Shown here: positions 1-64,000 of the stretch, in pieces
Layout of the letters: every line of letters starts with the position of its first letter
How positions within the stretch are numbered: the first letter of the stretch is position 1
The notes under the pieces: generated by a model
Told to the model about the DNA's origin: nothing
Seen by the model: the letters and a program-made list of their open reading frames with translations, nothing else
The model's database searches: none
Translations under genes and position numbers: made by a program
Assembly: GCA_017476575.1 (NCBI GenBank)
Contig: JAFUZO010000047.1
Span: 16,640 to 80,639, forward strand
Origin: Bacteroidales bacterium
GTDB lineage: Bacteria; Bacteroidota; Bacteroidia; Bacteroidales; UBA932
Reading direction: 5' to 3'
DNA length: 64,000 nucleotides

Positions 1-173
1 TCGACGTTGATGATGACGTCGAAGTTGTCGGCGTTGCCGTAGGTCTTCGCCAGCTGGGTGAGGAACACGTCCTTCAGGACGCCGAGCATGACCGGCCGGT
101 CGATGCTTTTCTCTTCCTTGAAATCCTTGAATGCATCGATCAAGGTGATTTCTTTTTCTTTCTCTTTAGCCAT
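1..173 (-). CDS. nusA: Transcription termination/antitermination factor NusA, N-terminal part (runs off the window)
   Basis: NusA binds RNA polymerase and modulates pausing, termination and antitermination. Only the first 57 or so codons are in the window, starting MAKEKEKEITLIDAFKDF and continuing with the helical NusA N-terminal domain. The reading frame is open to the window edge. It lies 13 nt downstream of rimP on the same strand, the usual rimP-nusA pairing, so both probably share the rimP promoter. The C-terminal S1/KH domains are outside the window. The call rests on the N-terminal pattern plus the rimP neighbour. Confidence 0.85.
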   Translation of the reverse strand, partial: MAKEKEKEITLIDAFKDFKEEKSIDRPVMLGVLKDVFLTQLAKTYGNADNFDVIINV

Positions 174-186
174 GGGTATCGTTTTG

Positions 187-654
187 TTATTTGAAATCGA
201 TGTAGGGTGTCACGGAGTTGATTCCGGCGAGCGGATACGTTTCCTCATGCTCCACCTTCACTTTCCGCTTGCTTCCTTCGGGTTTTTCCAGGGCAGTGTA
301 CCGGAGGGTGATGGAATCTCCGGTCGCGGCCGCGAGCTCGCCAGTGAGGTGCCGTCCGCCCTTGAACTTGACGTCGACAGGGTTTCCGACCGCCTTGAGG
401 TACTGCTTGAGCACCTTGAACGGCCGGTCCAGTCCGGCGGAGGACACGGTCAGGGCATAATCCTCCTCGTCCTGGTTGAAGGCGGCATGGACGAGGGCGT
501 CGACTGCCGCGCAGTCTTCCCAGTCCACGATACCTTCCTCTTTCTCGATGATGATTTCGATGTCGTTGTCCCGGCTGACCGTCACGTCGACGATGAAGCA
601 GCCCCTTTCCTGTACTCCGGCCTCCACGGCCTCGATGATCTTAGATTTCTCCAT
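187..654 (-). CDS. rimP: Ribosome maturation factor RimP
   Basis: RimP assists maturation of the 30S subunit. The 155-aa product is about normal for the family. It has the N-terminal alpha/beta domain (DVTVSRDNDIEIIIEKEEG) and the diagnostic VSSAGLDRPFK motif near the middle, followed by the small SH3-like C-terminal domain. The start at 654 (MEKSKII) is chosen because upstream in-frame sequence is on the far side of the TATCTTTG promoter at 708-715. It is the first gene of a rimP-nusA operon. Confidence 0.93.
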   Translation of the reverse strand: MEKSKIIEAVEAGVQERGCFIVDVTVSRDNDIEIIIEKEEGIVDWEDCAAVDALVHAAFNQDEEDYALTVSSAGLDRPFKVLKQYLKAVGNPVDVKFKGGRHLTGELAAATGDSITLRYTALEKPEGSKRKVKVEHEETYPLAGINSVTPYIDFK

Positions 655-707
655 AATCCCGATAAAAAAAGATAGGGGACCGGCGTCCTCTATCTCGTTC
701 ACGGGTG

Positions 708-737
708 CAAAGATACGAAAAATAATCGAAAACCAAA
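708..737 (-). promoter_or_regulatory. Bacteroidota-type promoter for rimP-nusA
   Basis: On the minus strand TATCTTTG (708-715) matches the TAnnTTTG -7 element, and TTTG (734-737) lies 18 nt upstream, matching the -33 element. The expected transcript starts near 701, about 45 nt before rimP. The -33 element sits just beyond the stop codon of the WbqC-like gene. Confidence 0.75.
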
Positions 738-742
738 AATAA

Positions 743-1384
743 TCACAGTTTCTTGAGCCACCGGAGCGCGTCCGGACCTTCGTTAAAGAGGAGGTCCATG
801 ACGGAGAGGCCCGGGGTGAAGCCGAAGCGGCCGGCAAAGACTTGGAAATAAGGGCGGTCGAGGCCGAGGTCGGTGAGGATGGCGTCCGGGCGTTTCGGAT
901 GGAGGGTATAGCGCCAGTCGTCCGCAACGGTGGCAGGCGGCGCGAAGTCCGTGGTGGGCTGAAGGTCGCAGGCGATGCCGGTCCGCTCCAGGAAGAAGCG
1001 GATGATGGACAAGTTGAGGTCCCAGAGCGTTTCCGGATGCGCATCCAGCAAGGCGAACAGGTCGTTCCTGTAATATTCGAACCAAGCGGAGGTGAAATAG
1101 GCCGCGTCGATGGCACGTTCGGTCCGCACGACCCAGGGCGTGCTATAATCCACCTTGATCCGGGTGATTTCCAGGTTGCCGTCATGGATGACAGGAACCT
1201 GGAGCTTTTGTACGCCGTCCCCCGCCAGGATGTAGCAGCGGTTGCGGTAAGACTGTTTCTGATAGTTCTCGCAGGCTTCCAGCCAGACTGTAGACGGCAA
1301 AACCCTGTCTGGAGACAGGGTGAAATCGCGGGCGAGGAGTGCGAAGTACGCGGCCGGCGGGAAATATGCCGTCGAGAGGAGCAC
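743..1384 (-). CDS. WbqC-like family protein
   Basis: The 213-aa product resembles the WbqC-like family, found near surface-polysaccharide or lipid A genes in many Bacteroidota; no reaction is firmly established for it. Family features visible are an N-terminal STAYFPPAAYFALL segment, WLEACENYQKQSYRNRCYI, and IKVDYSTPW in the centre. The start is taken as GTG at 1382-1384, which overlaps the lpxA stop (TAGTG). No ATG is available in frame before the conserved N-terminus. The coupling to lpxA-lpxC suggests a role in envelope biogenesis, which is inference. Confidence 0.75.
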   Translation of the reverse strand: MLLSTAYFPPAAYFALLARDFTLSPDRVLPSTVWLEACENYQKQSYRNRCYILAGDGVQKLQVPVIHDGNLEITRIKVDYSTPWVVRTERAIDAAYFTSAWFEYYRNDLFALLDAHPETLWDLNLSIIRFFLERTGIACDLQPTTDFAPPATVADDWRYTLHPKRPDAILTDLGLDRPYFQVFAGRFGFTPGLSVMDLLFNEGPDALRWLKKL

Positions 1385-2181
1385 TACTTGCGTGCCTTCG
1401 GACGGGGGATGATGCCCCGTTTGGAGCCGCGGATGAACCCGATGATGGTCTCGCGTTCCTCGGTCTTCGGGAAGTTCTGTTCGATGTAGGCCAGGGCATC
1501 GCTGACATTCATGCCCTGGAAATAGAGGGTCTCGTAGATGTCCTTGATCTCGTTGATCTTCTCCTCGGAGAATCCGCGGCGGGCGAGGCCGATGCGGTTG
1601 ACACCCTCGAAGCAGATCGGTTCGCGGCCGGCCAGCACGTAGGGCGGGACATCCTTGGTGAGTTTGGAGGCGCCGCCGATCATGGCATGGCAGCCGACCT
1701 GGGTGAACTGGTGGGCCAGCGAGCCGCCGCCCAGGATGGCCCAGTCGGCGATGTCGGTCTCCCCGGCGATAGCGACCTTGGACACGAGGATGCAGTGGTT
1801 GCCCACAGTGCAGTCGTGGGCGATGTGGACATAGGACATGACGAGGGTGTCGCTGCCGATGCGGGTCACCCCCTTGCCGGAAGCCTTGGTGCCCCGGTTG
1901 ATGGTGGCGCATTCCCGGATATTGACACGGTCGCCGATCTCGACCCAGGAGACTTCGCCGTCGAATTTGAGGTCCTGCGGGATGGCGCCGACCACGGCAC
2001 CCGGGAAGACGGTGCAGTCGCGGCCCATCTTGACATAGGAGAAGATGGTCGCATTCGGCAGGATGCGGCAGCCGTCACCGATTTCCACGTTGTCGTCGAT
2101 GAAGACATAGGGCCCGACCTCGATGTTGTCGCCCAGTTTCGCGTTGGGACTGACGGTGGCGAGCGGATGGATGTTGTTCAT
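1384..2181 (-). CDS. lpxA: UDP-N-acetylglucosamine O-acyltransferase LpxA
   Basis: LpxA transfers a 3-hydroxyacyl chain from ACP to UDP-GlcNAc, the first step of lipid A synthesis, in the cytoplasm. The 265-aa protein shows the left-handed beta-helix hexapeptide pattern from residue 1 to about 190, and the QDLKFDGE and HDCTVGNHC segments typical of LpxA, with the active-site His region in AHDCTVGNHCI. A helical C-terminal domain follows. It lies 10 nt downstream of lpxC and is translationally coupled to the WbqC-like gene. Confidence 0.95.
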   Translation of the reverse strand: MNNIHPLATVSPNAKLGDNIEVGPYVFIDDNVEIGDGCRILPNATIFSYVKMGRDCTVFPGAVVGAIPQDLKFDGEVSWVEIGDRVNIRECATINRGTKASGKGVTRIGSDTLVMSYVHIAHDCTVGNHCILVSKVAIAGETDIADWAILGGGSLAHQFTQVGCHAMIGGASKLTKDVPPYVLAGREPICFEGVNRIGLARRGFSEEKINEIKDIYETLYFQGMNVSDALAYIEQNFPKTEERETIIGFIRGSKRGIIPRPKARK

Positions 2182-2191
2182 GGCTCAAGGG

Positions 2192-3103
2192 TTATTTCAG
2201 CAGCGCACGGAGAGCCTTGGCTGCCTTGGTGTTGATGGAATGCCCCGGCTTGTAAGCGGTGATGCGGGCGTTGAGATAGCCGCCGGAGAGCCTCATGTCG
2301 CCCAGCAGATCCAGGAGTTTGTGGCGACCGCACTCGTCGGAGAAGTGCAGCTGGAGGTTGTTCAAGTAGCCCTCATCGGTGATGGTGAGGTCAGACATGT
2401 TGAACAGGCGGGAGATCGTTTCAAGCTGGTCCGCCGTCACGGGATGTTCGACGATGACGATGGCGTTGTCCAGATCGCCTCCCTTGATCAGATTGTTGCG
2501 GAACAGGTACTCGATTTCATGGAAGAAGACGAAGGTCCGGCAGACGCCGATCTCGCGGGCATAGTCCACGGTCTCGTCCCAATGGGCGGACTGGATACCG
2601 AGGATCTTGGAGTTGAAATCGACCGTGATGTCGGCCGAAGGGGCGGCTGCCGGTTCGATCCGGACCCATGAACCGCTGCGGTCGTCCCGGATTTCGAGGG
2701 ACTGCGGGATGTCGATATACTTGCGCGGGACACCCTGGTCGGCGATGCCGTCCTTGAGGATGGACTGGACATAGGGAGCGGCACTGCCGTCGAGAATAGG
2801 GACCTCGATGTTGTCCAGTTCGATCAGGGCGTTGTCGATGCAGAGGCCGGTCAGGGCGGACATGATGTGCTCGATGGTCACGACCAGGGCCTCGTTATGG
2901 GAGATGGTGGTGCTCCGGGCGGTGTTGGTCACGTTCTCGGCCAGTGCCTCGATGACCGGTCGGGTCGTGAGGTCGGTGCGGCGGAATTTGATGCCGTGTC
3001 CGGCCGCGGCCGGCATGAGTTTCATGTGTGCATAAGTGCCTGTGTGCAGGCCCTTCCCTTCGAAATAATACGACTTCTTGATCGTATGCTGGTTGCTGTG
3101 CAT
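2192..3103 (-). CDS. lpxC: UDP-3-O-acyl-N-acetylglucosamine deacetylase LpxC, without the usual FabZ fusion
   Basis: LpxC is the zinc-dependent deacetylase that commits UDP-acyl-GlcNAc to lipid A synthesis. The 303-aa protein contains the metal-site segments TIEHIMSALTG and GRHKLLDLLGDM and the C-terminal KPGHSINTKAA. Many Bacteroidota carry an LpxC-FabZ fusion of about 460 aa. Here the frame stops directly after the LpxC domain and lpxA begins 10 nt later, so no FabZ domain is encoded. The gene heads an lpxC-lpxA-WbqC-like operon with its own promoter. Confidence 0.94.
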   Translation of the reverse strand: MHSNQHTIKKSYYFEGKGLHTGTYAHMKLMPAAAGHGIKFRRTDLTTRPVIEALAENVTNTARSTTISHNEALVVTIEHIMSALTGLCIDNALIELDNIEVPILDGSAAPYVQSILKDGIADQGVPRKYIDIPQSLEIRDDRSGSWVRIEPAAAPSADITVDFNSKILGIQSAHWDETVDYAREIGVCRTFVFFHEIEYLFRNNLIKGGDLDNAIVIVEHPVTADQLETISRLFNMSDLTITDEGYLNNLQLHFSDECGRHKLLDLLGDMRLSGGYLNARITAYKPGHSINTKAAKALRALLK

Positions 3104-3140
3104 GCGCAGTCTTATCTTTGTTCAACTTCCTAAAAGTCTG

Positions 3141-3171
3141 CAAAGATAAGCAAAATAATATGGATTTCAAA
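3141..3171 (-). promoter_or_regulatory. Bacteroidota-type promoter for lpxC
   Basis: Minus-strand TATCTTTG at 3141-3148 is preceded by TTTG at 3168-3171 with a 19-nt spacer. This matches the phylum consensus. It gives a leader of roughly 30 nt to the lpxC start at 3103. Confidence 0.75.
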
Positions 3172-3175
3172 AAGG

Positions 3176-4165
3176 CTACTCCTTGGCGGCCTGCCGGAAC
3201 AGGGCGTAGGCCTTCATGTACTGCTTGACGTCGATGGCCGGGGATCCGAGGAGGGTCTGCCCGCCCTTGCGGATGTTGCCGATGACCCCGGCCTGGGCCC
3301 CGATGGTCGTCCCGTCGGCGATGGTGATGTGTCCGACGATGCCGACCTGCCCGGCCAGGATGCAGTTCTTCCCGATCTTGGCGGAACCGGCGATGCCGCA
3401 CTGGGCGGCCATGACGGTGTTGTCCCCGATCTCCACGTTGTGGGCGATCTGGCAGAGGTTGTCGATTTTCACGCCGTTGCCGATGATGGTGGATTCCATC
3501 TCGGCCCGGTCGACGGTCGTATTGGCGCCGATCTCGACATTGTTGCCGATGATGACGTTTCCCAGGTGTTCGATCTTCTCCCAGGTGCCGTCCGGCTGCG
3601 GGACGTTGCCGAAGCCGTCGGATCCGATGACGACCCCGCTGTGGAGGATGACGTTGTCTCCGATAACCATGCCCGGATAGATATGGACGCCGGGATAGAA
3701 GATGCAGTTCCTGCCGATGGTGCAGTCGTCCCCGATGTAGACATGCTCATGGATGATGGTGTTGTCTCCGACCGTCGTGTGGTGGCCGACAAAGGAGAAG
3801 GCGCCGACATAGACGCGCCGACCGAATTTCGTGGTCAGGAACCAGCGGGCATGGAGGCTGCGGTGGCGGCGGGCTTTCTTCTTCTTTTCCGATACGTATT
3901 TCAGCAGGTCCGCGATCGCCTTGTAGGCATTGTCCACCCGTACCAGGGCCGGCGCCACGGCCTCTTTCGGCTGGAAATCCTTCCCCACCAGGAGGATGGA
4001 TGCCTTGCAGGTATAGACATAGGGTTCGTATTTCGGGTTGGCGAAGAAGCAGAGCGTGCCCGGTTTTCCGTGTTCGATCTTGGCGAATTTGGTCGCCTTG
4101 GCGTTCTCGTCACCCTCCACGGTGCCTCTGAGGATCTGGGCGAGTTGTTTGGCGGTGAATTCCAT
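3176..4165 (-). CDS. lpxD: UDP-3-O-acylglucosamine N-acyltransferase LpxD
   Basis: LpxD adds the second acyl chain in lipid A assembly. The product of about 329 aa has an N-terminal uridine-binding domain ([12 protein letters not shown], then [11 protein letters not shown]), followed by a long left-handed beta-helix of hexapeptide repeats. The helix includes [15 protein letters not shown] and [10 protein letters not shown], with the catalytic His in QIAHN. The start at 4165 (MEFTAKQ) fits the family better than upstream in-frame Met codons, which would overlap gltX. The gene lies 16 nt after gltX, so it may be transcribed with it. Confidence 0.94.
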
Positions 4166-4181
4166 TCTTGCAGACTGATTT

Positions 4182-5852
4182 TTAGATACGGCCGAGACGT
4201 TCCGCAGCATAGGTCATGCGGCGGGCGGACTCCCGGCGGCCGATGAGGGAGATGATGGCGGCGATGCCGAGGCCGGAGGCGGACCCGGTGAGGGCGAGGC
4301 GGAGGCTGTTCATCACCTTGCCCATCGGGTATTCCCGCATGCGGATATAATCTTCGAGGACCTTCTCCAGAACCGGGACCTCCAGCGTGCCGCGGTAGAC
4401 GTCGAGGTCGTCGAAGCCGAATTCGGCGCCGGTGATGTACTGGCATACTTCGAAGGTGTATTCGTAATGTTCCGGCTTCCAGAACTTCTCGACATCTTTC
4501 GGGTTGAATTCCGCCGGTGCCTGGAAAAGGTAGGGGGCGGCTGTCCACAGGTCGGCCACGAAGGTGGCGCGGTCCTTCACGGTGTCGACGACGCGGCCGA
4601 CATACTGCTCCGTGAAGATATGGTCCTTGAAATCATGTCCTTCCGGGCTCAGTCCGGCACCGGCCACAAGGGCGCAGGCCGGACAGTCCACAACCTTGAT
4701 ATCATGCTGCTCCAGGACAGGGATGAAGAGTCGGACCAGTTCGTCGGTGGATTTGCGGCGGAGGTATTCCTTGTTGTACCACTTGGCCTTGTCGGCGTTG
4801 AAGCGGGCACCGGACTTGATGACGCGCTCCAGCGAGAATACCGGGACGAGTTCGTCGAGGGTGTAGAGCTCCGTGTCATCGCCCGGGTTCCAGCCCAGGA
4901 AGGCGAGCATGTTGATGAAGGCTTCGGGGAAATAGCCGTCTTCGCGGTAGCCGCGGGAGACCTCGCCCTCGGCGTTGACCCACTGCAACGGGAACACGGG
5001 GAAGCCCAGCCGGTCGCCGTCACGTTTGGAGAGCTTGCCCTTGCCGTCCGGCTTGAGCAGGAGGGACAGGTGGGCGAAACGCGGCATGGTGTCCGTCCAG
5101 CCGAAGGCCTCATACAGGAGGTAGTGCAGCGGCAGGGAAGGTAGCCATTCTTCGCCGCGGATGACCTCGGAAATCTCCATCAGGTGGTCGTCCACGATGT
5201 TCGCGAGGTGGTAGGTCGGGAGTTCGTCGGCCCGCTTCCAGAGGACCTTGTCGTCGAGGGTGTCGGTATTGACTTCGATGGGGCCTCGGATCAGGTCGTC
5301 CATCTTCACGACCCGGTTCTCGGGCATCTTGAAGCGGATGGTCCAGTCGGCCGTGCTCTCCAGGAGGTGCTCCACCTCGTCGGCGGGAAGGGTCAGGGAG
5401 TTGCGGAGTCCTTTCCGGGTGGCGGCATTGTAGATGAAGGTCTGCTTTGCGGCTTCGGCGGCTCTCCGGCATCCGGCCAGTTCCTCGGCGGTGTCGAACG
5501 CATAGTAGGCCCATCCGGCCTTGACCAGCTGTTCAGCGTACTGCCGGTAGATGGGACGGCGCTGGCTCTGGCGGTACGGAGCATGCGGATGCCGGGCGGA
5601 AGGGGTCTCGACCACCTTGCCGTCGGTATCGATGCCCTCGTCCGGGATGATGCCGCACCAGGAAAGGGCCTCGATGATGTACTGTTCGGCGCCCGGGACG
5701 AACCGGTGCGAGTCGGTATCCTCGATGCGGATGATGAAATCGCCCCCATGCTGCTTGGCATAGAGATAGTTATACAGGGCCGTCCGGACCCCGCCCATGT
5801 GGAGCGGACCGGTCGGAGACGGTGCGAATCTGACGCGGGTTCTTCTTTCCAT
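4182..5852 (-). CDS. gltX: Glutamate--tRNA ligase
   Basis: This class I synthetase charges tRNA-Glu. The 556-aa protein starts [21 protein letters not shown], carrying the HIGH-type ATP motif (HMGG), and has the KMSKS-type motif as KLSKRDG near the middle. The helical anticodon-binding half follows and is somewhat long. The start is the only Met before the conserved APSPTGP segment. TATCTTTG at 5878-5885 supplies a promoter immediately upstream, separating it from the dcw cluster, which ends with ftsZ. Confidence 0.96.
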
Positions 5853-5877
5853 GTCGCTTCAATCGTGTTGTTTGCCG

Positions 5878-5885
5878 CAAAGATA
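5878..5885 (-). promoter_or_regulatory. -7 element of a promoter for gltX-lpxD
   Basis: TATCTTTG on the minus strand matches TAnnTTTG. It lies 26 nt upstream of the gltX start in the 70-nt gap after ftsZ. A clear -33 element is not seen. Confidence 0.6.
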
Positions 5886-5922
5886 CGGATTTTTCAGTGG
5901 ATTCCGTTCATCGGCGCCGGAA

Positions 5923-7164
5923 TCAGTGCCGCCGGCGGATGGCGGGAGTGCTTTCGAGTTCGCTGAGACTTTGGCCGGGCTCGACACAGAGGCAGGGGCG
6001 GGTGTCGGCCGTGAAGTTGAAACGGCGCGTGCTGTCGGCGGTGTTGAAGCCTGCCTTGGTCAGGGGCGTGACGTCCGGCAGGCGGACTTCCCGGCCCTGG
6101 GCCCCGGAGGACCAGTCATACCCTTCATCGATGATGATGATATTGCCGAGATTGACATCGGTGATGTCTCCGAGCTTGCCCATGTCGAACCCCGTGACGA
6201 TGGCCGTGATCTTGACCTCGTCGCCGATCTCGGGGTCGTCGTCCCAGATGAGGCCCTTCTTGAAACGGTTGGCGTTGCCGGTGTACTGGCTGATCATCTC
6301 GTCGATCTTGGCGAGGTCGGACATCTTGATGCCGCGCTCGTTGTTGCCGGAGGTGATGTTGATGAGGACGTTCTTGGCGGTCTTGAGGTCGAAGTCGTTC
6401 AGCAGCGGCGACTCGAAGGCACCCCGGACGGCCTCCTCCAGGCGGTTGTTTCCGGTTCCGGTCCCGCTGCCCATCAGGGCCATGCCGCTGTCGCGCATCA
6501 TCTTGCATACGTCGCGGAAGTCGACATTGATATAGCCCGGCTTCTTGATGACCTCGATGATGCCCCGGACGGCGGTGGCGAGGACCTCATCGGCCTTCGG
6601 GAAGGCTTCCTGCACGAGGGTATCGCCGAAAAACTCATAGAGTTTCTCGTTGTTGATGATCAGGAGGCTGTCTACGTTCTTCTCCAGTTCGCGGATGCCG
6701 TCGATGGCCTTGGACTGCGATTCATTGCCCTCGTTCTTGAATGGGAGGGTGACGACGGCCACCGTGAGGATGTTCCGTTCCTTGGCCATCTTGGCGATGA
6801 CCGGCGAAGCACCCGTTCCGGTGCCCCCACCCATGCCGGCGGTGATGAACAGCATTTCCGTCCCGTTGTCCAGCACTTTCCCGGCAATCTCGTCCTGGGA
6901 TTCCAAGGCGGCGTTGCGGCCCTCGATGGGGTCGGTACCGGCGCCGAGGCCTTTGCCCATCTGGATCTTGATGGGGACAGGGCTCTTGTAGAGCGCCTGG
7001 GAGTCGGTGTTGCAGACGATGAAACTGCACCCCTCGATCTTCTGGTTATACATATAAGATACGGCATTGCAGCCTCCGCCGCCCACGCCGATGACCTTGA
7101 TCATGGAGTTCTCCGGAATCCAGTCCGAAGGCATGATATTCTTGTCTACGTCAAATTCCATCAT
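5923..7164 (-). CDS. ftsZ: Cell division GTPase FtsZ
   Basis: FtsZ polymerises into the Z ring. The product of about 413 aa has the N-terminal nucleotide-binding start IKVIGVGGGGCNAV, the tubulin signature GGGTGTGASPVIAK around residues 115-125, and the T7-loop region. The C-terminal linker is short and ends in a peptide resembling the FtsA-binding tail (STPAIRRR). The ATG at 7162-7164 is preferred, 5 nt after the ftsA stop; a TTG that would overlap ftsA is possible. It is the last gene of the dcw cluster. Confidence 0.97.
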   Translation of the reverse strand: MMEFDVDKNIMPSDWIPENSMIKVIGVGGGGCNAVSYMYNQKIEGCSFIVCNTDSQALYKSPVPIKIQMGKGLGAGTDPIEGRNAALESQDEIAGKVLDNGTEMLFITAGMGGGTGTGASPVIAKMAKERNILTVAVVTLPFKNEGNESQSKAIDGIRELEKNVDSLLIINNEKLYEFFGDTLVQEAFPKADEVLATAVRGIIEVIKKPGYINVDFRDVCKMMRDSGMALMGSGTGTGNNRLEEAVRGAFESPLLNDFDLKTAKNVLINITSGNNERGIKMSDLAKIDEMISQYTGNANRFKKGLIWDDDPEIGDEVKITAIVTGFDMGKLGDITDVNLGNIIIIDEGYDWSSGAQGREVRLPDVTPLTKAGFNTADSTRRFNFTADTRPCLCVEPGQSLSELESTPAIRRRH

Positions 7165-7169
7165 GGCTC

Positions 7170-8624
7170 TCAATTGTTATAATCGTCATAGATATCGATG
7201 ATCTTCTCCTTGGCCCCGTCCTTGAGCTTGGTCCAGAAGATGCGCAGTCCGCTGTTCTTGCGGGGCTTGCGCTCCTTCACGGGCTCGACGGCCGGACCGA
7301 ACTCTTCGGGAGCGAGGAGTTCGCCGGTCGTGCCACTCTCCAGCGCTTCCTCCGGCATCTGGAACGGAGTCTCCCCGGGGTCGACGGGTTCTTCGGCGGC
7401 GGGTTCCGGGATGTCCACGAAGGGCGTCAAAGGCACCTCGGGCTTGGTGACGCAGTCCGGCATCCGGTCATCCTTGGCCGCAAGGACCATGCCGATGGCG
7501 GAGGTGGCGGAAGGATTGTAGACGCCGGTACCCACGGAAGTGGAGAACAGGTGGCGCGGGAAGCCGGTCCGGACCTCGTAGCCGGACATCTCTTTGACGA
7601 GGCCTGCGAGGTTGACGAGGTTGGCCCCCCCGCCGGTCAGGACGATACCTCCCCGGAGGTTGTTCTGCAGGCCGCTTTCCTGGATATACCACAAGACGGC
7701 TTCGATGATTTCCCGGCAGCGGCTGTCGATGACCTCGGAGAGGAATTTCACGCTCACCTCGTGGTTGTTGTCTCCTTCATAGATGTGGAGCACTTTCTCG
7801 CTCAAAGAAGCGAGTTTGCCCGGCAGGCAGGCACCGAAGCGGAGCTTGACTTTCTCGGACATCTCCTCCGAGATGGAGCATTCGGTGCGGATGTCGTTCG
7901 TGATGGTCCGCCCCCCGAACGGGATGGCTGCGTAGTAGCGCATGATACCCCGGTGGTAGATGGATACGGAGGTCACCCCGGCACCGATGTCCATGAGGGC
8001 GACCCCGTTGTAGCGGTCCTCGTTGGAGAGGACGGTCTTGGCGACCACGTCGGGGAGGAAATACTTCTTGGCGATGGCGATGCCCATGCTGTTGAAGACT
8101 TTGTCCACGGCGGTGGTGGCGCGGCGGCTGCCGATGAAGACCTTGAAATTGCCCTCCAGGGTCTCGCTGAGGGTGCCGACCACGTCGCTTTCCACAAGCT
8201 GGATCTGGTCGTCGATGGAGAACGACTGGGCGACAGTGCCGTACATGATCTGGCTGGCGGGGTCGTCAAGCGGATACTGTTCCAAGGCCATGGATTTGAG
8301 GCTTTCGACCTCCTCTTCGGAAATATATTCATCCGGGTTGGTCCGGATAATCTTTCCGGTGGCCGTGACCTGCTGCACATCGTTGCGCGGCATGCCGATG
8401 ACGACCTGCATGATCTTGATCATCAGTTCCTCTTCCGCTTCCCGGACGGCCGCTTTCAGGGGGAGGGTCGCTTTCATCGGGTTGGCCACCACGCTCGTGC
8501 GGATGCCATCGGAGGGTGTTTCCTTATAATAGACAATCTGGACGTCGTTGCCTTTGACGCGGGCGACACAGAGCCCGAATTTCGCGGTTCCCAGGTCGAT
8601 GGATGCAATGTATCTCTCTTCCAT
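7170..8624 (-). CDS. ftsA: Cell division protein FtsA
   Basis: FtsA is the actin-like protein that tethers FtsZ to the membrane. The product of about 484 aa begins MEERYIASIDLGTAKFGL, with phosphate-1 of the actin fold. It continues with the SHS2 (1C) insertion, VALMDIGAGVTSVSIY (phosphate-2) and GGIVLTGGGANLVNL (adenosine motif). A proline- and glutamate-rich linker of about 80 residues leads to a C-terminal amphipathic stretch (IFWTKLKDGAKEKIIDIYDD) that could be the membrane-targeting helix. The start at 8624 is set by the conserved N-terminus. Confidence 0.95.
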   Translation of the reverse strand: MEERYIASIDLGTAKFGLCVARVKGNDVQIVYYKETPSDGIRTSVVANPMKATLPLKAAVREAEEELMIKIMQVVIGMPRNDVQQVTATGKIIRTNPDEYISEEEVESLKSMALEQYPLDDPASQIMYGTVAQSFSIDDQIQLVESDVVGTLSETLEGNFKVFIGSRRATTAVDKVFNSMGIAIAKKYFLPDVVAKTVLSNEDRYNGVALMDIGAGVTSVSIYHRGIMRYYAAIPFGGRTITNDIRTECSISEEMSEKVKLRFGACLPGKLASLSEKVLHIYEGDNNHEVSVKFLSEVIDSRCREIIEAVLWYIQESGLQNNLRGGIVLTGGGANLVNLAGLVKEMSGYEVRTGFPRHLFSTSVGTGVYNPSATSAIGMVLAAKDDRMPDCVTKPEVPLTPFVDIPEPAAEEPVDPGETPFQMPEEALESGTTGELLAPEEFGPAVEPVKERKPRKNSGLRIFWTKLKDGAKEKIIDIYDDYNN

Positions 8625-8632
8625 ATATGATA

Positions 8633-9409
8633 TTATTTTTTTCTGCATACAATCTGGCCGTCGTACCGGACGTCGACGGTGGTGTAGCCCTCCGCTTCGG
8701 GGGCGATGGTATCGTAGTAGCGCCGGATGCGCCCGAACTTGGCGGCGATGCCGGCCGCTCTACCGAAAAGGAAGCGTTCGCTCCCTTCACGGGGAATGAG
8801 CATGAGGTCGCCGCCGGGCAGGACGGTAATCTGGCTGATGTTGTCGGCCCATACCTTGCTGTCCTGCATGTATCGCATGAGGCCGACGATGGAACGGATC
8901 CAGGCCGCTTCTTCCTTCGTACCGGGCTCGCCCTTGAATCCTTTGTCTACATTCACAGGGACGGCTCCGTCCACGACCGGGACCCGGCTGGTATGGCGGG
9001 ACTGGAGGGGGAACAGGAAGCCGTTCCGGTCGGCATAGAAGCCGACATTGCCTTTCTGGAAACGGACTACCGGCTCACGCTGGGTGACACTGATGTGGAT
9101 ATAGCCGTCGTCCGTCAGCCACGCCTGGCTCTTGAGGACGGCGCTCTTGCCATCCATGATGGTCTCGATGCGCCTCAGGTCCACACTGTCGAGCCGGAGC
9201 CCCACGTAGGTGCCGTAATCTGCCATCCAGGCGACGATATCCTCCTCGACGACGAACCGCCGTTCAGTGCTGTCGGCGACGACAGCCTTGACACCCTGGC
9301 AGGTGACGGCCCGGCGGCTCCCGGCAGCGGCGCGGTCGGCCAGGAACCAGAGCGCGGCAAAGGCGGCGAGGGTGACGCCCGAGAGGATATATCGGACCAA
9401 TGGTTTCAC
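8633..9409 (-). CDS. ftsQ: Cell division protein FtsQ (DivIB)
   Basis: This is the bitopic septal protein that recruits FtsL and FtsB and thereby the septal synthase. The 258-aa protein has a short cytoplasmic tail, one membrane segment (about residues 7-27), a POTRA-like region (LDSVDLRRIETIM, then SQAWLTDDGYIHISVTQREP) and a beta domain. It starts with GTG, which overlaps the murC stop as GTGA, indicating translational coupling. Sequence conservation is low, as is usual for this family; position between murC and ftsA supports the call. Confidence 0.88.
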   Translation of the reverse strand: MKPLVRYILSGVTLAAFAALWFLADRAAAGSRRAVTCQGVKAVVADSTERRFVVEEDIVAWMADYGTYVGLRLDSVDLRRIETIMDGKSAVLKSQAWLTDDGYIHISVTQREPVVRFQKGNVGFYADRNGFLFPLQSRHTSRVPVVDGAVPVNVDKGFKGEPGTKEEAAWIRSIVGLMRYMQDSKVWADNISQITVLPGGDLMLIPREGSERFLFGRAAGIAAKFGRIRRYYDTIAPEAEGYTTVDVRYDGQIVCRKK

Positions 9410-10761
9410 AAGGCAGCTCTCTTTTTCAGCAGTTCAGTGACGGGGACGATGAAGCGGTCGATATCGCCGGCGCCGAAGGTGACCAGGACATCGAGCGGTT
9501 CTCGCTCCAGGTAGGGAAGCAGTTCCTCCTTGGTCAGCAGCACCTTTTCAGGAGCTGTCACGTCGCGGAGGATAAGGTCGGAGGTCACACCCGGGATCGG
9601 TTTCTCGCGGGCGGGGTAGATGGGGAGCAGGATGAGCCGGTCGACCTGGCTGAGGGCGGCGGCGAACTCCCGGGCGAAATCGCGGGTGCGGGTATACAGG
9701 TGCGGCTGGAAGACGGCGGTGAGCCGGCGGCCCGGGAAGATCTCCCGCATCGAGGAGATCGCGGTCGCGAGTTCGGCCGGATGGTGGGCATAGTCATCGA
9801 TGTAGCTGAGGGTCGGGGTGTTGAGATGCACTTCCAGACGCCGCTTCACGCCTTCGAAGGTGCCGATGCCTGCCTTGATGGCGGCCGGGTCCAGCCCATA
9901 GGTGAGGGCGATGGCTGCCGCCGCGATGCTGTTCTCGGCATTGACCCAGCCCGGCGCCCCGACACGGATGTCCCGGAGGATGCCGCCTGGATGGTGGAGG
10001 TCATAGATGAAATGGCCGAGGGCGTCGGGCCGGATGTTCTCCGCATGGAAGTCGGCTGCAGGATCGGTGTAATGGTAGGTCAGGATGCGGGCGCGGGTGT
10101 CCTCCGGGGTGATGTCGAGCCCCTGCTTGATGATGACGGTGCCGGAGACTTGGGAGGCGAAGGCCTTGAAGGCTTCGATGACATGGGCATGGTCGCCGTA
10201 GATGTCCAGGTGGTCGGCGTCCATGGCGGTGATGACGGCGATTTCCGGATAGAGCTGGAGGAAGGAGCGGTCGAATTCGTCGGCTTCCACGACTACGGTC
10301 GGGGTGTGGCTCATGAGGAGGTTGGTCCCGTAGTTCCGGGAGATGCCGCCGAGGAAGGCCGAACATCCTTCGCCGCTTCCGGTGAAGATGTGGGCGGTGA
10401 GGGTCGAGGTCGTCGTCTTGCCGTGGGTGCCCGCGACAGCGAGACAGCGCTGCCCCCGGGTGATTTCGCCGAGGATGCGGGAGCGTTTGACGAGCTGGTA
10501 GCCCTTCTGCTGCGCGGCAACCCGTTCGCCGAGGTCCTCCGGAACGGCGGGCGTGTACACGACCAAGGTGTCCTCGACCGGTTCCGGCAGGAGGTCGGGC
10601 CGGTCCTCATAGTGGACGGCGATGCCCTCCGACTCCAGGGAGGCGGTCAGTTCCGAGGGGGTCCGGTCATAGCCGGAGACTTCCAGGCCCTTGAACTTGT
10701 AGTACCGGGCGATGGCGCTCATGCCGATGCCTCCGATGCCGATGAAATAGACGTTCTTCAT
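9406..10761 (-). CDS. murC: UDP-N-acetylmuramate--L-alanine ligase MurC
   Basis: MurC adds L-alanine to UDP-MurNAc. The 451-aa protein has the N-terminal Rossmann start YFIGIGGIGMSAIARY, the ATP-binding loop VAGTHGKTTTSTLTAH, the central DADHLDIYGDHA metal-site region and a C-terminal Mur-ligase domain with DDYAHHPAEL. Length is normal. It overlaps murG upstream by 4 nt and ftsQ downstream by 4 nt, so it is embedded in the dcw operon. Confidence 0.97.
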   Translation of the reverse strand: MKNVYFIGIGGIGMSAIARYYKFKGLEVSGYDRTPSELTASLESEGIAVHYEDRPDLLPEPVEDTLVVYTPAVPEDLGERVAAQQKGYQLVKRSRILGEITRGQRCLAVAGTHGKTTTSTLTAHIFTGSGEGCSAFLGGISRNYGTNLLMSHTPTVVVEADEFDRSFLQLYPEIAVITAMDADHLDIYGDHAHVIEAFKAFASQVSGTVIIKQGLDITPEDTRARILTYHYTDPAADFHAENIRPDALGHFIYDLHHPGGILRDIRVGAPGWVNAENSIAAAAIALTYGLDPAAIKAGIGTFEGVKRRLEVHLNTPTLSYIDDYAHHPAELATAISSMREIFPGRRLTAVFQPHLYTRTRDFAREFAAALSQVDRLILLPIYPAREKPIPGVTSDLILRDVTAPEKVLLTKEELLPYLEREPLDVLVTFGAGDIDRFIVPVTELLKKRAAL

Positions 10762-11906
10762 ATCAATCCATAGATCTCCTCACAGATGACCTGTGCGGCA
10801 TCCGCGAGGGCCATCTTGTGTGCATTTGCTTCCAGTGTGGCGATGCGCTCCGGCTGTGCGAGCAGGTCCATGGCCACGCCCATCAGTCTTTCCGGGGCCT
10901 CGGCATCCTTGACGATGAGGGCCGCATCCCTCCGGACCAGGGCCATTGCATTATGGGTCTGGTGGTCTTCCGCCACATTCGGTGACGGGACGAAGATGGC
11001 GGCTTTCCCCATGGCGCAGAGCTCCGAGACAGTGCTGGCACCGCTCCGGGTGACGACGGCATCCGCCGCCGCATAGGCAAGGTCCATGCGGGCGATGAAG
11101 CCATAGTGCCGGATGTTCCCGAGCGGCAGGCCCTCGATTTCCCGCTTGGCCTGCATGAACCCGTCCACGCCGAGTTTGTAATACCGGCCGCACTGCCAGA
11201 TGACCTCCACGTCGTCTCCGCCCGGGCATCCGGCGGTGATCCACCGCTTCATGGCCCGGTTGAGGGTGCCGCTGCCGAGGCTGCCGCCGACGATGAACAG
11301 GTGTTTCTTGCGTGGATCCAGCCCGTAGTATTCCATGGCTTCTTTCCGCATGGCAGCGGTCGGTGGGACGGAGACTTCTTTCCGGATGGGGTTCCCGCTC
11401 AGGACGATCTTGTCCTCCGGGAAGAACTTCTCCATCCCCTCATAGGCGACGCAGATTTTCTGTACCCGCCTGCCGAGCAGCTTGTTCGTGAGTCCGGCGA
11501 AACCGTTCTGCTCCTGGATCAGGGCCGGGATCCCCATACCGGTCGCCGCCCAGAGGAGGGGAGCGCTGGCATAGCCGCCGACGCCGATGACGATCTCGGG
11601 CCGGAATTCACGGATGATCTTCCTGGCCTGCCGGACGCTCGCGAGCACCTTGAAGGGCACTTGGATGTCATTCACGACGTTCCTGAAGTTGAGCTGCCGC
11701 TGCATGCCGGCGATGGGGAGGCCGATGATGCGGTACCCCGCCGCCGGCACCTTCTCCATCTCCATGCGTCCCGCCGCACCGACGAACAGGAGCTCGTTCT
11801 CCGGATTCATGGATTTGAGCTGGTCGGCAATCGAGATGGCCGGGAAGATGTGTCCTCCCGTGCCGCCGCCGCTGATGATGGCGCGTATCTTCCTATAGTT
11901 CTCCAT
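10758..11906 (-). CDS. murG: Lipid II synthase MurG (GlcNAc transferase)
   Basis: MurG transfers GlcNAc onto lipid I at the inner face of the membrane. The 382-aa GT28 protein shows the N-terminal G-loop IISGGGTGGHIFPA, the inner-leaflet hydrophobic patch region, VGGSLGSGTLN and RSGASTVSELCAMGKA in the UDP-GlcNAc-binding C domain. The ATG at 11906 lies within the last codons of ftsW (14-nt overlap), a coupling arrangement seen repeatedly in this cluster. Confidence 0.97.
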   Translation of the reverse strand: MENYRKIRAIISGGGTGGHIFPAISIADQLKSMNPENELLFVGAAGRMEMEKVPAAGYRIIGLPIAGMQRQLNFRNVVNDIQVPFKVLASVRQARKIIREFRPEIVIGVGGYASAPLLWAATGMGIPALIQEQNGFAGLTNKLLGRRVQKICVAYEGMEKFFPEDKIVLSGNPIRKEVSVPPTAAMRKEAMEYYGLDPRKKHLFIVGGSLGSGTLNRAMKRWITAGCPGGDDVEVIWQCGRYYKLGVDGFMQAKREIEGLPLGNIRHYGFIARMDLAYAAADAVVTRSGASTVSELCAMGKAAIFVPSPNVAEDHQTHNAMALVRRDAALIVKDAEAPERLMGVAMDLLAQPERIATLEANAHKMALADAAQVICEEIYGLI

Positions 11907-13302
11907 ACTTGTTTTCTTCCTCTGTAATGTTTCCGTTTTCAAGCATTTCCAAATCAGTGAGGCTGTCCTGTACCTCGTCGTGACGTCCGATGAGCGGGGT
12001 GGCCTCGGCCTCGCGGCGCTTCATCTTCTTCCAGGTCTCCCGGCTGATGGACAGCAGGATGCCGAATACGGCGCTGAACACGAGGAACGAGTTGGTGCCG
12101 TGGCTCACCAGCGGCAGGGTCTGGCCGGTCTGGGGGACCAGCGGCATGTGGACGTTGACGGCCATGTGCATGAAGGCCTGCCCCGTCACGAGGATGGTGA
12201 GGCCGACGACCACGATCTTGTCGAAATAGTTGTCGCAGTCCTTCGCCACCAGCGTTCCCCGGGCCAGCAGGCTGAAGAACAGCAGGATGATGACGATGGC
12301 CCCGATGATGCCGGTCTCCTCGATGATGAAGCTGAACATGTAGTCCCCGAAGATGACCGGGACGGTATATTTCTGGGTGCTGCCTCCGATGCCCTTGCCG
12401 ATGATGCCGCCCTCCTTGATGGCGAGCAGGGCCCCCACCGGCTGCTTGAGCTGGTCGCGGGCTTCGTTGTACTCCCGGCTGCCGGCCCGCGCCGTCACGA
12501 GGGTCTCCATCGCCTCCTGGTCGTCGTTGAAGATGCGGCTGACCGCCGTGGCGATACGGCCGGTTTCGGGGATGATGCCGGCCTTGTAGCCGAAGAAGAA
12601 CAGCAGGGCAAGGATGACGAGCAGACCGGCGACCGCCGCGATGTCTTTGTAATCGATGCCGCCGACGAGAATGAGGAGGATCATGATGCCGCCGATGAAG
12701 AGGGCCGACGAATTGGACCCCATCATCACGCAGCCCGTGACCAGGAGGATGGGTGTATAGATATAGAAGAGTTTCTCTCCCGACGGGGAAGCGAGCCACC
12801 GCAGCCGCGGGAAGCGCGCTGCCTGCCGCTTGGTCCAGGTGAAGCCGTCCTTCTTGTAGGTGTCCAGGGCCCAGGCCAGGTAGAAGACCATCATCACCTT
12901 CACGAATTCATAGACATGGAGCTGTCCGCCGAAGACCTTGATGATGCGCCGGGCTCCGTTGATTTCGCCGGCCTGGACGAAGCCGAGTTTGAGGTTGAAC
13001 ACCAGGATGACGAGCAGGGCCATGGAGCCCCAGAAACAGAGCATGGCGAGCGGACGGTACCACTTGCTGGAGCCGAAGACGTACAGGAAGGCGATGACAA
13101 AGACCCCGATGCCGACGACCTTCAGCTGGCTCGTCATGATGCTGATGCGGTCGATCCCCTTTTCGAGGGCCAGGAGCGGGGTGGAGGAAAAGACGGAGAT
13201 GACCGAAATGAGCATGAGCAGCAGGGCCACCATGAGGATGACCTTGTCGCCCTTGAACTTGTCCAGGATGTTCCAGATATTCCTTCCTTTCGGCTTTTCC
13301 AT
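11893..13302 (-). CDS. ftsW: Septal peptidoglycan glycosyltransferase FtsW (SEDS family)
   Basis: FtsW polymerises lipid II together with its partner FtsI. The 469-aa protein has about ten hydrophobic segments and the SEDS signatures: GARR near the first loops, KEGGIIGKGIGGSTQKY in the large periplasmic loop, and HMPLVPQTGQTLPLVSHGTNS near the C-terminus. A hydrophilic tail of about 50 residues follows. It lies between murD and murG in the dcw operon, which separates it from RodA paralogues. Confidence 0.95.
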   Translation of the reverse strand: MEKPKGRNIWNILDKFKGDKVILMVALLLMLISVISVFSSTPLLALEKGIDRISIMTSQLKVVGIGVFVIAFLYVFGSSKWYRPLAMLCFWGSMALLVILVFNLKLGFVQAGEINGARRIIKVFGGQLHVYEFVKVMMVFYLAWALDTYKKDGFTWTKRQAARFPRLRWLASPSGEKLFYIYTPILLVTGCVMMGSNSSALFIGGIMILLILVGGIDYKDIAAVAGLLVILALLFFFGYKAGIIPETGRIATAVSRIFNDDQEAMETLVTARAGSREYNEARDQLKQPVGALLAIKEGGIIGKGIGGSTQKYTVPVIFGDYMFSFIIEETGIIGAIVIILLFFSLLARGTLVAKDCDNYFDKIVVVGLTILVTGQAFMHMAVNVHMPLVPQTGQTLPLVSHGTNSFLVFSAVFGILLSISRETWKKMKRREAEATPLIGRHDEVQDSLTDLEMLENGNITEEENKYGEL

Positions 13303-13314
13303 GGCGGCGGGAGA

Positions 13315-14655
13315 TTACAGGTTGCGGACGGCGGCCTTGAACTTCTCGCCCCTGTCCTCGTAATTCTTGAACAGGTCGAAACTGGCACAGCAGGGGCTCA
13401 GCAGCACGACGTCGCCGGGGACGGCGAACTTCGCCGCCTTGCGGACGGCCTCGTCGGCGGAGCCTGCATCGGTGATATGGCCGGAGCCGACTATCCCCTC
13501 GAAGGCGGCATGGATCTTGGCATTGTCTACTCCGAGGCAGACGATGGCCTTGACCTTCTCGCGCACGAGGTCGGCGAGGACGGAATAGTCGTTTCCCTTG
13601 TCGGTGCCTCCGACAATCCAGACGACCGGCCGCTTCTGGCATTCGAGTGCGTACCAGGCGGAGTCGATGTTCGTGGCCTTGGAGTCGTTGATATAGAGGA
13701 CGTCCTTGATGGAGAGGACGGGTTCCAGCCGGTGCTCGATGGGCTGGAAGGTGGCGAGGGAGTTGCGGATGACCTCGTTGTCGATCCCCGTCGCCTTGGC
13801 TGCAAGGGCCGCCGCCATGGAATTGTAGATGTTATGCTTGCCGCCGAGGGCGAGTTCCTGCAGGTAGACGTCCGTCTCCTCCTTCTCATAGCGGAGGATG
13901 ATCTTGTCGTCCCGGAGGAAGGCGCCTTCTTCGACCTCCTTCTTCTGGGAGAAGGGCAGCATCTTGCAGCGGAGGATGATGTTGGAGAGGTGCCCGATGG
14001 TGATGTCGTCGTCGGAGTCGAAGATGAAGCAGTCATCCCGCGTAAGGTTCTTGACGATGTTGAACTTGGCGGCGACGTAGTTCTCCATCTTGTGGTCGTA
14101 GCGGTCGAGGTGGTCGGGCGTAATATTGGTGATGATGGCGATGTCCGGCTTGAAGTCGTACACATCGTCGAGCTGGAAACTGCTGATTTCCAATACGTAA
14201 TAGTCGAAATGCTCGGTTGCGACCTGGTAGGCGTAGGACTTGCCGATGTTGCCGCCGAGGCCGACGTTGAGGCCGGCGTTCTGGAGCAGGTAGTAGATCA
14301 GCGAGGTCGTGGTGGTCTTGCCGTTGGAACCGGTGACGCAGATCTTCTTCGCGGTGTCGTAGCGGCTCGCGAACTCGATCTCGGACACGATGCGGGTTCC
14401 CTGGGAACGGAGTTTCTGCACGAGCGGGACGGTTCCCGGGATGCCCGGTGACTTGACGACCTCGTCGGCCGTCAGGATGAGGCTTTCGGTATGTTGTCCC
14501 TGCTCGAAGGGGATATCCCATTGACGGAGCGTCTCGGCATATTGCTCCGCAATCTCTCCCTTGTCGGAGAGGAATACGTCATGGCCTTTCACCTTGGCCA
14601 GAACGGCGGCGCCTACTCCGCTTTCGGCGCCTCCCAGAACGACGACTCTGCTCAT
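13315..14655 (-). CDS. murD: UDP-N-acetylmuramoylalanine--D-glutamate ligase MurD
   Basis: MurD adds D-glutamate to UDP-MurNAc-L-Ala. The 446-aa protein has an N-terminal UDP-binding Rossmann domain (VVLGGAESGVGAAVLA), the ATP loop VTGSNGKTTTTSLIYY, and a metal-site segment ITPDHLDRYDH. Its C-terminal domain contains NDSKATNIDSAWYAL and LSPCCASFDLFKNYEDRG. Length and motifs are normal. It sits 1 nt from mraY and 12 nt from ftsW. Confidence 0.97.
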   Translation of the reverse strand: MSRVVVLGGAESGVGAAVLAKVKGHDVFLSDKGEIAEQYAETLRQWDIPFEQGQHTESLILTADEVVKSPGIPGTVPLVQKLRSQGTRIVSEIEFASRYDTAKKICVTGSNGKTTTTSLIYYLLQNAGLNVGLGGNIGKSYAYQVATEHFDYYVLEISSFQLDDVYDFKPDIAIITNITPDHLDRYDHKMENYVAAKFNIVKNLTRDDCFIFDSDDDITIGHLSNIILRCKMLPFSQKKEVEEGAFLRDDKIILRYEKEETDVYLQELALGGKHNIYNSMAAALAAKATGIDNEVIRNSLATFQPIEHRLEPVLSIKDVLYINDSKATNIDSAWYALECQKRPVVWIVGGTDKGNDYSVLADLVREKVKAIVCLGVDNAKIHAAFEGIVGSGHITDAGSADEAVRKAAKFAVPGDVVLLSPCCASFDLFKNYEDRGEKFKAAVRNL

Positions 14656-14656
14656 A

Positions 14657-15967
14657 TTATCGGATTTTTAACAATGCCAGGGTGGAAACGGCGAGGATGA
14701 TGCCGACGATCCAGAACCGTGCGGTGATCTTGGCCTCATGGTGCGGGGGAACCGGCTTCGGGAAGAGGACCTGGCCCGGAAGGGCCTTCTTGTCCTGATA
14801 GTGGTGGTGGAGCGGGGTCATGCTCCAGATGCGCCGGCCTTCCCCGTACTTCCGTTTGGTATATTTGAAGTAGCTCCGCTGCAACAGCACGGACAGGCTC
14901 TCCACGAAGAAGATGCCGCACAGCAGCGGAAGCAGCAGTTCCTTGCGGATCAGCACGGCACTCACGCCGATGATGCCGCCGATGGTGAGGCTGCCCGTGT
15001 CGCCCATGAACACCTGGGCGGGGTAGGAATTGTACCAGAGGAAGCCGATGAGGGCACCTACGAAGGCCGACAGGAAGATGGCGATTTCTCCAGTACCGGG
15101 GATATACATGATATTCAAGTAGTTCGAATCGATGAGGTTGCCGCTCAGCCAGGCGAGGATGCCAAGGACGACTCCGACGGTGGCCGAGGTGCCGGCCGCC
15201 AGCCCGTCCAGCCCGTCGGTGAGGTTGGTGCCGTTGGAACAGGCGGTGATGACCAGCACGATCATGAGCACGTAGACGGCCCATTTGACATACCAGCCCC
15301 AGGCTCCCTTGAACGGGGACAGCCATCGGTAGTCGAACTCATGACGCTTGACGAACGGGATGGTGGTCTTGGTGGACTTCACCACATCTTCCTGGTGGTA
15401 GCGGCCGGAAGTGACCTGGGTTTCGGAATTGACGTCCCGCTCCTCCCCGTCTGCGATGATGGCGACGGAGGGGTCGACGACCTTTTCGCGTACGACGATG
15501 TCCGGGCTCATCCAGACCGTGAGGCCGACGATGAAGCCGAGGAGGACCTGGGCGATGAGTTTGCCGTGTTCGCTCATGCCTTCCTTGTTGTGCCGGAAGA
15601 CCTTGATATAGTCATCCGTGAAGCCGAGGGCTCCGCACCAGAGGGTACTCACCACGAGCAGGATGACGTAGATGTTGGTCAGGTCGCAGAAGAGGAGGAC
15701 ACCAGTGAGGATGGACAGGATGATGATCACCCCGCCCATGGTCGGGGTCCCTTTCTTCTCGATCTGGCCCTGAAGGCCGAGGTCGCGGACGGTTTCGCCG
15801 ATCTGCCGGCGCTGGAGGAGACGGATGATCCGTTTGCCGGCGATGAGGGCGAAGAGGACGGCCGCCACGCTGGCGAGCATGGCCCGGAAGGACAGATAGT
15901 GCATCAGTCCCATGCCGGGGATGTCCCAGCCCAGTGTCTCGAAGAAGCGGAACAGGTGGTAGATCAT
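14657..15967 (-). CDS. mraY: Phospho-N-acetylmuramoyl-pentapeptide transferase MraY
   Basis: MraY makes lipid I from UDP-MurNAc-pentapeptide and undecaprenyl phosphate. The 436-aa membrane protein has about ten transmembrane segments and the catalytic motifs GFTDDYIKVF, NLTDGLDGLAAG and PLHHHYQ. It is longer than the roughly 360 aa of the E. coli enzyme because of a hydrophilic insert of about 60 residues between SPDIVV and the SPFKGAWGW segment. An insert here is a familiar feature of Bacteroidota MraY. It overlaps murE by 4 nt. Confidence 0.96.
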   Translation of the reverse strand: MIYHLFRFFETLGWDIPGMGLMHYLSFRAMLASVAAVLFALIAGKRIIRLLQRRQIGETVRDLGLQGQIEKKGTPTMGGVIIILSILTGVLLFCDLTNIYVILLVVSTLWCGALGFTDDYIKVFRHNKEGMSEHGKLIAQVLLGFIVGLTVWMSPDIVVREKVVDPSVAIIADGEERDVNSETQVTSGRYHQEDVVKSTKTTIPFVKRHEFDYRWLSPFKGAWGWYVKWAVYVLMIVLVITACSNGTNLTDGLDGLAAGTSATVGVVLGILAWLSGNLIDSNYLNIMYIPGTGEIAIFLSAFVGALIGFLWYNSYPAQVFMGDTGSLTIGGIIGVSAVLIRKELLLPLLCGIFFVESLSVLLQRSYFKYTKRKYGEGRRIWSMTPLHHHYQDKKALPGQVLFPKPVPPHHEAKITARFWIVGIILAVSTLALLKIR

Positions 15968-17418
15968 TTCGTCAGGAGTTTGAAGGTTTCAGTCACGATG
16001 GCTTTCTCGTCGAAAGGGTATTTCCTGGTTCCGACGATCTGGTAGGTCTCATGCCCCTTGCCGGCCAGGAGGATGGTGGCCCCTTCCGGGGCGGTGAGGA
16101 TGGCGGTCCGGATGGCTTCCTTCCGGTCTGTGATGAACAGGCTCTTGGCCAGTCCCTCCCAGTCCAGCCCGGCCCGGATGTCTGCGATGATGGCGTCCGG
16201 GTCTTCGGTCCGGCAGTTGTCGGAGGTGATGACGAGGCGGTCGGCAAGCCGGCCGGCCACTTGTGCCATTTCGGGGCGCTTGGTCCGGTCGCGGTCGCCG
16301 CCGCATCCGAACAGGCAGGTCAGCTGGCGTTCCGGGGCGATGTCCCGGAGGGTCTTGAGGACGTTTTCAAGCGCGTCCGGGGTATGGGCATAGTCGATGA
16401 TGACGGACACCCCGTGCGGCCCTTGGAGGTTTTCGAGGCGTCCGGGGGCGGAGGTCAGGCGGGACAGGGCGACGAGCACTTCGGACGGTTCGCTGCCGAG
16501 GCAGACCGCTGTCGTGTAGATGGCCAGGAGGTTGTAGGCGTTGTGCTCGCCGATGAGGCGGGACCAGGTTTCTGCGCCGTCGATTTTCAGGAGCATGCCG
16601 TCGAAGCTCTGCTCCAGGATGCGGGCGGTATGGTCCGCGCTCCGGTGGCAGGAATAGGTGACGACGTGCGCCGCCGTGTTCTGGACCATGACAGAGCCGT
16701 GCCTGTCGTCGATATTGACGATGGCCTGGGCGGTCTCTTCCAGATGGTCGAAGAAAAGTTTCTTGCAGCGCAGGTACTCGGCGAAGGTCTTGTGGTAGTC
16801 GAGGTGGTCGTGGGTGAGGTTGGAGAAGATGCCGGCGGCGAAATGCAGGCCGCTGACCCGCTCCTGCTCGACCCCGATGGAGCTGACTTCCATGAAACAG
16901 TATGCGCATCCTCCGGCGACCATCTCGGAAAGCAGCGCATTGATGGTGATGGGGTCGGCGGTCGTGTTGGCGGTCTCCAGCCGCCGTTCTCCCACGTAGT
17001 TGGCGATGGTAGAGAGCAGGCCGCAGGAATAGCCGAGATCCCGGAACAGACGGTAGAGGAGGGTCACCGTCGTGGTCTTGCCGTTGGTCCCGGTGATGCC
17101 GACGAGAGTGAGTTCCCGCGAGGGGTGTCCGTAGAAGGCGTCCGCCGCCATTGCCACGGCATGGCGGGAGTTCTCCACGCGGATGGAGGTGACTCCGTCA
17201 GGCACGGCCCCTTCCTCCTCATACATGACGGCGACGGCCCCCTTCTCGATGGCCTGCCCGATATAGGCATGGCCGTCGGAGGCATAACCCTTGACGGCGA
17301 TGAAGAGGGCGCCTGGAACGACTTGGCGGGAATCGCTGCAGAGGGCGGCGATCTCAAGGTCGAGGCTGCCATTGACAGCGATGACGCCGGTGTCTGCTAT
17401 GATGTCTCTCAGTTTCAT
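15964..17418 (-). CDS. murE: UDP-N-acetylmuramyl-tripeptide synthetase MurE
   Basis: MurE adds the third stem-peptide residue. The 484-aa protein shows VKGYASDGHAYIGQA, the ATP loop ITGTNGKTTTVTLLYR, LTHDHLDYH, and the C-terminal substrate motif. In meso-diaminopimelate-adding enzymes that motif usually reads DNPR; here it reads DNCR (SDNCRTEDP). The arginine is kept, which favours diaminopimelate, but Pro is replaced by Cys. It overlaps ftsI and mraY by 4 nt each. No murF is found between murE and mraY. Confidence 0.95.
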   Translation of the reverse strand: MKLRDIIADTGVIAVNGSLDLEIAALCSDSRQVVPGALFIAVKGYASDGHAYIGQAIEKGAVAVMYEEEGAVPDGVTSIRVENSRHAVAMAADAFYGHPSRELTLVGITGTNGKTTTVTLLYRLFRDLGYSCGLLSTIANYVGERRLETANTTADPITINALLSEMVAGGCAYCFMEVSSIGVEQERVSGLHFAAGIFSNLTHDHLDYHKTFAEYLRCKKLFFDHLEETAQAIVNIDDRHGSVMVQNTAAHVVTYSCHRSADHTARILEQSFDGMLLKIDGAETWSRLIGEHNAYNLLAIYTTAVCLGSEPSEVLVALSRLTSAPGRLENLQGPHGVSVIIDYAHTPDALENVLKTLRDIAPERQLTCLFGCGGDRDRTKRPEMAQVAGRLADRLVITSDNCRTEDPDAIIADIRAGLDWEGLAKSLFITDRKEAIRTAILTAPEGATILLAGKGHETYQIVGTRKYPFDEKAIVTETFKLLTK

Positions 17419-17600
17419 TTCAAAGTCAGTCTGATGGTTTCACCTTTTCCGAGGACCGTTCCCGGGGCGGGGGACTGGGCAGCGACATGGCCGCTTCCCT
17501 CATAGATACATTTATAACCTCCGTTCTCGACGGCGTAGAGGGCGTCGACAAGGCCGAAGCCCTTGACATCCGGGACTTTCCCTTCCGCCGTGGCGGCGGT
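17415..17600 (-). other. PASTA domain at the FtsI C-terminus
   Basis: The last 60 or so residues of FtsI (KVPDVKGFGLVDALYAVE through GKGETIRLTLK) have the PASTA pattern: a Pro-Asp-Val start, an alpha helix, and a final strand after SPAPGTVLGKG. PASTA domains bind peptidoglycan or beta-lactams in other proteins. Here it may help localise the enzyme to septal wall. Confidence 0.75.
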
Positions 17601-19580
17601 TTTCGCGGCCATCGAAGGTACGTCGCCGCTCCGTACGGCCTTCCCGCTCCACTGCCGGTCGATGGCGTAGATGTTGTCGACGATCTCGCGCACCGCGAGG
17701 GCCGGTTTCGTGCCGCCGTAGAAGCTCTGGCGGGACAGGTAGGAGTAGACGGTCACGAGAATCGTGTATTGCGGGTCCTCCGCCGGGAAGAACCCGGCGA
17801 AGGTACCTTGGTTTTTCTTGCGGCCGGAGATGTCATGGTAGGGATCCCCGCTGCCGCCCCGTTCCTTGGCGTTGAGCACGACCTGGGCAGTCCCGGTCTT
17901 GCCGGCGACAGAAAGCTTGGCGCCTTTGAGCCGGGTGGCGGTACCGTCGTCGACGACAGCCTTGAGGGCACGCGTGACTGTGTCGGCCGTGGCCCGGCTG
18001 CAGATGTTGTTCAGAACGGAAGGACCGTACTTCTTGATGACGTTCCCGTCCTTCTCGACGCTCTCCACCAGGTACGGCTTCATCATGCGGCCTTTGTTGG
18101 CGATGGCATTGTAGAAGGTGACGACGTGGAGCGGGGTCACGCTCATGCCGTAACCGTAGGCGGTGGTGCCGAGGGTGGTCTTGCTCCATCCGGGTGTTCC
18201 AGGGCGGTTGACCATCGGCGTGCCGAGGCCGTCGATATCGAAGTCGAACTTCTCGCCGAGCCGGTAGGCATAGATGTGGTCGAAGAAGTCTTGCGGCCGG
18301 CTGCCGTAATATTTTTCCGGAAGGTAGGTGAACACATAGTTCGAGGATATCTCGAAACCGTGCTTGACGGTGATTTCGTTGCGGCCGGTCAGCCGTTCGT
18401 AGTCCAGGATATGGACGTCCTGGCGGTAACCGCCCGGCACGACACCATGGTTGGTGGGGAGGGTTTGTTCGAGGGTCTTGACATGGCCGTCCTCGACGAG
18501 GGTGGTGAGGGTGACGGTCTTCATGACCGAGCCCTGCTCGCCGACCTCCTTGAGGACGAGGTTGTCCCGTTCCCAGAGCTTGGACCCCGGGACGGTGTCG
18601 CGGGAGAGGTTGACCATCGCACGGATGGCTCCGGTCTCCACCTCCATGATGACGGCGATGCCGGCCCGGATCTGCGGGTCGTCGGCGATCTGGCGCCGCA
18701 GGGCCCGGTCTGCGATTTCCTGGAAGTCCACGTCGAGTGTGGTGCGTACGTCGTTCCCATCCACCTTACGGACCGTTGCGCTGTCGAAGTCGTGGATATA
18801 CTGTTTGTCGTCGGTAACCCTTCTCCATTCATAGCCTTCGCGGCCGTGGAGTTCATAGTCGAAATTGGCTTCGAGGCCTCTGCGGAGGGAATCCTTGACG
18901 TAGCCGATGACCCGCCGGGCGAGGGTGTCGTAAGGGTAGATCCGTTCGTCATGCGGATCGGCGATCAGGCCGCCTTTGTAGGCGCCCTCGTTGAAGAGCG
19001 GCAGTTCTTTGAGACGGTTCAACGTGGCGTGGCTGACATTTTTCCGGATGAGGACATGCTTGCGGCCTTCCTCCCTCCCTTTGAGGATTTCGCTGTAGTA
19101 CCGGTCGGCGGATTTCCCCGGGAACAGGACGGCGAGCCCTTTCGAGAGGGCCTGGGCCTTCTCCTTCCAGACCTGCTCGGCCTGTGCTCCTTTCCGCTTC
19201 GGTTCCGGAATCTCCTTCTTCTTCTGCTCCTTCATACGCTGGATGCGACGTTCCTCCTGCCGGTCGATTTCCTCGAATTCAGCCTTGCGGACCGTGCAGT
19301 CCATATAGATGTCGTAGAGCGGAGTAGAGATGGCCAGGGGGCGTCCGTCATGGGCGAGGATGCGGCCGCGGACGGGCTTGTCGACATATTTCTGGGGCTG
19401 GGGACGGAAGACATGGACAACCTTCTGGGGGACCTTGTAGCCGACCTGGATCCGGATGATGCAGGCGATGATGACGATGGACAGCACGAAGAAGCCCAGG
19501 GACAGGAAGGTCATGACGACGTCGATCCGGTCCCGGTTGAGGAAAGTATCCTGGATTTCTCTCTTTTTCTTCTTGCTCAT
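17415..19580 (-). CDS. ftsI: Septal transpeptidase FtsI (class B penicillin-binding protein with PASTA domain)
   Basis: FtsI cross-links septal peptidoglycan with FtsW. The 721-aa protein has one N-terminal membrane anchor (about residues 25-45), a charged coiled-coil-like segment (about 90-140), and a class B dimerisation domain. The transpeptidase domain carries the serine motif SVMK (S351-K354), SSN (S412-N414) and KTG (from K561). A single PASTA domain ends the protein. Context between ftsL and murE identifies it as the division enzyme. It is longer than proteobacterial FtsI because of the charged insert and PASTA module. Confidence 0.95.
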   Translation of the reverse strand: MSKKKKREIQDTFLNRDRIDVVMTFLSLGFFVLSIVIIACIIRIQVGYKVPQKVVHVFRPQPQKYVDKPVRGRILAHDGRPLAISTPLYDIYMDCTVRKAEFEEIDRQEERRIQRMKEQKKKEIPEPKRKGAQAEQVWKEKAQALSKGLAVLFPGKSADRYYSEILKGREEGRKHVLIRKNVSHATLNRLKELPLFNEGAYKGGLIADPHDERIYPYDTLARRVIGYVKDSLRRGLEANFDYELHGREGYEWRRVTDDKQYIHDFDSATVRKVDGNDVRTTLDVDFQEIADRALRRQIADDPQIRAGIAVIMEVETGAIRAMVNLSRDTVPGSKLWERDNLVLKEVGEQGSVMKTVTLTTLVEDGHVKTLEQTLPTNHGVVPGGYRQDVHILDYERLTGRNEITVKHGFEISSNYVFTYLPEKYYGSRPQDFFDHIYAYRLGEKFDFDIDGLGTPMVNRPGTPGWSKTTLGTTAYGYGMSVTPLHVVTFYNAIANKGRMMKPYLVESVEKDGNVIKKYGPSVLNNICSRATADTVTRALKAVVDDGTATRLKGAKLSVAGKTGTAQVVLNAKERGGSGDPYHDISGRKKNQGTFAGFFPAEDPQYTILVTVYSYLSRQSFYGGTKPALAVREIVDNIYAIDRQWSGKAVRSGDVPSMAAKTAATAEGKVPDVKGFGLVDALYAVENGGYKCIYEGSGHVAAQSPAPGTVLGKGETIRLTLK
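17577..17924 (-). other. Transpeptidase C-terminal part of FtsI including the KTG motif
   Basis: This stretch encodes the third active-site motif KTGTAQVV (Lys561 at 17898-17900) and the following beta strands. It is part of ftsI, listed only to place the motif; it is not a separate gene. Confidence 0.6.
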
Positions 19581-19924
19581 TTCCTTTCGATCTGGACGGC
19601 CGGCTTCTCCGGCAAAGTTACGGACGACCCCAGCTGGCGGAGTCTCTTTTCGGTCGTTGAGGCACTGTGGAGCTTCACGAGTTCTGCCTCCTTCTCAGCA
19701 TGATAGATCTCCAGGTCGTGCAGGACGACTTTGTTCTGCTCCACCCGGGTGAGGGTCTTGTCCACCTTGAGGCTCAGCAGGATGGAGATCCAGGCGAGAA
19801 GGAACAGGTACAGGATATGGAGATAGTATTTGTGTGCGCCGATGCTCAGGAGGAATTCCCCCTTGCGCATGGCCTTCAGACCGTTGCGGATGGCCTGCCA
19901 GACTTCTTTCCAACGGATCTTCAT
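19577..19924 (-). CDS. ftsL: FtsL-like small division protein
   Basis: FtsL is a bitopic protein bridging FtsQ and FtsWI. The 115-aa product has a basic cytoplasmic N-terminus (about 35 residues), one membrane span (YYLHILYLFLLAWISILL) and a periplasmic helical region with heptad-like spacing. Sequence identity in this family is very low; the call rests on size, topology and the slot between rsmH and ftsI. It overlaps both neighbours by 4 nt. Confidence 0.78.
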   Translation of the reverse strand: MKIRWKEVWQAIRNGLKAMRKGEFLLSIGAHKYYLHILYLFLLAWISILLSLKVDKTLTRVEQNKVVLHDLEIYHAEKEAELVKLHSASTTEKRLRQLGSSVTLPEKPAVQIERK

Positions 19925-20847
19925 GCCTCCGCCCTCCTTTGCGCGATCCGGAGTTTGGCGCTGCGGGCGCGGGTGTTTCCGGCGATTTCTTCTTCCCGGG
20001 GGAGGATGGGCTTCCGGTTGACAGCCTCCAGGGGCGTCTCCAGGCGTCCATAGATGTCCTTCTCTCCGCGCCCGTCGACATCGCCGGTGCGGATGAAGTT
20101 CTTGACCATGCGGTCCTCCAGGCTGTGGTAGGTGATGACGACGAGGCGTCCTCCCGGCTTGAGGGAGCGGGCGGCCCCGTCGAGGAATTTTTCCAGGGCG
20201 CGCATCTCCTGGTTGACCTCGATGCGGAGAGCCTGGTAGATTCGGGCGAGAGCCTTGTGGGTGGCGGAAGCAGGCAGCGCCTGGGCGATGGCCCGGTCGA
20301 GGCTGCCGGTCGTCGTAAGAGGACGGGCTGCGACGATGAGCCGGGCGACCTTGCGGGCGCCATCCACCTCGCCGTAGAGCCGGAGGATGCGCTCCAGGTC
20401 TTCCTGGGCGTAGGTGTTGACGATATCTGCCGCCGTGGTCTGCGCCTGCGCATCCATCCGCATGTCCAGGGGGGCGTCCTCGTAGCGGAAGGAGAAGCCG
20501 CGCTCCGCCGTGTCGAACTGGTGCGACGATACGCCGAGGTCGGCGAGGATGCCGTCGAAGACAGCCGTGGAGGAAACAGTCCCCTTCGCGGCCAGGAGCC
20601 GTGCGTAGTTCTCGATGAAACGGAAGTTGTTGTGGACCAGGGTCAGCCTCGGGTCGTCCGGGGCATTCTCCAGGGCATCCATGTCACGATCGAAGGCGAT
20701 GACGTGTCCGCCATCGTGTAAGCGTGAAAGTATCCCGGCGGTGTGACCACCGCCTCCGAAAGTGGCATCGGCGTATGTTCCTTCCAGGTTCGTAACGAGG
20801 GCTGAAACGCTCTCGTCAAGCATTACAGGGGTATGGTATCCGGACAT
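19921..20847 (-). CDS. rsmH: 16S rRNA (cytosine-1402-N4) methyltransferase RsmH
   Basis: RsmH methylates the base of C1402 in 16S rRNA using S-adenosylmethionine. The 308-aa protein begins with HTPVMLDESVSAL, then the SAM-binding ADATFGGGGHTAGIL and the LADLGVSSHQFD motif. Later come RLIVAARPLTT and the family signature RIYQALRIEVNQE. The length is typical. It follows mraZ by 13 nt as the second gene of the dcw operon. Confidence 0.97.
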   Translation of the reverse strand: MSGYHTPVMLDESVSALVTNLEGTYADATFGGGGHTAGILSRLHDGGHVIAFDRDMDALENAPDDPRLTLVHNNFRFIENYARLLAAKGTVSSTAVFDGILADLGVSSHQFDTAERGFSFRYEDAPLDMRMDAQAQTTAADIVNTYAQEDLERILRLYGEVDGARKVARLIVAARPLTTTGSLDRAIAQALPASATHKALARIYQALRIEVNQEMRALEKFLDGAARSLKPGGRLVVITYHSLEDRMVKNFIRTGDVDGRGEKDIYGRLETPLEAVNRKPILPREEEIAGNTRARSAKLRIAQRRAEA

Positions 20848-20860
20848 GGGCGAGACCTCC

Positions 20861-21322
20861 TTACTGTTTTGAGGACAGTCTCTTTGCGGTTTCCTTGAAC
20901 TGATCGTCCGTCATCAGGGTGGACTCGCGTCGTTCCTTGGGCCAGATTTCGATCTTGTAACCGACTCCCGCAAACTCAACTTCCTTGGTGATACCTGTTT
21001 CTGTCAGCAGTTCTGAAGGGATGTTGAGGCGGCCGAGCTTGCCGTCCGGGACGACATAGAAGACGCCGTCGTTGTACTTGCTCCAGAACGCGGCGTGGTC
21101 CGGATTGAGTTCGGGGTCGAGACCTTCCAGCACGAGGTCGGACCTGCGTTCCCACTCGGCGCGGGTGAACAGGTTCAGGCAGTCGCCTTGGACGCTCTTC
21201 TTGATGACGAGGGTCATGTCGGATTCCCCGTCCCGGGCAAGGGCGTCACGGTAGATGGCAGGGAACACGATGCGTCCCTTGTCATCCAGCTTGCCGCCTG
21301 TCTTTCCGAAGAATCTGACCAT
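20861..21322 (-). CDS. mraZ: Transcriptional regulator MraZ
   Basis: MraZ is a DNA-binding repressor of the dcw operon with two tandem AbrB-like swapped-hairpin domains. The 153-aa protein shows the paired motif in both halves: GKLDDKGRIVFPAIYRDAL and DGKLGRLNIPSELL. The start at 21322 (MVRFFGKTGG) is preferred. An upstream in-frame Met would extend it, but the region above 21363 is the promoter. Four direct repeats in that promoter fit MraZ operators, so autoregulation is likely. Confidence 0.95.
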   Translation of the reverse strand: MVRFFGKTGGKLDDKGRIVFPAIYRDALARDGESDMTLVIKKSVQGDCLNLFTRAEWERRSDLVLEGLDPELNPDHAAFWSKYNDGVFYVVPDGKLGRLNIPSELLTETGITKEVEFAGVGYKIEIWPKERRESTLMTDDQFKETAKRLSSKQ

Positions 21323-21362
21323 GTCTCGATGGGTTGAACTTACAATACTTTCACGCTGGATG

Positions 21363-21397
21363 CAAAGATACGGAAAAATTTTCCATAATCTTCCAAA
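21363..21397 (-). promoter_or_regulatory. Promoter of the dcw cluster
   Basis: Minus-strand TATCTTTG at 21363-21370 matches the -7 element, and a TTTG at 21394-21397 lies 23 nt upstream, slightly longer than the usual 19-21. It is the only convincing promoter seen for the thirteen-gene cluster, whose genes overlap or nearly touch. The leader to mraZ is about 35 nt. Confidence 0.7.
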
Positions 21398-21415
21398 TCC
21401 TTCCAAGTTTTTCCA
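21381..21415 (-). promoter_or_regulatory. Probable MraZ operator: four TGGAA direct repeats with 10-bp period
   Basis: On the minus strand TGGAA occurs at 21411-21415, 21401-21405, 21391-21395 and 21381-21385, exactly one helical turn apart. Known MraZ operators are short TGG-type direct repeats with 10-bp spacing in front of mraZ. These overlap the -33 region of the mraZ promoter, a position suited to repression. The regulator is inferred from location and periodicity. Confidence 0.7.
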
Positions 21416-21483
21416 CAAAAAGTTATCAACAGGCGTCGGCAGGGTTCCTGGGGCGGTCCTGTATGAATGTCAGCGAAATTTAT

Positions 21484-21491
21484 TATCTTTG
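21484..21491 (+). promoter_or_regulatory. -7 element of a promoter for the 21513 gene
   Basis: TATCTTTG on the plus strand lies 21 nt before the start at 21513, divergent from the dcw promoter. No clear -33 element is seen. It probably drives the lipoprotein, the SPOR protein and rpoN. Confidence 0.65.
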
Positions 21492-21512
21492 CATCCGTCA
21501 AAGTCAGAAGGA

Positions 21513-21986
21513 ATGAAAGGAATGCGGAAACGGGTGCACGTCCTCGTGCTGGCGGCGGTTGTCCTGCTTGCCGGCGGATGCGGCATTTCGAAGATCAAGG
21601 ACCTCAGCGTCACCTCGGTCGGCGTGAAGTACCTGGTGCCGACGTCGGCCCGGTCGCTGGACGCGGTGCTGCTGCTGGGGCTGGACAACCCTTCCGTCAC
21701 TTTCACCCTTTCCGACGTCGAGGGTACGGTCAAGTATTTCGACCGGGAGCTCGCCTCTTTCACGACCGGGGAACTGCCGGTCCAGGCGCGCAGCGTCCAG
21801 GTGTATGAGCTTCCCTGCAGCGCAACCCTCGCCGACCGGGTGTCCTTCCTCGACCTCCTGGCCCTCGGATCCAAGAAGTCGCTGGACGGGATGACGGTCG
21901 ACATCAAGCTCCATGTCAAACTCAAGGGCGGCGCCGGCAAGACCCTGACCTTCGACCGGATCGACCTGTCCCGATTTACGCAATAG
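21513..21986 (+). CDS. LEA-type-2-like lipoprotein, function unknown
   Basis: The 157-aa product has a lipoprotein signal (VVLLAGGCG, lipid-modified Cys near residue 22). The mature part is beta-rich with the pattern VSVGVKYLVP-LDAVLLLGLDNPS-VTFTLSDVEGTVKY, which resembles water-stress/LEA type 2 domains. These fold as an immunoglobulin-like sandwich. The role is unknown; it would sit in the envelope. The next gene starts 4 nt downstream, so it is the first gene of an operon leading to rpoN. The start is the first ATG after the promoter. Confidence 0.6.
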   Translation: MKGMRKRVHVLVLAAVVLLAGGCGISKIKDLSVTSVGVKYLVPTSARSLDAVLLLGLDNPSVTFTLSDVEGTVKYFDRELASFTTGELPVQARSVQVYELPCSATLADRVSFLDLLALGSKKSLDGMTVDIKLHVKLKGGAGKTLTFDRIDLSRFTQ

Positions 21987-21990
21987 AAGT

Positions 21991-22458
21991 ATGAAGAAGA
22001 CGATCGTGCTCCTTGTCCTGGCCCTTGCAGGGGGGCTTCTCCAGGCCCAGGACTTCGAAGATACGCTGCGGACGCCGGCGGCAGTGGACTCCACGCTCCT
22101 GGGGAAGGACATCCTTGGGGTCATCGGATCCGGCGTCAAGGTGAACCAGTCCCAGGCGGTACGCGCCGCCTTCGACCGCTATGTGGCCCGCAATGCCGAG
22201 CGTCCCCTGTCCGGCTACCGGATCCGGGTGTTCTACGACAACGACCAGACCGCCCGTGCGCGCTCCGAAAGCATCGCCCGCTCCATTGCTTCGGCCTATC
22301 CCGGAACCGGCGTGTACCGCACCTTCGAGAGTCCCAATTTCAAGGTCTCCGTCGGTGATTTCCGTACCAAGGATGAGGCCCTGAAAATCTACAACGAGCT
22401 CAAGGTGCTCTATCCGACGGCCTTCATCCTCAAGGAAACCATCAACTATCCGCGTTAG
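21991..22458 (+). CDS. Secreted SPOR-domain-like protein
   Basis: The 155-aa product has a Sec signal peptide (about residues 1-20, ending LLQAQ) and a C-terminal SPOR-like domain from about residue 75. Visible pattern: YRIRVFYDNDQTARARSES, then VYRTFESPNFKVSVGDFRTKDEA. SPOR domains bind denuded septal peptidoglycan glycans. A role in the envelope at division sites is therefore plausible, but inferred. It lies 4 nt from both neighbours. Confidence 0.7.
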   Translation: MKKTIVLLVLALAGGLLQAQDFEDTLRTPAAVDSTLLGKDILGVIGSGVKVNQSQAVRAAFDRYVARNAERPLSGYRIRVFYDNDQTARARSESIARSIASAYPGTGVYRTFESPNFKVSVGDFRTKDEALKIYNELKVLYPTAFILKETINYPR

Positions 22459-22462
22459 TCCT

Positions 22463-23923
22463 ATGGCGATCAAGCAAGGATTGGAACAGAAGCTCCAGCA
22501 GAAGCTCTCTCCGCTCCAGATACAGACCATCAAGCTGATCGAGATGCCGGTCCAGGCCCTCGAGCAGCATGTCCGGGAGGTCCTCAACGACAACCCGGTC
22601 ATCGACGATGCGCCGTCCTCGGGCGGGGATTCCGACGAGCCGAAGGACCTGTCCATCTCCGAGATGGAGGACCGCGAGAACGGCGGCGGCTCCCTGGAGG
22701 ATACGTATAACACCTATTCCGACGACGACCCGACCCCGTACTACAACCGCAGTGTCAACAACTGGGGCAAGGACGAGCGCCCGGAATACAACACCTTCTC
22801 CGTCCGGCAGAGTTTCACCCAGAGCCTCATGGAGCAACTCGGTTACCGCAACATGACGGACCATCAGCGGACGGTGGCGACCTTCATCATCGGCAGCCTG
22901 GACGATGACGGCTACCTGCGCCGTGACATCGAGTCCCTCGTGGACGACCTGGCCTTCCGGGCCAACATCGAGACCGATGCCGACGAGGTGGAGGAGATGC
23001 TGAAGGTCATCCAACAGTTCGATCCCTCCGGTGTGGGCGCCCGGGACCTGCGGGAATGCCTCGTGCTCCAGCTCGAGGACAAGAAGCAGACCCCGTCGGT
23101 CCGCCTGGCCCTCCGGGTGCTGGATGAATGTTTCGATGATTTCAAGGGACGCCATTTCCAGCGGATCATGGGGCGGCTCCACATCTCGGCCGACGAGATG
23201 AAGGAGGTGCTGGACGAGATCCGCAAGCTCAACCCTTCACCGGGCGGACAGATCGACGACAGCTACAACGACCAGGCCCAGCAGATCGTTCCGGATTTCA
23301 GGCTGGACTACGAGAACGGCGAGCTGATTCTGTCGATGCCGCGTTTCTCCATCCCGGAGCTCCGCATCAACCGCAAGTATGCCGAAATCATGGAGACGGG
23401 CCGCTATACGACCGACCGCTCGCAGAAGGATGCCGCGACCTTCGTCAAACAGAAACTCGACTCGGCCAAGTGGTTCATCGAAGCCCTCAAGCAGCGGCAG
23501 AACACCCTGGAGAGCACCATGCGGGCCATCATCGAGTACCAGCACGACTATTTCGTCGACGGCGACGAGGCCTCCCTCCGGCCGATGGTCCTCAAGGATA
23601 TTGCCGAGAAGACCGGTTTCGATATCTCCACCATCTCCCGCGTGGTCAACAGCAAGTGGATCGAGACCCATTTCGGCATCTTCCCGCTCAAGTATTTCTT
23701 CTCGGAGGGGCTGGAGAACAGCGAGGGCGAAGAAGTTTCCACCCGCGAGATCAAGAAGGTCCTGCGCGAATGTGTGGACGGCGAGGACAAGCACAATCCG
23801 CTCACGGACGACGACCTGGTCGAGGCTCTTTCTGCCAAGGGCTACAAGGTCGCCCGCCGCACCATCGCCAAGTACCGCGCCCAGCTCGACATCCCCAAGG
23901 CCCGGCTCCGCCGTGAACTGTAA
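22463..23923 (+). CDS. rpoN: RNA polymerase sigma-54 factor RpoN
   Basis: Sigma-54 directs RNA polymerase to -24/-12 promoters and needs an AAA+ activator. The 486-aa protein has the glutamine-rich region I (MAIKQGLEQKLQQKLSPLQ), an acidic region II, the core-binding domain, and the helix-turn-helix. It ends with the RpoN box as ARRTIAKYRAQLDIP near the C-terminus. Length is normal. No activator gene or clear -24/-12 promoter was found in this window. A 118-nt stem-loop repeat starts 15 nt after the stop. Confidence 0.96.
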   Translation: MAIKQGLEQKLQQKLSPLQIQTIKLIEMPVQALEQHVREVLNDNPVIDDAPSSGGDSDEPKDLSISEMEDRENGGGSLEDTYNTYSDDDPTPYYNRSVNNWGKDERPEYNTFSVRQSFTQSLMEQLGYRNMTDHQRTVATFIIGSLDDDGYLRRDIESLVDDLAFRANIETDADEVEEMLKVIQQFDPSGVGARDLRECLVLQLEDKKQTPSVRLALRVLDECFDDFKGRHFQRIMGRLHISADEMKEVLDEIRKLNPSPGGQIDDSYNDQAQQIVPDFRLDYENGELILSMPRFSIPELRINRKYAEIMETGRYTTDRSQKDAATFVKQKLDSAKWFIEALKQRQNTLESTMRAIIEYQHDYFVDGDEASLRPMVLKDIAEKTGFDISTISRVVNSKWIETHFGIFPLKYFFSEGLENSEGEEVSTREIKKVLRECVDGEDKHNPLTDDDLVEALSAKGYKVARRTIAKYRAQLDIPKARLRREL

Positions 23924-23938
23924 CTGTATGAAAGCATG

Positions 23939-24056
23939 AAAGACAACCAGGCCCTTTTGCGGACATTTGCCCGGACAGAGCCACCCCGAAAATCACAGAT
24001 TTCCGGGGGGCCCGGGGTCGCGAAGCGACAGGACGTAAAAGGACCCGGTTGTCTTT
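23939..24056. repeat. 118-nt stem-loop repeat, copy 1 (rpoN-miaB gap)
   Basis: This is one of three equal-length elements. Outer 19-nt arms AAAGACAACCAGGCCCTTT (23939-23957) and AAAGGACCCGGTTGTCTTT (24038-24056) pair at 17 of 19 positions. The 80-nt interior matches the other copies closely (GAGCCACCCCGAAAATCAC, GATTTCCGGGG, GCGAAGCGACAGGA). It includes a small perfect hairpin GTCGC-GAA-GCGAC. It fills almost the whole gap between rpoN and miaB. It could terminate rpoN transcription or act as a processing site. Confidence 0.85.
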
Positions 24057-24069
24057 CCACCACTCCAAT

Positions 24070-25386
24070 ATGAAGAAAGTATATATCGAGACCTACGGGT
24101 GCCAGATGAACGTGAACGACACCGAGGTGATTTTCTCTATCCTCGCGAAGGACGGGTATGTGCGGACGGAGACGATGGAGGAGGCGGACCTCATCATGGC
24201 CAATACCTGTTCGATCCGTGACAATGCCGAGCAGCGCATCTGGGGCCGCATCGAGCTGTTCAACCAGGTCCGCCGCCGACGCGAAGGCACCGTCGTGGGC
24301 ATCGTCGGCTGCATGGCCGAGCGGTTGAAGGACCGGTTGCTGGATACGCACAAGGTCGACCTCGTCGTAGGGCCGGACGCCTACCGGTCCCTGCCGCGGC
24401 TGCTGAAAGCCATCACCCCGGATTCGCCCCAGATCGACGTCCTGCTGTCCCGGGACGAGACGTACGCCGACATCTCGCCGGTGAGGACCGACCGCAACGG
24501 TGTCTCCGCCTTCATCTCCATCATGCGGGGCTGCAACAACGTGTGCTCCTACTGCGTCGTCCCCTATACCCGGGGGGCCGAGCGGTCCCGGGACCCGCAT
24601 TCCATCGTCCGCGAGGCCTGCGACGTGTTCCGGCAGGGCTACCGCGAGGTGACGCTCCTGGGGCAGAACGTGGACAGCTACCTGTGGAAGTCGGAGGAAG
24701 AGACGGTGGATTTCGCGGAACTCCTCCGCCGGGTGGCCTCCGTGGACCCGCGGCTGCGGGTGCGCTTCGCCACCTCCCATCCCAAGGATATCAGCGACGC
24801 GGTGATCGAGACGATGGCCGCCCATGACAATATCTGCAAGCATATCCACCTTCCCGTGCAGTCGGGCAGTTCCCGGATGCTGGAGAAGATGCGGCGCAAG
24901 TATGACCGGGAATGGTACCTGGAACGGGTCGCCAGGATCCGCAGCGTGATCCCGGAATGCGGCCTGACGACGGATGTCATCGCCGGATTCTCGTCCGAGA
25001 CGGAGGAGGACCATGCCGGGACGCTTTCCCTGATGGAGGAAGTCGGCTTCGACTGGGCCTTCATGTTCGCCTATTCCGAGCGGCCGGGCACGCTGGCGGC
25101 GCGGAAGTATCCCGATGATGTACCGCCGGAGGTGAAGAACCGCCGCCTGAACGAGATCATCGCCCTGCAGAACCGCAAGTCCCTCGAACGCTACCGCCAT
25201 CAGGTCGGACGGCGGTTGACGGTGCTGGTGGAGGGGCCGTCCAAGCGCGATCCGGACCAGCTCTGCGGCCGGGCCTCCAACAATATGATGTGCGTCTTTC
25301 CGGGCGGCGGGCACGGGACGGGTGAATACGTCGACGTCCTCGTCCGCGACTGCACCAGCGCCACCCTCATCTGCGACCTGGCTTGA
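24070..25386 (+). CDS. miaB: tRNA-2-methylthio-N6-dimethylallyladenosine synthase MiaB
   Basis: MiaB is a radical-SAM methylthiotransferase acting on i6A37 of tRNAs. The 438-aa protein has the N-terminal MTTase domain ([15 protein letters not shown], with further Cys in NTCSIR and GCMAER), the radical-SAM CxxxCxxC motif as [17 protein letters not shown], and a C-terminal TRAM domain. The GCQMN and CVVPYTRG signatures favour MiaB over MtaB or RimO. The start at 24070 is the Met directly before the conserved domain, 13 nt after the repeat. Confidence 0.95.
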
Positions 25387-25408
25387 AACCCCTAACCACC
25401 ACGATACT

Positions 25409-26890
<1,482 letters not shown>

Positions 26891-26898
26891 AAAACAGT

Positions 26899-27016
26899 AA
26901 AAATGAACCGGCCTCAAAAGCGACTTTTGCCCGGAATAGAGCCACCCCAAAAATCACAGATTTCCGGGGGCCCCGGGGTTGCGAAGCGACAGGAGCGTTG
27001 AGGCCGGTTCATTTTT
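26899..27016. repeat. 118-nt stem-loop repeat, copy 2 (glpK-glpF gap)
   Basis: The arms AAAAATGAACCGGCCTCAA (26899-26917) and its exact reverse complement (26998-27016) form a perfect 19-bp stem. It starts with an A tract and ends in a T tract, as a two-way intrinsic terminator would. The 80-nt interior is nearly identical to copy 3. The arm sequence differs from the other copies, yet pairing is complete. Confidence 0.9.
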
Positions 27017-27050
27017 ACCAACCAAGTGATAAAATAGACTGATTAGGATT

Positions 27051-27791
27051 ATGATGACACAATATCTCTTCGAACTGATCGGAACCCTCGTGCTGGTACT
27101 GCTCGGCGACGGCGTCTGCGCGGCCACCTCGCTCGACAAATCCAAGGCGCAAGGCGCCGGATGGGTCGTCATCGCCCTCGGATGGGGCTTTGCCGTCATG
27201 GTCGGCGTGCTCATCGCCGGGCCGGTGTCGGGCGCCCATCTCAACCCCGCCGTCAGCCTCGGCCTCGCCGCCGCAGGGCTGTTCCCGTGGGCCTCGGTCC
27301 CCGGCTACGTCGCCGCCCAGATGGTCGGCGGCTTCCTCGGCGCCTGCCTCGTATATGTTTTCTACAAGGACCATTACCGGGCGACCTCCGACCGTCCCGA
27401 CACGATCCTCGGCACCTTCTGCACCATGCCGGCCATCTGGAATCCCGGACGGAATTTTCTCTGCGAAGTCATCGCCACCTGCCTGCTGGTTTTCCTCATC
27501 CTGGCGCTCGGAACCTCCGGCAACGCTTTCCAGATCGGTCCTGCAGCTGCGTCTACCGGGGCTCTCGGTGCCTTCCCGGTCACCTGTGTGATCATGTCGC
27601 TCGGCATGTCGCTCGGCGGGACGACCGGCTATGCCCTCAACCCGGCCCGCGACCTCAGTCCGCGCCTGGCCCATGCCGTGCTCCCTATCGCGGGCAAGCG
27701 CGACAGCGGCTGGGCCTATAGCTGGGTACCCGTCTGCGGCCCGCTTGTGGGGGCCGCCCTCGCCTCCGCCCTCTATCTTCTCATCTTCTGA
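27051..27791 (+). CDS. glpF: Glycerol uptake facilitator GlpF (MIP/aquaporin family)
   Basis: GlpF is a channel for passive glycerol entry. The 246-aa protein has six membrane segments and the two NPA half-helices: GAHLNPAVSLGLA near residue 65 and ALNPARDLSPRLAH near residue 198. The Asp after the second NPA (NPARD) is typical of the glycerol-conducting subgroup. An adjacent glpK supports glycerol as the substrate. It starts 34 nt after the stem-loop repeat, so its expression relative to glpK may be set by that element. Confidence 0.93.
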   Translation: MMTQYLFELIGTLVLVLLGDGVCAATSLDKSKAQGAGWVVIALGWGFAVMVGVLIAGPVSGAHLNPAVSLGLAAAGLFPWASVPGYVAAQMVGGFLGACLVYVFYKDHYRATSDRPDTILGTFCTMPAIWNPGRNFLCEVIATCLLVFLILALGTSGNAFQIGPAAASTGALGAFPVTCVIMSLGMSLGGTTGYALNPARDLSPRLAHAVLPIAGKRDSGWAYSWVPVCGPLVGAALASALYLLIF

Positions 27792-27821
27792 CCGTTCCAG
27801 GACGAAGGGAAAGAAGGATGA

Positions 27822-28475
27822 TTACAGCTTGTCACCGAAGGCCAGGTCGCCCGCGTCGCCGAGGCCCGGGACGATGTAGCTGTGGCTGGTGAGTTCTTCA
27901 TCGATGGCGGCGACCCAGAGGGTGATCTCGTCGCCGTACTGTTGGGAGAGGTGGTCGATGGCATAGGTGCTGGCGATCGGGCAGACGAGGTGGATATGGG
28001 TGGGATTGCCCCCTTCCTGGCGGAGCTTTTCGCAGGCGACCTCGACGGAGGAACCGGTGGCGAGCATGGTGTCGGCAAGGACGAGTGTCTTACCCTCCAG
28101 CGACGGTGTCGTGCAATAGTCGGCCCGGATTTCGAACCAGTCTCCCTTGCCGTACTTGCGGAAGGCGGCGAGGAAGGCGGCTTCGGCATGGTCGAAGTAA
28201 TGGAAGATGCCCTTCTGCAGCGGTAGGCCGGCCCGGAGGATGGTGGAGATGACGAGCGGTGTGTCGCAAGTGGAAACCCTGGCGATGCCGAGCGGTGTCA
28301 CAACATCTTTGACAGAATACTCCAGGACCTTGGAAAGCTCATAGGCAAAGATTTCGCCGACCCTTTCGAGGTTGGTCCGGAAACGGAGGCTGTCTTTCTG
28401 GATACGGGCATCCCGCATTTCTGCGATGAAGGTGTTGAGAACCGAATTGTTCTCGCCGAGATTGATGACTTTCAT
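27822..28475 (-). CDS. upp: Uracil phosphoribosyltransferase
   Basis: Upp converts uracil and PRPP to UMP in pyrimidine salvage. The 217-aa protein shows the PRPP loop LVLADTMLATGSSVEVA, RAGLPLQKGIFHYF and the uracil-binding C-terminal segment YIVPGLGDAGDLAFG, with the family's usual length. It is convergent with glpF and has its own TATATTTG promoter. A short perfect hairpin lies directly before its start codon. Confidence 0.95.
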   Translation of the reverse strand: MKVINLGENNSVLNTFIAEMRDARIQKDSLRFRTNLERVGEIFAYELSKVLEYSVKDVVTPLGIARVSTCDTPLVISTILRAGLPLQKGIFHYFDHAEAAFLAAFRKYGKGDWFEIRADYCTTPSLEGKTLVLADTMLATGSSVEVACEKLRQEGGNPTHIHLVCPIASTYAIDHLSQQYGDEITLWVAAIDEELTSHSYIVPGLGDAGDLAFGDKL

Positions 28476-28478
28476 GGG

Positions 28479-28499
28479 CTTCGAATCTGTTATTCGAAG
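28479..28499 (-). promoter_or_regulatory. Hairpin abutting the upp start codon
   Basis: CTTCGAAT (28479-28486) and ATTCGAAG (28492-28499) form an 8-bp perfect stem with a 5-nt loop, ending 3 nt before the upp ATG. It lies at or near the expected transcript start, so it could affect translation or be a protein-binding palindrome. No regulator is evident. Confidence 0.45.
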
Positions 28500-28501
28500 T
28501 A

Positions 28502-28530
28502 CAAATATAAAAAAAATATCTGAGAGTCAA
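28502..28530 (-). promoter_or_regulatory. Promoter for upp
   Basis: Minus-strand TATATTTG at 28502-28509 fits TAnnTTTG, with TTG at 28528-28530, 18 nt upstream. It gives a leader of about 20 nt. Confidence 0.7.
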
Positions 28531-28564
28531 TAATGTGATGGGAGGTTTCGTCATCGTGATGTGC

Positions 28565-28682
28565 AAAAAACAACCTGCTTCAACGCTCCTGTCGCTTCGC
28601 GGCCCCGGGGCCCCCGGAAATCTGTGATTTTTGGGGTGGCTCTATTCCAGGCAAATGTCGCTTTTGAAGCAGGTTATTTTTT
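28565..28682. repeat. 118-nt stem-loop repeat, copy 3 (upp-engB gap, inverted)
   Basis: Its orientation is opposite to copies 1 and 2. Arms AAAAAACAACCTGCTTCAA (28565-28583) and TTGAAGCAGGTTATTTTTT (28664-28682) pair at 18 of 19 positions. The 80-nt interior, read on the minus strand, differs from copy 2 at only a few bases. It lies between divergent upp and engB, upstream of both, so termination of those genes cannot explain its presence. Confidence 0.9.
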
Positions 28683-28722
28683 CCGGTTTCATAATCGGGT
28701 TGTTGTTTTGAGCAATTTCCGT

Positions 28723-28730
28723 TATCTTTG
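28723..28730 (+). promoter_or_regulatory. -7 element of the engB promoter
   Basis: TATCTTTG on the plus strand is 24 nt before the engB start. TTG trinucleotides at 28700-28705 lie at a suitable -33 distance. Confidence 0.65.
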
Positions 28731-28754
28731 TGCCGGATTTAACGGGAGGCACCT

Positions 28755-29351
28755 ATGAGGATTACCAAAGCAACATTTGCAGGCAGCAGCACCACGGTGC
28801 AGCAGAAACCTGTCCGGAAGCTCGCGGAGTTCGCCTTCATTGGACGCTCCAATGTGGGGAAGTCCTCACTCATCAACATGCTTACCGGCAACGGCAAGTT
28901 GGCCAAGACCTCGCAGACACCAGGCAAGACGCAGCTGGTCAACCACTTCCTGGTCAATGACGCTTGGTATCTGGTGGACCTTCCGGGTTACGGCTACGCC
29001 AAGCTGCCGGACTGTAAGCGGGCTGCACTGCGCCACATGATCTGGGATTACATCAACCATTCGGAGGAGATGGTGATGCTTTTCGTGCTGCTGGACTCCC
29101 GCCACGACATGCAGCAGGTCGACCTGGCCTTCATCTCGGAGCTGGGGGAGAAGGGGGTCCCGATCGGCCTTGTTTTCACCAAGGCTGACAAGCAGGGGCC
29201 GACTGCCCTGGCCGCCCAGGTCGAAAAGAACAAGGCCCGGCTCCTGGAGGAATGGGAGGAACTGCCCCCGGTCTTCGTCACCTCTTCGCGGACCGGATTG
29301 GGGAAGGAAGATATTGTCAACTATATAGGAACCGTACTCGAAACATTATGA
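28755..29351 (+). CDS. engB: Ribosome biogenesis GTP-binding protein EngB (YsxC/YihA)
   Basis: EngB is a small GTPase for large-subunit assembly. The 198-aa protein has the P-loop GRSNVGKSSLINML, G3 VDLPGYGYAKLP, G4 TKAD and a C-terminal TSSRTGLGK (G5). Its size and order of motifs are normal. The ATGA overlap with prs indicates translational coupling. It heads a run engB-prs-small membrane gene-der. Confidence 0.95.
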   Translation: MRITKATFAGSSTTVQQKPVRKLAEFAFIGRSNVGKSSLINMLTGNGKLAKTSQTPGKTQLVNHFLVNDAWYLVDLPGYGYAKLPDCKRAALRHMIWDYINHSEEMVMLFVLLDSRHDMQQVDLAFISELGEKGVPIGLVFTKADKQGPTALAAQVEKNKARLLEEWEELPPVFVTSSRTGLGKEDIVNYIGTVLETL

Positions 29352-30349
29352 TCAATGATGTCCACAAGCACCGCATGGTGCTCTTTTCTTGTGAGGCGAC
29401 CCGTTATTTCGCCGAAAAAGTGGTCGTTGCCATGAACAAGATGAAACGCCCGGACGAGCCGGAGGTCACCCTCGGCTCCCTGGAAATCTCCCATTTCAGC
29501 GATGGTGAGTTCCAGCCGTCGTTCTCCGAGAGCGTCCGCGGCGTAACCTGTTTCATCCTTCAGTCCACCTTTCCGCCGACGGACAACCTGATGCAGCTTC
29601 TCCTTGCCATCGACGCGGCCAAGCGGGCTTCGGCCAACAAGGTCATCGCCGTCATCCCGTATTTCGGCTGGGCCCGGCAGGACCGCAAGGACAAACCGCG
29701 GGTATCCATCGGCGCCAAACTGGTGGCCAACATGCTCAAGACGGCCGGCACCGACAGCCTCATGGTCTGCGACCTGCATGCCGACCAGATCCAGGGATTC
29801 TTCGACCTTCCGGTCAACCACCTGTACGCCTCGAACGATTTCCTGGGTATCCTCAAGAAGCTCCAGCGCCAGAGCAAGGACCGTTTCACCCTCGCCGCGC
29901 CCGACATGGGCGGAGCGAAGCGCGTCAATGCCTATGCGAAGTACCTGCACTGTCCGGTCGTAATCTGCCATAAGACCCGCGCCCGCGCCAATGTGGTCGA
30001 GCGTATCCAGCCGATCGGCGAGGTCGAGGGACGTGACATCGTGATCATCGACGACATCATCGACACGGCCGGCACCTTGACCGCTGCGGCCAACGAGCTG
30101 GTGAAGCGGGGAGCCAACAGCGTCCGCGCCTTTGCGACCCATGCTGTGCTGTCCGGCCCTGCGTATGAGCGGATCGACGCTTCAGCGTTGACGGAGGTCT
30201 ATGTGACCGATACGATTCCGCTCTCCGACGATCCGGAGAAAGTCAAGCTCCAGGGTAAGTTCCGGGTGGTCTCCCTGGCGGAGACCTTTGCCCGGATGAT
30301 ATTGAAAGTGTACAATTACGAACCGATTTCCGACGAGTTCCCGTTATGA
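29348..30349 (+). CDS. prs: Ribose-phosphate pyrophosphokinase
   Basis: Prs makes PRPP from ribose 5-phosphate and ATP. The 333-aa protein has the flexible-loop region YFGWARQDRKDKPRVSIGAK, the catalytic VCDLHADQIQGFFD, and the PRPP-binding VIIDDIIDTAGTLTAAA. The N-terminus (FSCEATRYFAEKV) differs from the usual sequence but is colinear. It overlaps engB by 4 nt (ATGA) and the next ORF by 4 nt. Confidence 0.95.
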   Translation: MINDVHKHRMVLFSCEATRYFAEKVVVAMNKMKRPDEPEVTLGSLEISHFSDGEFQPSFSESVRGVTCFILQSTFPPTDNLMQLLLAIDAAKRASANKVIAVIPYFGWARQDRKDKPRVSIGAKLVANMLKTAGTDSLMVCDLHADQIQGFFDLPVNHLYASNDFLGILKKLQRQSKDRFTLAAPDMGGAKRVNAYAKYLHCPVVICHKTRARANVVERIQPIGEVEGRDIVIIDDIIDTAGTLTAAANELVKRGANSVRAFATHAVLSGPAYERIDASALTEVYVTDTIPLSDDPEKVKLQGKFRVVSLAETFARMILKVYNYEPISDEFPL

Positions 30350-30603
30350 AAGTCTTCCTCGCTGCCCTCGTTTTCGTGGGACTTGCCGTCCTGTTGCTCG
30401 GGGTCAATATCTTCCTGTTCAAGCGTCCCTTCCCGGACGGGGAGATATCGACCAATCCTGAGATGCGGCGGCGAGGCATCAAGTGTGCGAAACAGGAAGA
30501 GATGGAACTGCTGCGGAAGCAGACCGGACAGGCTGCCTGTGACGGGCAGTTCAGCGATGCTTGCTCCGGCTGCGCTTTGTTCGGGTTAGAGAAAAAGGAA
30601 TAA
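30346..30603 (+). CDS. Small Cys-containing single-span membrane protein, unknown function
   Basis: The 85-aa product has one N-terminal hydrophobic segment (about residues 3-25) and a short hydrophilic tail. The tail holds four cysteines: one in IKCAKQEE and three in [19 protein letters not shown]. The spacing could ligate a metal or cluster, but no named family is recognised. It overlaps prs by 4 nt and ends 2 nt before der, so it is a genuine operon member. Comparison with small Cys-bearing assembly factors is speculative. Confidence 0.7.
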
Positions 30604-30605
30604 TT

Positions 30606-31913
30606 ATGGCTCTTGTAGCGATTGTGGGACGCCCGAACGTGGGAAAGTCCACTCTTTTCAACAGGCTGGTCGGTATGCGGCAGGCCATCGTCGACGAGAC
30701 GGCGGGTGTCACCCGGGACCGGCATTACGGCAAGTGCGAATGGTGCGGCACTGAATTCTCGGTGGTCGACACCGGCGGCTACACCTCCAATTCCGACGAT
30801 GTCTTCGAGGAGGCGATCCGCCGCCAGGTGGTCATCGCCATCGAGGAGGCTGACGTCGTGCTTTTCATGTGCGAGGCCGCCACGGGCATCACCGACTATG
30901 ATGCCGAGATTGCAGACCTGCTGCGCCGGTCGAAGAAGCCGGTCGTCCTTTGTGTCAACAAAGTGGACTCCGGCGAGAAGTTGTATGACGCCTATGATTT
31001 CTATGCCTTGGGCCTCGGCGAGGTGTGGACCATCTCGGCTGCCAACGGATCCGGGACCGGCGACCTGCTGGATGCGGTCGTGAAGGTGCTGCCTGACGAG
31101 GCGGAGGCGGAGGACGACCATGCCGGCCTGCCGCACATCGCCATCGTCGGGCGCCCGAACGTGGGCAAGTCGTCGATGACGAATGCCTTGCTGGGCGAGG
31201 AGCGCAATATCGTCACTCCCGTCGCCGGCACCACGCGCGATTCCATCTCCACCTATTACAACAAGTTCGGCCACGAATTCATGCTGGTCGACACCGCCGG
31301 GATGCGCCGCCGGAGCAAGGTCCACGAGGACCTGGAGTTCTATTCGGTCCTGCGGGCGATGCGCACGATCGAGCATTCCGATGTGTGCATCCTCATGATC
31401 GACGCCACCCTCGGCATGGAGGCGCAGGACATGAACATCTTCAACATCATCCAGAAGAACCGTAAGGGGTGTGTCCTCGTCGTGAACAAGTGGGACCTCT
31501 TCGAGAAGGAGTCCAACACGATGCGGGACTACAGGGAGTCCTTGAAGGCGCGCCTGGCCCCGTCCAACGATATCCCTGTCATCTTCACATCGGTACTGGA
31601 CAAGCAGCGGATCCTCGATGTACTGGATGCCGCCGCCCATGTGGCGGAGAACATGAAGCGCCGGATTCCCACGTCGGCCCTCAACGACGCCATGCTGCCC
31701 GAGATCGAGAACTACCCGCCGCCGGCCTGGAAGGGGAAGTATGTGAAGATCAAATACGTCACCCAGCTTCCGACCCGCACGCCGCAGTTCGCTTTCTTCT
31801 GCAATCTGCCCCAGTGGGTCAAGGATCCCTACAAACGTTTCCTGGAAAACAAGATCCGCCAGCACTTCGACTTCACCGGCTGTCCCATTCAGGTCTATAC
31901 CCGCGCGAAGTGA
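30606..31913 (+). CDS. der: Ribosome biogenesis GTPase Der (EngA)
   Basis: Der carries two GTPase domains followed by a KH-like domain and acts in 50S assembly. The 435-aa protein shows two P-loops, [14 protein letters not shown] near residue 8 and [14 protein letters not shown] near residue 180, each with a DTAG/DTGG switch ([20 protein letters not shown]) and an NKxD (NKVD, NKWD). Length is normal. It is followed by a strong hairpin terminator. Confidence 0.97.
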
Positions 31914-31942
31914 CTTGGGAATCACTTTTACACACTACATTC

Positions 31943-31974
31943 ATCCGTGGAAGGTTGCATTCCACGGATTTTTT
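31943..31974 (+). terminator. Intrinsic terminator after der
   Basis: ATCCGTGGAA (31943-31952) pairs perfectly with TTCCACGGAT (31960-31969) around a 7-nt loop, followed by a T run to 31974. It ends the engB-prs-der transcript. The next promoter begins inside it. Confidence 0.85.
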
Positions 31975-31984
31975 GTTATATTTG
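31955..31984 (+). promoter_or_regulatory. Promoter for xseA overlapping the der terminator
   Basis: TATATTTG at 31977-31984 is the -7 element. TTG at 31955-31957, in the loop of the terminator hairpin, is 19 nt upstream and fits the -33 element. The predicted leader to xseA is about 17 nt. Confidence 0.7.
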
Positions 31985-32007
31985 TAAGGTGGAGTCCAGA
32001 CTGGCTT

Positions 32008-33477
32008 ATGGCACGGGATTACATGGAGTTGATGGAGCTGATGGCTCGGCTGAAGGAGGGTATCGCGGATGCCTTCCCGGGGAAGACGTGGGTGAAGGCG
32101 GAGATTTCGTCATGGAGCCCGCGCACCAACGGGCACTGCTACCTGAGCCTTTCCCAGACCCGTGGCGGGAAGGTGGTCGCCGAATCGCGGGCGATGATCT
32201 GGAAGTGGAATTATCCGCAGCTCAAGGAGTTTTTCGAGAGGGCGGCCGGGCAGCCCCTCCAGGCCGGTATCACGGTGCTGGTGCGGGTGCAGGTCAACTT
32301 CAGCGAACTGTACGGGGTGAGCCTGTTCATCGACGACATCGATCCGGCCTTCACCCTCGGCGAGGCGGCACTGGAGCGGAAACGGGCCATCGAGAAGCTG
32401 ACGGCCCGGGGATATATGGACATGCAGAAGGAGCTCTCCCTGCCCCGGCTGCCCTACCGGCTCGCGGTCATCACCTCGAAGATGGCGGCGGGCTACGGCG
32501 ACTTCCGGCGCCACCTGCTGGAGAACGAGGCCGGCTATGCCTTCCAGGTGGACCTCTACGAGGCCCTGATGCAGGGCGAATCCGCCCCGGCCTCCATCAT
32601 GGCGGCCATCCTGGAGATCGGGGAGAAGCCCTATGATGCCCTGCTGATCCTGCGGGGCGGGGGTTCAGAACTCGATCTGGCCTGTTTCGACGACTTCGAC
32701 CTCGCTGTCACCATTGCCACCTGTCCTGTTCCGGTTTTCACCGCTATCGGCCATGACCGCGACTATCATATCGCTGACATGGTGGCCAACCGGTCTGTCA
32801 AGACGCCGACGGCCTTGGCGGACCTTTTCCTGGACTGCTATGCAGCGGAGGATGCCCTCATCGATGCGGCGGAGAACCGCATCGCCCGGGATGTCCGTCG
32901 GCGACTTTCGGACGAGGGAATGCGGCTGAAGGTGCTCGATGCCAGGACGGCGCAGGGAGTCGGTGACCGGCTGAACGTCATGGGTGGACGGCTGGATGCC
33001 GCCCACAACCGGATCCGTCTGGCATTGGCCCGGAAAGAGAATGATTTGGTGCAGTCCCTGCAGCAGCGGTCCGCACGTATTTCGATGGGTCTGATGGGGA
33101 TGGTGAACCGGAAGACCCTGGCCCTGGAAGAGGCAAGGACCCGGGTGAGCCGGGGACTGACCCGCAAGCAGCACGAGGTGGCGAAGGCTGTCGATGTTGC
33201 GGCTTCCCGGCTGAAATATGCTGCGGGGGCCCGGCTGGGAATGGCGGTTTCCGCCGTAGCGCTCAAAGAGGCCCTCGTCAAGGCCTCCGACCCGCGCAAG
33301 ATCCTCGCCCTGGGCTACGTCCTTGTGACGGGGCAGGACAACAAGGTCCTCAAGACGGTGGACCGTGTCGCGGTCGGCGACTGTATCGGCGTCCGTTTCG
33401 CCGACGGCTCCCTCCGCGCCACGGTGGGTGAGGTGTACACGGAGCACGTAGACAATGACAAAGTGAATATTGCTTGA
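32008..33477 (+). CDS. xseA: Exodeoxyribonuclease VII large subunit
   Basis: XseA with XseB degrades single-stranded DNA. The 489-aa protein has an N-terminal OB fold (WVKAEISSWSPRTNGHCYLSL), a catalytic domain with RLAVITSKMAAGYGDFRRHL, ILRGGGSELDLACFDDFDLA and AIGHDRDYHIADMVANRSVKTPTA. A long helical C-terminal region follows. The ATG at 32008 is the first after the promoter; upstream in-frame codons lie within the terminator. xseB follows after 33 nt. Confidence 0.95.
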   Translation: MARDYMELMELMARLKEGIADAFPGKTWVKAEISSWSPRTNGHCYLSLSQTRGGKVVAESRAMIWKWNYPQLKEFFERAAGQPLQAGITVLVRVQVNFSELYGVSLFIDDIDPAFTLGEAALERKRAIEKLTARGYMDMQKELSLPRLPYRLAVITSKMAAGYGDFRRHLLENEAGYAFQVDLYEALMQGESAPASIMAAILEIGEKPYDALLILRGGGSELDLACFDDFDLAVTIATCPVPVFTAIGHDRDYHIADMVANRSVKTPTALADLFLDCYAAEDALIDAAENRIARDVRRRLSDEGMRLKVLDARTAQGVGDRLNVMGGRLDAAHNRIRLALARKENDLVQSLQQRSARISMGLMGMVNRKTLALEEARTRVSRGLTRKQHEVAKAVDVAASRLKYAAGARLGMAVSAVALKEALVKASDPRKILALGYVLVTGQDNKVLKTVDRVAVGDCIGVRFADGSLRATVGEVYTEHVDNDKVNIA

Positions 33478-33510
33478 TAAGAGTGTCCCTGGAACAAAAA
33501 GAAAGAGGTT

Positions 33511-33699
33511 ATGGAAGAGAAGTTTGACTACACGAAGGCGATGGCCGAACTCGATGCGATTGTGAAGAAGGTCGAGGATCCGGCGACGAAACTGGATGAT
33601 ATCGATGCGCTGGTCAGCCGCAGCAAGGAACTTATCAAGGCCTGCCGCGAGTACCTCCGCACCGTAAAAGAAAAAGTCGACAGTCTCGATAAGGAGTGA
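33511..33699 (+). CDS. xseB: Exodeoxyribonuclease VII small subunit
   Basis: XseB wraps the helical stalk of XseA. The 62-aa product is a two-helix protein with the expected FDYTKAMAELDAIVKKVED start and an SKELIKACREYL second helix, at family length. It follows xseA directly and precedes glgB by 1 nt, so the exonuclease and glycogen genes share a transcript. Confidence 0.92.
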   Translation: MEEKFDYTKAMAELDAIVKKVEDPATKLDDIDALVSRSKELIKACREYLRTVKEKVDSLDKE

Positions 33700-33700
33700 T

Positions 33701-35698
33701 ATGGAAAAGATCTATGAGACAGACCCGTATCTGATGCCGTACCAAAGCGCCATCGAGGCACGGCACCGGCGTATCCTCGACGCCCGTCGCAAGATGGCCG
33801 GCGACCGTCCCCTCAGGGAGGCGGTCAACAACCATCTGTACTACGGCCTGCACCGCTGCGCCGACGGTTCTTGGGTGTTCCGGGAGTGGGCGCCGAATGC
33901 AACCAGGATCTATCTGGTCGGTGACTGCAACAATTGGAAGCGCACGGAAGCCTATGCCCTCCATCCCGTCGGCCAGGGCAATTGGGAACTGACCCTTCCC
34001 GCTTTCTTCCTGAGCCACGGCGACCTCTACAAACTGTATATCGAATGGCCCGGCGGAGGCGGGGAGCGGCTGCCCGCCTACGTGACCCGTGCCGTCCAGG
34101 ATCCGCAGACGAAGGTTTTCGCCGCCCAGGTCTGGGACCCGGCCGAGCCTTACGTTTGGAAGCACTCCCGTGCCGGGAAGCGTCCCCATCCGATGATCTA
34201 CGAATGCCATATCGGCATGTCTTCCGAGGAAGAGAAGGTCGCCACCTTCGAGGACTTCCGCCGCGACGTCCTGCCCAGGGTCAAGCGCCTCGGCTACGAT
34301 ACCCTTCAGGTCATGGCCCTTCAGGAGCATCCCTATTACGGCTCCTTCGGCTACCAGGTGTCCAACTTCTTCGCCTTGAGTTCCCGTTTCGGCACTCCGG
34401 AAGAGTTCAAGCGCCTGGTCGATGATGCCCACGGCAAGGGCATCGCCGTGGTGATGGACATAGTCCACTCCCACAGCGTGGCCAACGAGGCGGAAGGTCT
34501 GTCGCGGTTCGACGGCCGCGAAGACCTCTATTTCTACGCCGGCCCCCAGGGGCACCATCCTGCGTGGGGGTCCCGCTGCTTCGACTACGGCAAGGACGAG
34601 ACCCGCTATTTCCTCCTGTCCAACGTCAAGTACTGGATGGAAGAGTACCATATCGACGGTTTCCGCTTTGACGGGGTGACCTCGATGCTCTACTGGGACC
34701 ACGGTCTCGGCAAGGACTTCGGCGACTACCGCCTGTACTTTGACGAGGGAGTGGACGAGAACGCCGTGACCTACCTGGCCCTCGCCAACCAGCTCGTGCA
34801 TGAGATGGACCCGAACGGCTTCACCATCGCCGAGGATGTCAGCGGGATGGCCGGGCTGGCCGCCCCCTTCGCGGCCGGCGGTATCGGCTTCGACTTCCGC
34901 ATGGCCATGGGCGTGGCCGACCACTGGATCAAGTGGATCAAGGAACTTCCCGACGAACAATGGTCCGTCGGCGAGATCTGGTGGCAGCTCACCAACAAAC
35001 GCGCCGACGAGAAGACCATCTCCTATGCCGAATGCCACGACCAGGCGCTGGTCGGTGACAAGACCCTCATCTTCCGCCTTATGGACAAGGAGATGTACTT
35101 CTCGATGAACCTGGATTCGCAGAACCTGGTCGTGGACCGCGGCATCGCCCTGCACAAGATGATCCGTCTGGTGACGGCTGCGACGGCGGGTGACGGCTAC
35201 CTCAATTTCATGGGCAACGAGTTCGGACATCCCGAATGGATCGACTTTCCCCGGGAGGGGAACGGCTGGTCCTTCTCCCATGCCCGGCGTCAGTGGTCCC
35301 TCTCCGGGCCGGACTACCTCCGGTACAGCTATCTGCGCCGTTTCGACGAAGCGATGGTGCATCTCGTCCGGCAGGAACGCATCCTCTTCGCAAAACCTGA
35401 GCTCCTCGTCCAGGACGAGCAGAAGAAAATCTTGATTTTCAAGCGCGGAAACTGTATCTTTGCACTGAATTTCTCGGCCACAGGATCATTCGCAGATTAT
35501 GGGTTTGCGGCGCCTGCGGGTGAATGGGTGGATGTTCTCGACAGCGACGAGGCCCGTTTCAACGGATTCTCGCGGCTGGCAGCCGGTGAGCATCATTCGA
35601 CCGTGCACGAGAAATCCCCGAACGGCGACCTGCGCTACGACGATACGTTATACCTGTACCTTCCCTCGCGGAGTGCGGTCGTGCTGAAAAAACTATAA
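33701..35698 (+). CDS. glgB: 1,4-alpha-glucan branching enzyme (GH13)
   Basis: This enzyme creates alpha-1,6 branches in glycogen. The 665-aa protein resembles the eukaryote-like branching subgroup: an N-terminal CBM48 domain (FREWAPNATRIYLVGDCNNW), then the GH13 barrel with DIVHSHSVANE, GFRFDGVTSMLYWDHG (nucleophile Asp), FTIAEDVSGM (acid Glu) and YAECHDQALVGDKT. A C-terminal beta domain ends it. It is the first gene of a five-gene glycogen locus. Confidence 0.94.
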   Translation: MEKIYETDPYLMPYQSAIEARHRRILDARRKMAGDRPLREAVNNHLYYGLHRCADGSWVFREWAPNATRIYLVGDCNNWKRTEAYALHPVGQGNWELTLPAFFLSHGDLYKLYIEWPGGGGERLPAYVTRAVQDPQTKVFAAQVWDPAEPYVWKHSRAGKRPHPMIYECHIGMSSEEEKVATFEDFRRDVLPRVKRLGYDTLQVMALQEHPYYGSFGYQVSNFFALSSRFGTPEEFKRLVDDAHGKGIAVVMDIVHSHSVANEAEGLSRFDGREDLYFYAGPQGHHPAWGSRCFDYGKDETRYFLLSNVKYWMEEYHIDGFRFDGVTSMLYWDHGLGKDFGDYRLYFDEGVDENAVTYLALANQLVHEMDPNGFTIAEDVSGMAGLAAPFAAGGIGFDFRMAMGVADHWIKWIKELPDEQWSVGEIWWQLTNKRADEKTISYAECHDQALVGDKTLIFRLMDKEMYFSMNLDSQNLVVDRGIALHKMIRLVTAATAGDGYLNFMGNEFGHPEWIDFPREGNGWSFSHARRQWSLSGPDYLRYSYLRRFDEAMVHLVRQERILFAKPELLVQDEQKKILIFKRGNCIFALNFSATGSFADYGFAAPAGEWVDVLDSDEARFNGFSRLAAGEHHSTVHEKSPNGDLRYDDTLYLYLPSRSAVVLKKL

Positions 35699-35709
35699 AG
35701 GGACACACT

Positions 35710-37647
35710 ATGGCTTTTTTGAAATTCAACAAGTCCGAACTGGTCAACCTGTCCTATTCGCTCAGGCGGGAGATCATCCTGGCCTCGAAGACCGGAGCGT
35801 ATTGCAACACGTCCATCGTGACCTGCAACACGCGGCGCTACCACGGTCTGCTGGCTTCGCCCGTCGACCGGTTCGGAGGATTCCGGTACATCCTGCTCTC
35901 CTCATTGGACGAAAGCCTGACGCTCAACAGCAAGCGGTTCAATCTCGGTATCCATTGTTATGGCGGCATCTACGATCCGCGCGGGCACAAGTACATCGTG
36001 GATTTCGATGCCGATCCCGTGCCGCAGATCACCTACAAGGTCGGGGAGATTGTATTCCGCAAGAGTATCGCCCTGGCACCGGACCACAACCAGGTCCTGA
36101 TCAAGTATGAACTTGTCAAGGCCCCTGCCAAGGTCACACTCGAACTCAAACCGTTCCTGGCCTTCCGCCGGGTCCATGACCTGACCCACGAGAATCCGGA
36201 GGCCCGCACCGGATATGACGAGATTCCCGGGGGGGTCGCCTTCCGTCTCTACGACGGATTCCCTGACCTGAACCTCCAGCTCAGCAACCGGGCGGAATTC
36301 CGCTATAATCCCTACTGGTACAAGGGCGTCACCTATTCCGACGAGATGCGCCGCGGTTTCGATTGCCGGGAGGACCTTTTTGTCCCGGGCGCTTTCACGC
36401 TTGAACTGGCACCGGGCGGTTCCGTCGTCTTCTCTGCCGATGCGGATGCGCCGGTGGTTCCGGCCGGTCTCAAGCGCAAATTCACCGCCATGGTGGACCG
36501 GATCGGACCGATCACCTCCTTCCACGACCAGCTGGTCAAGAGTGCGGACCTGTTGATCCGCAGCGGAAACGCTCACAAGCAGATCGTGGCCGGTTATTCC
36601 TGGCTGGAGACGGGCCTTCTGCGCGAGACCCTTGATTCCCTTGCCGGGCTCACCCTCTACGGCAAGGACAGCCCGAAGGAGTTCGAAGAGATTCTGGACA
36701 ACCTCATCGCCGACGAGCAGGAACGCCTGTTCCACCGGACGACCCAGGTGGAGGCACCGCTGTGTATGACAGTGGCCCTCCAGCAATATATCGCCTATGC
36801 CGGGCGGAAACGGCATATCTGGCAGAAGTATGGCAATACCTTGAAAGGAATCATCGAAAGCTATGCCCCCGGCCGCCGGAAGGAGGTGGTTATGCAGCCC
36901 GACGGCCTCCTGTGGGCCCAGATGGACGGGGTCGCCCTGTCCTGGATGAATGCCTACATCGACGGCCGGGCCGTGACCGAGCGGGCAGGCTACCAGGTCG
37001 AGACCAACGCACTGTGGTACAACGCCCTCTGTTTTGCCCTCGACATGGAGGCGGCCTATGGCGACCCGGACGGGGACTTCGTCCGGACCTGGACACCGGT
37101 GCGGGAGCGGGTCGAAGCGAATTTCCAACCTACGTTCTGGAACGCCGGGGCCGGCTACCTGGCCGACTATGTGGACAATGCCGGCCAGCACACCGAATTG
37201 CGCCCGAACCAGATCTGGGCTGTCTCGCTGGACTACAAAGCGGTCTCCGACGAGGTGGTCGGCGAGGTGATGCGCGTGGTGAACAACGAACTGGTCACCC
37301 GTCGCGGCATCCGCTCGCTCTCGCCCCGCGACAACGCCTACAGGGGGGTCTATGAAGGCTCCCAATACGAGCGGGACCTGGCCTATCACAACGGCTGCGC
37401 CTTCCCGTTCCTCCTCGCCCAGTTCTGCTACGCCAGTTTCAATATGATGGGAGCCGGTTTCGTCAAGCGGGCCGAGTGGCTCACCGAAGGGTTCTACGAG
37501 GACCTTTCCAAGCACGGGGTCGGGGCCTTCTCCGAACTGTATGACGGCGACCCGCCCCACGAGGCGCACGGGGCCGTCTCCTCGGCCCTTTCCACGGCGG
37601 CCCTGCTGCATATCGACTGGTTGATCCAACAATACAAGGAGGCATAG
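35710..37647 (+). CDS. Glycogen debranching enzyme-like protein (amylo-alpha-1,6-glucosidase family)
   Basis: The family hydrolyses alpha-1,6 branch glucose. The 645-aa product has the N-terminal GDE domain (SNTGAYCNTS-type, here KTGAYCNTSIVTCNTRRYHG) and a C-terminal (alpha/alpha)6 barrel from about residue 290. The usual barrel motif GYPWFxxWGRDT-ALPGLTL reads GYSWLETGLLRET-SLAGLTLY at residues 295-315. The catalytic-region Asp of WGRD is therefore replaced by Glu306 and the WG pair is lost. DGLLWAQMDGVALSWMNAY follows. It may be an altered or inactive debranching enzyme. It lies 11 nt after glgB. Confidence 0.85.
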   Translation: MAFLKFNKSELVNLSYSLRREIILASKTGAYCNTSIVTCNTRRYHGLLASPVDRFGGFRYILLSSLDESLTLNSKRFNLGIHCYGGIYDPRGHKYIVDFDADPVPQITYKVGEIVFRKSIALAPDHNQVLIKYELVKAPAKVTLELKPFLAFRRVHDLTHENPEARTGYDEIPGGVAFRLYDGFPDLNLQLSNRAEFRYNPYWYKGVTYSDEMRRGFDCREDLFVPGAFTLELAPGGSVVFSADADAPVVPAGLKRKFTAMVDRIGPITSFHDQLVKSADLLIRSGNAHKQIVAGYSWLETGLLRETLDSLAGLTLYGKDSPKEFEEILDNLIADEQERLFHRTTQVEAPLCMTVALQQYIAYAGRKRHIWQKYGNTLKGIIESYAPGRRKEVVMQPDGLLWAQMDGVALSWMNAYIDGRAVTERAGYQVETNALWYNALCFALDMEAAYGDPDGDFVRTWTPVRERVEANFQPTFWNAGAGYLADYVDNAGQHTELRPNQIWAVSLDYKAVSDEVVGEVMRVVNNELVTRRGIRSLSPRDNAYRGVYEGSQYERDLAYHNGCAFPFLLAQFCYASFNMMGAGFVKRAEWLTEGFYEDLSKHGVGAFSELYDGDPPHEAHGAVSSALSTAALLHIDWLIQQYKEA

Positions 37648-37649
37648 TC

Positions 37650-38939
37650 ATGAGAGTCCTGATGTTCGGCTGGGAGTTTCCTCCCCATATCGCAGGCGGC
37701 CTGGGTACGGCTTGCGAAGGCATTGTCAAAGGCCTTGCGGCCAACGGTGTCGAGACCCTTTTCGTGATGCCCTCCGCCTCCGGCGACGAGGACCAGAGCG
37801 TGACCACCATCATCAACGCCAGCGACGTGGCGGTGGACACTGTGTCCGAATCCGTCGAGGAATACCTCGGCAAGGTGAAGTTCGTCCACATCGGCACCAA
37901 CATGGTTCCTTACACCGACCCGGAAGAGTTCTCCCGGCTCGTCGAGGAGGAACGACGCCGCCAGGTCAAGGACTTCTCGATCAGCTACGGGCAGAAATTC
38001 AAGTTCTCCGGCAAGTACGGCGCCAACCTCATGGAGGAGGTCGCCCGCTATGCCATGGTGGGCGGGACCATCGCCCTCCAGCGCCGGGACGAGTTCGACG
38101 TGATCCACGCCCACGACTGGCTGACCTATTATGCCGGCATCGCCGCCAAGGAACTGACCGGCAAGCCGCTGGTGGTGCATGTCCATGCGACTTCCTTCGA
38201 CCGGGGGAGTGTGGACGACATCGATACCCGCGTCTTCGCCATCGAGCAGCGCGGCATGCAGGTGGCGGACCGGGTGGTCACGGTCTCCGACCTTACCCGG
38301 AACATCGTCATCAACAAGTACGGCATCGATCCGGAAAAGGTCGTCACTGTCCACAACGCTGTGGATTTCAGCGGTCGGGCGGACCTTGTCGTCGAGCGCG
38401 GCGTCAAAGAGAAGGTCGTCACCTTCCTGGGCCGCATCACCTACCAGAAGGGTCCGGAATATTTCATCGAGGCGGCGGCCAAGGTCCTCAAACGGACCAA
38501 GGATGTCCGTTTCGTGATGGCCGGCAGCGGTGACATGATGAACCGCTGCATCCGCCATGCCGCCCGCCTGGGCATCTCCGACCGTCTCTACTTTACGGGC
38601 TTCCTCCGCGGGACCGATGTGCAGCGGATGTTCGCCCTTTCCGACGTCTACATCATGCCGTCCATCTCGGAACCGTTCGGCATCTCTCCGCTGGAGGCCA
38701 TGCGGACCGGCGTCCCTTCCATCATCTCCAAGCAGTCCGGTGCCGCCGAGGTGCTGAAATATGCTTTCAAGGTGGACTTCTGGGATGTGGACGCGATGGC
38801 GGACGACATCTATGCCCTGCTCCACTATCCTGCGTTGGCGGACTTTTCCGCACGGGCGGGCTATGACGAAGTCAACGCCCTCAAGTGGACCCAGGCGGCT
38901 GCACGTCTGAAAACAGTATATGAATCAGTTGTAAAATAA
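37650..38939 (+). CDS. GT4 family glycosyltransferase of the glycogen locus
   Basis: The 429-aa protein has a GT-B fold. The N-terminal domain starts MRVLMFGWEFPPHIAGGLGTA, with the glycine-rich acceptor loop also seen in starch and glycogen synthases, and has DVIHAHDWLTYYAG. The C-terminal donor domain has VTFLGRITYQKGPEYFIEAA and EPFGISPLEAMRTGVPSI, the retaining EX7E motif. Context suggests a synthase using a nucleotide glucose or a maltose-1-phosphate-like product, but the donor cannot be read from sequence. It is packed 2 nt after the debranching gene. Confidence 0.88.
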   Translation: MRVLMFGWEFPPHIAGGLGTACEGIVKGLAANGVETLFVMPSASGDEDQSVTTIINASDVAVDTVSESVEEYLGKVKFVHIGTNMVPYTDPEEFSRLVEEERRRQVKDFSISYGQKFKFSGKYGANLMEEVARYAMVGGTIALQRRDEFDVIHAHDWLTYYAGIAAKELTGKPLVVHVHATSFDRGSVDDIDTRVFAIEQRGMQVADRVVTVSDLTRNIVINKYGIDPEKVVTVHNAVDFSGRADLVVERGVKEKVVTFLGRITYQKGPEYFIEAAAKVLKRTKDVRFVMAGSGDMMNRCIRHAARLGISDRLYFTGFLRGTDVQRMFALSDVYIMPSISEPFGISPLEAMRTGVPSIISKQSGAAEVLKYAFKVDFWDVDAMADDIYALLHYPALADFSARAGYDEVNALKWTQAAARLKTVYESVVK

Positions 38940-38946
38940 ATACGTT

Positions 38947-40239
38947 ATGGCATCCACAAAGAGCATCTGCCTGTATTTCCAGGTCCATCAGCCGACCCGG
39001 CTCAGACTGTACAGATTCTTCGATATCGGCAAGGATTCCCATTATTATGACGACTTTGCCAACCGGACCATCCTCCGGCGTATCGCGCAGAAATGCTATC
39101 TGCCGATGAATGCCCTGCTGCTGGAGGCCATCCGCAGGCACGGAGGCAAGTTCAAGGTTGCCTTCTCCATCTCCGGTTCCGCCCTGGACCAGTTCCAGCG
39201 TTTCGCACCGGAGGTGATCGACAGTTTCAGAGCCCTGGCAGCCACCGGCAGCGTCGAATTCCTTTGCGAGACCTATTACCATTCGCTCGCTTCGCTGGCC
39301 TCTCCGTCAGAGTTTCTGCACCAGGTGGTCAAGCATCGGCGCAAGGTGGAGGAGCTGTTCGGTGTCACACCGACTGCCTTCCGCAATACCGAGCTGATTT
39401 ATTCCAACGCTGTCGGCGAGCAGGTCTACGACCTCGGTTTCAAGACGATGCTGACCGAAGGCGCCCGCCATATCCTCGGCTGGAAGAGTCCGAATTTTGT
39501 GTACACGGCCGAGACGCAGCCGAAACTCCGGCTGCTGTTGCGCAATGCCGTCCTGTCCGACGACATCGCCTTCCGGTTTTCCAACCGGAGCTGGGACCGT
39601 TGGCCGCTGACGGCGGATAAGTATCTTGCCTGGGTCAAGGAGTCGGCCAAGAATGACGACATCGTCAACCTGTTCATGGACTATGAGACCTTCGGGGAGC
39701 ACCAGAGTGCATCGAGCGGTATTTTCGACTTCATGCGTGCCTTGCCGGATGCCGTCCTCGCCGACGGGATGTTCGCTTTTGTCACGCCGACCGAGGCGGT
39801 GAAGAAGCATAAGCCGGTGGCCGGCCTGGAAGTCGCCGACCCGATTTCCTGGGCCGACGAAGAACGCGATGTCACCGCCTGGCTCGGCAACGAGCTCCAG
39901 CAGGAGGCCTACAACAAGGTCTACGCCATGACCGAGAAGCTCTCCATCGTGGGTGATCCGGACCTGTGGGAAGACTTCGGCCATCTTCAGGAGAGCGACC
40001 ATTTCTACTACATGTGCACCAAGTTCTTCTCCGACGGAGAGGTCCACAAATATTTCAACCCGTACGATACGCCGTACGAAGCGTTCATCAACTACATGAA
40101 CGTGTTGTCCGACTTCCAGATCCGCCTGGACGAGAAGCGGGAGGCCCTCGATGTCAAGGAAACGGCCGTTGAGGAACTGGCAGGGATACCTGTGGGAAAG
40201 ACCCCGGCCAAGAAGAAAAAAACCGTCAAGAAGAAGTAA
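38947..40239 (+). CDS. GH57 family glycoside hydrolase or glucanotransferase
   Basis: GH57 enzymes act on alpha-glucans. The 430-aa product starts with the conserved YFQVHQPTRLR and has KVAFSISGSALDQF, EFLCETYYHSLASL (nucleophile Glu) and NLFMDYETFGEH (acid/base Asp). An alpha-helical C-terminal part ends in a lysine-rich tail. Whether it is an alpha-amylase, 4-alpha-glucanotransferase or branching enzyme is uncertain. The stop codon directly abuts the ATG of the next gene. Confidence 0.9.
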   Translation: MASTKSICLYFQVHQPTRLRLYRFFDIGKDSHYYDDFANRTILRRIAQKCYLPMNALLLEAIRRHGGKFKVAFSISGSALDQFQRFAPEVIDSFRALAATGSVEFLCETYYHSLASLASPSEFLHQVVKHRRKVEELFGVTPTAFRNTELIYSNAVGEQVYDLGFKTMLTEGARHILGWKSPNFVYTAETQPKLRLLLRNAVLSDDIAFRFSNRSWDRWPLTADKYLAWVKESAKNDDIVNLFMDYETFGEHQSASSGIFDFMRALPDAVLADGMFAFVTPTEAVKKHKPVAGLEVADPISWADEERDVTAWLGNELQQEAYNKVYAMTEKLSIVGDPDLWEDFGHLQESDHFYYMCTKFFSDGEVHKYFNPYDTPYEAFINYMNVLSDFQIRLDEKREALDVKETAVEELAGIPVGKTPAKKKKTVKKK

Positions 40240-43200
40240 ATGGAGAACCATCTTATCACTCCCGACTACCTGTTCGAGGTCAGCTGGGAGGTCTGCAACA
40301 AGGTCGGCGGCATCTATACCGTCATTGCTACCAAGGCCTTGCATCTGAAGTCCCAGCTGGGACGCCACCATATCCTCATCGGCCCGGATGTCTGGATGCA
40401 CCGGGCGGACAATCCCGATTTCATCGAGGATCCGCTCTTGTACCCGTCCTGGAAGATGCAGGCGTCGGAAGAGGGACTGCGCGTGCGGATCGGAAAATGG
40501 AACATTCCCGGCAAGCCGCTCGCCATCCTGGTGGATTTCAAGCAGTTCCTGCCTCATTGCGACGATATCCTCACGGAGTATTGGAAGGCTTTCGGGGTAG
40601 ATTCCCTGACCGGCAACTGGGACTACAAGGAGGCCGCCCTGTTCGGTTATGCGGCAGGCAAGGTCATCGAGAGTTTCTATGACTACAATCTCCAGTCCGG
40701 CGACCGGGCGGTCGCCCAGTTCCATGAGTGGCAGACCGGCGCGGGTCTCCTGCACATCAAGCACTCCAACATCCCGGTGGCGACGGTCTTCACGACCCAC
40801 GCGACCGTGGTGGGCCGTTGCCTCGCGGGCAACAACCTGCCGCTCTACGACCAGATGACCTCGTTCGATGGGGACGAGATGGCCCGCCGCTTCAACGTGG
40901 CGGCCCGGCATTCCCTGGAGAAGAAGGCGGCGCAGAATGCCGACACGTTCACGACGGTGAGCGAGATTACGGCGCGCGAGTGTGCCCAATTCCTCGGTCG
41001 TGCCGTGGATGTGGTGACACCGAACGGCTTCGAGAACAGTTTCACGCCGGCTTCCGACGAGGAATACGTCCGCCTGCACGACGAAGCCCGTCGGCGCCTG
41101 GTGGAGGTTGCTACGGCGATGTCGGCCGAGGAAGTCCCTTCCAACGCTATCTTCATCGGCATCGGTGGCCGCTATGAATACCGCAACAAGGGCATCGACG
41201 TGTTCATCGACGCCCTGGACCGCATGAACCAGTCCAACTTCGAGGGACGGAGCATCCAGGCCTTCATCATGATCCCTTCCGGGCACAACGGACCGGACCG
41301 GGACCTTGTGGCCAAGCTTTCGGGCGACGGCGATCCGCACTATCAGACCCAGACGTCGCACTACCTGATGAATCCGGAGTACGACATCATCACGCGCCGC
41401 TTGAAGGAGATCGGCCTGAACAATGCCCTCGGCGACAAGGTCAAGGTCTATTTCATCCCGTCCTATCTCAACGGGAGCGACGGCGTGTTCAACATGCGGT
41501 ATTACGACCTCCTGTGCGGCTTGGATCTCGCCCTGTTCCCGTCCTACTATGAACCGTGGGGCTATACGCCGCTGGAGGCGCTGGCTTTCCGTGTCCCGAC
41601 CCTGACGACGACCCTGGCCGGCTTCGGCCTCTGGGTCCGTTCCCATTACGGGAAGGAGCACCCGGGCATCACCGTCCTGGACCGGAGCGATTCCAATTAT
41701 CACGATGTGGTGGACGGCGTCGTCGACCGGGTCCGTGAGATCGCCGGTCTCGAACTGGAGGTCCGGAATCAATATCGTGAAAACGCCCGGGACGTGGCCA
41801 GCATCGCGCTCTGGGACCATCAAATCGTCTATTATCAGGAGGCCTATTCCCATGCCCTCGCCCAGGTGGCGGCGCAGATTTCCTCCTATCAAGTGAAAGA
41901 AAGAACCATGCAGTATTTCCCTTCCCATGTCAACAATCCGAGCTGGCGTACCGTCTTGGTGACGCGTCACTTGCCCGAAAAACTCTCCCGCCTCGAAAAA
42001 CTCTCCAAGAACCTCTGGTGGTGCTGGAACGAAAGCGCCAAGGACCTTTTCAAGGAGATCGACCCTGAGGTGTGGCATACGTCCGGCCACAATCCGCTTG
42101 TGCTGCTGGACACTGTCAGTATCAAACGTTTCCAGCAGCTTTCCGAGGACGGAGGCTTCCTTTCCCGGATGCGGGCCGTGCTGGATGAATTCGACGCCTA
42201 TATGGCCGCCAAAGCCGAGCGTAAGGATCCTTCCGTGGCCTACTTCTGTATGGAATACGGGCTGGACACTTCGCTGAAGATCTACTCCGGCGGTCTCGGC
42301 ATCCTCGCCGGCGACTATCTCAAGGAAACCTCCGACATGAATGTCAACCTGGTCGCTATCGGCCTCCTGTACCGGTACGGCTACTTTACCCAGGTCCTGT
42401 CTGCGCAGGGCTACCAGGTGGCCGGGTACGACGCCCAGGATTTCATGAAGATCCCGGCCACGCCGGTCATGGATGCAGAAGGAAACTGGGTGACCGTCCA
42501 GGTCGCCTTCCCGGGCCGCACCCTCACTGCACGGTTGTGGAAGGTGGAGGTGGGCCGCACCGACCTCTACTTGATGGACACCGATTATGAAGCCAATACC
42601 CCGGAGGACCGCGAGGTGACCTACCACCTCTACGGCGGCAGCTGGGAGAACCGGCTCAAACAGGAACTCCTGCTCGGGGTCGGCGGCATCCGGGCCCTGC
42701 GCAAGCTCGGCTTCGACCCGCAGGTCTACCATTGCAACGAAGGCCATGCTGCTTTCATCGGCCTGGAGCGTCTGCGCGAATATATCGAAGGGAACAACCT
42801 GGATTTCGCCGAGGCCCTGGAGGTCGTCCGCTCGAGTTCCTTGTTCACGACCCATACGCCGGTGCCGGCCGGGCATGACGCCTTCGACGAGGGCCTGCTC
42901 CGCCAGTACATCGGCCATTATCCGCAGCGCCTGAAAATCGATTGGGAGACGCTGATGTCCCTCGGCAAGGACCATCCGCTCGACCAGAACGAGAAGTTTT
43001 CCATGTCGAACCTTGCCGCCAACATTTCCCAGAATGTGAACGGCGTGTCCATGCTGCATGGGCAGGTCAGCCAGGACATTTTCGCCCACATGTATCCCGC
43101 CTACCTGCCTGAGGAGCTGTATGTCAGCTATGTCACCAACGGGGTGCATTACCCGACGTGGACGGCACCGGAATGGAAGCCGGTCCATGAGAAAGTCTTC

Positions 43201-44472
43201 GGCGAGGCCTTCAAGACCCATCACTACGACAAGCAGTGCTTCGAGGGCATCTACGCGGTGTCCGACGCCGAGGTGTGGGAGACCAAGAAGGCCCTCAAGC
43301 GCAAACTCATCGCTTTCATCCGGGAAAAGCTGCAGGACAAGAGCATTTCCAACCATTATTCTCCGTCCGAGCTGGTCCAGATCCTGGACGGCCTGCGGGA
43401 TGACGTGCTGACAATCGGGTTCGCCCGCCGTTTCGCCACCTACAAACGGGCGACGCTGCTGTTCGGCGACCTCGACCGGCTCGACAAGATTGTCAACAAT
43501 CCGGCCCAGCCGGTCCAGTTCCTGTTCGCCGGCAAGGCCCATCCGGCCGACAAGGCGGGTCAGGACCTGATCAAGCGCATCGTGGACATTTCCAAGGATC
43601 CGCGCTTCATCGGCAAGATCGTTTTCGTGCCGGGTTACGACATCACCGTGGCCAAGCGGCTGGTCCAGGGGGTCGACGTGTGGATGAACAACCCGACCCG
43701 TCCGCAGGAAGCTTCCGGCACGTCCGGCGAGAAGGCGGCCATGAACGGCACCATGCATTTCTCCGTCCTCGACGGCTGGTGGGTGGAAGGCTACAAGGAA
43801 GGAGCTGGCTGGGCTCTCCCGCTCGAGCAAGCCTATGAGGATGATAACTACCAGAACGAACTCGATGCCGCAACAATCTACCAGATCCTGGAGAACGATA
43901 TCGCCCCGGCGTACTACAACCTCGACCGGACCACGGGCCGTTCCCAGGAGTGGATCGGTTATATCAAGAACACCATCGCACAGGTCGCGTGCAACTTCAC
44001 GACCAACCGGATGCTGACCGACTACCTGGACCAGTACTATGTGCCGCAGGCGGCCCGGGCCACGTCCGTCAAGGCGGAGGATTTCGCCCTGGCGCGGGAA
44101 ATCGCCGCCTGGAAGAAGCATGTGCGCCGCGAGTGGGAGAATGTGCAGGTGGTGTCCCGTACCGAGCCTCAGACCTCTTACGACCTGACACTGAACAAGA
44201 TGTTCCACAGCGAGATTGTACTCCAGCTCGGCGACCTCCGCCCGGAGGATGTCGGTGTCGAGGTGGTCTTCGCCCAGACGGATGTCCGTGGCAGACTTCA
44301 CATCGCCGATATCCAGGAATTCCAGGTGGTTTCCTTCAACGACGGGGTCTGCAAGTACGAAGTCAATGTCCTCCCGGAGAAGACCGGCGCCTACCAGGTC
44401 GGTTCCCGCATCTTCGCCAAGAACCCCCTCCTTCCGCACCGCCAAGACTTTGAGTGTGTGAAATGGTTGTAG
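40240..44472 (+). CDS. Fused glycogen synthase (GT3) and alpha-glucan phosphorylase (GT35)
   Basis: The 1410-aa product joins two opposing glycogen activities. Residues 1 to about 545 are a eukaryote-type glycogen synthase (YLFEVSWEVCNKVGGIYTVI; FTTHATVVGRCLAGNNL; FPSYYEPWGYTPLEALAF). From about residue 557 (an internal Met-Gln-Tyr-Phe) comes a short-type phosphorylase with CMEYGLDTSLKIYSGGLGILAGD and EASGTSGEKAAMNG, whose Lys near 1165 should hold pyridoxal phosphate. There is no stop or frameshift at the junction. Fusions of this kind are known in some Bacteroidales. The internal Met at 41908 could allow separate translation. Confidence 0.92.
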   Translation: MENHLITPDYLFEVSWEVCNKVGGIYTVIATKALHLKSQLGRHHILIGPDVWMHRADNPDFIEDPLLYPSWKMQASEEGLRVRIGKWNIPGKPLAILVDFKQFLPHCDDILTEYWKAFGVDSLTGNWDYKEAALFGYAAGKVIESFYDYNLQSGDRAVAQFHEWQTGAGLLHIKHSNIPVATVFTTHATVVGRCLAGNNLPLYDQMTSFDGDEMARRFNVAARHSLEKKAAQNADTFTTVSEITARECAQFLGRAVDVVTPNGFENSFTPASDEEYVRLHDEARRRLVEVATAMSAEEVPSNAIFIGIGGRYEYRNKGIDVFIDALDRMNQSNFEGRSIQAFIMIPSGHNGPDRDLVAKLSGDGDPHYQTQTSHYLMNPEYDIITRRLKEIGLNNALGDKVKVYFIPSYLNGSDGVFNMRYYDLLCGLDLALFPSYYEPWGYTPLEALAFRVPTLTTTLAGFGLWVRSHYGKEHPGITVLDRSDSNYHDVVDGVVDRVREIAGLELEVRNQYRENARDVASIALWDHQIVYYQEAYSHALAQVAAQISSYQVKERTMQYFPSHVNNPSWRTVLVTRHLPEKLSRLEKLSKNLWWCWNESAKDLFKEIDPEVWHTSGHNPLVLLDTVSIKRFQQLSEDGGFLSRMRAVLDEFDAYMAAKAERKDPSVAYFCMEYGLDTSLKIYSGGLGILAGDYLKETSDMNVNLVAIGLLYRYGYFTQVLSAQGYQVAGYDAQDFMKIPATPVMDAEGNWVTVQVAFPGRTLTARLWKVEVGRTDLYLMDTDYEANTPEDREVTYHLYGGSWENRLKQELLLGVGGIRALRKLGFDPQVYHCNEGHAAFIGLERLREYIEGNNLDFAEALEVVRSSSLFTTHTPVPAGHDAFDEGLLRQYIGHYPQRLKIDWETLMSLGKDHPLDQNEKFSMSNLAANISQNVNGVSMLHGQVSQDIFAHMYPAYLPEELYVSYVTNGVHYPTWTAPEWKPVHEKVFGEAFKTHHYDKQCFEGIYAVSDAEVWETKKALKRKLIAFIREKLQDKSISNHYSPSELVQILDGLRDDVLTIGFARRFATYKRATLLFGDLDRLDKIVNNPAQPVQFLFAGKAHPADKAGQDLIKRIVDISKDPRFIGKIVFVPGYDITVAKRLVQGVDVWMNNPTRPQEASGTSGEKAAMNGTMHFSVLDGWWVEGYKEGAGWALPLEQAYEDDNYQNELDAATIYQILENDIAPAYYNLDRTTGRSQEWIGYIKNTIAQVACNFTTNRMLTDYLDQYYVPQAARATSVKAEDFALAREIAAWKKHVRREWENVQVVSRTEPQTSYDLTLNKMFHSEIVLQLGDLRPEDVGVEVVFAQTDVRGRLHIADIQEFQVVSFNDGVCKYEVNVLPEKTGAYQVGSRIFAKNPLLPHRQDFECVKWL

Positions 44473-44476
44473 TACG

Positions 44477-45385
44477 ATGATCGTAACGACCGGCTTTTTC
44501 GACGGTGTCCATCTCGGCCACCGCCTGGTGATTGAAAGGCTCGTCGCCCTGGCCCATGGGCGGGACGACGAGTCGGCCGTCGTGACCTTCTGGCCGCATC
44601 CTCGGACCGTCTTGCAGGACGGAGCCCGGGAACTGCGCCTGCTGACCTCGCTGGATGAGAAGAAAGCCCTGCTGGAAGGGCTCGGCGTGGACCATGTCGA
44701 AGTCCTGGATTTCACCCGTTCCTTTGCCGCTCTTACAGCGGAAGAATACCTCCGCGATGTGCTCCAGGCCCGTTTCGGCGCAACGGTCCTCCTGATCGGC
44801 TATGACAACCGCCTCGGCTCCGACCGACTCACCGCTGCCGCCCTCGCCCCCGCCGCCGACCGTCTCGGCCTCGGCCTCGTGACCCTTCCCCCTTTGGGGG
44901 CCGGGGAGCAGGACGGAGCCATCTCCTCCACCCGCATCCGCACCGCCCTCGCCCGGGGCGAGGTGGACCGGGCCGCCGCCATGCTCGGCTACCCGTACAG
45001 CCTCTACGGCGTCGTCGTCGCCGGCAACCGCCTCGGGCGCACCATCGGCTTCCCGACCGCCAACATGCAACTCTACGAGCCCCTGAAACTGGTCCCCGGC
45101 AACGGCGCCTATGCCGTTGATGTGGACGTCCTCGGGTGCCGCTGGAGCGGCATGTGCAACATCGGCGTCCGCCCGACCGTCGGCGGCACCGCCCGGACCA
45201 TCGAGACCCATATCCTCGACTTCTCCGAGGATATCTACGGCCTCCCGATCCGCATCACCTTCCGCCGCAAGATCCGCGACGAAATCCATTTTCCCTCCCT
45301 GGATGCCCTCCGCGACCGTCTCGAACTGGACCGCCGTTCCCTCGGAGCGGAGGCATCCCCGGATATCCATCCCCACGAACGATGA
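44477..45385 (+). CDS. ribF: Bifunctional riboflavin kinase / FAD synthetase
   Basis: RibF converts riboflavin to FMN and FAD. The 302-aa protein has the N-terminal nucleotidyltransferase motif GFFDGVHLGH, then VTFWPHPR, SSTRIRTALARGEV, and the kinase domain VVAGNRLGRTIGFPTANM. The extreme N-terminus is short because MIVTTGFFDG starts directly on the first strand. It lies 4 nt after the glycogen fusion gene and overlaps sppA by 4 nt. Confidence 0.95.
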   Translation: MIVTTGFFDGVHLGHRLVIERLVALAHGRDDESAVVTFWPHPRTVLQDGARELRLLTSLDEKKALLEGLGVDHVEVLDFTRSFAALTAEEYLRDVLQARFGATVLLIGYDNRLGSDRLTAAALAPAADRLGLGLVTLPPLGAGEQDGAISSTRIRTALARGEVDRAAAMLGYPYSLYGVVVAGNRLGRTIGFPTANMQLYEPLKLVPGNGAYAVDVDVLGCRWSGMCNIGVRPTVGGTARTIETHILDFSEDIYGLPIRITFRRKIRDEIHFPSLDALRDRLELDRRSLGAEASPDIHPHER

Positions 45386-47049
45386 AAGAAATCCTCCTGG
45401 CCGCAACCGCTGCAGTCCTCCTCTGCACTCCGGCTGGTGCCGACACCGGCTTCCTGAAAGGCAAGATCCTGAAAATCGGCTCCGACGACGTGGTCGCGGA
45501 GCGGGGCGGAAGTTCGTACTCGCTGTCGCTGGGCGGCCTTTCGCAGCATTCCTCTGTCTCGCTCCTCACCATCGAAAGGGCGTTGGACAAGGCGGCGGAC
45601 GATTCCGGTATCGCGATGGTCTTCCTGAATTTCGACCATTTCCCCATCGGGATGGCCGCCGGTGAGGAAGTCCGGGAACACCTCCGCCGCTTCAGCGCCG
45701 TCGGCAAGCCTGTCGTGGCCTATGGCGCCTCGCTCGGCAACGCCTCCTATTACGTCGCCTCGGCCGCCGACCGGGTGTTCCTGCATCCCCAGGGCAGCGG
45801 GTCCCTCAACGGGATGGCCAGCACGATGCCCTTCGTCAGGGACCTGCTCGACACCCTCGGCATCGACGTGCAGCTGATCCGGCACGGCAAGTTCAAATCG
45901 GCCGGCGAGATGTACATCCGCAACGACATCAGCCCCGAGAACCGGGAGCAGTATGATGTGCTCCTGGGATCGGTCTGGAACGGGTATCTCGAGGCGGTGG
46001 GCGCTTCACGCGGCATCCCCGCCGACAGCCTCTCCGCCTGGGTGGACGGTCTGGCGCTCGGCACGGCGCAGACCTGGCTCGACAAGGGACTTGTGGACGG
46101 GCTGAAGTACCGTGACGAAATGGAACAGTACCTGTGCCACCTGTTCGGCAAGAATTACTCCGACGAGATCAAGACCGTCACCCTCCGGGAGTATGCCGGC
46201 TCCCTCAAGAAAGGTCCCGCCTCCAGGAAGGTCGCCGTCATCTATGCCGACGGCGAGATTGTCCGGAGTAGCGGCGATATCGTCGGGGAGAAGTTAGCGC
46301 ATGAGATTGCCCGGGTCCGGGCCGATTCGACCGTGAAGGCGGTTGTGTTCCGGGTCAATTCCCCTGGCGGGGAAGTGGTGGCCGCCGACATGATCCGCCG
46401 CGAGATCGAACTGCTCGGAAAGGTCAAGCCCGTCATTGCCAGTTACGGCGCCTATGCGGCCTCCGGCGGCTACCTCATTTCGGCCGGATGCCAGAAGATC
46501 TATACTGACCACAACACCCTCACCGGTTCAATCGGTGTGTTCGGGATGGTCCCGAGTTTCGGCCGCGCCATCCGCAAGAACCTCAAGGTGAACATGGTGA
46601 CGGTCGGGACCGGGGCGCACAGCGGCATGGGAAGCGGGATGCAGCCGCTGACGGACGAGGAGCTGCAGTGGTATCAGCAGGAAATCGAAGGCATCTACGA
46701 TACATTCGTCGGCGTGGTGGCCGAGGGGCGTTCGATGACCCGGGAAGCCGTGGACTCCATCGCCCAGGGCCGGGTCTGGTCGGGCCGGGATGCCCTGGCC
46801 ATCGGCCTGTGCGACGAGCGCAGGACCCTGCTCGATGCTGTCGGGGAGGCCGCCCGGCTGGCCGGATTGAAGAAGTACCGCATCGTCACGTATCCCCAGA
46901 ATAAATCATTCCTGGAATCCCTGATGGAGAAGGACGACCCCGCGGATGCACCGCTCGTCATCGCCAAGGGCATCTTCCGTCCCGGATTCAGCGTGATGGC
47001 CCGGATGCCCCATATCCAGATCGACAACCCTTGCCCCTTGCTGCCATGA
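45382..47049 (+). CDS. sppA: Signal peptide peptidase SppA, 67-kDa type
   Basis: SppA degrades cleaved signal peptides at the inner membrane. The 555-aa protein has a signal anchor (about residues 1-20) and two tandem ClpP-like domains. The first half carries the catalytic lysine in RHGKFKSAGEMY; the second carries the nucleophile serine in YGAYAASGGYLISA, preceded by FRVNSPGGEVVAADMI. The start at 45382 gives an ATGA overlap with ribF. The length is that of the tandem form. Confidence 0.93.
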   Translation: MKEILLAATAAVLLCTPAGADTGFLKGKILKIGSDDVVAERGGSSYSLSLGGLSQHSSVSLLTIERALDKAADDSGIAMVFLNFDHFPIGMAAGEEVREHLRRFSAVGKPVVAYGASLGNASYYVASAADRVFLHPQGSGSLNGMASTMPFVRDLLDTLGIDVQLIRHGKFKSAGEMYIRNDISPENREQYDVLLGSVWNGYLEAVGASRGIPADSLSAWVDGLALGTAQTWLDKGLVDGLKYRDEMEQYLCHLFGKNYSDEIKTVTLREYAGSLKKGPASRKVAVIYADGEIVRSSGDIVGEKLAHEIARVRADSTVKAVVFRVNSPGGEVVAADMIRREIELLGKVKPVIASYGAYAASGGYLISAGCQKIYTDHNTLTGSIGVFGMVPSFGRAIRKNLKVNMVTVGTGAHSGMGSGMQPLTDEELQWYQQEIEGIYDTFVGVVAEGRSMTREAVDSIAQGRVWSGRDALAIGLCDERRTLLDAVGEAARLAGLKKYRIVTYPQNKSFLESLMEKDDPADAPLVIAKGIFRPGFSVMARMPHIQIDNPCPLLP

Positions 47050-47837
47050 AAAAGTTGATGCTCCTCTCCTCCCTGTTGTTCTGCCTGGCCGTCTGGGACG
47101 TGTCGGCGCAGACGGATTCCCTCCCGTCCGCCCGGCAGCGGCTGTCGGAAATCGAGGCCTTGACGGTGAAACCCTCCAAGCCCCGCAAGCGGCAGGACAG
47201 CGGGTTGTTCTCCGCCCGGGTGCTGCCCCGCGTCGCCTACGGGCGGCACTGGGTGCAGGGCGACCTCTTCAAGGATGCGTTCGGCCCGTCGTACGGGCTT
47301 TCTCTCGGTGTGCTGAACGGGTCCATCCGCCCGATCTCCTGGCTGTGTGTGACCGCCGGGGTCGACTTCGAATGGAACCGGTACACCCTCCGCAAGGGGA
47401 GTGACTATTTCGACCTCGATGCGTCCGGCGAGGTGCAGATTATGTCCGTCCAGGTCCTGTATGACATCGCGGAGGGCGGAACAGCGGTCTCGCCCCGTCC
47501 GGAATATACCTCTTCGTTGCAGACCTGGTCCCTGGGCATCCCGCTGAACCTGGATTTCCATTTCAGCGCCTTCGGCATGGACCTGGCCGGGCTCCGGATC
47601 GGCGGCGGCCTGTCCTTCCCCTTCACCCGGCTGGGCAGCGTCAGCACCACCTGGAAGTCCGACGGCTCCGACTACACCCGCCGCACCCGCCACGCCCGCA
47701 CCGAAAGCCTGCTGTGGTACTGCCGGGCCGAACTCTACGCCGGCTCGGCCGGCCTCTTCTACCAATACACCCCGCGCCCGGTCCTCCCCGGCACCTCCCT
47801 GCGCTACGGCACCCTCGGCCTCTCCCTCAACTTCTGA
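47046..47837 (+). CDS. Outer-membrane beta-barrel-like protein, unknown function
   Basis: The 263-aa product has a Sec signal peptide (residues 1-22, ending VSAQ). From about residue 55 there are alternating amphipathic strands such as VLPRVAYGRHWVQGDLF, GLSLGVLNGSI and LWYCRAELYAGSAGLFYQYTP, ending in a terminal Phe (LGLSLNF), as in outer-membrane barrels. No specific transport family is recognised. It overlaps sppA by 4 nt and is the last gene of the long xseA-to-barrel run. Confidence 0.75.
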   Translation: MKKLMLLSSLLFCLAVWDVSAQTDSLPSARQRLSEIEALTVKPSKPRKRQDSGLFSARVLPRVAYGRHWVQGDLFKDAFGPSYGLSLGVLNGSIRPISWLCVTAGVDFEWNRYTLRKGSDYFDLDASGEVQIMSVQVLYDIAEGGTAVSPRPEYTSSLQTWSLGIPLNLDFHFSAFGMDLAGLRIGGGLSFPFTRLGSVSTTWKSDGSDYTRRTRHARTESLLWYCRAELYAGSAGLFYQYTPRPVLPGTSLRYGTLGLSLNF

Positions 47838-47867
47838 CCCGCTCCCGTCGGGGAGTGGTGTCCGTCC

Positions 47868-47895
47868 GGACGGGAAAACGCATATTTTCCCGTCC
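47868..47895. repeat. Perfect 11-bp hairpin A
   Basis: GGACGGGAAAA (47868-47878) and TTTTCCCGTCC (47885-47895) pair perfectly around the loop CGCATA. Read on either strand it lies 30 nt after the barrel-gene stop. It could terminate that transcript, although no T run follows the stem. Confidence 0.75.
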
Positions 47896-47918
47896 AAACC
47901 ATCCCGAAAATTACGTTC

Positions 47919-47946
47919 GGGCACGAAAACGACCCTTTTCGTGCCC
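47919..47946. repeat. Perfect 11-bp hairpin B
   Basis: GGGCACGAAAA (47919-47929) and TTTTCGTGCCC (47936-47946) pair perfectly around CGACCC. Same geometry as hairpin A (11-bp stem, 6-nt loop beginning CG, A4/T4 nearest the loop), but a different stem sequence. Between them the segment CCATCCCGAAAATTAC resembles the core of the 118-nt repeats. Confidence 0.75.
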
Positions 47947-48072
47947 GCGCAATCTGTGGAATCATACAAAACGGCGGTAAACTGTCTGATCATGCCTCTC
48001 GTATCCAGGCCATGACGGATATTTTTTAGGCATCTCGGAGGTCGTGCGATATCGTGCGGCCTCTTTCACTGA

Positions 48073-48205
48073 CCACTTCGACAGGAAAACGGCCCTGGGT
48101 GGCTCTCGGTGTGTCGAAGTGGAGGTGTTTTGGGCGGAAACGGGCTTTTTCGCGTCCACTTTGACAGTGGGAGTGACGTGTGTGGCCGATTCCGTGTCGA
48201 AGTGG
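48073..48205. repeat. Alternating inverted-repeat array (CCACTTCGACA / TGTCGAAGTGG)
   Basis: CCACTTCGACA at 48073-48083 faces TGTCGAAGTGG at 48112-48122. CCACTTTGACA at 48156-48166 faces TGTCGAAGTGG at 48195-48205. This gives two consecutive 50-nt stem-loops with equal spacing (28-nt loops). The first loop contains GGGTGGCTCT, also present in the 118-nt repeat core. It is not a CRISPR array: units alternate in orientation. Confidence 0.7.
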
Positions 48206-48431
48206 TTCCGCCCGGTCCGGCCCGTGCCGGGATGAGACCGGAGCCGCGCAGACTGCGGGTGTGGTTTCGGGTGGCTGGTCCTGGCGGATATCGTGCTGCC
48301 AATCAATGGTTTGCGGGGTGAAGGGGTGCAACGCAGGGTGCACCGCTGTACCTCTGATTCTGCTGATAATCAATCGCTTGCGTGCCAGAAAAAATCCAAG
48401 CGGGGAATGCGTGGATTTCCGAAATATTTGT

Positions 48432-48439
48432 TATCTTTG
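48432..48439 (+). promoter_or_regulatory. -7 element of the greA promoter
   Basis: TATCTTTG lies 78 nt before the greA start. No convincing -33 element is present. It implies a leader of about 70 nt. Confidence 0.6.
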
Positions 48440-48452
48440 CAAATGAAGGAGG

Positions 48453-48486
48453 CGGCGACCGTGGTACCGGTCGTCGACTGCTTTTT
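48453..48486 (+). terminator. Terminator-like hairpin in the greA leader
   Basis: CGGCGACCG (48453-48461) pairs with CGGTCGTCG (48468-48476), including one G-U pair, around a 6-nt loop. A five-T run follows at 48482-48486. It would start about 7 nt into the transcript and lies 32 nt before the greA ATG, so it could act as an attenuator. Confidence 0.5.
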
Positions 48487-48517
48487 AGTTGCGTAAACAG
48501 ATAAAAGATATAACATT

Positions 48518-48985
48518 ATGGCAATCGAGTACATGACCCAGTCGGGGTACGACAAACTCAAGAAGGAACTCGCTGATGCGTTGGCACAGCGGCCGGTGAT
48601 CTCTGCGGCCATCGCGGAGGCGCGGGAGAAGGGCGACCTCTCCGAAAATGCGGAATACGATGCGGCACGGGATGCCCAGGGCCTCCTGGAGGTCAAGATC
48701 GCCCGCCTCAAGGACAAGGTGGCCAACGCCCGGGTCATCGACGAGTCCAAACTCTCGACCGAGACGGTCCAGCTCCTTTCCAAGGTGAAGGTGGAGAACC
48801 TGTCCGCCAAGATGAAGATGGAGTTCCAGATCGTGGGCGAGTCCGAGGCCGACTTCTCCAAGGGGCTCCTTTCCGCCTCCACCCCCATCGGGAAGGCCCT
48901 CATCGGCCACGCCAAGGGCGAGACGGTCGAGGCCAAGGTCCCGAGCGGCATCATGAAGTTCAAAATCCTTGACATTTCCCTGTGA
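48518..48985 (+). CDS. greA: Transcript cleavage factor GreA
   Basis: GreA rescues backtracked RNA polymerase by stimulating transcript cleavage. The 155-aa protein has the N-terminal coiled coil with the conserved tip EAREKGDLSENAEYDAARD and the FKBP-like C-terminal domain (ASTPIGKALIGHAKGE). Length is normal. The stop overlaps the HIT gene start (TGATG). Confidence 0.97.
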   Translation: MAIEYMTQSGYDKLKKELADALAQRPVISAAIAEAREKGDLSENAEYDAARDAQGLLEVKIARLKDKVANARVIDESKLSTETVQLLSKVKVENLSAKMKMEFQIVGESEADFSKGLLSASTPIGKALIGHAKGETVEAKVPSGIMKFKILDISL

Positions 48986-49389
48986 TGGCTACGGTGTTCA
49001 CGAAAATCGCCGCCGGCGAGATTCCTTCCTACAAGTGCGCGGAGAACGAGGACTTCTACGCCTTCCTCGACATCGCACCGCTCGCGAAGGGACATACCCT
49101 CGTCATCCCCAAGCATGTTGAGGACGACTACATCTTCCACCTGGACGAGAAGACCTACGAGGGGCTGGTGAAGTTCACCCGCGAGGTCGCCGTCGCCCTC
49201 AAGAAGGCGGTGCCCTGCCAGCGGGTCGGCGTGGCCGTCCTGGGCATGGAAGTGCCGCATACCCACATCCATCTCGTGCCGATGCAGTCGGAGGCCGACA
49301 TGGATTTCCGCAAGCCGAAACTCGACGTGCCGGCCGAGGAGATGAAACAGATCGCCGACGCCATCCTTGCCGCCTATGAAAACCGTTAG
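48985..49389 (+). CDS. HIT family nucleotide-binding protein
   Basis: HIT proteins hydrolyse or transfer nucleotide phosphoramidates and related AMP conjugates. The 134-aa product begins TVFTKIAAGEIPSYK, the typical histidine-triad start, has KGHTLVIPKHV, and ends with the triad as VPHTHIHLVPM. The ATG at 48985 shares its A with the greA stop; a GTG one codon earlier is possible. The specific substrate cannot be assigned. Confidence 0.93.
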   Translation: MATVFTKIAAGEIPSYKCAENEDFYAFLDIAPLAKGHTLVIPKHVEDDYIFHLDEKTYEGLVKFTREVAVALKKAVPCQRVGVAVLGMEVPHTHIHLVPMQSEADMDFRKPKLDVPAEEMKQIADAILAAYENR

Positions 49390-50488
49390 ACCCCTCATCG
49401 CCACCCTGGCCGCCCTCGGCCTGGCCTCCTGCGGACCGAAGACCGTCGTTGAAGGAACCCTTCAGGACAAGGGCGGGGCCGATATCGTCGTGAAGCTCTT
49501 GGATATCAACAAGTATCAGGTCCTTGACACGGTGAAGACCGACGTCAAGGGCGCCTATCGCTATGCGGCCGATATCGAGAAGGGACAGCCCGAGTTCATC
49601 TACCTGTTCTACGGTGATCGCAAGATCGCCTCTCTGCTGGTGGAGCAGGGCGACCGGATCCGGGTCGTCTCCGACACCCTGGGCAACGCGACGGTGGAAG
49701 GCTCCGAGGCCTCCCGGGAACTCCAGGAACTGGAGGGGGACTACGCCCAGTTCCTCAGCGACATGTACCGGACTTCCCTCCGCAGCGATGCCGAGGCCTC
49801 CCAGGACCTCTCCCGCCGCTATGTGGAATACTACCGCCGGTGTGTCACCTACGTGATGACCCATTCCAAGTCCCTGACCGCGGTCCCGGTCCTGTTCCAG
49901 CAGGTCGACGAGGGCTTCCCCGTGTTCAACCAGGCGACGGACGCCCTCCTGTTCCGGAATGTCTGCGACTCCCTGCGGACGGTCTATCCCGAGTCCCGCT
50001 ATGTCAAGGCGCTGGACCGCGAGGCGGAGCGCCGCCAGAATGCGATGGAGATCGGGATGAAACTGCGCAGTGCCGGCGAGGTCGGTTTCCTGGACATCGA
50101 ACTGCCGTCACCCGACGGGATGATGCGGAAACTCTCCGAGGTGGAGGGCAAGGTCGTGATGCTGTATTTCTGGGCGTCGACCGGTGCGCAGAAGATGTTC
50201 AATCTGGATGCGCTCCTTCCTCTCTACGACGATTTCCACGGCCGCGGCCTCGAAATCTTCGCCGTCTCCTTCGATGTGGACAAGACGGCCTGGGCTACGG
50301 CGGTCCGCAACCAGCGGCTTCCGTGGGTCAATGTCTGTGACACGCGCGGCATTGCTTCGCCGTATGTCAACCTGTACAGGGTTGCGGAACTGCCGATGGT
50401 CTATTTCATCGTGGACGGAGCCATCGACGGCAATGCCCGGGTGACGGACATCGCCTCCATCCGGAAGTATCTGGAAGGCAAACTCTAA
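49376..50488 (+). CDS. TlpA/thioredoxin-like lipoprotein with lost CXXC motif
   Basis: The 370-aa product has a lipoprotein signal (LGLASCG, Cys near residue 18), an N-terminal DUF4369-like beta domain (VVEGTLQDKGGADIVVKLLD), a helical middle, and a C-terminal thioredoxin-like domain (VEGKVVMLYFWASTGAQKMFNL). In TlpA proteins the segment after FWA carries WCxxC; here it is STGAQ, so no redox cysteines remain. It is probably not a disulfide oxidoreductase. It overlaps the HIT gene by 14 nt and its stop overlaps that of tsaB. Confidence 0.82.
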   Translation: MKTVRPLIATLAALGLASCGPKTVVEGTLQDKGGADIVVKLLDINKYQVLDTVKTDVKGAYRYAADIEKGQPEFIYLFYGDRKIASLLVEQGDRIRVVSDTLGNATVEGSEASRELQELEGDYAQFLSDMYRTSLRSDAEASQDLSRRYVEYYRRCVTYVMTHSKSLTAVPVLFQQVDEGFPVFNQATDALLFRNVCDSLRTVYPESRYVKALDREAERRQNAMEIGMKLRSAGEVGFLDIELPSPDGMMRKLSEVEGKVVMLYFWASTGAQKMFNLDALLPLYDDFHGRGLEIFAVSFDVDKTAWATAVRNQRLPWVNVCDTRGIASPYVNLYRVAELPMVYFIVDGAIDGNARVTDIASIRKYLEGKL

Positions 50489-51177
50489 AACAGTTTCTTG
50501 CGGCTGACGGTCGCAATGAAATCCTTGAGATAGGACGGTTCGAAGTACGCGATGTCTTCGAACCGTTGTTGCTGCCAGGCGGCCTCGGCGAGGCGGGCCA
50601 TGGCGGCGGCTTCCGGGAAGGCCTCCACGAAGCGGGCGTTCGCCGAGGCGAGGACCGGGGCGCACTTGGCGGCGCCGTCCCCGATGAACAGGACCGGCCC
50701 GGCGGCGAGTTCGTCGGCGAAACTGCCTGTCTCGATGATTTCCGGCCGGGTCTCCCGGACCTGGACCCCCTCCGGCGTGAACACGGCGCTGTAGACCTCC
50801 ATCCGCCGCGCGTCGATCATCGGGACGATGGCGCGGCATCCCTCCGGAACAAGCCCTCCTTCACGGGCCTGCTGCACCAGCGTGTCCAGGGTGCCGACGG
50901 CGATGAGCGGGATGCCTGCGCCGAAACAGAGCCCCTTGGCCGTTGAGACACCGACCCGGAGTCCCGTATAGGAACCCGGTCCTTTGCCGACGCAGACGGC
51001 ATCGAGTTCTCGGACCGTAAGCCCTCCGGCGTCCAGGACTTCCTTGACGAGCGGGGCGGTAAGGGCGGCGTGCATGCGCGGCGTGCCGCAGATGCGGCTT
51101 TCGACGACATTCCCGTCGACGGAAAGGGCGGTGGAGAGTTGGGCCGTCGAGGTCTCGATAAGAAGGATACGTGCCAT
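50485..51177 (-). CDS. tsaB: tRNA threonylcarbamoyladenosine biosynthesis protein TsaB
   Basis: TsaB is the scaffold partner of TsaD in making t6A37 in tRNA. The 230-aa protein starts ILLIETSTAQLSTALS and has VGKGPGSYTGLRVGVSTAKGLCFG, the family signature. The length is typical. It follows cvpA by 3 nt on the minus strand and converges on the TlpA-like gene with overlapping stop codons. Confidence 0.94.
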   Translation of the reverse strand: MARILLIETSTAQLSTALSVDGNVVESRICGTPRMHAALTAPLVKEVLDAGGLTVRELDAVCVGKGPGSYTGLRVGVSTAKGLCFGAGIPLIAVGTLDTLVQQAREGGLVPEGCRAIVPMIDARRMEVYSAVFTPEGVQVRETRPEIIETGSFADELAAGPVLFIGDGAAKCAPVLASANARFVEAFPEAAAMARLAEAAWQQQRFEDIAYFEPSYLKDFIATVSRKKLF

Positions 51178-51180
51178 GGG

Positions 51181-51675
51181 CTATTGTTTCAAAAGCAACT
51201 CTTTGAGGTAGGGGAAGACGAAATAACCGAGGTCTTTGAGCGGTCCGTACAGGATCGACTGGCCGAGGGTGTCCTCGGGGACCAGGGCGAACTTGACATT
51301 GAGCGTATCGAACAGGATGATGACGACGCTGAGGACCAGGGCCGTCACGAGGCAGGCGAAGACCAGTCCCAGCGACCGGTCGAGCCATCCGAGGAGGGCC
51401 ATCTCCACGATGCGGGTGAGCAGTTTCGCAAGCAGCAGGGCCCCATAGGCAGCGGCGACGAGGATGAGGGCGAAGGCGACGACGTTCAGCACCGTCTCGG
51501 AGATGTCCAGGTAGGGTTTCAGCCAGGTGCAGACCAGGCCGGAGAACCGGAAGGCCGCCCAGACGCCCAGGATGACCCCGGCCAGGCAGAGGACCTGTTC
51601 GAGGAAGCCCTTGGAAAGGCCGCGGACGAGGCCCGGGATGAAGCAGACGGCGATGACGATGTCAAGTACGTGCAT
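51181..51675 (-). CDS. cvpA: CvpA family membrane protein
   Basis: The 164-aa product has four hydrophobic segments and the CvpA pattern at its start (VLDIVIAVCFIPGLVRGLSKGF, split by a short loop), then LDRSLGLVFAC in the centre. CvpA proteins are linked to colicin V production and stress tolerance, without a settled function. The start at 51675 is set by the conserved MHVLDI; longer frames run into the ileS promoter. It is divergent from ileS and coupled to tsaB. Confidence 0.88.
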   Translation of the reverse strand: MHVLDIVIAVCFIPGLVRGLSKGFLEQVLCLAGVILGVWAAFRFSGLVCTWLKPYLDISETVLNVVAFALILVAAAYGALLLAKLLTRIVEMALLGWLDRSLGLVFACLVTALVLSVVIILFDTLNVKFALVPEDTLGQSILYGPLKDLGYFVFPYLKELLLKQ

Positions 51676-51701
51676 GGCTTTGATAAAACCAGTTAAATTG
51701 C

Positions 51702-51709
51702 TATCTTTG
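51702..51709 (+). promoter_or_regulatory. -7 element of the ileS promoter
   Basis: TATCTTTG on the plus strand is 36 nt before the ileS start and overlaps the leader of the divergent cvpA gene. Confidence 0.65.
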
Positions 51710-51726
51710 CAAACTTTAATGGAGTG

Positions 51727-51734
51727 CAAAATTA
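51727..51734 (-). promoter_or_regulatory. -7 element of the cvpA-tsaB promoter
   Basis: Minus-strand TAATTTTG fits TAnnTTTG and lies 51 nt before cvpA. It faces the ileS promoter; the two transcripts would overlap by roughly 5-20 nt, so the genes may compete for RNA polymerase. Confidence 0.55.
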
Positions 51735-51745
51735 GACAAAAAAAT

Positions 51746-54700
51746 ATGACATTCAAAGAGTATAAGGGTCTTGATCTGGTTTCGACGGGAAATACCGTCC
51801 TGGAGCGCTGGTTGCGCGACCGCGCGTTCGAGAAGTCCCTGGAACTCCGGGAAGGGGCTCCTGCATTCGTCTTCTTCGAGGGGCCGCCTTCCGCCAACGG
51901 CATGCCGGGCATCCACCATGTGATGGCGCGTTCCATCAAGGATGCCATCTGCCGGTACAAGACCCAGACGGGCTACAAGGTGGACCGCCGGGCCGGTTGG
52001 GACACCCACGGCCTGCCGGTGGAGATCGGGGTCGAGAAGAAACTCGGGATCCACAAGGAAGACATCGGCACGAAGATCTCCGTGGAGGAGTACAACGCCA
52101 CCTGCCGCCGGGAAGTGATGAAATACACCGCGGAATGGGTCAACCTGACCCGCCGCATCGGTTACTGGGTGGACATGGACGACCCGTACATCACCTACGA
52201 CAACCGCTATATCGAGACGCTGTGGTACCTGCTGAAGGATATCTACGGCAAGGGCCTCCTGTACAAGGGCTACACCATCCAGCCGTACTCGCCGTCCGAC
52301 GGCACCGGGCTCAGTTCCCACGAACTCAACCAGCCGGGCTGCTACAAGGATGTGACCGACACGACGGCGACCGTCCAGTTCGAGGTGATCAAGGACGGAC
52401 GTTCCCAGCCGCTCTTCGGCACCGAGTCCGTCCCGGTCTACTTCCTCGCCTGGACGACGACCCCGTGGACCCTTCCCTCCAACACTGCCCTGTGCGTCGG
52501 CCCGGACATCGAGTATGTCCGCGTCCTCTCGTTCAACCAGTACACCGGCGCCCCGGCCGTCTATGTCGTGGCCAAGGCCCTCGTCGGCGCCTGGTTCAAC
52601 CCCAAGGGCGAAAATGTTCCGCTCGAGAGCTGGACGAAGGGCGATAAGATCATTCCCTACAAGGTTCTGGATGGCACTTTCAAGGGATCCGACCTCGTGG
52701 GCGCCCGTTACCATCAGCTGATTCCCTGGTTCCGTCCGGACGGCGACGCCTTCCGGGTCATCGCCGGCGACTATGTCACGACCGAGGACGGTACGGGCAT
52801 CGTCCATATCGCCCCGACCTTCGGCGCGGACGACAAGCGGGTCGCTGCAGCCGCGGGTATCGTCGGCATCATGCCGAAGGACAAGGACGGAAACCGCCAC
52901 GCCCAGGTGGACCTCACCGGCCGCTTCTACCGGCTGGAGGACCTCGACCCGGCGTATGTCGCCGCTTTCGTCGATCCCTCCTATGCTGAATTCGCAGGAC
53001 GCTATGTCAAGAACGCCTTCGACGACAGCCTTCCGGCCGAAGCACCGACTCTGGACCTGGACCTCTGCCTCATGATGAAGGCCGACGGGCGGCTGTTCCG
53101 CATGCAGAAGCATGTCCACAGTTATCCGCACAGCTGGCGGACCGACAAGCCGGTCCTCTACTATCCGCTCGACTCATGGTTCATCAAGACCTCGGCCGTC
53201 AAGGACGAGATGGTCGCCCTCAACCGGCTGATCCGCTGGAAGCCGGAATCCACCGGCACCGGCCGCTTCGGCCAGTGGCTCGAGAACATCCAGGACTGGA
53301 ACCTCAGCCGCAGCCGCTTCTGGGGCACACCACTTCCCATCTGGCGCACCGAAGACGGCCGCGAGGAAAAGTGCATCGGATCCGCCGCCGAACTCTACGC
53401 CGAGATCGACAAGGCCGTCGCGGCCGGCATCATGGCCTCCAACCCGCTACGAGACAAGGGCTTCGACCCGGACGACATGAGCCGGGAGAACTATGACCGT
53501 ATCGACCTTCACCGCCCCTATGTGGACAATATCTTCCTCGTCTCTGCATCCGGAAAGAAGATGGTCCGCGAAAGCGACCTGATTGACGTGTGGTTCGATT
53601 CCGGCGTCATGCCCTACGCCCAGGAAGGCCTGCGCGGCCTCCACGGCGGGAAGTTCGGGGCAACCGCCGACTTCATCGCCGAGGGCGTCGACCAGACGCG
53701 CGGGTGGTTCTACACCCTCCATGCCATCCATACGATGGTCAGTGGGACACCGGCCTTCAAACGGGTGATTTCCAACGGCCTGGTGCTCGACAAGACCGGC
53801 AACAAGATGTCCAAGCGTCTCGGTAACGCCGTCGACCCGTTCAAGGCTTTGGATACATACGGAGCTGATGCCCTCCGCTGGTACATGCTCACCAACGCCG
53901 AGCCGTGGGACAACCTCAAATTCGACGAAAGCGGTGTCGACGAGGTGCGCCGTAAGTTCTTCGGCACTCTCTACAACACCTACGCCTTTTTCGCCCTCTA
54001 CGCCAACATCGACCGGTTCGACCCGGCGGCGGAGGCGGTCCCGTACGGACAGCGTCCCGAAATCGACCGTTGGATTATTTCCAGCCTGCATACGCTCATC
54101 GGCCAGGTCCGGTCCGCCTATGAGGATTACGATGTCAAGACGGCCGGCCGCCTGATCCAAGATTTCGTCTGCGACCAGGTGTCCAACTGGTACGTCCGTC
54201 TCAACCGCAAGCGCTTCTGGGGCGGCGGCATGACGCAGGACAAACTGGCGGCCTACCAGACCCTCCACGAGGTCCTGTGCAACGTGGCCGTCCTGGCTGC
54301 TCCCATCGCGCCGTTCTTCATGGACCAGTTGTACCTGGATCTCGGCGGCGCCGAGGCATCCGTCCACTATGTCCTGATGCCGGAGGCGGATCCTTCTGTC
54401 ATCGACAAGGACCTGGAAGCACGGGTGGATCTTTCCCAGCGGGCTGTTTCGCTGGTGCTGGCTCTCCGCAAGAAGGTGGGTATCCCGGTCCGGCAGCCGC
54501 TCCGCAAGATGATCGTCCCGGTCATTTCCGGCCAGATCCGCAGCCTTCTCGAAGCCGTCCAGACGTCCATCCTGAACGAGGTGAACGTCAAGGAGATGGA
54601 GTTTGTGGAGGATACGACGGGCATCATCACCAAGAAGATCAAACCGGCCTTCAAGACCCTCGGCAAGGTGTACGGGGCCCGCATGAAGGAGATTGCCGCT

Positions 54701-55171
54701 GCGTTCGCGGCATTGGACCAGCCGGTGATTTCCGCCATCCAGGCTGCCGAAGCGGCAGGAGAAGCCTTCACCCTCGCCCTGCCGGGTGGCGATGTCCTCC
54801 TGCATCCGGGCGACTACCAGATTACTTCCGAGGATATGCCGGGATGGCTCGTGTCTTCCCAGGGCTCCCTGACCATCGCCCTTGATGTGGAGATCGACGA
54901 GTCACTCCGCCAGGAGGGTGTGGCCCGCGAACTGGTCAACCGCATCCAGAACCTCCGCAAGGACACCGGTTTCGAGGTGACCGACCGGATCGATACGGTC
55001 ATTTATGCCGATGCGCCTGAAATCTCCGCATCGCTTACCGCTTATGCCGATTATATCGGCTCCCAAACCCTTTCCCGCACTGTCACCCTGCAGCCTGCAG
55101 CCGAGGCCCCGGCCGATGCCCGCGAGGCGGAATGGGCGGACGGAACGATCAAGATAACCGTAAAACGATAA
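51746..55171 (+). CDS. ileS: Isoleucine--tRNA ligase
   Basis: This class I synthetase charges tRNA-Ile. The 1141-aa protein has the HIGH-type motif as PSANGMPGIHH, the CP1 editing domain (AWTTTPWTLPSNTALCVG), KMSKRLGNAVDPF as the KMSKS motif, and a long anticodon-binding C-terminal half. It belongs to the long form found in eukaryotes and many Bacteroidota, about 1100-1150 aa. The ATG at 51746 directly precedes the conserved FKEYKGLDL. Confidence 0.96.
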   Translation: MTFKEYKGLDLVSTGNTVLERWLRDRAFEKSLELREGAPAFVFFEGPPSANGMPGIHHVMARSIKDAICRYKTQTGYKVDRRAGWDTHGLPVEIGVEKKLGIHKEDIGTKISVEEYNATCRREVMKYTAEWVNLTRRIGYWVDMDDPYITYDNRYIETLWYLLKDIYGKGLLYKGYTIQPYSPSDGTGLSSHELNQPGCYKDVTDTTATVQFEVIKDGRSQPLFGTESVPVYFLAWTTTPWTLPSNTALCVGPDIEYVRVLSFNQYTGAPAVYVVAKALVGAWFNPKGENVPLESWTKGDKIIPYKVLDGTFKGSDLVGARYHQLIPWFRPDGDAFRVIAGDYVTTEDGTGIVHIAPTFGADDKRVAAAAGIVGIMPKDKDGNRHAQVDLTGRFYRLEDLDPAYVAAFVDPSYAEFAGRYVKNAFDDSLPAEAPTLDLDLCLMMKADGRLFRMQKHVHSYPHSWRTDKPVLYYPLDSWFIKTSAVKDEMVALNRLIRWKPESTGTGRFGQWLENIQDWNLSRSRFWGTPLPIWRTEDGREEKCIGSAAELYAEIDKAVAAGIMASNPLRDKGFDPDDMSRENYDRIDLHRPYVDNIFLVSASGKKMVRESDLIDVWFDSGVMPYAQEGLRGLHGGKFGATADFIAEGVDQTRGWFYTLHAIHTMVSGTPAFKRVISNGLVLDKTGNKMSKRLGNAVDPFKALDTYGADALRWYMLTNAEPWDNLKFDESGVDEVRRKFFGTLYNTYAFFALYANIDRFDPAAEAVPYGQRPEIDRWIISSLHTLIGQVRSAYEDYDVKTAGRLIQDFVCDQVSNWYVRLNRKRFWGGGMTQDKLAAYQTLHEVLCNVAVLAAPIAPFFMDQLYLDLGGAEASVHYVLMPEADPSVIDKDLEARVDLSQRAVSLVLALRKKVGIPVRQPLRKMIVPVISGQIRSLLEAVQTSILNEVNVKEMEFVEDTTGIITKKIKPAFKTLGKVYGARMKEIAAAFAALDQPVISAIQAAEAAGEAFTLALPGGDVLLHPGDYQITSEDMPGWLVSSQGSLTIALDVEIDESLRQEGVARELVNRIQNLRKDTGFEVTDRIDTVIYADAPEISASLTAYADYIGSQTLSRTVTLQPAAEAPADAREAEWADGTIKITVKR

Positions 55172-55175
55172 GAAT

Positions 55176-55577
55176 ATGGAAGAGAACATCAAAACCCGTT
55201 ATTCTGACGAGGAGCTCGAGGAGTTCCGCGGAATTATCAATGAAATGCTTGACAAGGCCCGTGCAGAATACGCTACTCTCCGCAATGTGATCATGCATGC
55301 CGGAGGCAACGATATCCTCGACACCGCCCCTACGTTCAAGACGGTCGAAGACGACGGCGCGTTCCAACTTTCCAAGGAGGAGGCCAGCCAGCTTGCCCAG
55401 CGTCAGTATAAGTTCATCCAGAACCTCGAAGCGGCGCTGGTCCGCATCGAGAACAAGACCTACGGCATCTGCCGGGTTACCGGCAAACTCATTCCGAAGG
55501 AACGTTTGCGCCTGGTCCCGCACGCCACGCTGACTGTCGAGGCAAAGGAAATGCTCGCCAAGGAAGGCAAGAACTGA
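55176..55577 (+). CDS. TraR/DksA family protein with degenerate zinc finger
   Basis: DksA-like proteins act in the secondary channel of RNA polymerase. The 133-aa product has a coiled-coil N-terminal half (SDEELEEFRGIINEML, then EASQLAQRQYKFIQNLEAAL) and the C-terminal finger region YGICRVTGKLIPKERL. Only one of the four zinc cysteines remains, a pattern common in Bacteroidota members. It lies 4 nt after ileS and 4 nt before lspA. Confidence 0.88.
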   Translation: MEENIKTRYSDEELEEFRGIINEMLDKARAEYATLRNVIMHAGGNDILDTAPTFKTVEDDGAFQLSKEEASQLAQRQYKFIQNLEAALVRIENKTYGICRVTGKLIPKERLRLVPHATLTVEAKEMLAKEGKN

Positions 55578-55581
55578 GAAT

Positions 55582-56178
55582 ATGGAGCGATCGAAAGGCA
55601 GACGCCTTATCCTGCTGGGAATCGTGCTCGTCGTCATCGACCAGGCCATCAAGGTCCTGGTCAAGACGGGCATGCCCCTTGGCGGCCATTTCAATGTGCT
55701 GGGGAACTGGTTCCAGATCCTGTTTATCGAGAACAAGGGGATGGCTTTCGGCATGTCGTTCGGCGGGGTGATCGGGAAATACGCCCTGACTTTCTTCCGG
55801 ATCTGCCTGTTCATCGCCCTCTGGTGGTGGATCGGCAAGTTGTTGAAACGGGAGAAACCGGTACCGACCGGAGTGGTCGTGGGCCTGACCCTCATCGCGG
55901 CCGGCGCTTTCGGCAATATCATCGACTGCCTGTTCTACGGACTCGTCTTCTCGGAATCGACTCCGACCGCCGTGGCCACGCTGGGCCATTATGCGCCCTT
56001 CATGCAGGGCAAGGTCGTGGACATGTTCTACTTCCCGCTCTGGAGATGGCCGGACTGGGTGCCGCTGGTCGGCGGCGACATCTTCTTCGAGCCGGTCTTC
56101 AACTTCGCCGACAGCTGCGTCACCGTCGGCGCCATCTACCTTATCCTCTTCCAGTGGAAGTTCTTCTCGAAGGAGTAG
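55582..56178 (+). CDS. lspA: Lipoprotein signal peptidase LspA
   Basis: LspA removes signal peptides from diacylated prolipoproteins. The 198-aa protein has four membrane segments and the two catalytic aspartates in FGNIIDCLFYGLVF and PVFNFADSCVTVG. It carries an insert of about 40 residues between the catalytic motifs, lengthening it relative to the roughly 165 aa of the E. coli enzyme. ileS-dksA-lspA is a common Bacteroidota arrangement. Its stop codon abuts that of the convergent lipoprotein gene. Confidence 0.95.
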   Translation: MERSKGRRLILLGIVLVVIDQAIKVLVKTGMPLGGHFNVLGNWFQILFIENKGMAFGMSFGGVIGKYALTFFRICLFIALWWWIGKLLKREKPVPTGVVVGLTLIAAGAFGNIIDCLFYGLVFSESTPTAVATLGHYAPFMQGKVVDMFYFPLWRWPDWVPLVGGDIFFEPVFNFADSCVTVGAIYLILFQWKFFSKE

Positions 56179-56769
56179 TTACACTTTGTTGAAGGTGATT
56201 TCGCAGGCGATGCTCTTGATGCCGAGCATCAAGAGGCCCGCCATCTCGTCGCCAATCCCCATCTGGGTCGCATCGAAGGAAAGGATCATGTGCTTGTTAG
56301 TCAGGGACTTGACATCTACGGTAATCATCTCACGGGAGGAGAAGCCCTCTTCGTCTATTTCCTCTGTAATAATCTGGAGCCGCCCGTTGGCATAGGAGTA
56401 TTCTCCCGTGCCTTCCTCGGTCCAGACAGTGCCATCTTTTTCTTTCATCCAGAGGACCAGTTGCCCATCCGGCTTGAATTCGAGGCGCACCTTCCCCTCG
56501 GGGAAGAAGTCCAGGTCGTCGATTTCCAGTCCTTCGTCTCCTTCCGGCCCGCCATAGCCGGGCAGGTTCTTGAAGATATCCTGCATCTGCTTCGCAATAT
56601 CTTGTGCGGAGCCTTCGATGGTCCTGCCTGTGATCATCTGGATGATGAACTTCTGTCCGCTGAACTCCCAGGTCCCTTCGACCGAGTCTATGTCTTTTTC
56701 CTTGTTGCAGCCGGTGATGGCGAGGACTCCGGCTATGCAGGCCAAAATGGCCAGTAATCTGTATTTCAT
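56179..56769 (-). CDS. Lipocalin-like lipoprotein, unknown function
   Basis: The 196-aa product has a lipoprotein signal (LLAILACIAGVLAITGC, Cys at about residue 20). Its beta-rich mature part opens with DSVEGTWEFSGQKFII, the kind of start seen in lipocalin-like stress proteins, and includes GTGEYSYANGRLQIIT. No specific family is certain. The start at 56769 is chosen because a clean promoter lies between it and the longer upstream Met codons. Confidence 0.72.
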   Translation of the reverse strand: MKYRLLAILACIAGVLAITGCNKEKDIDSVEGTWEFSGQKFIIQMITGRTIEGSAQDIAKQMQDIFKNLPGYGGPEGDEGLEIDDLDFFPEGKVRLEFKPDGQLVLWMKEKDGTVWTEEGTGEYSYANGRLQIITEEIDEEGFSSREMITVDVKSLTNKHMILSFDATQMGIGDEMAGLLMLGIKSIACEITFNKV

Positions 56770-56790
56770 GGCATATCTTGTTTTCCGTGT

Positions 56791-56821
56791 CAAATTTACA
56801 TATTTTTTCATACATTGCAAA
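56791..56821 (-). promoter_or_regulatory. Promoter for the 56769 lipoprotein gene
   Basis: Minus-strand TAAATTTG (56791-56798) and TTTG (56818-56821) are separated by exactly 19 nt, a textbook Bacteroidota promoter. The leader is about 15 nt. Confidence 0.8.
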
Positions 56822-56875
56822 TCCGGACAGTCTCCGGGCTTTGCTGTTGGGGATGGAAGGAGGGAGACAAGTTTA

Positions 56876-56907
56876 TTTGCCGGAAAAATTTTAAATCGCT
56901 ACCTTTG
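56876..56907 (+). promoter_or_regulatory. Promoter for tRNA-Ser
   Basis: TTTG (56876-56879) and TACCTTTG (56900-56907) are separated by 20 nt. The expected start point is about 5 nt before the mature tRNA 5' end at 56919. Confidence 0.8.
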
Positions 56908-56918
56908 CACCCTACTAT

Positions 56919-57003
56919 GGAGGTGTGGCCGAGTGGTCGATGGCGGCAGTCTTGAAAACTGTTGAACGGCAACGTTCCGGGGGTTCGAATCCCTCCGCCT
57001 CCG
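56919..57003 (+). tRNA. tRNA-Ser (anticodon UGA)
   Basis: The 85-nt sequence folds as a serine tRNA: acceptor GGAGGTG/CGCCTCC with one G-U pair and discriminator G, D arm, anticodon stem GCAGT/ACTGT around loop CTTGAAA (anticodon UGA), a long variable arm GAACG-GCAA-CGTTC, and a T arm with GGTTCGAATCC. CCA is not encoded. The last six bases are the first part of a 31-bp direct repeat, so the tRNA is the attachment site of the island on its 3' side. Confidence 0.97.
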
Positions 57004-57028
57004 CAAAAAGGAATGGCATCGCAGCGTC
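56998..57028 (+). mobile_element. attL: 31-bp direct repeat at the tRNA-Ser 3' end
   Basis: This 31-bp stretch, starting CCTCCGCAAAAAGG and ending GCAGCGTC, is repeated without a mismatch at 63039-63069. The first mismatches are one base outside on each side. Its overlap with the tRNA 3' end is typical of tyrosine-recombinase integration sites, and it restores the tRNA end after insertion. Confidence 0.85.
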
Positions 57029-57045
57029 AGCTGCGGTGCTTTTTT
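57016..57045 (+). terminator. Intrinsic terminator after tRNA-Ser
   Basis: GCATCGCAGC (57016-57025) pairs with GCTGCGGTGC (57030-57039), one G-U pair, with a 4-nt loop, followed by six T residues. The 5' arm is inside the attachment repeat while the 3' arm and T run are island DNA, so the island provides the tRNA's terminator. The sequence after the second repeat lacks it. Confidence 0.8.
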
Positions 57046-57209
57046 GATGACTGGCCCGTCGAAAGCTTGCTTTCGTAAGGGTCAGGCAGCGAAAAAACAC
57101 AGGAGGGCCGAAGGCCCGGGATGCCATTCTATGCTTTGCAGGACCTCTGGCTAAGGGATAGCGCGACCGAAGGGAGCGGAATCCCGGAGCGGAGGAAGAG
57201 GGATGTGCG
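57046..57209. other. Island left end without recognisable gene
   Basis: It holds short palindromes (GAAAGC/GCTTTC near 57060, GGGCC/GGCCC near 57105) and a 10-base inverted echo of the attachment repeat, GATGCCATTC at 57119-57128. A plus-strand 60-codon frame across this stretch has no similarity or start context and is not called. Confidence 0.5.
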
Positions 57210-57359
57210 TTATTTCTGGCTTGTAATCGTCTCGAAATTATTCAGGACTTCTTTTCTTAAGAGCTCAACCAGCGGCAGATGTCTGTCTCTGACAAGAAAA
57301 TGAGCATACATTTCAAGTAACGGCTCCTGTGACTTCAATATTACTTCTATATCAGACAA
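57210..57359 (-). CDS. Possible small ORF, 49 aa (TTG start)
   Basis: The frame encodes a helical, hydrophilic peptide with EPLLEMYAHFLVRDRHLPL and VELLRKEVLNNFETI. It begins with TTG 61 nt downstream of the DUF6169-like gene on the same strand. The composition looks protein-like, but no family is recognised and the non-ATG start weakens the call. It may be the displaced end of a broken gene. Confidence 0.3.
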   Translation of the reverse strand: MSDIEVILKSQEPLLEMYAHFLVRDRHLPLVELLRKEVLNNFETITSQK

Positions 57360-57420
57360 TGTTCAGTTGCTTTCTCGCAATACCGTTGGAACAGGAGTTT
57401 AAAAAAGATAATTACGATAT

Positions 57421-57714
57421 TCATGAGAAGGAATACCCCTTCCTGTTATGAGGTATCCCCTCTACAATATCGCAAAAATAGAAAAGAATCGTACTCGGAT
57501 TATCTTCTGCGATAGAAATCAGGATATCGGCAATCTTTCCGAATACTTCAACTCTTATAGGGCCGTTTCCTTTCTCTCGGATAATACCGACTTCAACAAG
57601 TTCAAACTCCTGAGCTTGTGCAGGAAATATGTCTTTCAGATAAGGATATGAAGAAGAGAGGGAGACAACTACCTTGTCCCCCTCTTGAGTGTTTATGTCG
57701 AACGACAGATTCAT
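57421..57714 (-). CDS. DUF6169-like small protein
   Basis: The 97-aa product has the general pattern of DUF6169 proteins of Bacteroidota: beta-rich start (MNLSFDINTQEGDKVVVSLS), a central helix (VEVFGKIADILISIAEDN) and a TILFYFCDIVEGIPHNRKG segment. Family members usually continue for several dozen residues beyond NRKG, so this one may be truncated by its stop. The start codon overlaps the stop of the upstream 47-aa ORF (TAATG), so the two are coupled. Confidence 0.5.
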   Translation of the reverse strand: MNLSFDINTQEGDKVVVSLSSSYPYLKDIFPAQAQEFELVEVGIIREKGNGPIRVEVFGKIADILISIAEDNPSTILFYFCDIVEGIPHNRKGYSFS

Positions 57715-57857
57715 TACATTTGGATGCTGAATGTGTGTTCTTTTTTCTCGAGAAGGTGTTTGCGGGTCTCCTCCTTTTCTTTCTGAACCCTCATAACAAA
57801 ATCAAGGACCTTCTTGGGAGGGTTCTCGATAACGATTCTATTTTTGGCCTTTTCCAT
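57714..57857 (-). CDS. 47-aa protein coupled to the DUF6169-like gene
   Basis: The product begins MEKAKNRIVIENPPKKVLDF and continues as a charged helix (VQKEKEETRKHLLEKKE). It ends at 57714 in TAATG, sharing its final base with the next start codon. The ribbon-then-helix look recalls small antitoxin-like proteins, and the coupling to a second small gene would fit a toxin-antitoxin pair. That is speculation; neither partner has a demonstrated role here. Confidence 0.5.
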   Translation of the reverse strand: MEKAKNRIVIENPPKKVLDFVMRVQKEKEETRKHLLEKKEHTFSIQM

Positions 57858-57924
57858 AATCGTGACCTTTTCTGCAAAAAGAACCAAGAATTATGACTTT
57901 GCAAAGCAATCATCAAAAAACAAT

Positions 57925-58119
57925 CTATTTACCCTTGTAGAGGTGGATGGGAAGAGTGCCGACGGTCTCCGATAGAATTCGGACGCACGCCCAGACTGCG
58001 GCTTCGAACTCGCTGGAACTTATGCGCTTCTCTCCTTTCAAGAAAGAGGCAAGAGATGATAGCAGACTTGACACTGTAGCTTTACCACTAAAACTAATAA
58101 CCAGTGCAAAGCTAACCTC
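57925..58119 (-). pseudogene. Phage portal protein (HK97 type), N-terminal fragment
   Basis: In one minus-strand frame the 65 codons to the stop at 57925 contain FLKGEKRISSSEFEAAVWAC followed by VRILSETVGTLPIHLYKGK. The segment AVWACVRILSETVGTLPIHLY is a hallmark of the start of HK97-family portal proteins, normally about 400 aa. Here the frame stops right after HLYKGK, and no start codon or downstream portal sequence is found. It is a remnant of a prophage once at this site. Confidence 0.65.
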
Positions 58120-58165
58120 ACCCCTCCGCTCCGGACTGAAACATTGTTACACTATTGGAAAAAGG

Positions 58166-58188
58166 GCTCACTTCGGTGAGCGTTTTTT
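58166..58188 (+). terminator. Terminator-like hairpin left of the lipoprotein operon
   Basis: GCTCAC-TTCG-GTGAGC followed by G and six T residues. It points toward the operon, upstream of its promoter, and would block read-through from the left. A near-copy ends the operon at 62473-62498, including the downstream TTTTCCANCGG. Confidence 0.75.
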
Positions 58189-58240
58189 GTTTTCCAACGG
58201 TTTGATGTTCCCGGCAGGGCGGGTCTTGACCGCGTCGAAA

Positions 58241-58271
58241 TTGTGCCTTCGAAAAAAAAACGTTAACTTTG
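58241..58271 (+). promoter_or_regulatory. Promoter of the three-lipoprotein operon
   Basis: TTG (58241-58243) and TAACTTTG (58264-58271) are 20 nt apart, matching the host consensus. The leader is about 36 nt. The three genes downstream are packed, so this one promoter probably serves them all. Confidence 0.75.
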
Positions 58272-58313
58272 CTATCCAAATAAATATAAAGAGATAAATA
58301 TCCAACACGAATC

Positions 58314-59060
58314 ATGAGTAAGAAAGTTTCAGCAATTGCTGCTGCAATTATCTGCGGCATTATGGGGAGCTCCCTTTTTGTTGCATGCAGTAAAAACAAC
58401 GAGGAAGAGATTGAAGATTATCAGCGTGGATTATACAGCGAAGTTGTTCCTGATGATGGTTCCAATAGCTCAAAGACAGGGATTACAGACGATGACCTTG
58501 CGACTCGGGCAAAGACTCTGGAAGTCGAGGTTGCCGCCCTCAAGGCTGTTTGGAAGGTTGAAACCGGAGGTAGGGGCGGTTTTTTGCCGAACGATAAACC
58601 GGTTATCCTTTTCGAGGGCCACATTTTCTGGCAGCAGCTCCGGGCTCGTGGTCTGAATCCGCAGGACTACGTAAAAGGCAATGAAGATATCCTTTACCAG
58701 AAATACGACAAGACAAAGTATGTCGGAGGCGTCGGCGAGCATGACCGTCTGGATAGGGCAATTGAGATCAATGAAGATGCAGCGCTTGCTTCTGCAAGCT
58801 GGGGCATGTTCCAGACAATGGGTTATCTTTACGAAAAATGCGGATGCAAAACTGTGAAGGAGTTCGTTACTAAGATGCAAGAGAGCGAATTAGCCCAGCT
58901 TGACCTTTTCATCGGACTGCTGAATTCAAATTCCAATATGCTCAAGGCGCTTCAGAATCTCGATTGGCAGACCTTCGCAAGGCTTTACAACGGCCCTTCA
59001 TATGCCCAGTACCACTATGATGAGAAATTGGCTAAGGCTTATTTGAACTATAAGAACTAA
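58314..59060 (+). CDS. Lipoprotein N-acetylmuramidase (endolysin-type, DUF3380 family)
   Basis: The family cleaves the MurNAc-GlcNAc bond of peptidoglycan and is best known from phage endolysins. The 248-aa product has a lipobox (LFVAC, Cys25), a 45-residue linker, and a muramidase domain from about residue 75 to the end. Landmarks are ALKAVWKVETGG (likely catalytic Glu), KPVILFEGHIFWQQL, ASASWGMFQTMGY and FARLYNGPSYAQYHYDEKL. Lipidation would hold the enzyme on a membrane, unlike a free endolysin. It is the first gene of the operon, 21 nt before the next. Confidence 0.82.
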   Translation: MSKKVSAIAAAIICGIMGSSLFVACSKNNEEEIEDYQRGLYSEVVPDDGSNSSKTGITDDDLATRAKTLEVEVAALKAVWKVETGGRGGFLPNDKPVILFEGHIFWQQLRARGLNPQDYVKGNEDILYQKYDKTKYVGGVGEHDRLDRAIEINEDAALASASWGMFQTMGYLYEKCGCKTVKEFVTKMQESELAQLDLFIGLLNSNSNMLKALQNLDWQTFARLYNGPSYAQYHYDEKLAKAYLNYKN

Positions 59061-59081
59061 TTATTTCAGTCAGAATCAGGG

Positions 59082-60146
59082 GTGACCAAGGCGCTGACAA
59101 CATACGGATACGCAGTCATGCTTATCATCATGGCGGCAGCATGCCGGAAGGAACAACTTGAGCTTGATCCTTCCGACATTCCTTCCGGAGCCCCGCTGGT
59201 GACAGTCGTTTACAATCCGGAGGCATTGGGTGACCGCAGCTATAACGACCTGATATATACCGGGATTGAACGCGCAGCCCTCTCTCGCGGACTGAGGACT
59301 ATGCAGTTGTCACCATCTACCACATCGGAGGGGCTTGCAATTCTGCAAGAGTACTTTAAGCAGATGAGTTCACCCAGGGACACGGTTCGTCGGCTTTTGA
59401 TAGTAACAGGAGCAGAATACGAGGACTTCCTGCGCCAAAACAGCAACGCTTTGGAAAGCAATCCGCTTGCGGATTTGCTGTACCTTGAGACCAATGAGCC
59501 GCTTTCAGCCAAAGGCTCCACCATCTGTTTAACATATTACGGCGCAATGTTCGAAGCCGGAGCCGTTTCATGTGCATTTTCTGACGAAGTCCTTCTGATT
59601 GCTGCCAATACCGTGATGCCTGCCATTCAGGAAGCCGTAAAAGGCTTTACCGAAGGATTCAACGCGAACTATCTCCCCTCATACGAAGATAAAGCGCTTC
59701 GGATAGAATGGCTTTCGGACGAGGCCGGAGGAGGATTTGCAATTGACGATGACGAAGCGATGAGCCTCCTTTATGGTGACGGACGCTTTGATGTCGCCCC
59801 TCTTGTGTTCCCGGTATGCGGAGGCGCATCGGGGACATTCTATCGCATAAGCGATTTGCTGGGAGGCTTTGATTATATAGGGATAGATTCACCCAGCCTT
59901 TCCCCCCACTGTCCTTTTTCGGTCGTGAAGCATATCGACAAAGCCGTTAATTACTGCATCGGTCAGTGGCTGTCTCCCGACGGGATGCCGAAGCACCAGA
60001 GCCTGTTATTTGCCGATGGCTGGACAGAAGTAGTCCTGCATCCTTATACTGAGATGCAGAGGTTATTCGCCGAGGAATTCCTTTCCGCTGAGCTGCTCCG
60101 GACCATTCACGAGACGGCCGTTTCCAAGGAGGCTGGTCATGAGTAA
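59082..60146 (+). CDS. BMP/PnrA-like ligand-binding lipoprotein
   Basis: The family binds nucleosides or similar ligands for ABC importers. The 354-aa product starts with GTG and has a lipoprotein signal (MLIIMAAAC, Cys21). Its two-lobed fold shows the family opening VTVVYNPEALGDRSYNDLIY, where GDRSYN is characteristic, and VVKHIDKAVNYCIGQWLS in the second lobe. No permease or ATPase gene is nearby, so it is more likely a sensor or scaffold than a transporter part. Its end overlaps the next gene by 8 nt. Confidence 0.75.
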   Translation: MTKALTTYGYAVMLIIMAAACRKEQLELDPSDIPSGAPLVTVVYNPEALGDRSYNDLIYTGIERAALSRGLRTMQLSPSTTSEGLAILQEYFKQMSSPRDTVRRLLIVTGAEYEDFLRQNSNALESNPLADLLYLETNEPLSAKGSTICLTYYGAMFEAGAVSCAFSDEVLLIAANTVMPAIQEAVKGFTEGFNANYLPSYEDKALRIEWLSDEAGGGFAIDDDEAMSLLYGDGRFDVAPLVFPVCGGASGTFYRISDLLGGFDYIGIDSPSLSPHCPFSVVKHIDKAVNYCIGQWLSPDGMPKHQSLLFADGWTEVVLHPYTEMQRLFAEEFLSAELLRTIHETAVSKEAGHE

Positions 60147-62487
60147 AGGCATGAAGCATATCATGCTATGCCTTATGCTGGGCCTCATTCTGACATCGTG
60201 CTCAGGTAAAGAAGAGATTCAGAGTCAGCGACGCTGGATTAAACATACTGTGGCCATCGTTGCACCTGTCGAAGATGCAATCACTAAGGTCCGGCTTGAA
60301 CGCACGGCAACATGGTTTCTTGAAAATTTCCGTCAGGCGCAGCTTCATAACTCCACAGCCATAGACCTGCATCTCGAATGGTATGATGAATCATCGCAAG
60401 ACCTTGCGAAACTCAGCCGGGAACTCTCCGGCAGGGAGGATGTGCTTGCTGTCATCGGCCCTTTCGGAAATGAGGACCTTGCTGCATTCGCACCGGCCTG
60501 CCAGAGAACGGGCAAGCCCCTCATAGCGCCCACGGTCACCAGCGAAGACATCGTCCGCCGTTATGCCGTGACGACCAGCGGAATGAGAATCAACCGGGAT
60601 CCTTTCCTGTGGTCCCTGACAGAAAGTGACGTTTCATTTACCGGACTCATGATGAGCCGTTATGCCTCTTTGAGCAAATATTACGGCGAAATCCTCGACA
60701 GCCCCCGCGCGGCTTTCTTCTCTCCCGAAAATGCCTATGGAATGACATTCAATTACTGGGCACCGTTCTATTCGCTCCAAGTTGACATCGATCTCCAGCA
60801 AAATAGTCAGTACCAGAATACGGATGATCTTCTCTCAAAACTCGATGCCTACCGCAGGATCATAGACAGGCAGGGAAAAGCAAAGTCTGCAATCTTCTGC
60901 GTAGCAGAGACGGCAAGACAGATTTACGAGGTAGCCCGCGCCAACCGGATTGCGACAATGGACGATGAATTCTGGTCCCTGCTTCACGACAGTGATGACC
61001 CTGACGACCCGGCAAATGACGGAGAGTGGCAAATGTTCAAATCGAATTACAGGACCTACTTCGCCACTCCGGGTCTCTGCGAAGAAGAACTGGATGCCAT
61101 AGGACCACGTTCTTGGAAGATCCTGCAAGGGCACGAAGGTTTTTCCCCATATGCCGACCCTTCCACTGGTTTCGAGCTTAGCTACGAAGTACGTTTCGGG
61201 ATCAAGCCGGGATTTGAGGAATGCAAATTTTACGATGCCCTTATGCTGGCAGGTTTCGCCGCTTGCTATGTGGAACACACGGGGAACGGTGCCGACAATA
61301 AGTCTGTCAACCAGGCCATTATCGATATCGCCATGAACTCTGACCGCTCCGAATTGGGTGGGGCGGTCTGGAACGCCACGTCGATGGAAGTGTATCTGAA
61401 CGCCCTCGAGCAGGGACGGCTGCTTCACTTTATCGGGGCTTCGGGTGAAATCAATTTCGATAAGGACACATACACAGCAGCCACTGCCACCACCTACGTT
61501 CACTGGCAGATTCTGGACGGAAAAATCCATCACCGCAATTATTACGGCGGCTCCGGTATCCGTACTGCCGATGCCAATGCCTCTTGGTTGTACCTTTACA
61601 ACGAGCAGCAGGCTGGCGCCGATTTTGATACTCAGGCAGAAGGCGGCGCGGCAATGAATTATCCTGCTCTCACGGATCAGTATGCCGTTCTGGTGCAGGG
61701 CAGCAGCGGATTCAGCAATTATCGGCATCAGGCAGATGTACTTGGCATCTATCAGATGCTCAGGAGCGGAGGCTTCCCCGATGATCATATTATTCTTGTA
61801 CTTGACAAGGATATAGCCTTGGATAAGAATAATCCGGACAGGGGCGTTGTCCGAAATGCCGAGGATGGACCTGACCTCTTTGGAGGAACCGACCGCCTGC
61901 CTGCTGCAACGGTCGATTATGACAGCAAAGACATCTCACCTGTCGACATCGCGAATATCCTTCTTGGCAAGCGAAGCGAACGCCTTCAGACTGTCCTGCC
62001 ACAGGATTCGGGGACTAATGTCCTGCTGTTTTGGAGCGGTCATGGGGACAGCGTATTCAACGGTGGGACGGATGAATTCTGCTGGAGAGATGAGCAGCCC
62101 GGCAATGGTTTCGGTTCCGGGCTTCTCAAGGAAACAGTGAGCACGATGACGTTCCGGAAGCTTCTGATATGTGTGGAACCATGCTACGGAGAAGCCGTCA
62201 TTCGCCCTGTCGAAGGGATTCCTGGAGTGCTTGCCATTTCCGGGGCCAGCGCAAACGAGATGTCTTGGGCCGACCATTGGAACGCCGATGCACGCCTGTG
62301 GATGTGTGACAGATTCTCCTTGAATCTGACTGAGCACCTTACCCAGAATCCTGACAGCAGTTTCCGCGACCTGTTCCTTTACTGTGCCGCGCATACCCTT
62401 GGCTCCCACGCAAAGATTATTGGCGCGGCAACCTATGGAAATCTTTATGTGGAAGGACCCGGAGAATTTATCCGCTCACTTCATTGA
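60139..62487 (+). CDS. Lipoprotein fusion: type-1 periplasmic-binding domain plus C13 (legumain-like) cysteine protease
   Basis: The 782-aa product has a lipobox (LILTSC, Cys21). Residues of about 36-480 resemble branched-chain amino-acid-type binding proteins: HTVAIVAPVEDAITK, VLAVIGPFGNEDLAAFAP, GKPLIAPTVTS, YDALMLAGFAA. Residues of about 525-780 resemble peptidase C13: YAVLVQGSSGFSNYRHQADV, LVLDKDIA, DISPVDIANILLG, then His635 in FWSGHGD and Cys682 in VEPCYGEAV, spaced as in legumain and GPI8. Substrate and ligand are unknown. Composition is less GC-rich than host genes. A terminator lies at its very end. Confidence 0.82.
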   Translation: MSKGMKHIMLCLMLGLILTSCSGKEEIQSQRRWIKHTVAIVAPVEDAITKVRLERTATWFLENFRQAQLHNSTAIDLHLEWYDESSQDLAKLSRELSGREDVLAVIGPFGNEDLAAFAPACQRTGKPLIAPTVTSEDIVRRYAVTTSGMRINRDPFLWSLTESDVSFTGLMMSRYASLSKYYGEILDSPRAAFFSPENAYGMTFNYWAPFYSLQVDIDLQQNSQYQNTDDLLSKLDAYRRIIDRQGKAKSAIFCVAETARQIYEVARANRIATMDDEFWSLLHDSDDPDDPANDGEWQMFKSNYRTYFATPGLCEEELDAIGPRSWKILQGHEGFSPYADPSTGFELSYEVRFGIKPGFEECKFYDALMLAGFAACYVEHTGNGADNKSVNQAIIDIAMNSDRSELGGAVWNATSMEVYLNALEQGRLLHFIGASGEINFDKDTYTAATATTYVHWQILDGKIHHRNYYGGSGIRTADANASWLYLYNEQQAGADFDTQAEGGAAMNYPALTDQYAVLVQGSSGFSNYRHQADVLGIYQMLRSGGFPDDHIILVLDKDIALDKNNPDRGVVRNAEDGPDLFGGTDRLPAATVDYDSKDISPVDIANILLGKRSERLQTVLPQDSGTNVLLFWSGHGDSVFNGGTDEFCWRDEQPGNGFGSGLLKETVSTMTFRKLLICVEPCYGEAVIRPVEGIPGVLAISGASANEMSWADHWNADARLWMCDRFSLNLTEHLTQNPDSSFRDLFLYCAAHTLGSHAKIIGAATYGNLYVEGPGEFIRSLH

Positions 62488-62683
62488 GCGTTTTTTTTGT
62501 TTTCCAGCGGAGGTATTGGATGCGGAAGGAGGAGTATTCGGAGTACATGCGCTCCCCGGTGATGCGCTCCACTTGGGATTCCAGCATTTCGTAGGCATCC
62601 TCGTAGGTCTGGTAGAGCATCCGGATCTCCAGAAATGTGTACCGGAATCCCTGCGGGGACAGCAGTTTCCGGGCAAAGTTCAA
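62468..62683 (-). pseudogene. Unidentified gene fragment in host-like composition
   Basis: The minus-strand frame encodes NFARKLLSPQGFRYTFLEIR followed by a helical stretch including YEDAYEMLESQVERITGERM. It ends inside the operon terminator and has only a TTG or no proper start. The GC content matches the host chromosome more than the island. It looks like a real protein fragment but no family is recognised. Confidence 0.35.
62473..62498 (+). terminator. Intrinsic terminator of the lipoprotein operon
   Basis: CGCTCA-CTTCAT-TGAGCG followed by eight T residues. Its stem overlaps the last codons and stop of the protease gene. The sequence and its downstream GTTTTCCAGCGG resemble the hairpin at 58166. 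Confidence 0.85.
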
Positions 62684-63038
62684 GATATTGAATAGCAATA
62701 TATTGAGAAAGTTATGGGATAGGTTACAAGAAAGTTGCCGGATTACTTGGATGATCCAAAAAGTGATGCCATATTTGTGGTGCATTCAAGAGGCAAGAGA
62801 TCTTTGATAGACTGATAGAGATGATGCTCAAACAGGTCGAGACAAAATTTTCTCGAAAAAACCGCCAAAAACGCCGTAACTCTGTATTTTACAAAGAATT
62901 ACGGAAAGGACAAAAGAGTGGACAAAATCGCGTTAGTCCCTTGTAACCCTCTTGTGACCTCCTTGCAAAATCGTTCTCCCATTTATTTGATATTCAAACA
63001 CTTGTGCGGAATAAGGCCAAAAAGTACCAAACCCTCAT
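62684..63038. other. AT-rich right end of the island, no gene
   Basis: No convincing ORF is present. It has short near-repeats next to the attachment site: GGACAAAA twice (62908-62933 region) and the series CCCTTGTAAC, CCTCTTGTGAC, CCTCCTTGC (62938-62967 region). Such clusters sometimes are recombinase arm sites; that is inference. No integrase or excisionase gene remains. Confidence 0.5.
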
Positions 63039-63069
63039 CCTCCGCAAAAAGGAATGGCATCGCAGCGTC
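63039..63069 (+). mobile_element. attR: second copy of the 31-bp repeat
   Basis: Identical over 31 bp to 56998-57028. It marks the right edge of the roughly 6-kb island. Sequence after it returns to high GC and host-like codon use. Confidence 0.85.
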
Positions 63070-63109
63070 CGGGTGAAGGTGACCATCCGGGCCTATGGCA
63101 AGCAGGTGT

Positions 63110-63843
63110 ATTACCTTCGGGATCTGCCGCTTCACCTATCTGGACTGGCTCCATACGCAGGAGTGGACATCCCGCCACAAGGATGCCCGCGTGGATTCTT
63201 GGCTCATGGATGTGCCGGGACTGTATGCGCGTCGCGCACCTGGTAACACCTGCCTGTCTGCCCTGCATTCCAATGAAGAGGGCCGGGAAGCAAGGAACAA
63301 CAGTTGCGGCTGCGGTGGCGTGATGCGCACGGCTCCGCTGGCGCTCCTGAACCAGCTGCATGGCTATGCCGACGGGGACAAGCTCTACTGCGACATGTGC
63401 GCTGCCGAAGCGGCCCGGATCACCCACAAGCATCCTCTGGGCTTCATCCCGTCGGCCATCCTGAACGATATGCTCATGCAGATTCTGGAAGGCATCGAGG
63501 GCAAAGAGCAGCGTCCGGAATACTTCGTGGAGAGAGCACTGCAGCGGCTCCCGGAGATCGTTTCCGAAGCGGACGAGGGGAAGAAGTATGGAGAACTCTG
63601 GCCGGAGGAAATCCGTAAGCAGAAACGCCTCATCAGCAAGGCGCTGGATCTGGCATTCACCGATATCGAAGACCACTACGCCATTGAAAATCCATCGGAG
63701 GTGGCTGGACTGGCCATGAGGCGCTGGCTATCGCCATCTACAGCGCTACCAAGCACCGGGATTCCTTCGAGGATGCCATTGTGAGCTGCGTCAACCACTC
63801 CGGAGACAGCGATTCCACCGGAGCCATCTGCGGCATTTTTTAG
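63110..63843 (+). pseudogene. ADP-ribosylglycohydrolase pseudogene (truncated and frameshifted)
   Basis: The family removes ADP-ribose from proteins. Recognisable parts in one frame are RFTYLDWLHTQE, ARRAPGNTCLSAL, CGCGGVMRTAPLAL and THKHPLGF. Near 63705-63720 the reading must shift by one base to continue with GHEALAIAIYSATKHRDSF and VNHSGDSDSTGAICG, the metal-site region. The N-terminal third, including the first metal motif, is missing, and the end after GAICG is cut off by a stop at 63841-63843. It is non-functional by three separate lesions. Confidence 0.8.
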
Positions 63844-63937
63844 TATGCAAAGTGTAACCTAGGGATTGTCGTTTAATGTTTTCAATTTGAGTTAAGCGGG
63901 AGCCATCCCTTGTTGCTACCGCATCAAACTCGTCGTT
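63844..63937. other. Short gap between the pseudogene and the window-edge frame
   Basis: About 94 nt without a gene. The abrupt end of the glycohydrolase similarity just before this stretch suggests an insertion boundary, perhaps the end of an insertion sequence. No terminal inverted repeat can be confirmed because the other end is outside the window. Confidence 0.35.
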
Positions 63938-64000
63938 TTATATCGTTTTGACGCTGAGTCCGGGCTTCATCGCCCGGATTATGTGTCTGTTTTCCATCCA
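63938..64000 (-). CDS. 3' end of an unidentified ORF, possibly a transposase (runs off the window)
   Basis: Twenty codons are open to the edge on the minus strand and end WMENRHIIRAMKPGLSVKTI. The position right after a gene truncated at its 3' end suggests a transposase of an inserted IS. The C-terminal peptide alone does not identify a family. The GTCCGGGC/GCCCGGAT palindrome (63958-63979) lies within it. Confidence 0.3.
   Translation of the reverse strand, partial: WMENRHIIRAMKPGLSVKTI

What the first reader, a model, noticed from the sequence alone, without database searches (positions are those of the whole stretch)
58241..62498. Three-lipoprotein cassette: muramidase, BMP-like receptor and binding-domain/legumain-protease fusion
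Seen: one promoter, three packed genes (21-nt gap, then an 8-nt overlap), one terminator, and a lipobox in every product. The domains are an endolysin-type N-acetylmuramidase, a PnrA/BMP-like ligand-binding protein, and a type-1 periplasmic-binding domain joined to a C13 peptidase with His635 and Cys682. Known: C13 enzymes (legumain, GPI8) are Asn/Asp-directed proteases or transamidases; the binding folds normally serve importers or sensors. Inference: with no transporter nearby, the receptors may sense a ligand in the periplasm or at the surface. They could then gate proteolysis and wall cleavage, as a cell-killing, antagonism or envelope-stress module. Mobile-island context supports a selfish or defensive role but does not prove one.
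Basis: partly seen in the sequence, partly recalled or inferred. Interest (0 to 1): 0.88.

Follow-up and report, generated by a model that had tools for sequence, protein, structure and literature searches.

The report
Receptor-protease trigger with swappable weapons
A rumen bacterium carries a small three-gene cassette in which a receptor-like domain is joined to a legumain-type protease domain, next to a second receptor-like protein and a cell-wall-cutting-type enzyme; in relatives the same receptor-protease pair sits next to pore-former-type or lipase-type proteins instead, so the pair is likely a trigger that would cut and release interchangeable weapons at the cell surface.

Summary
In detail: three packed lipoprotein genes (58314-62487) encode a PF11860 muramidase, a BMP-like receptor, and a LivJ-type receptor fused to a legumain-type C13 protease with H635/C682. 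Comparison changes the picture. BMP + fusion is the conserved core: BMP lies directly upstream in 43 of 46 testable non-redundant fusions, and the catalytic Cys is kept in 43 of 44 rows reaching it. The muramidase is one clade's partner (6 of 48). Elsewhere the slot holds MACPF perforin lipoproteins, secretory lipases or orphan lipoproteins; two fusions 87% identical have unrelated downstream genes. In 5 genomes all 12 MACPF matches lie within about 15 kb of a core. The cassette moves as a unit: 4.2 kb at 96% identity in another genome with unrelated flanks; here an att-like tRNA-Ser repeat brackets it. Best reading (inferred): a ligand-responsive surface protease that processes co-encoded attack proteins against other cells. 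Against it: five of eight muramidases have Asp for the catalytic Glu; 15 of 48 cores have no recognised partner; acidic surface-export marks are rare in c4 and lipase partners; ligand, cleavage and killing are untested. No described module was found (limited open-access searches).

The parts
56919..57004 (+). tRNA-Ser (UGA), likely integration site
   Evidence: inference from the repeat
56998..57028 (+). 31-nt repeat, copy 1 (att-like), overlapping the tRNA-Ser 3' end
   Evidence: family D1; sequence
58241..58271 (+). promoter-like TTG-N20-TAACTTTG
   Evidence: sequence; consensus recalled; not found by the sigma-70 scan
58269..62498 (+). unit shared at 95.9% nucleotide identity with L024 6128-10363, flanks unrelated
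58314..59060 (+). muramidase lipoprotein, PF11860; Glu83 at 58560-58562 corresponds to catalytic Glu101 of the AP3 endolysin
   Evidence: PMC5674055 passages
58464..58466 (+). Asn51 codon in the PDDGSN linker: predicted cleavage site (inference)
   Evidence: Asn kept in 7 of 7 full-length rows of A7, about four independent lineages
59082..60146 (+). BMP/PnrA-like receptor lipoprotein
   Evidence: adjacent to the fusion in 43 of 46
60139..62487 (+). fusion lipoprotein: type 1 periplasmic-binding domain (about residues 35-481) + C13 protease (about 511-782)
62041..62043 (+). His635 codon, catalytic His
   Evidence: sequence; alignment; kept in 45 of 46 rows
62182..62184 (+). Cys682 codon, catalytic Cys
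   Evidence: sequence; alignment; kept in 43 of 44 rows that reach it
62473..62498 (+). terminator-like hairpin and T run
63039..63069 (+). 31-nt repeat, copy 2 (att-like)
   Evidence: family D1; sequence

Best explanation
The cassette likely encodes a ligand-responsive, lipid-anchored legumain-type protease unit (BMP-like receptor plus receptor-C13 fusion) that would cut and so release or activate a co-encoded, interchangeable attack lipoprotein: here a muramidase, in relatives perforin-like MACPF proteins or lipases. Shown: the gene pair, its domains and active-site residues, its conservation, its mobility and the exchange of the third partner. Inferred: the receptors bind a small ligand (amino-acid- or nucleoside-like by family analogy, recalled); binding switches on Asn-directed proteolysis; the protease cuts the linker that tethers the effector (in the muramidase the conserved Asn51 in PDDGSN); the freed effector acts outward on other cells, so the module serves antagonism.
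For: BMP directly upstream in 43 of 46 testable non-redundant fusions. H635 in 45 of 46 rows, C682 in 43 of 44; the one row without the dyad (L111) also lacks BMP. Partner exchange: muramidase 6, MACPF 5, lipase 5, c3/c4/c5 families without MACPF or lipase 17, of 48 groups; fusions of L036 and L037 87% identical, L035 and L041 88%, with no significant similarity between the genes downstream; partner class changes at least 8 times on a quick tree. Linkage: of 16 MACPF matches in 30 core-bearing genomes, 12 (all those of five genomes) lie within about 15 kb of a core and the other four lie beside c4 genes on small contigs; all five clade-A PF11860 genes lie at the core. Muramidase linker Asn in 7 of 7 full-length rows. 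Acidic residues behind the lipobox Cys, a surface-export mark in Bacteroidetes (rule recalled), in 7 of 8 muramidases, 8 of 9 c5, 11 of 18 c3 and 6 of 10 MACPF, against 26 of 146 other lipobox ORFs. Precedent: surface C11 proteases activate Bacteroidales toxins (PMC11169675 passages; PMC8406203 and PMC9308784 abstracts).
Against: No cleavage, ligand or killing was tested. Five of eight aligned muramidases have Asp where the AP3 enzyme needs Glu. 15 of 48 cores have no recognised partner, some on short contigs. The acidic mark is rare in c4 (3 of 16) and lipases (2 of 6), and present in only 20 of 47 fusions and 16 of 36 BMP proteins, so location is not settled. Secretory lipases are common elsewhere in the same genomes, and MACPF genes also occur in genomes without a detected fusion (6 of 9). 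No immunity gene was identified.
Confidence: 0.48

Rival explanations
1. A self-directed envelope suicide or defence module: the receptors sense damage or infection, the protease frees the effector in the producer's own envelope and the cell dies, a periplasmic analogue of protease-gasdermin systems (analogy recalled).
For: Sensor-protease-effector logic with effector exchange and patchy, mobile distribution; a periplasmic muramidase would meet the producer's own wall.
Against: No PADLOC match for 6 proteins scanned; the acidic mark in 7 of 8 muramidases points to the outer face (rule recalled); no phage or plasmid carriage found.
Confidence: 0.2
2. A nutrient-gathering or predation module: the receptor proteins hold nutrients or fragments, and the protease, lipase or muramidase digest dead or living prey cells in the rumen.
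For: Receptor folds of the importer type; an M6-type peptidase gene (L081) and lipases by some cores.
Against: MACPF proteins are pore-formers rather than digestive enzymes, and they are linked to cores; no transporter was noticed beside the cores, though transporters were not searched for systematically.
Confidence: 0.15
3. The C13 domain is a transamidase or ligase, as in GPI8 and plant asparaginyl ligases, and attaches the partner lipoproteins to a surface acceptor instead of freeing them.
Against: Legumain scores slightly better; no acceptor signal common to the partners was found, but none was searched for.
Confidence: 0.1
4. The third genes are chance or loosely linked neighbours of a receptor-protease pair that does something else.
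For: 15 of 48 cores have no recognised partner; muramidase on the opposite strand in 4 of 6 groups.
Against: Apart from the muramidase, all labelled partners are on the core's strand; 12 of 16 MACPF matches at cores, chance product about 1e-9 for five genomes under random placement (rough).
Confidence: 0.07

Closest known systems
Surface C11 proteases (fragipain, DpnB) and the toxins they activate (Fab1, BcpT, two-component CDCLs) in Bacteroidales
   Same: Lipid-anchored clan CD cysteine protease (clan recalled) outside the cell; proteolysis activates attack proteins (PMC11169675 passages; PMC8406203 and PMC9308784 abstracts).
   Different: Here the protease is C13, fused to a receptor domain, paired with a second receptor and encoded beside its presumed substrates; activation is not shown.
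BSAP MACPF toxins of Bacteroidales
   Same: MACPF lipoproteins, some with an N-terminal BACON domain (PMC12853789 passages), as in several partners here.
   Different: The window's genome has no MACPF match; the passages read describe no C13 protease or receptor pair beside BSAP genes.
B. thetaiotaomicron BT_3433-BT_3442 lipoprotein cluster around a MACPF protein
   Same: Duplicated lipoproteins rich in putative pore-formers (PMC2954219 passages).
   Different: The passages read name no C13 protease or BMP-like receptor.
Legumain / GPI8 (peptidase family C13)
   Same: Fold, His-Cys dyad, pocket Arg/His/Glu.
   Different: Fused behind a type 1 periplasmic-binding domain and lipid-anchored in a bacterium.
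Bacterial gasdermin and other sensor-protease-effector immunity (recalled)
   Same: Logic of sensor, protease and exchangeable membrane attack.
   Different: Cytosolic systems, different folds; no PADLOC match here.

Membership tests
Peptidase family C13 | PF01650 domain over cut-off and legumain fold | tested here: met
Peptidase family C13 | catalytic His and Cys | tested here: met
   H635, C682 aligned; kept in 45 of 46 and 43 of 44 rows
Peptidase family C13 | Asn-directed cleavage | not testable with these tools
   pocket-type residues Arg529 (46 of 46), His530 (44 of 46) and Glu680 (41 of 44, Asp in 3) kept; pocket roles recalled
Type 1 (LivJ-like) periplasmic-binding proteins | fold | tested here: met
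Type 1 (LivJ-like) periplasmic-binding proteins | ligand and ABC importer partner | not tested
   importer genes were not searched for
BMP/PnrA-like receptors | family match | tested here: inconclusive
   no Pfam match in the window protein; profile E 0.0025 to Basic membrane protein A
PF11860 N-acetylmuramidase | domain over cut-off and catalytic Glu | tested here: met
   213.5 bits; Glu83 aligned with AP3 Glu101; five of eight partners have Asp
C11-protease-activated Bacteroidales toxins | C11 protease | tested here: not met
   the only Pfam family of the fusion is PF01650
BSAP (MACPF) toxins | MACPF domain in the window's genome | tested here: not met
   0 matches in G000; met at other cores
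Catalogued anti-phage defence systems (PADLOC-DB 2.0.0) | match to a library model | tested here: not met
   0 matches for 6 proteins at E 0.01

The most novel reading that the evidence does not exclude
A previously undescribed class of bacterial surface weapon: a mobile, ligand-gated legumain-type protease with two receptor modules that unleashes interchangeable perforins, lipases and muramidases, in effect a complement-like cascade outside a bacterium, diversified by swapping the effector while the trigger stays constant.
Probability: 0.38. Interest if true: 0.9.

Novelty: new variant of a known kind. Interest (0 to 1): 0.74.

Why it matters
Protease-activated antibacterial toxins are known in gut Bacteroidales, but in the passages read the activating protease is a C11 enzyme and no receptor domain is mentioned. 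A core that joins ligand binding to proteolysis and trades effectors would show how a bacterium decides when to deploy surface weapons, give a handle on hundreds of homologues (765 proteins at E <= 0.001 among 7998 scored candidates) and add an extracellular counterpart to sensor-protease-effector immunity. It would also give a role to C13 proteases in these bacteria: 41 of 45 PF01650 matches in 30 core-bearing genomes are strong (E <= 1.4e-31) and lie in frames of 490-848 aa (not every one was checked for the receptor half).

Tried and rejected
The trio as the conserved unit: rejected, the muramidase is at 6 of 48 cores. c5 as a MACPF relative: not supported, only the BACON end aligns; its model was too poor to use (pLDDT 38.4), so no fold search was run on it. 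Carriage by phages or plasmids: no match in 50,697 phage and 72,556 plasmid records; in viral contigs 35 stretches matched a pattern and none was confirmed. PHROGs and NCBIfam gave only the endolysin families for the muramidase, plus a weak sub-cut-off NCBIfam match. tRNA association as a rule: 8 of 35 loci scanned hold a tRNA, of several kinds, so it is not general. Genome-level co-occurrence of MACPF and core is modest: 3 of 10 fusion-positive against 6 of 140 fusion-negative genomes, Fisher p 0.015, taking the 150 relatives to be the same set. The chance product of about 1e-9 assumes independent genomes, random placement and 33 kb per core, and is rough.

Rows dropped: homologue counts use fusion ORFs of at least 450 aa (60, collapsed to 48 at 97% identity); shorter pieces (for example L040, L044, L100-L104, L112) were left out. 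L049 and L051 lack 800 nt upstream. The residue table and tree use 46 of the 48 (L051 and L089 left out). The tree is a quick one with long branches flagged; partner labels were set by hand, with L045, L050 and L079 called MACPF+c4 because MACPF genes lie beside c4 on other contigs or about 12-15 kb away; rows without a labelled partner were left out of the count of 8. The ORF caller is a simple script and over-extends some starts. In one search, 88 of 345 genomes matched, but apart from G000 no listed match reaches the protease part, so they were not counted as fusions. Some muramidase rows in A7 are near-copies (L025/L030, window/L024, L027/L039).

Full report

Homologues. A protein search found 765 relatives at E <= 0.001, of which the best 120 were listed. 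One genome scan gave 18 loci, with titles mostly of Bacteroidales and Prevotella assemblies from ruminants. In sampled genomes: 10 of 150 relatives, own genome included; 33 of 398 in the family, fragments included; 13 of 393 in the order, of which 7, own genome included, show long matches. In the 345 genomes of the phylum sample no listed match other than G000's reaches the protease part. The module is patchy and, as sampled, confined to Bacteroidales.

Core. Neighbourhoods of 48 non-redundant fusions were labelled with profiles. BMP lies directly upstream in 43 of the 46 with at least 800 nt upstream. Of the three without it, L029 has a truncated fusion, L089 is a split frame with BMP beside its first piece, and L111 is an outlier that also lacks the dyad. 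H635 is kept in 45 of 46 aligned rows, C682 in 43 of the 44 rows that reach it, and the lipobox Cys in 45 of 46.

Partner exchange. Within 12 kb of the 48 cores the labelled partners are: muramidase 6, c3+c5 8, c4 5, c3 4, lipase 4, lipase+c3 1, MACPF 3, MACPF+c4 2, none 15, some of the last on short contigs. All ten MACPF proteins scanned (in L036, L047, L105, L108, L109) pass the Pfam cut-off. The lipase passes its cut-off in L083, L084, L088 and L098, and falls below it in L092. One of four c5 proteins scanned has a BACON domain over cut-off, and c5 shares only that end with the MACPF proteins. c3 and c4 share an N-terminal domain (E 6e-14). The clearest swap: the fusions of L036 and L037 are 87% identical, while the downstream genes, MACPF and c5, show no significant BLAST similarity; the same holds for L035 and L041 (88%). 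On a quick tree the partner class changes at least 8 times among labelled rows.

Base rates. In 30 core-bearing genomes there are 16 MACPF matches in 7 genomes. Twelve, in five genomes (G047, G404, G556, G736, G771), lie on the core's contig within about 15 kb, and those genomes have no other MACPF match. The remaining four (G005, G055) lie beside c4 genes on small contigs. PF11860 occurs in 8 of the 30: five copies are at the core, three elsewhere. Secretory lipases are common: 18 of 30 genomes have a match, and in four (G180, G421, G453, G502) one lies directly behind the fusion. Among 150 relatives, six of the nine MACPF genomes had no fusion match, so MACPF does not require the core.

Muramidase. 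Glu83 corresponds to Glu101 of the AP3 endolysin, whose Ala mutant lost 99.4% of activity (PMC5674055 passages; alignment). Of eight aligned partner muramidases, the window, L024 and L029 have Glu and five have Asp. This is the strongest point against a lytic role throughout the clade. The linker between anchor and catalytic domain carries a conserved LYSE...DGSN stretch, with Asn in all seven full-length rows, where a legumain-type enzyme could cut. Acidic residues behind the lipobox Cys, which in Bacteroidetes mark surface lipoproteins (rule recalled), occur in 7 of 8 muramidases, 8 of 9 c5, 11 of 18 c3 and 6 of 10 MACPF, but in only 3 of 16 c4, 2 of 6 lipases, 20 of 47 fusions and 16 of 36 BMP proteins, against 26 of 146 other lipobox ORFs. 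This favours an outward-facing muramidase over self-lysis, and leaves the place of the core open.

Mobility. Window 58269-62498 equals L024 6128-10363 at 95.9% identity, and nothing else between 50001 and 64000 aligns with that locus. A 31-nt exact repeat overlaps the 3' end of tRNA-Ser (56998-57028) and recurs at 63039-63069, bracketing a 6-kb segment. Outside the cassette that segment has no ORF of integrase size, and two of its small ORFs have no Pfam match. No phage, plasmid or viral-contig match was found.

Mechanism. Receptor folds joined to a protease in one chain, a second receptor beside it and an exchangeable attack-type protein argue for a trigger unit. Published Bacteroidales systems show that surface C11 proteases activate antibacterial toxins (PMC11169675 passages; PMC8406203 and PMC9308784 abstracts) and that MACPF toxins with BACON domains exist (PMC12853789 passages). 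I therefore commit to ligand-responsive processing of co-encoded surface effectors for antagonism, at 0.48. Gating, cleavage site, ligand and target are inferred.

Literature. Seven searches on C13, legumain, MACPF, BACON or clan CD with bacterial or effector terms listed no paper that, by title or shown abstract, describes this module. For these only listings were read (one search was too broad: 25 of 4,274 listed), the library is open access only, and no preprints are held.

Noticed in passing
window 63095-63784 (+): ADP-ribosylglycohydrolase-type gene (PF03747, E 2.5e-16, from profile position 76 on), apparently lacking its 5' part just behind the second att-like repeat.
   Followed up: partly
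window 55582-56178 (+): Signal peptidase II gene (PF01252), which processes lipoproteins, lies about 2 kb upstream of the cassette; probably housekeeping.
   Followed up: partly
L045, L050, L079, L134: Two tandem BMP-fusion pairs followed by arrays of c4 genes; in G404 the array runs on into MACPF genes.
   Followed up: partly
L087 3317-7130 (-): Four c3-type genes in a row beside a BMP-fusion pair, as in an expanding immunity or companion-gene array.
   Followed up: no
L111 8843-11053 (+): Fusion-like protein with Asn/Ser at the dyad positions and no BMP gene.
   Followed up: no
L083 6137-7135 (-), L084 12587-13597 (+): A further sugar-binding-type receptor lipoprotein directly behind the lipase gene; PF13407 in L083 (E 6.5e-37), L084 by similar start only.
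   Followed up: partly
L034 4623-6704 (+): Secreted protein that looks like a peptidyl-arginine or agmatine deiminase just upstream of BMP in a Prevotella locus (read by eye, not scanned).
   Followed up: no
L123 6753-11859 (+): MACPF, c4-type and MACPF genes in a row in G037 without a detected core within the 20 kb fetched.
   Followed up: no
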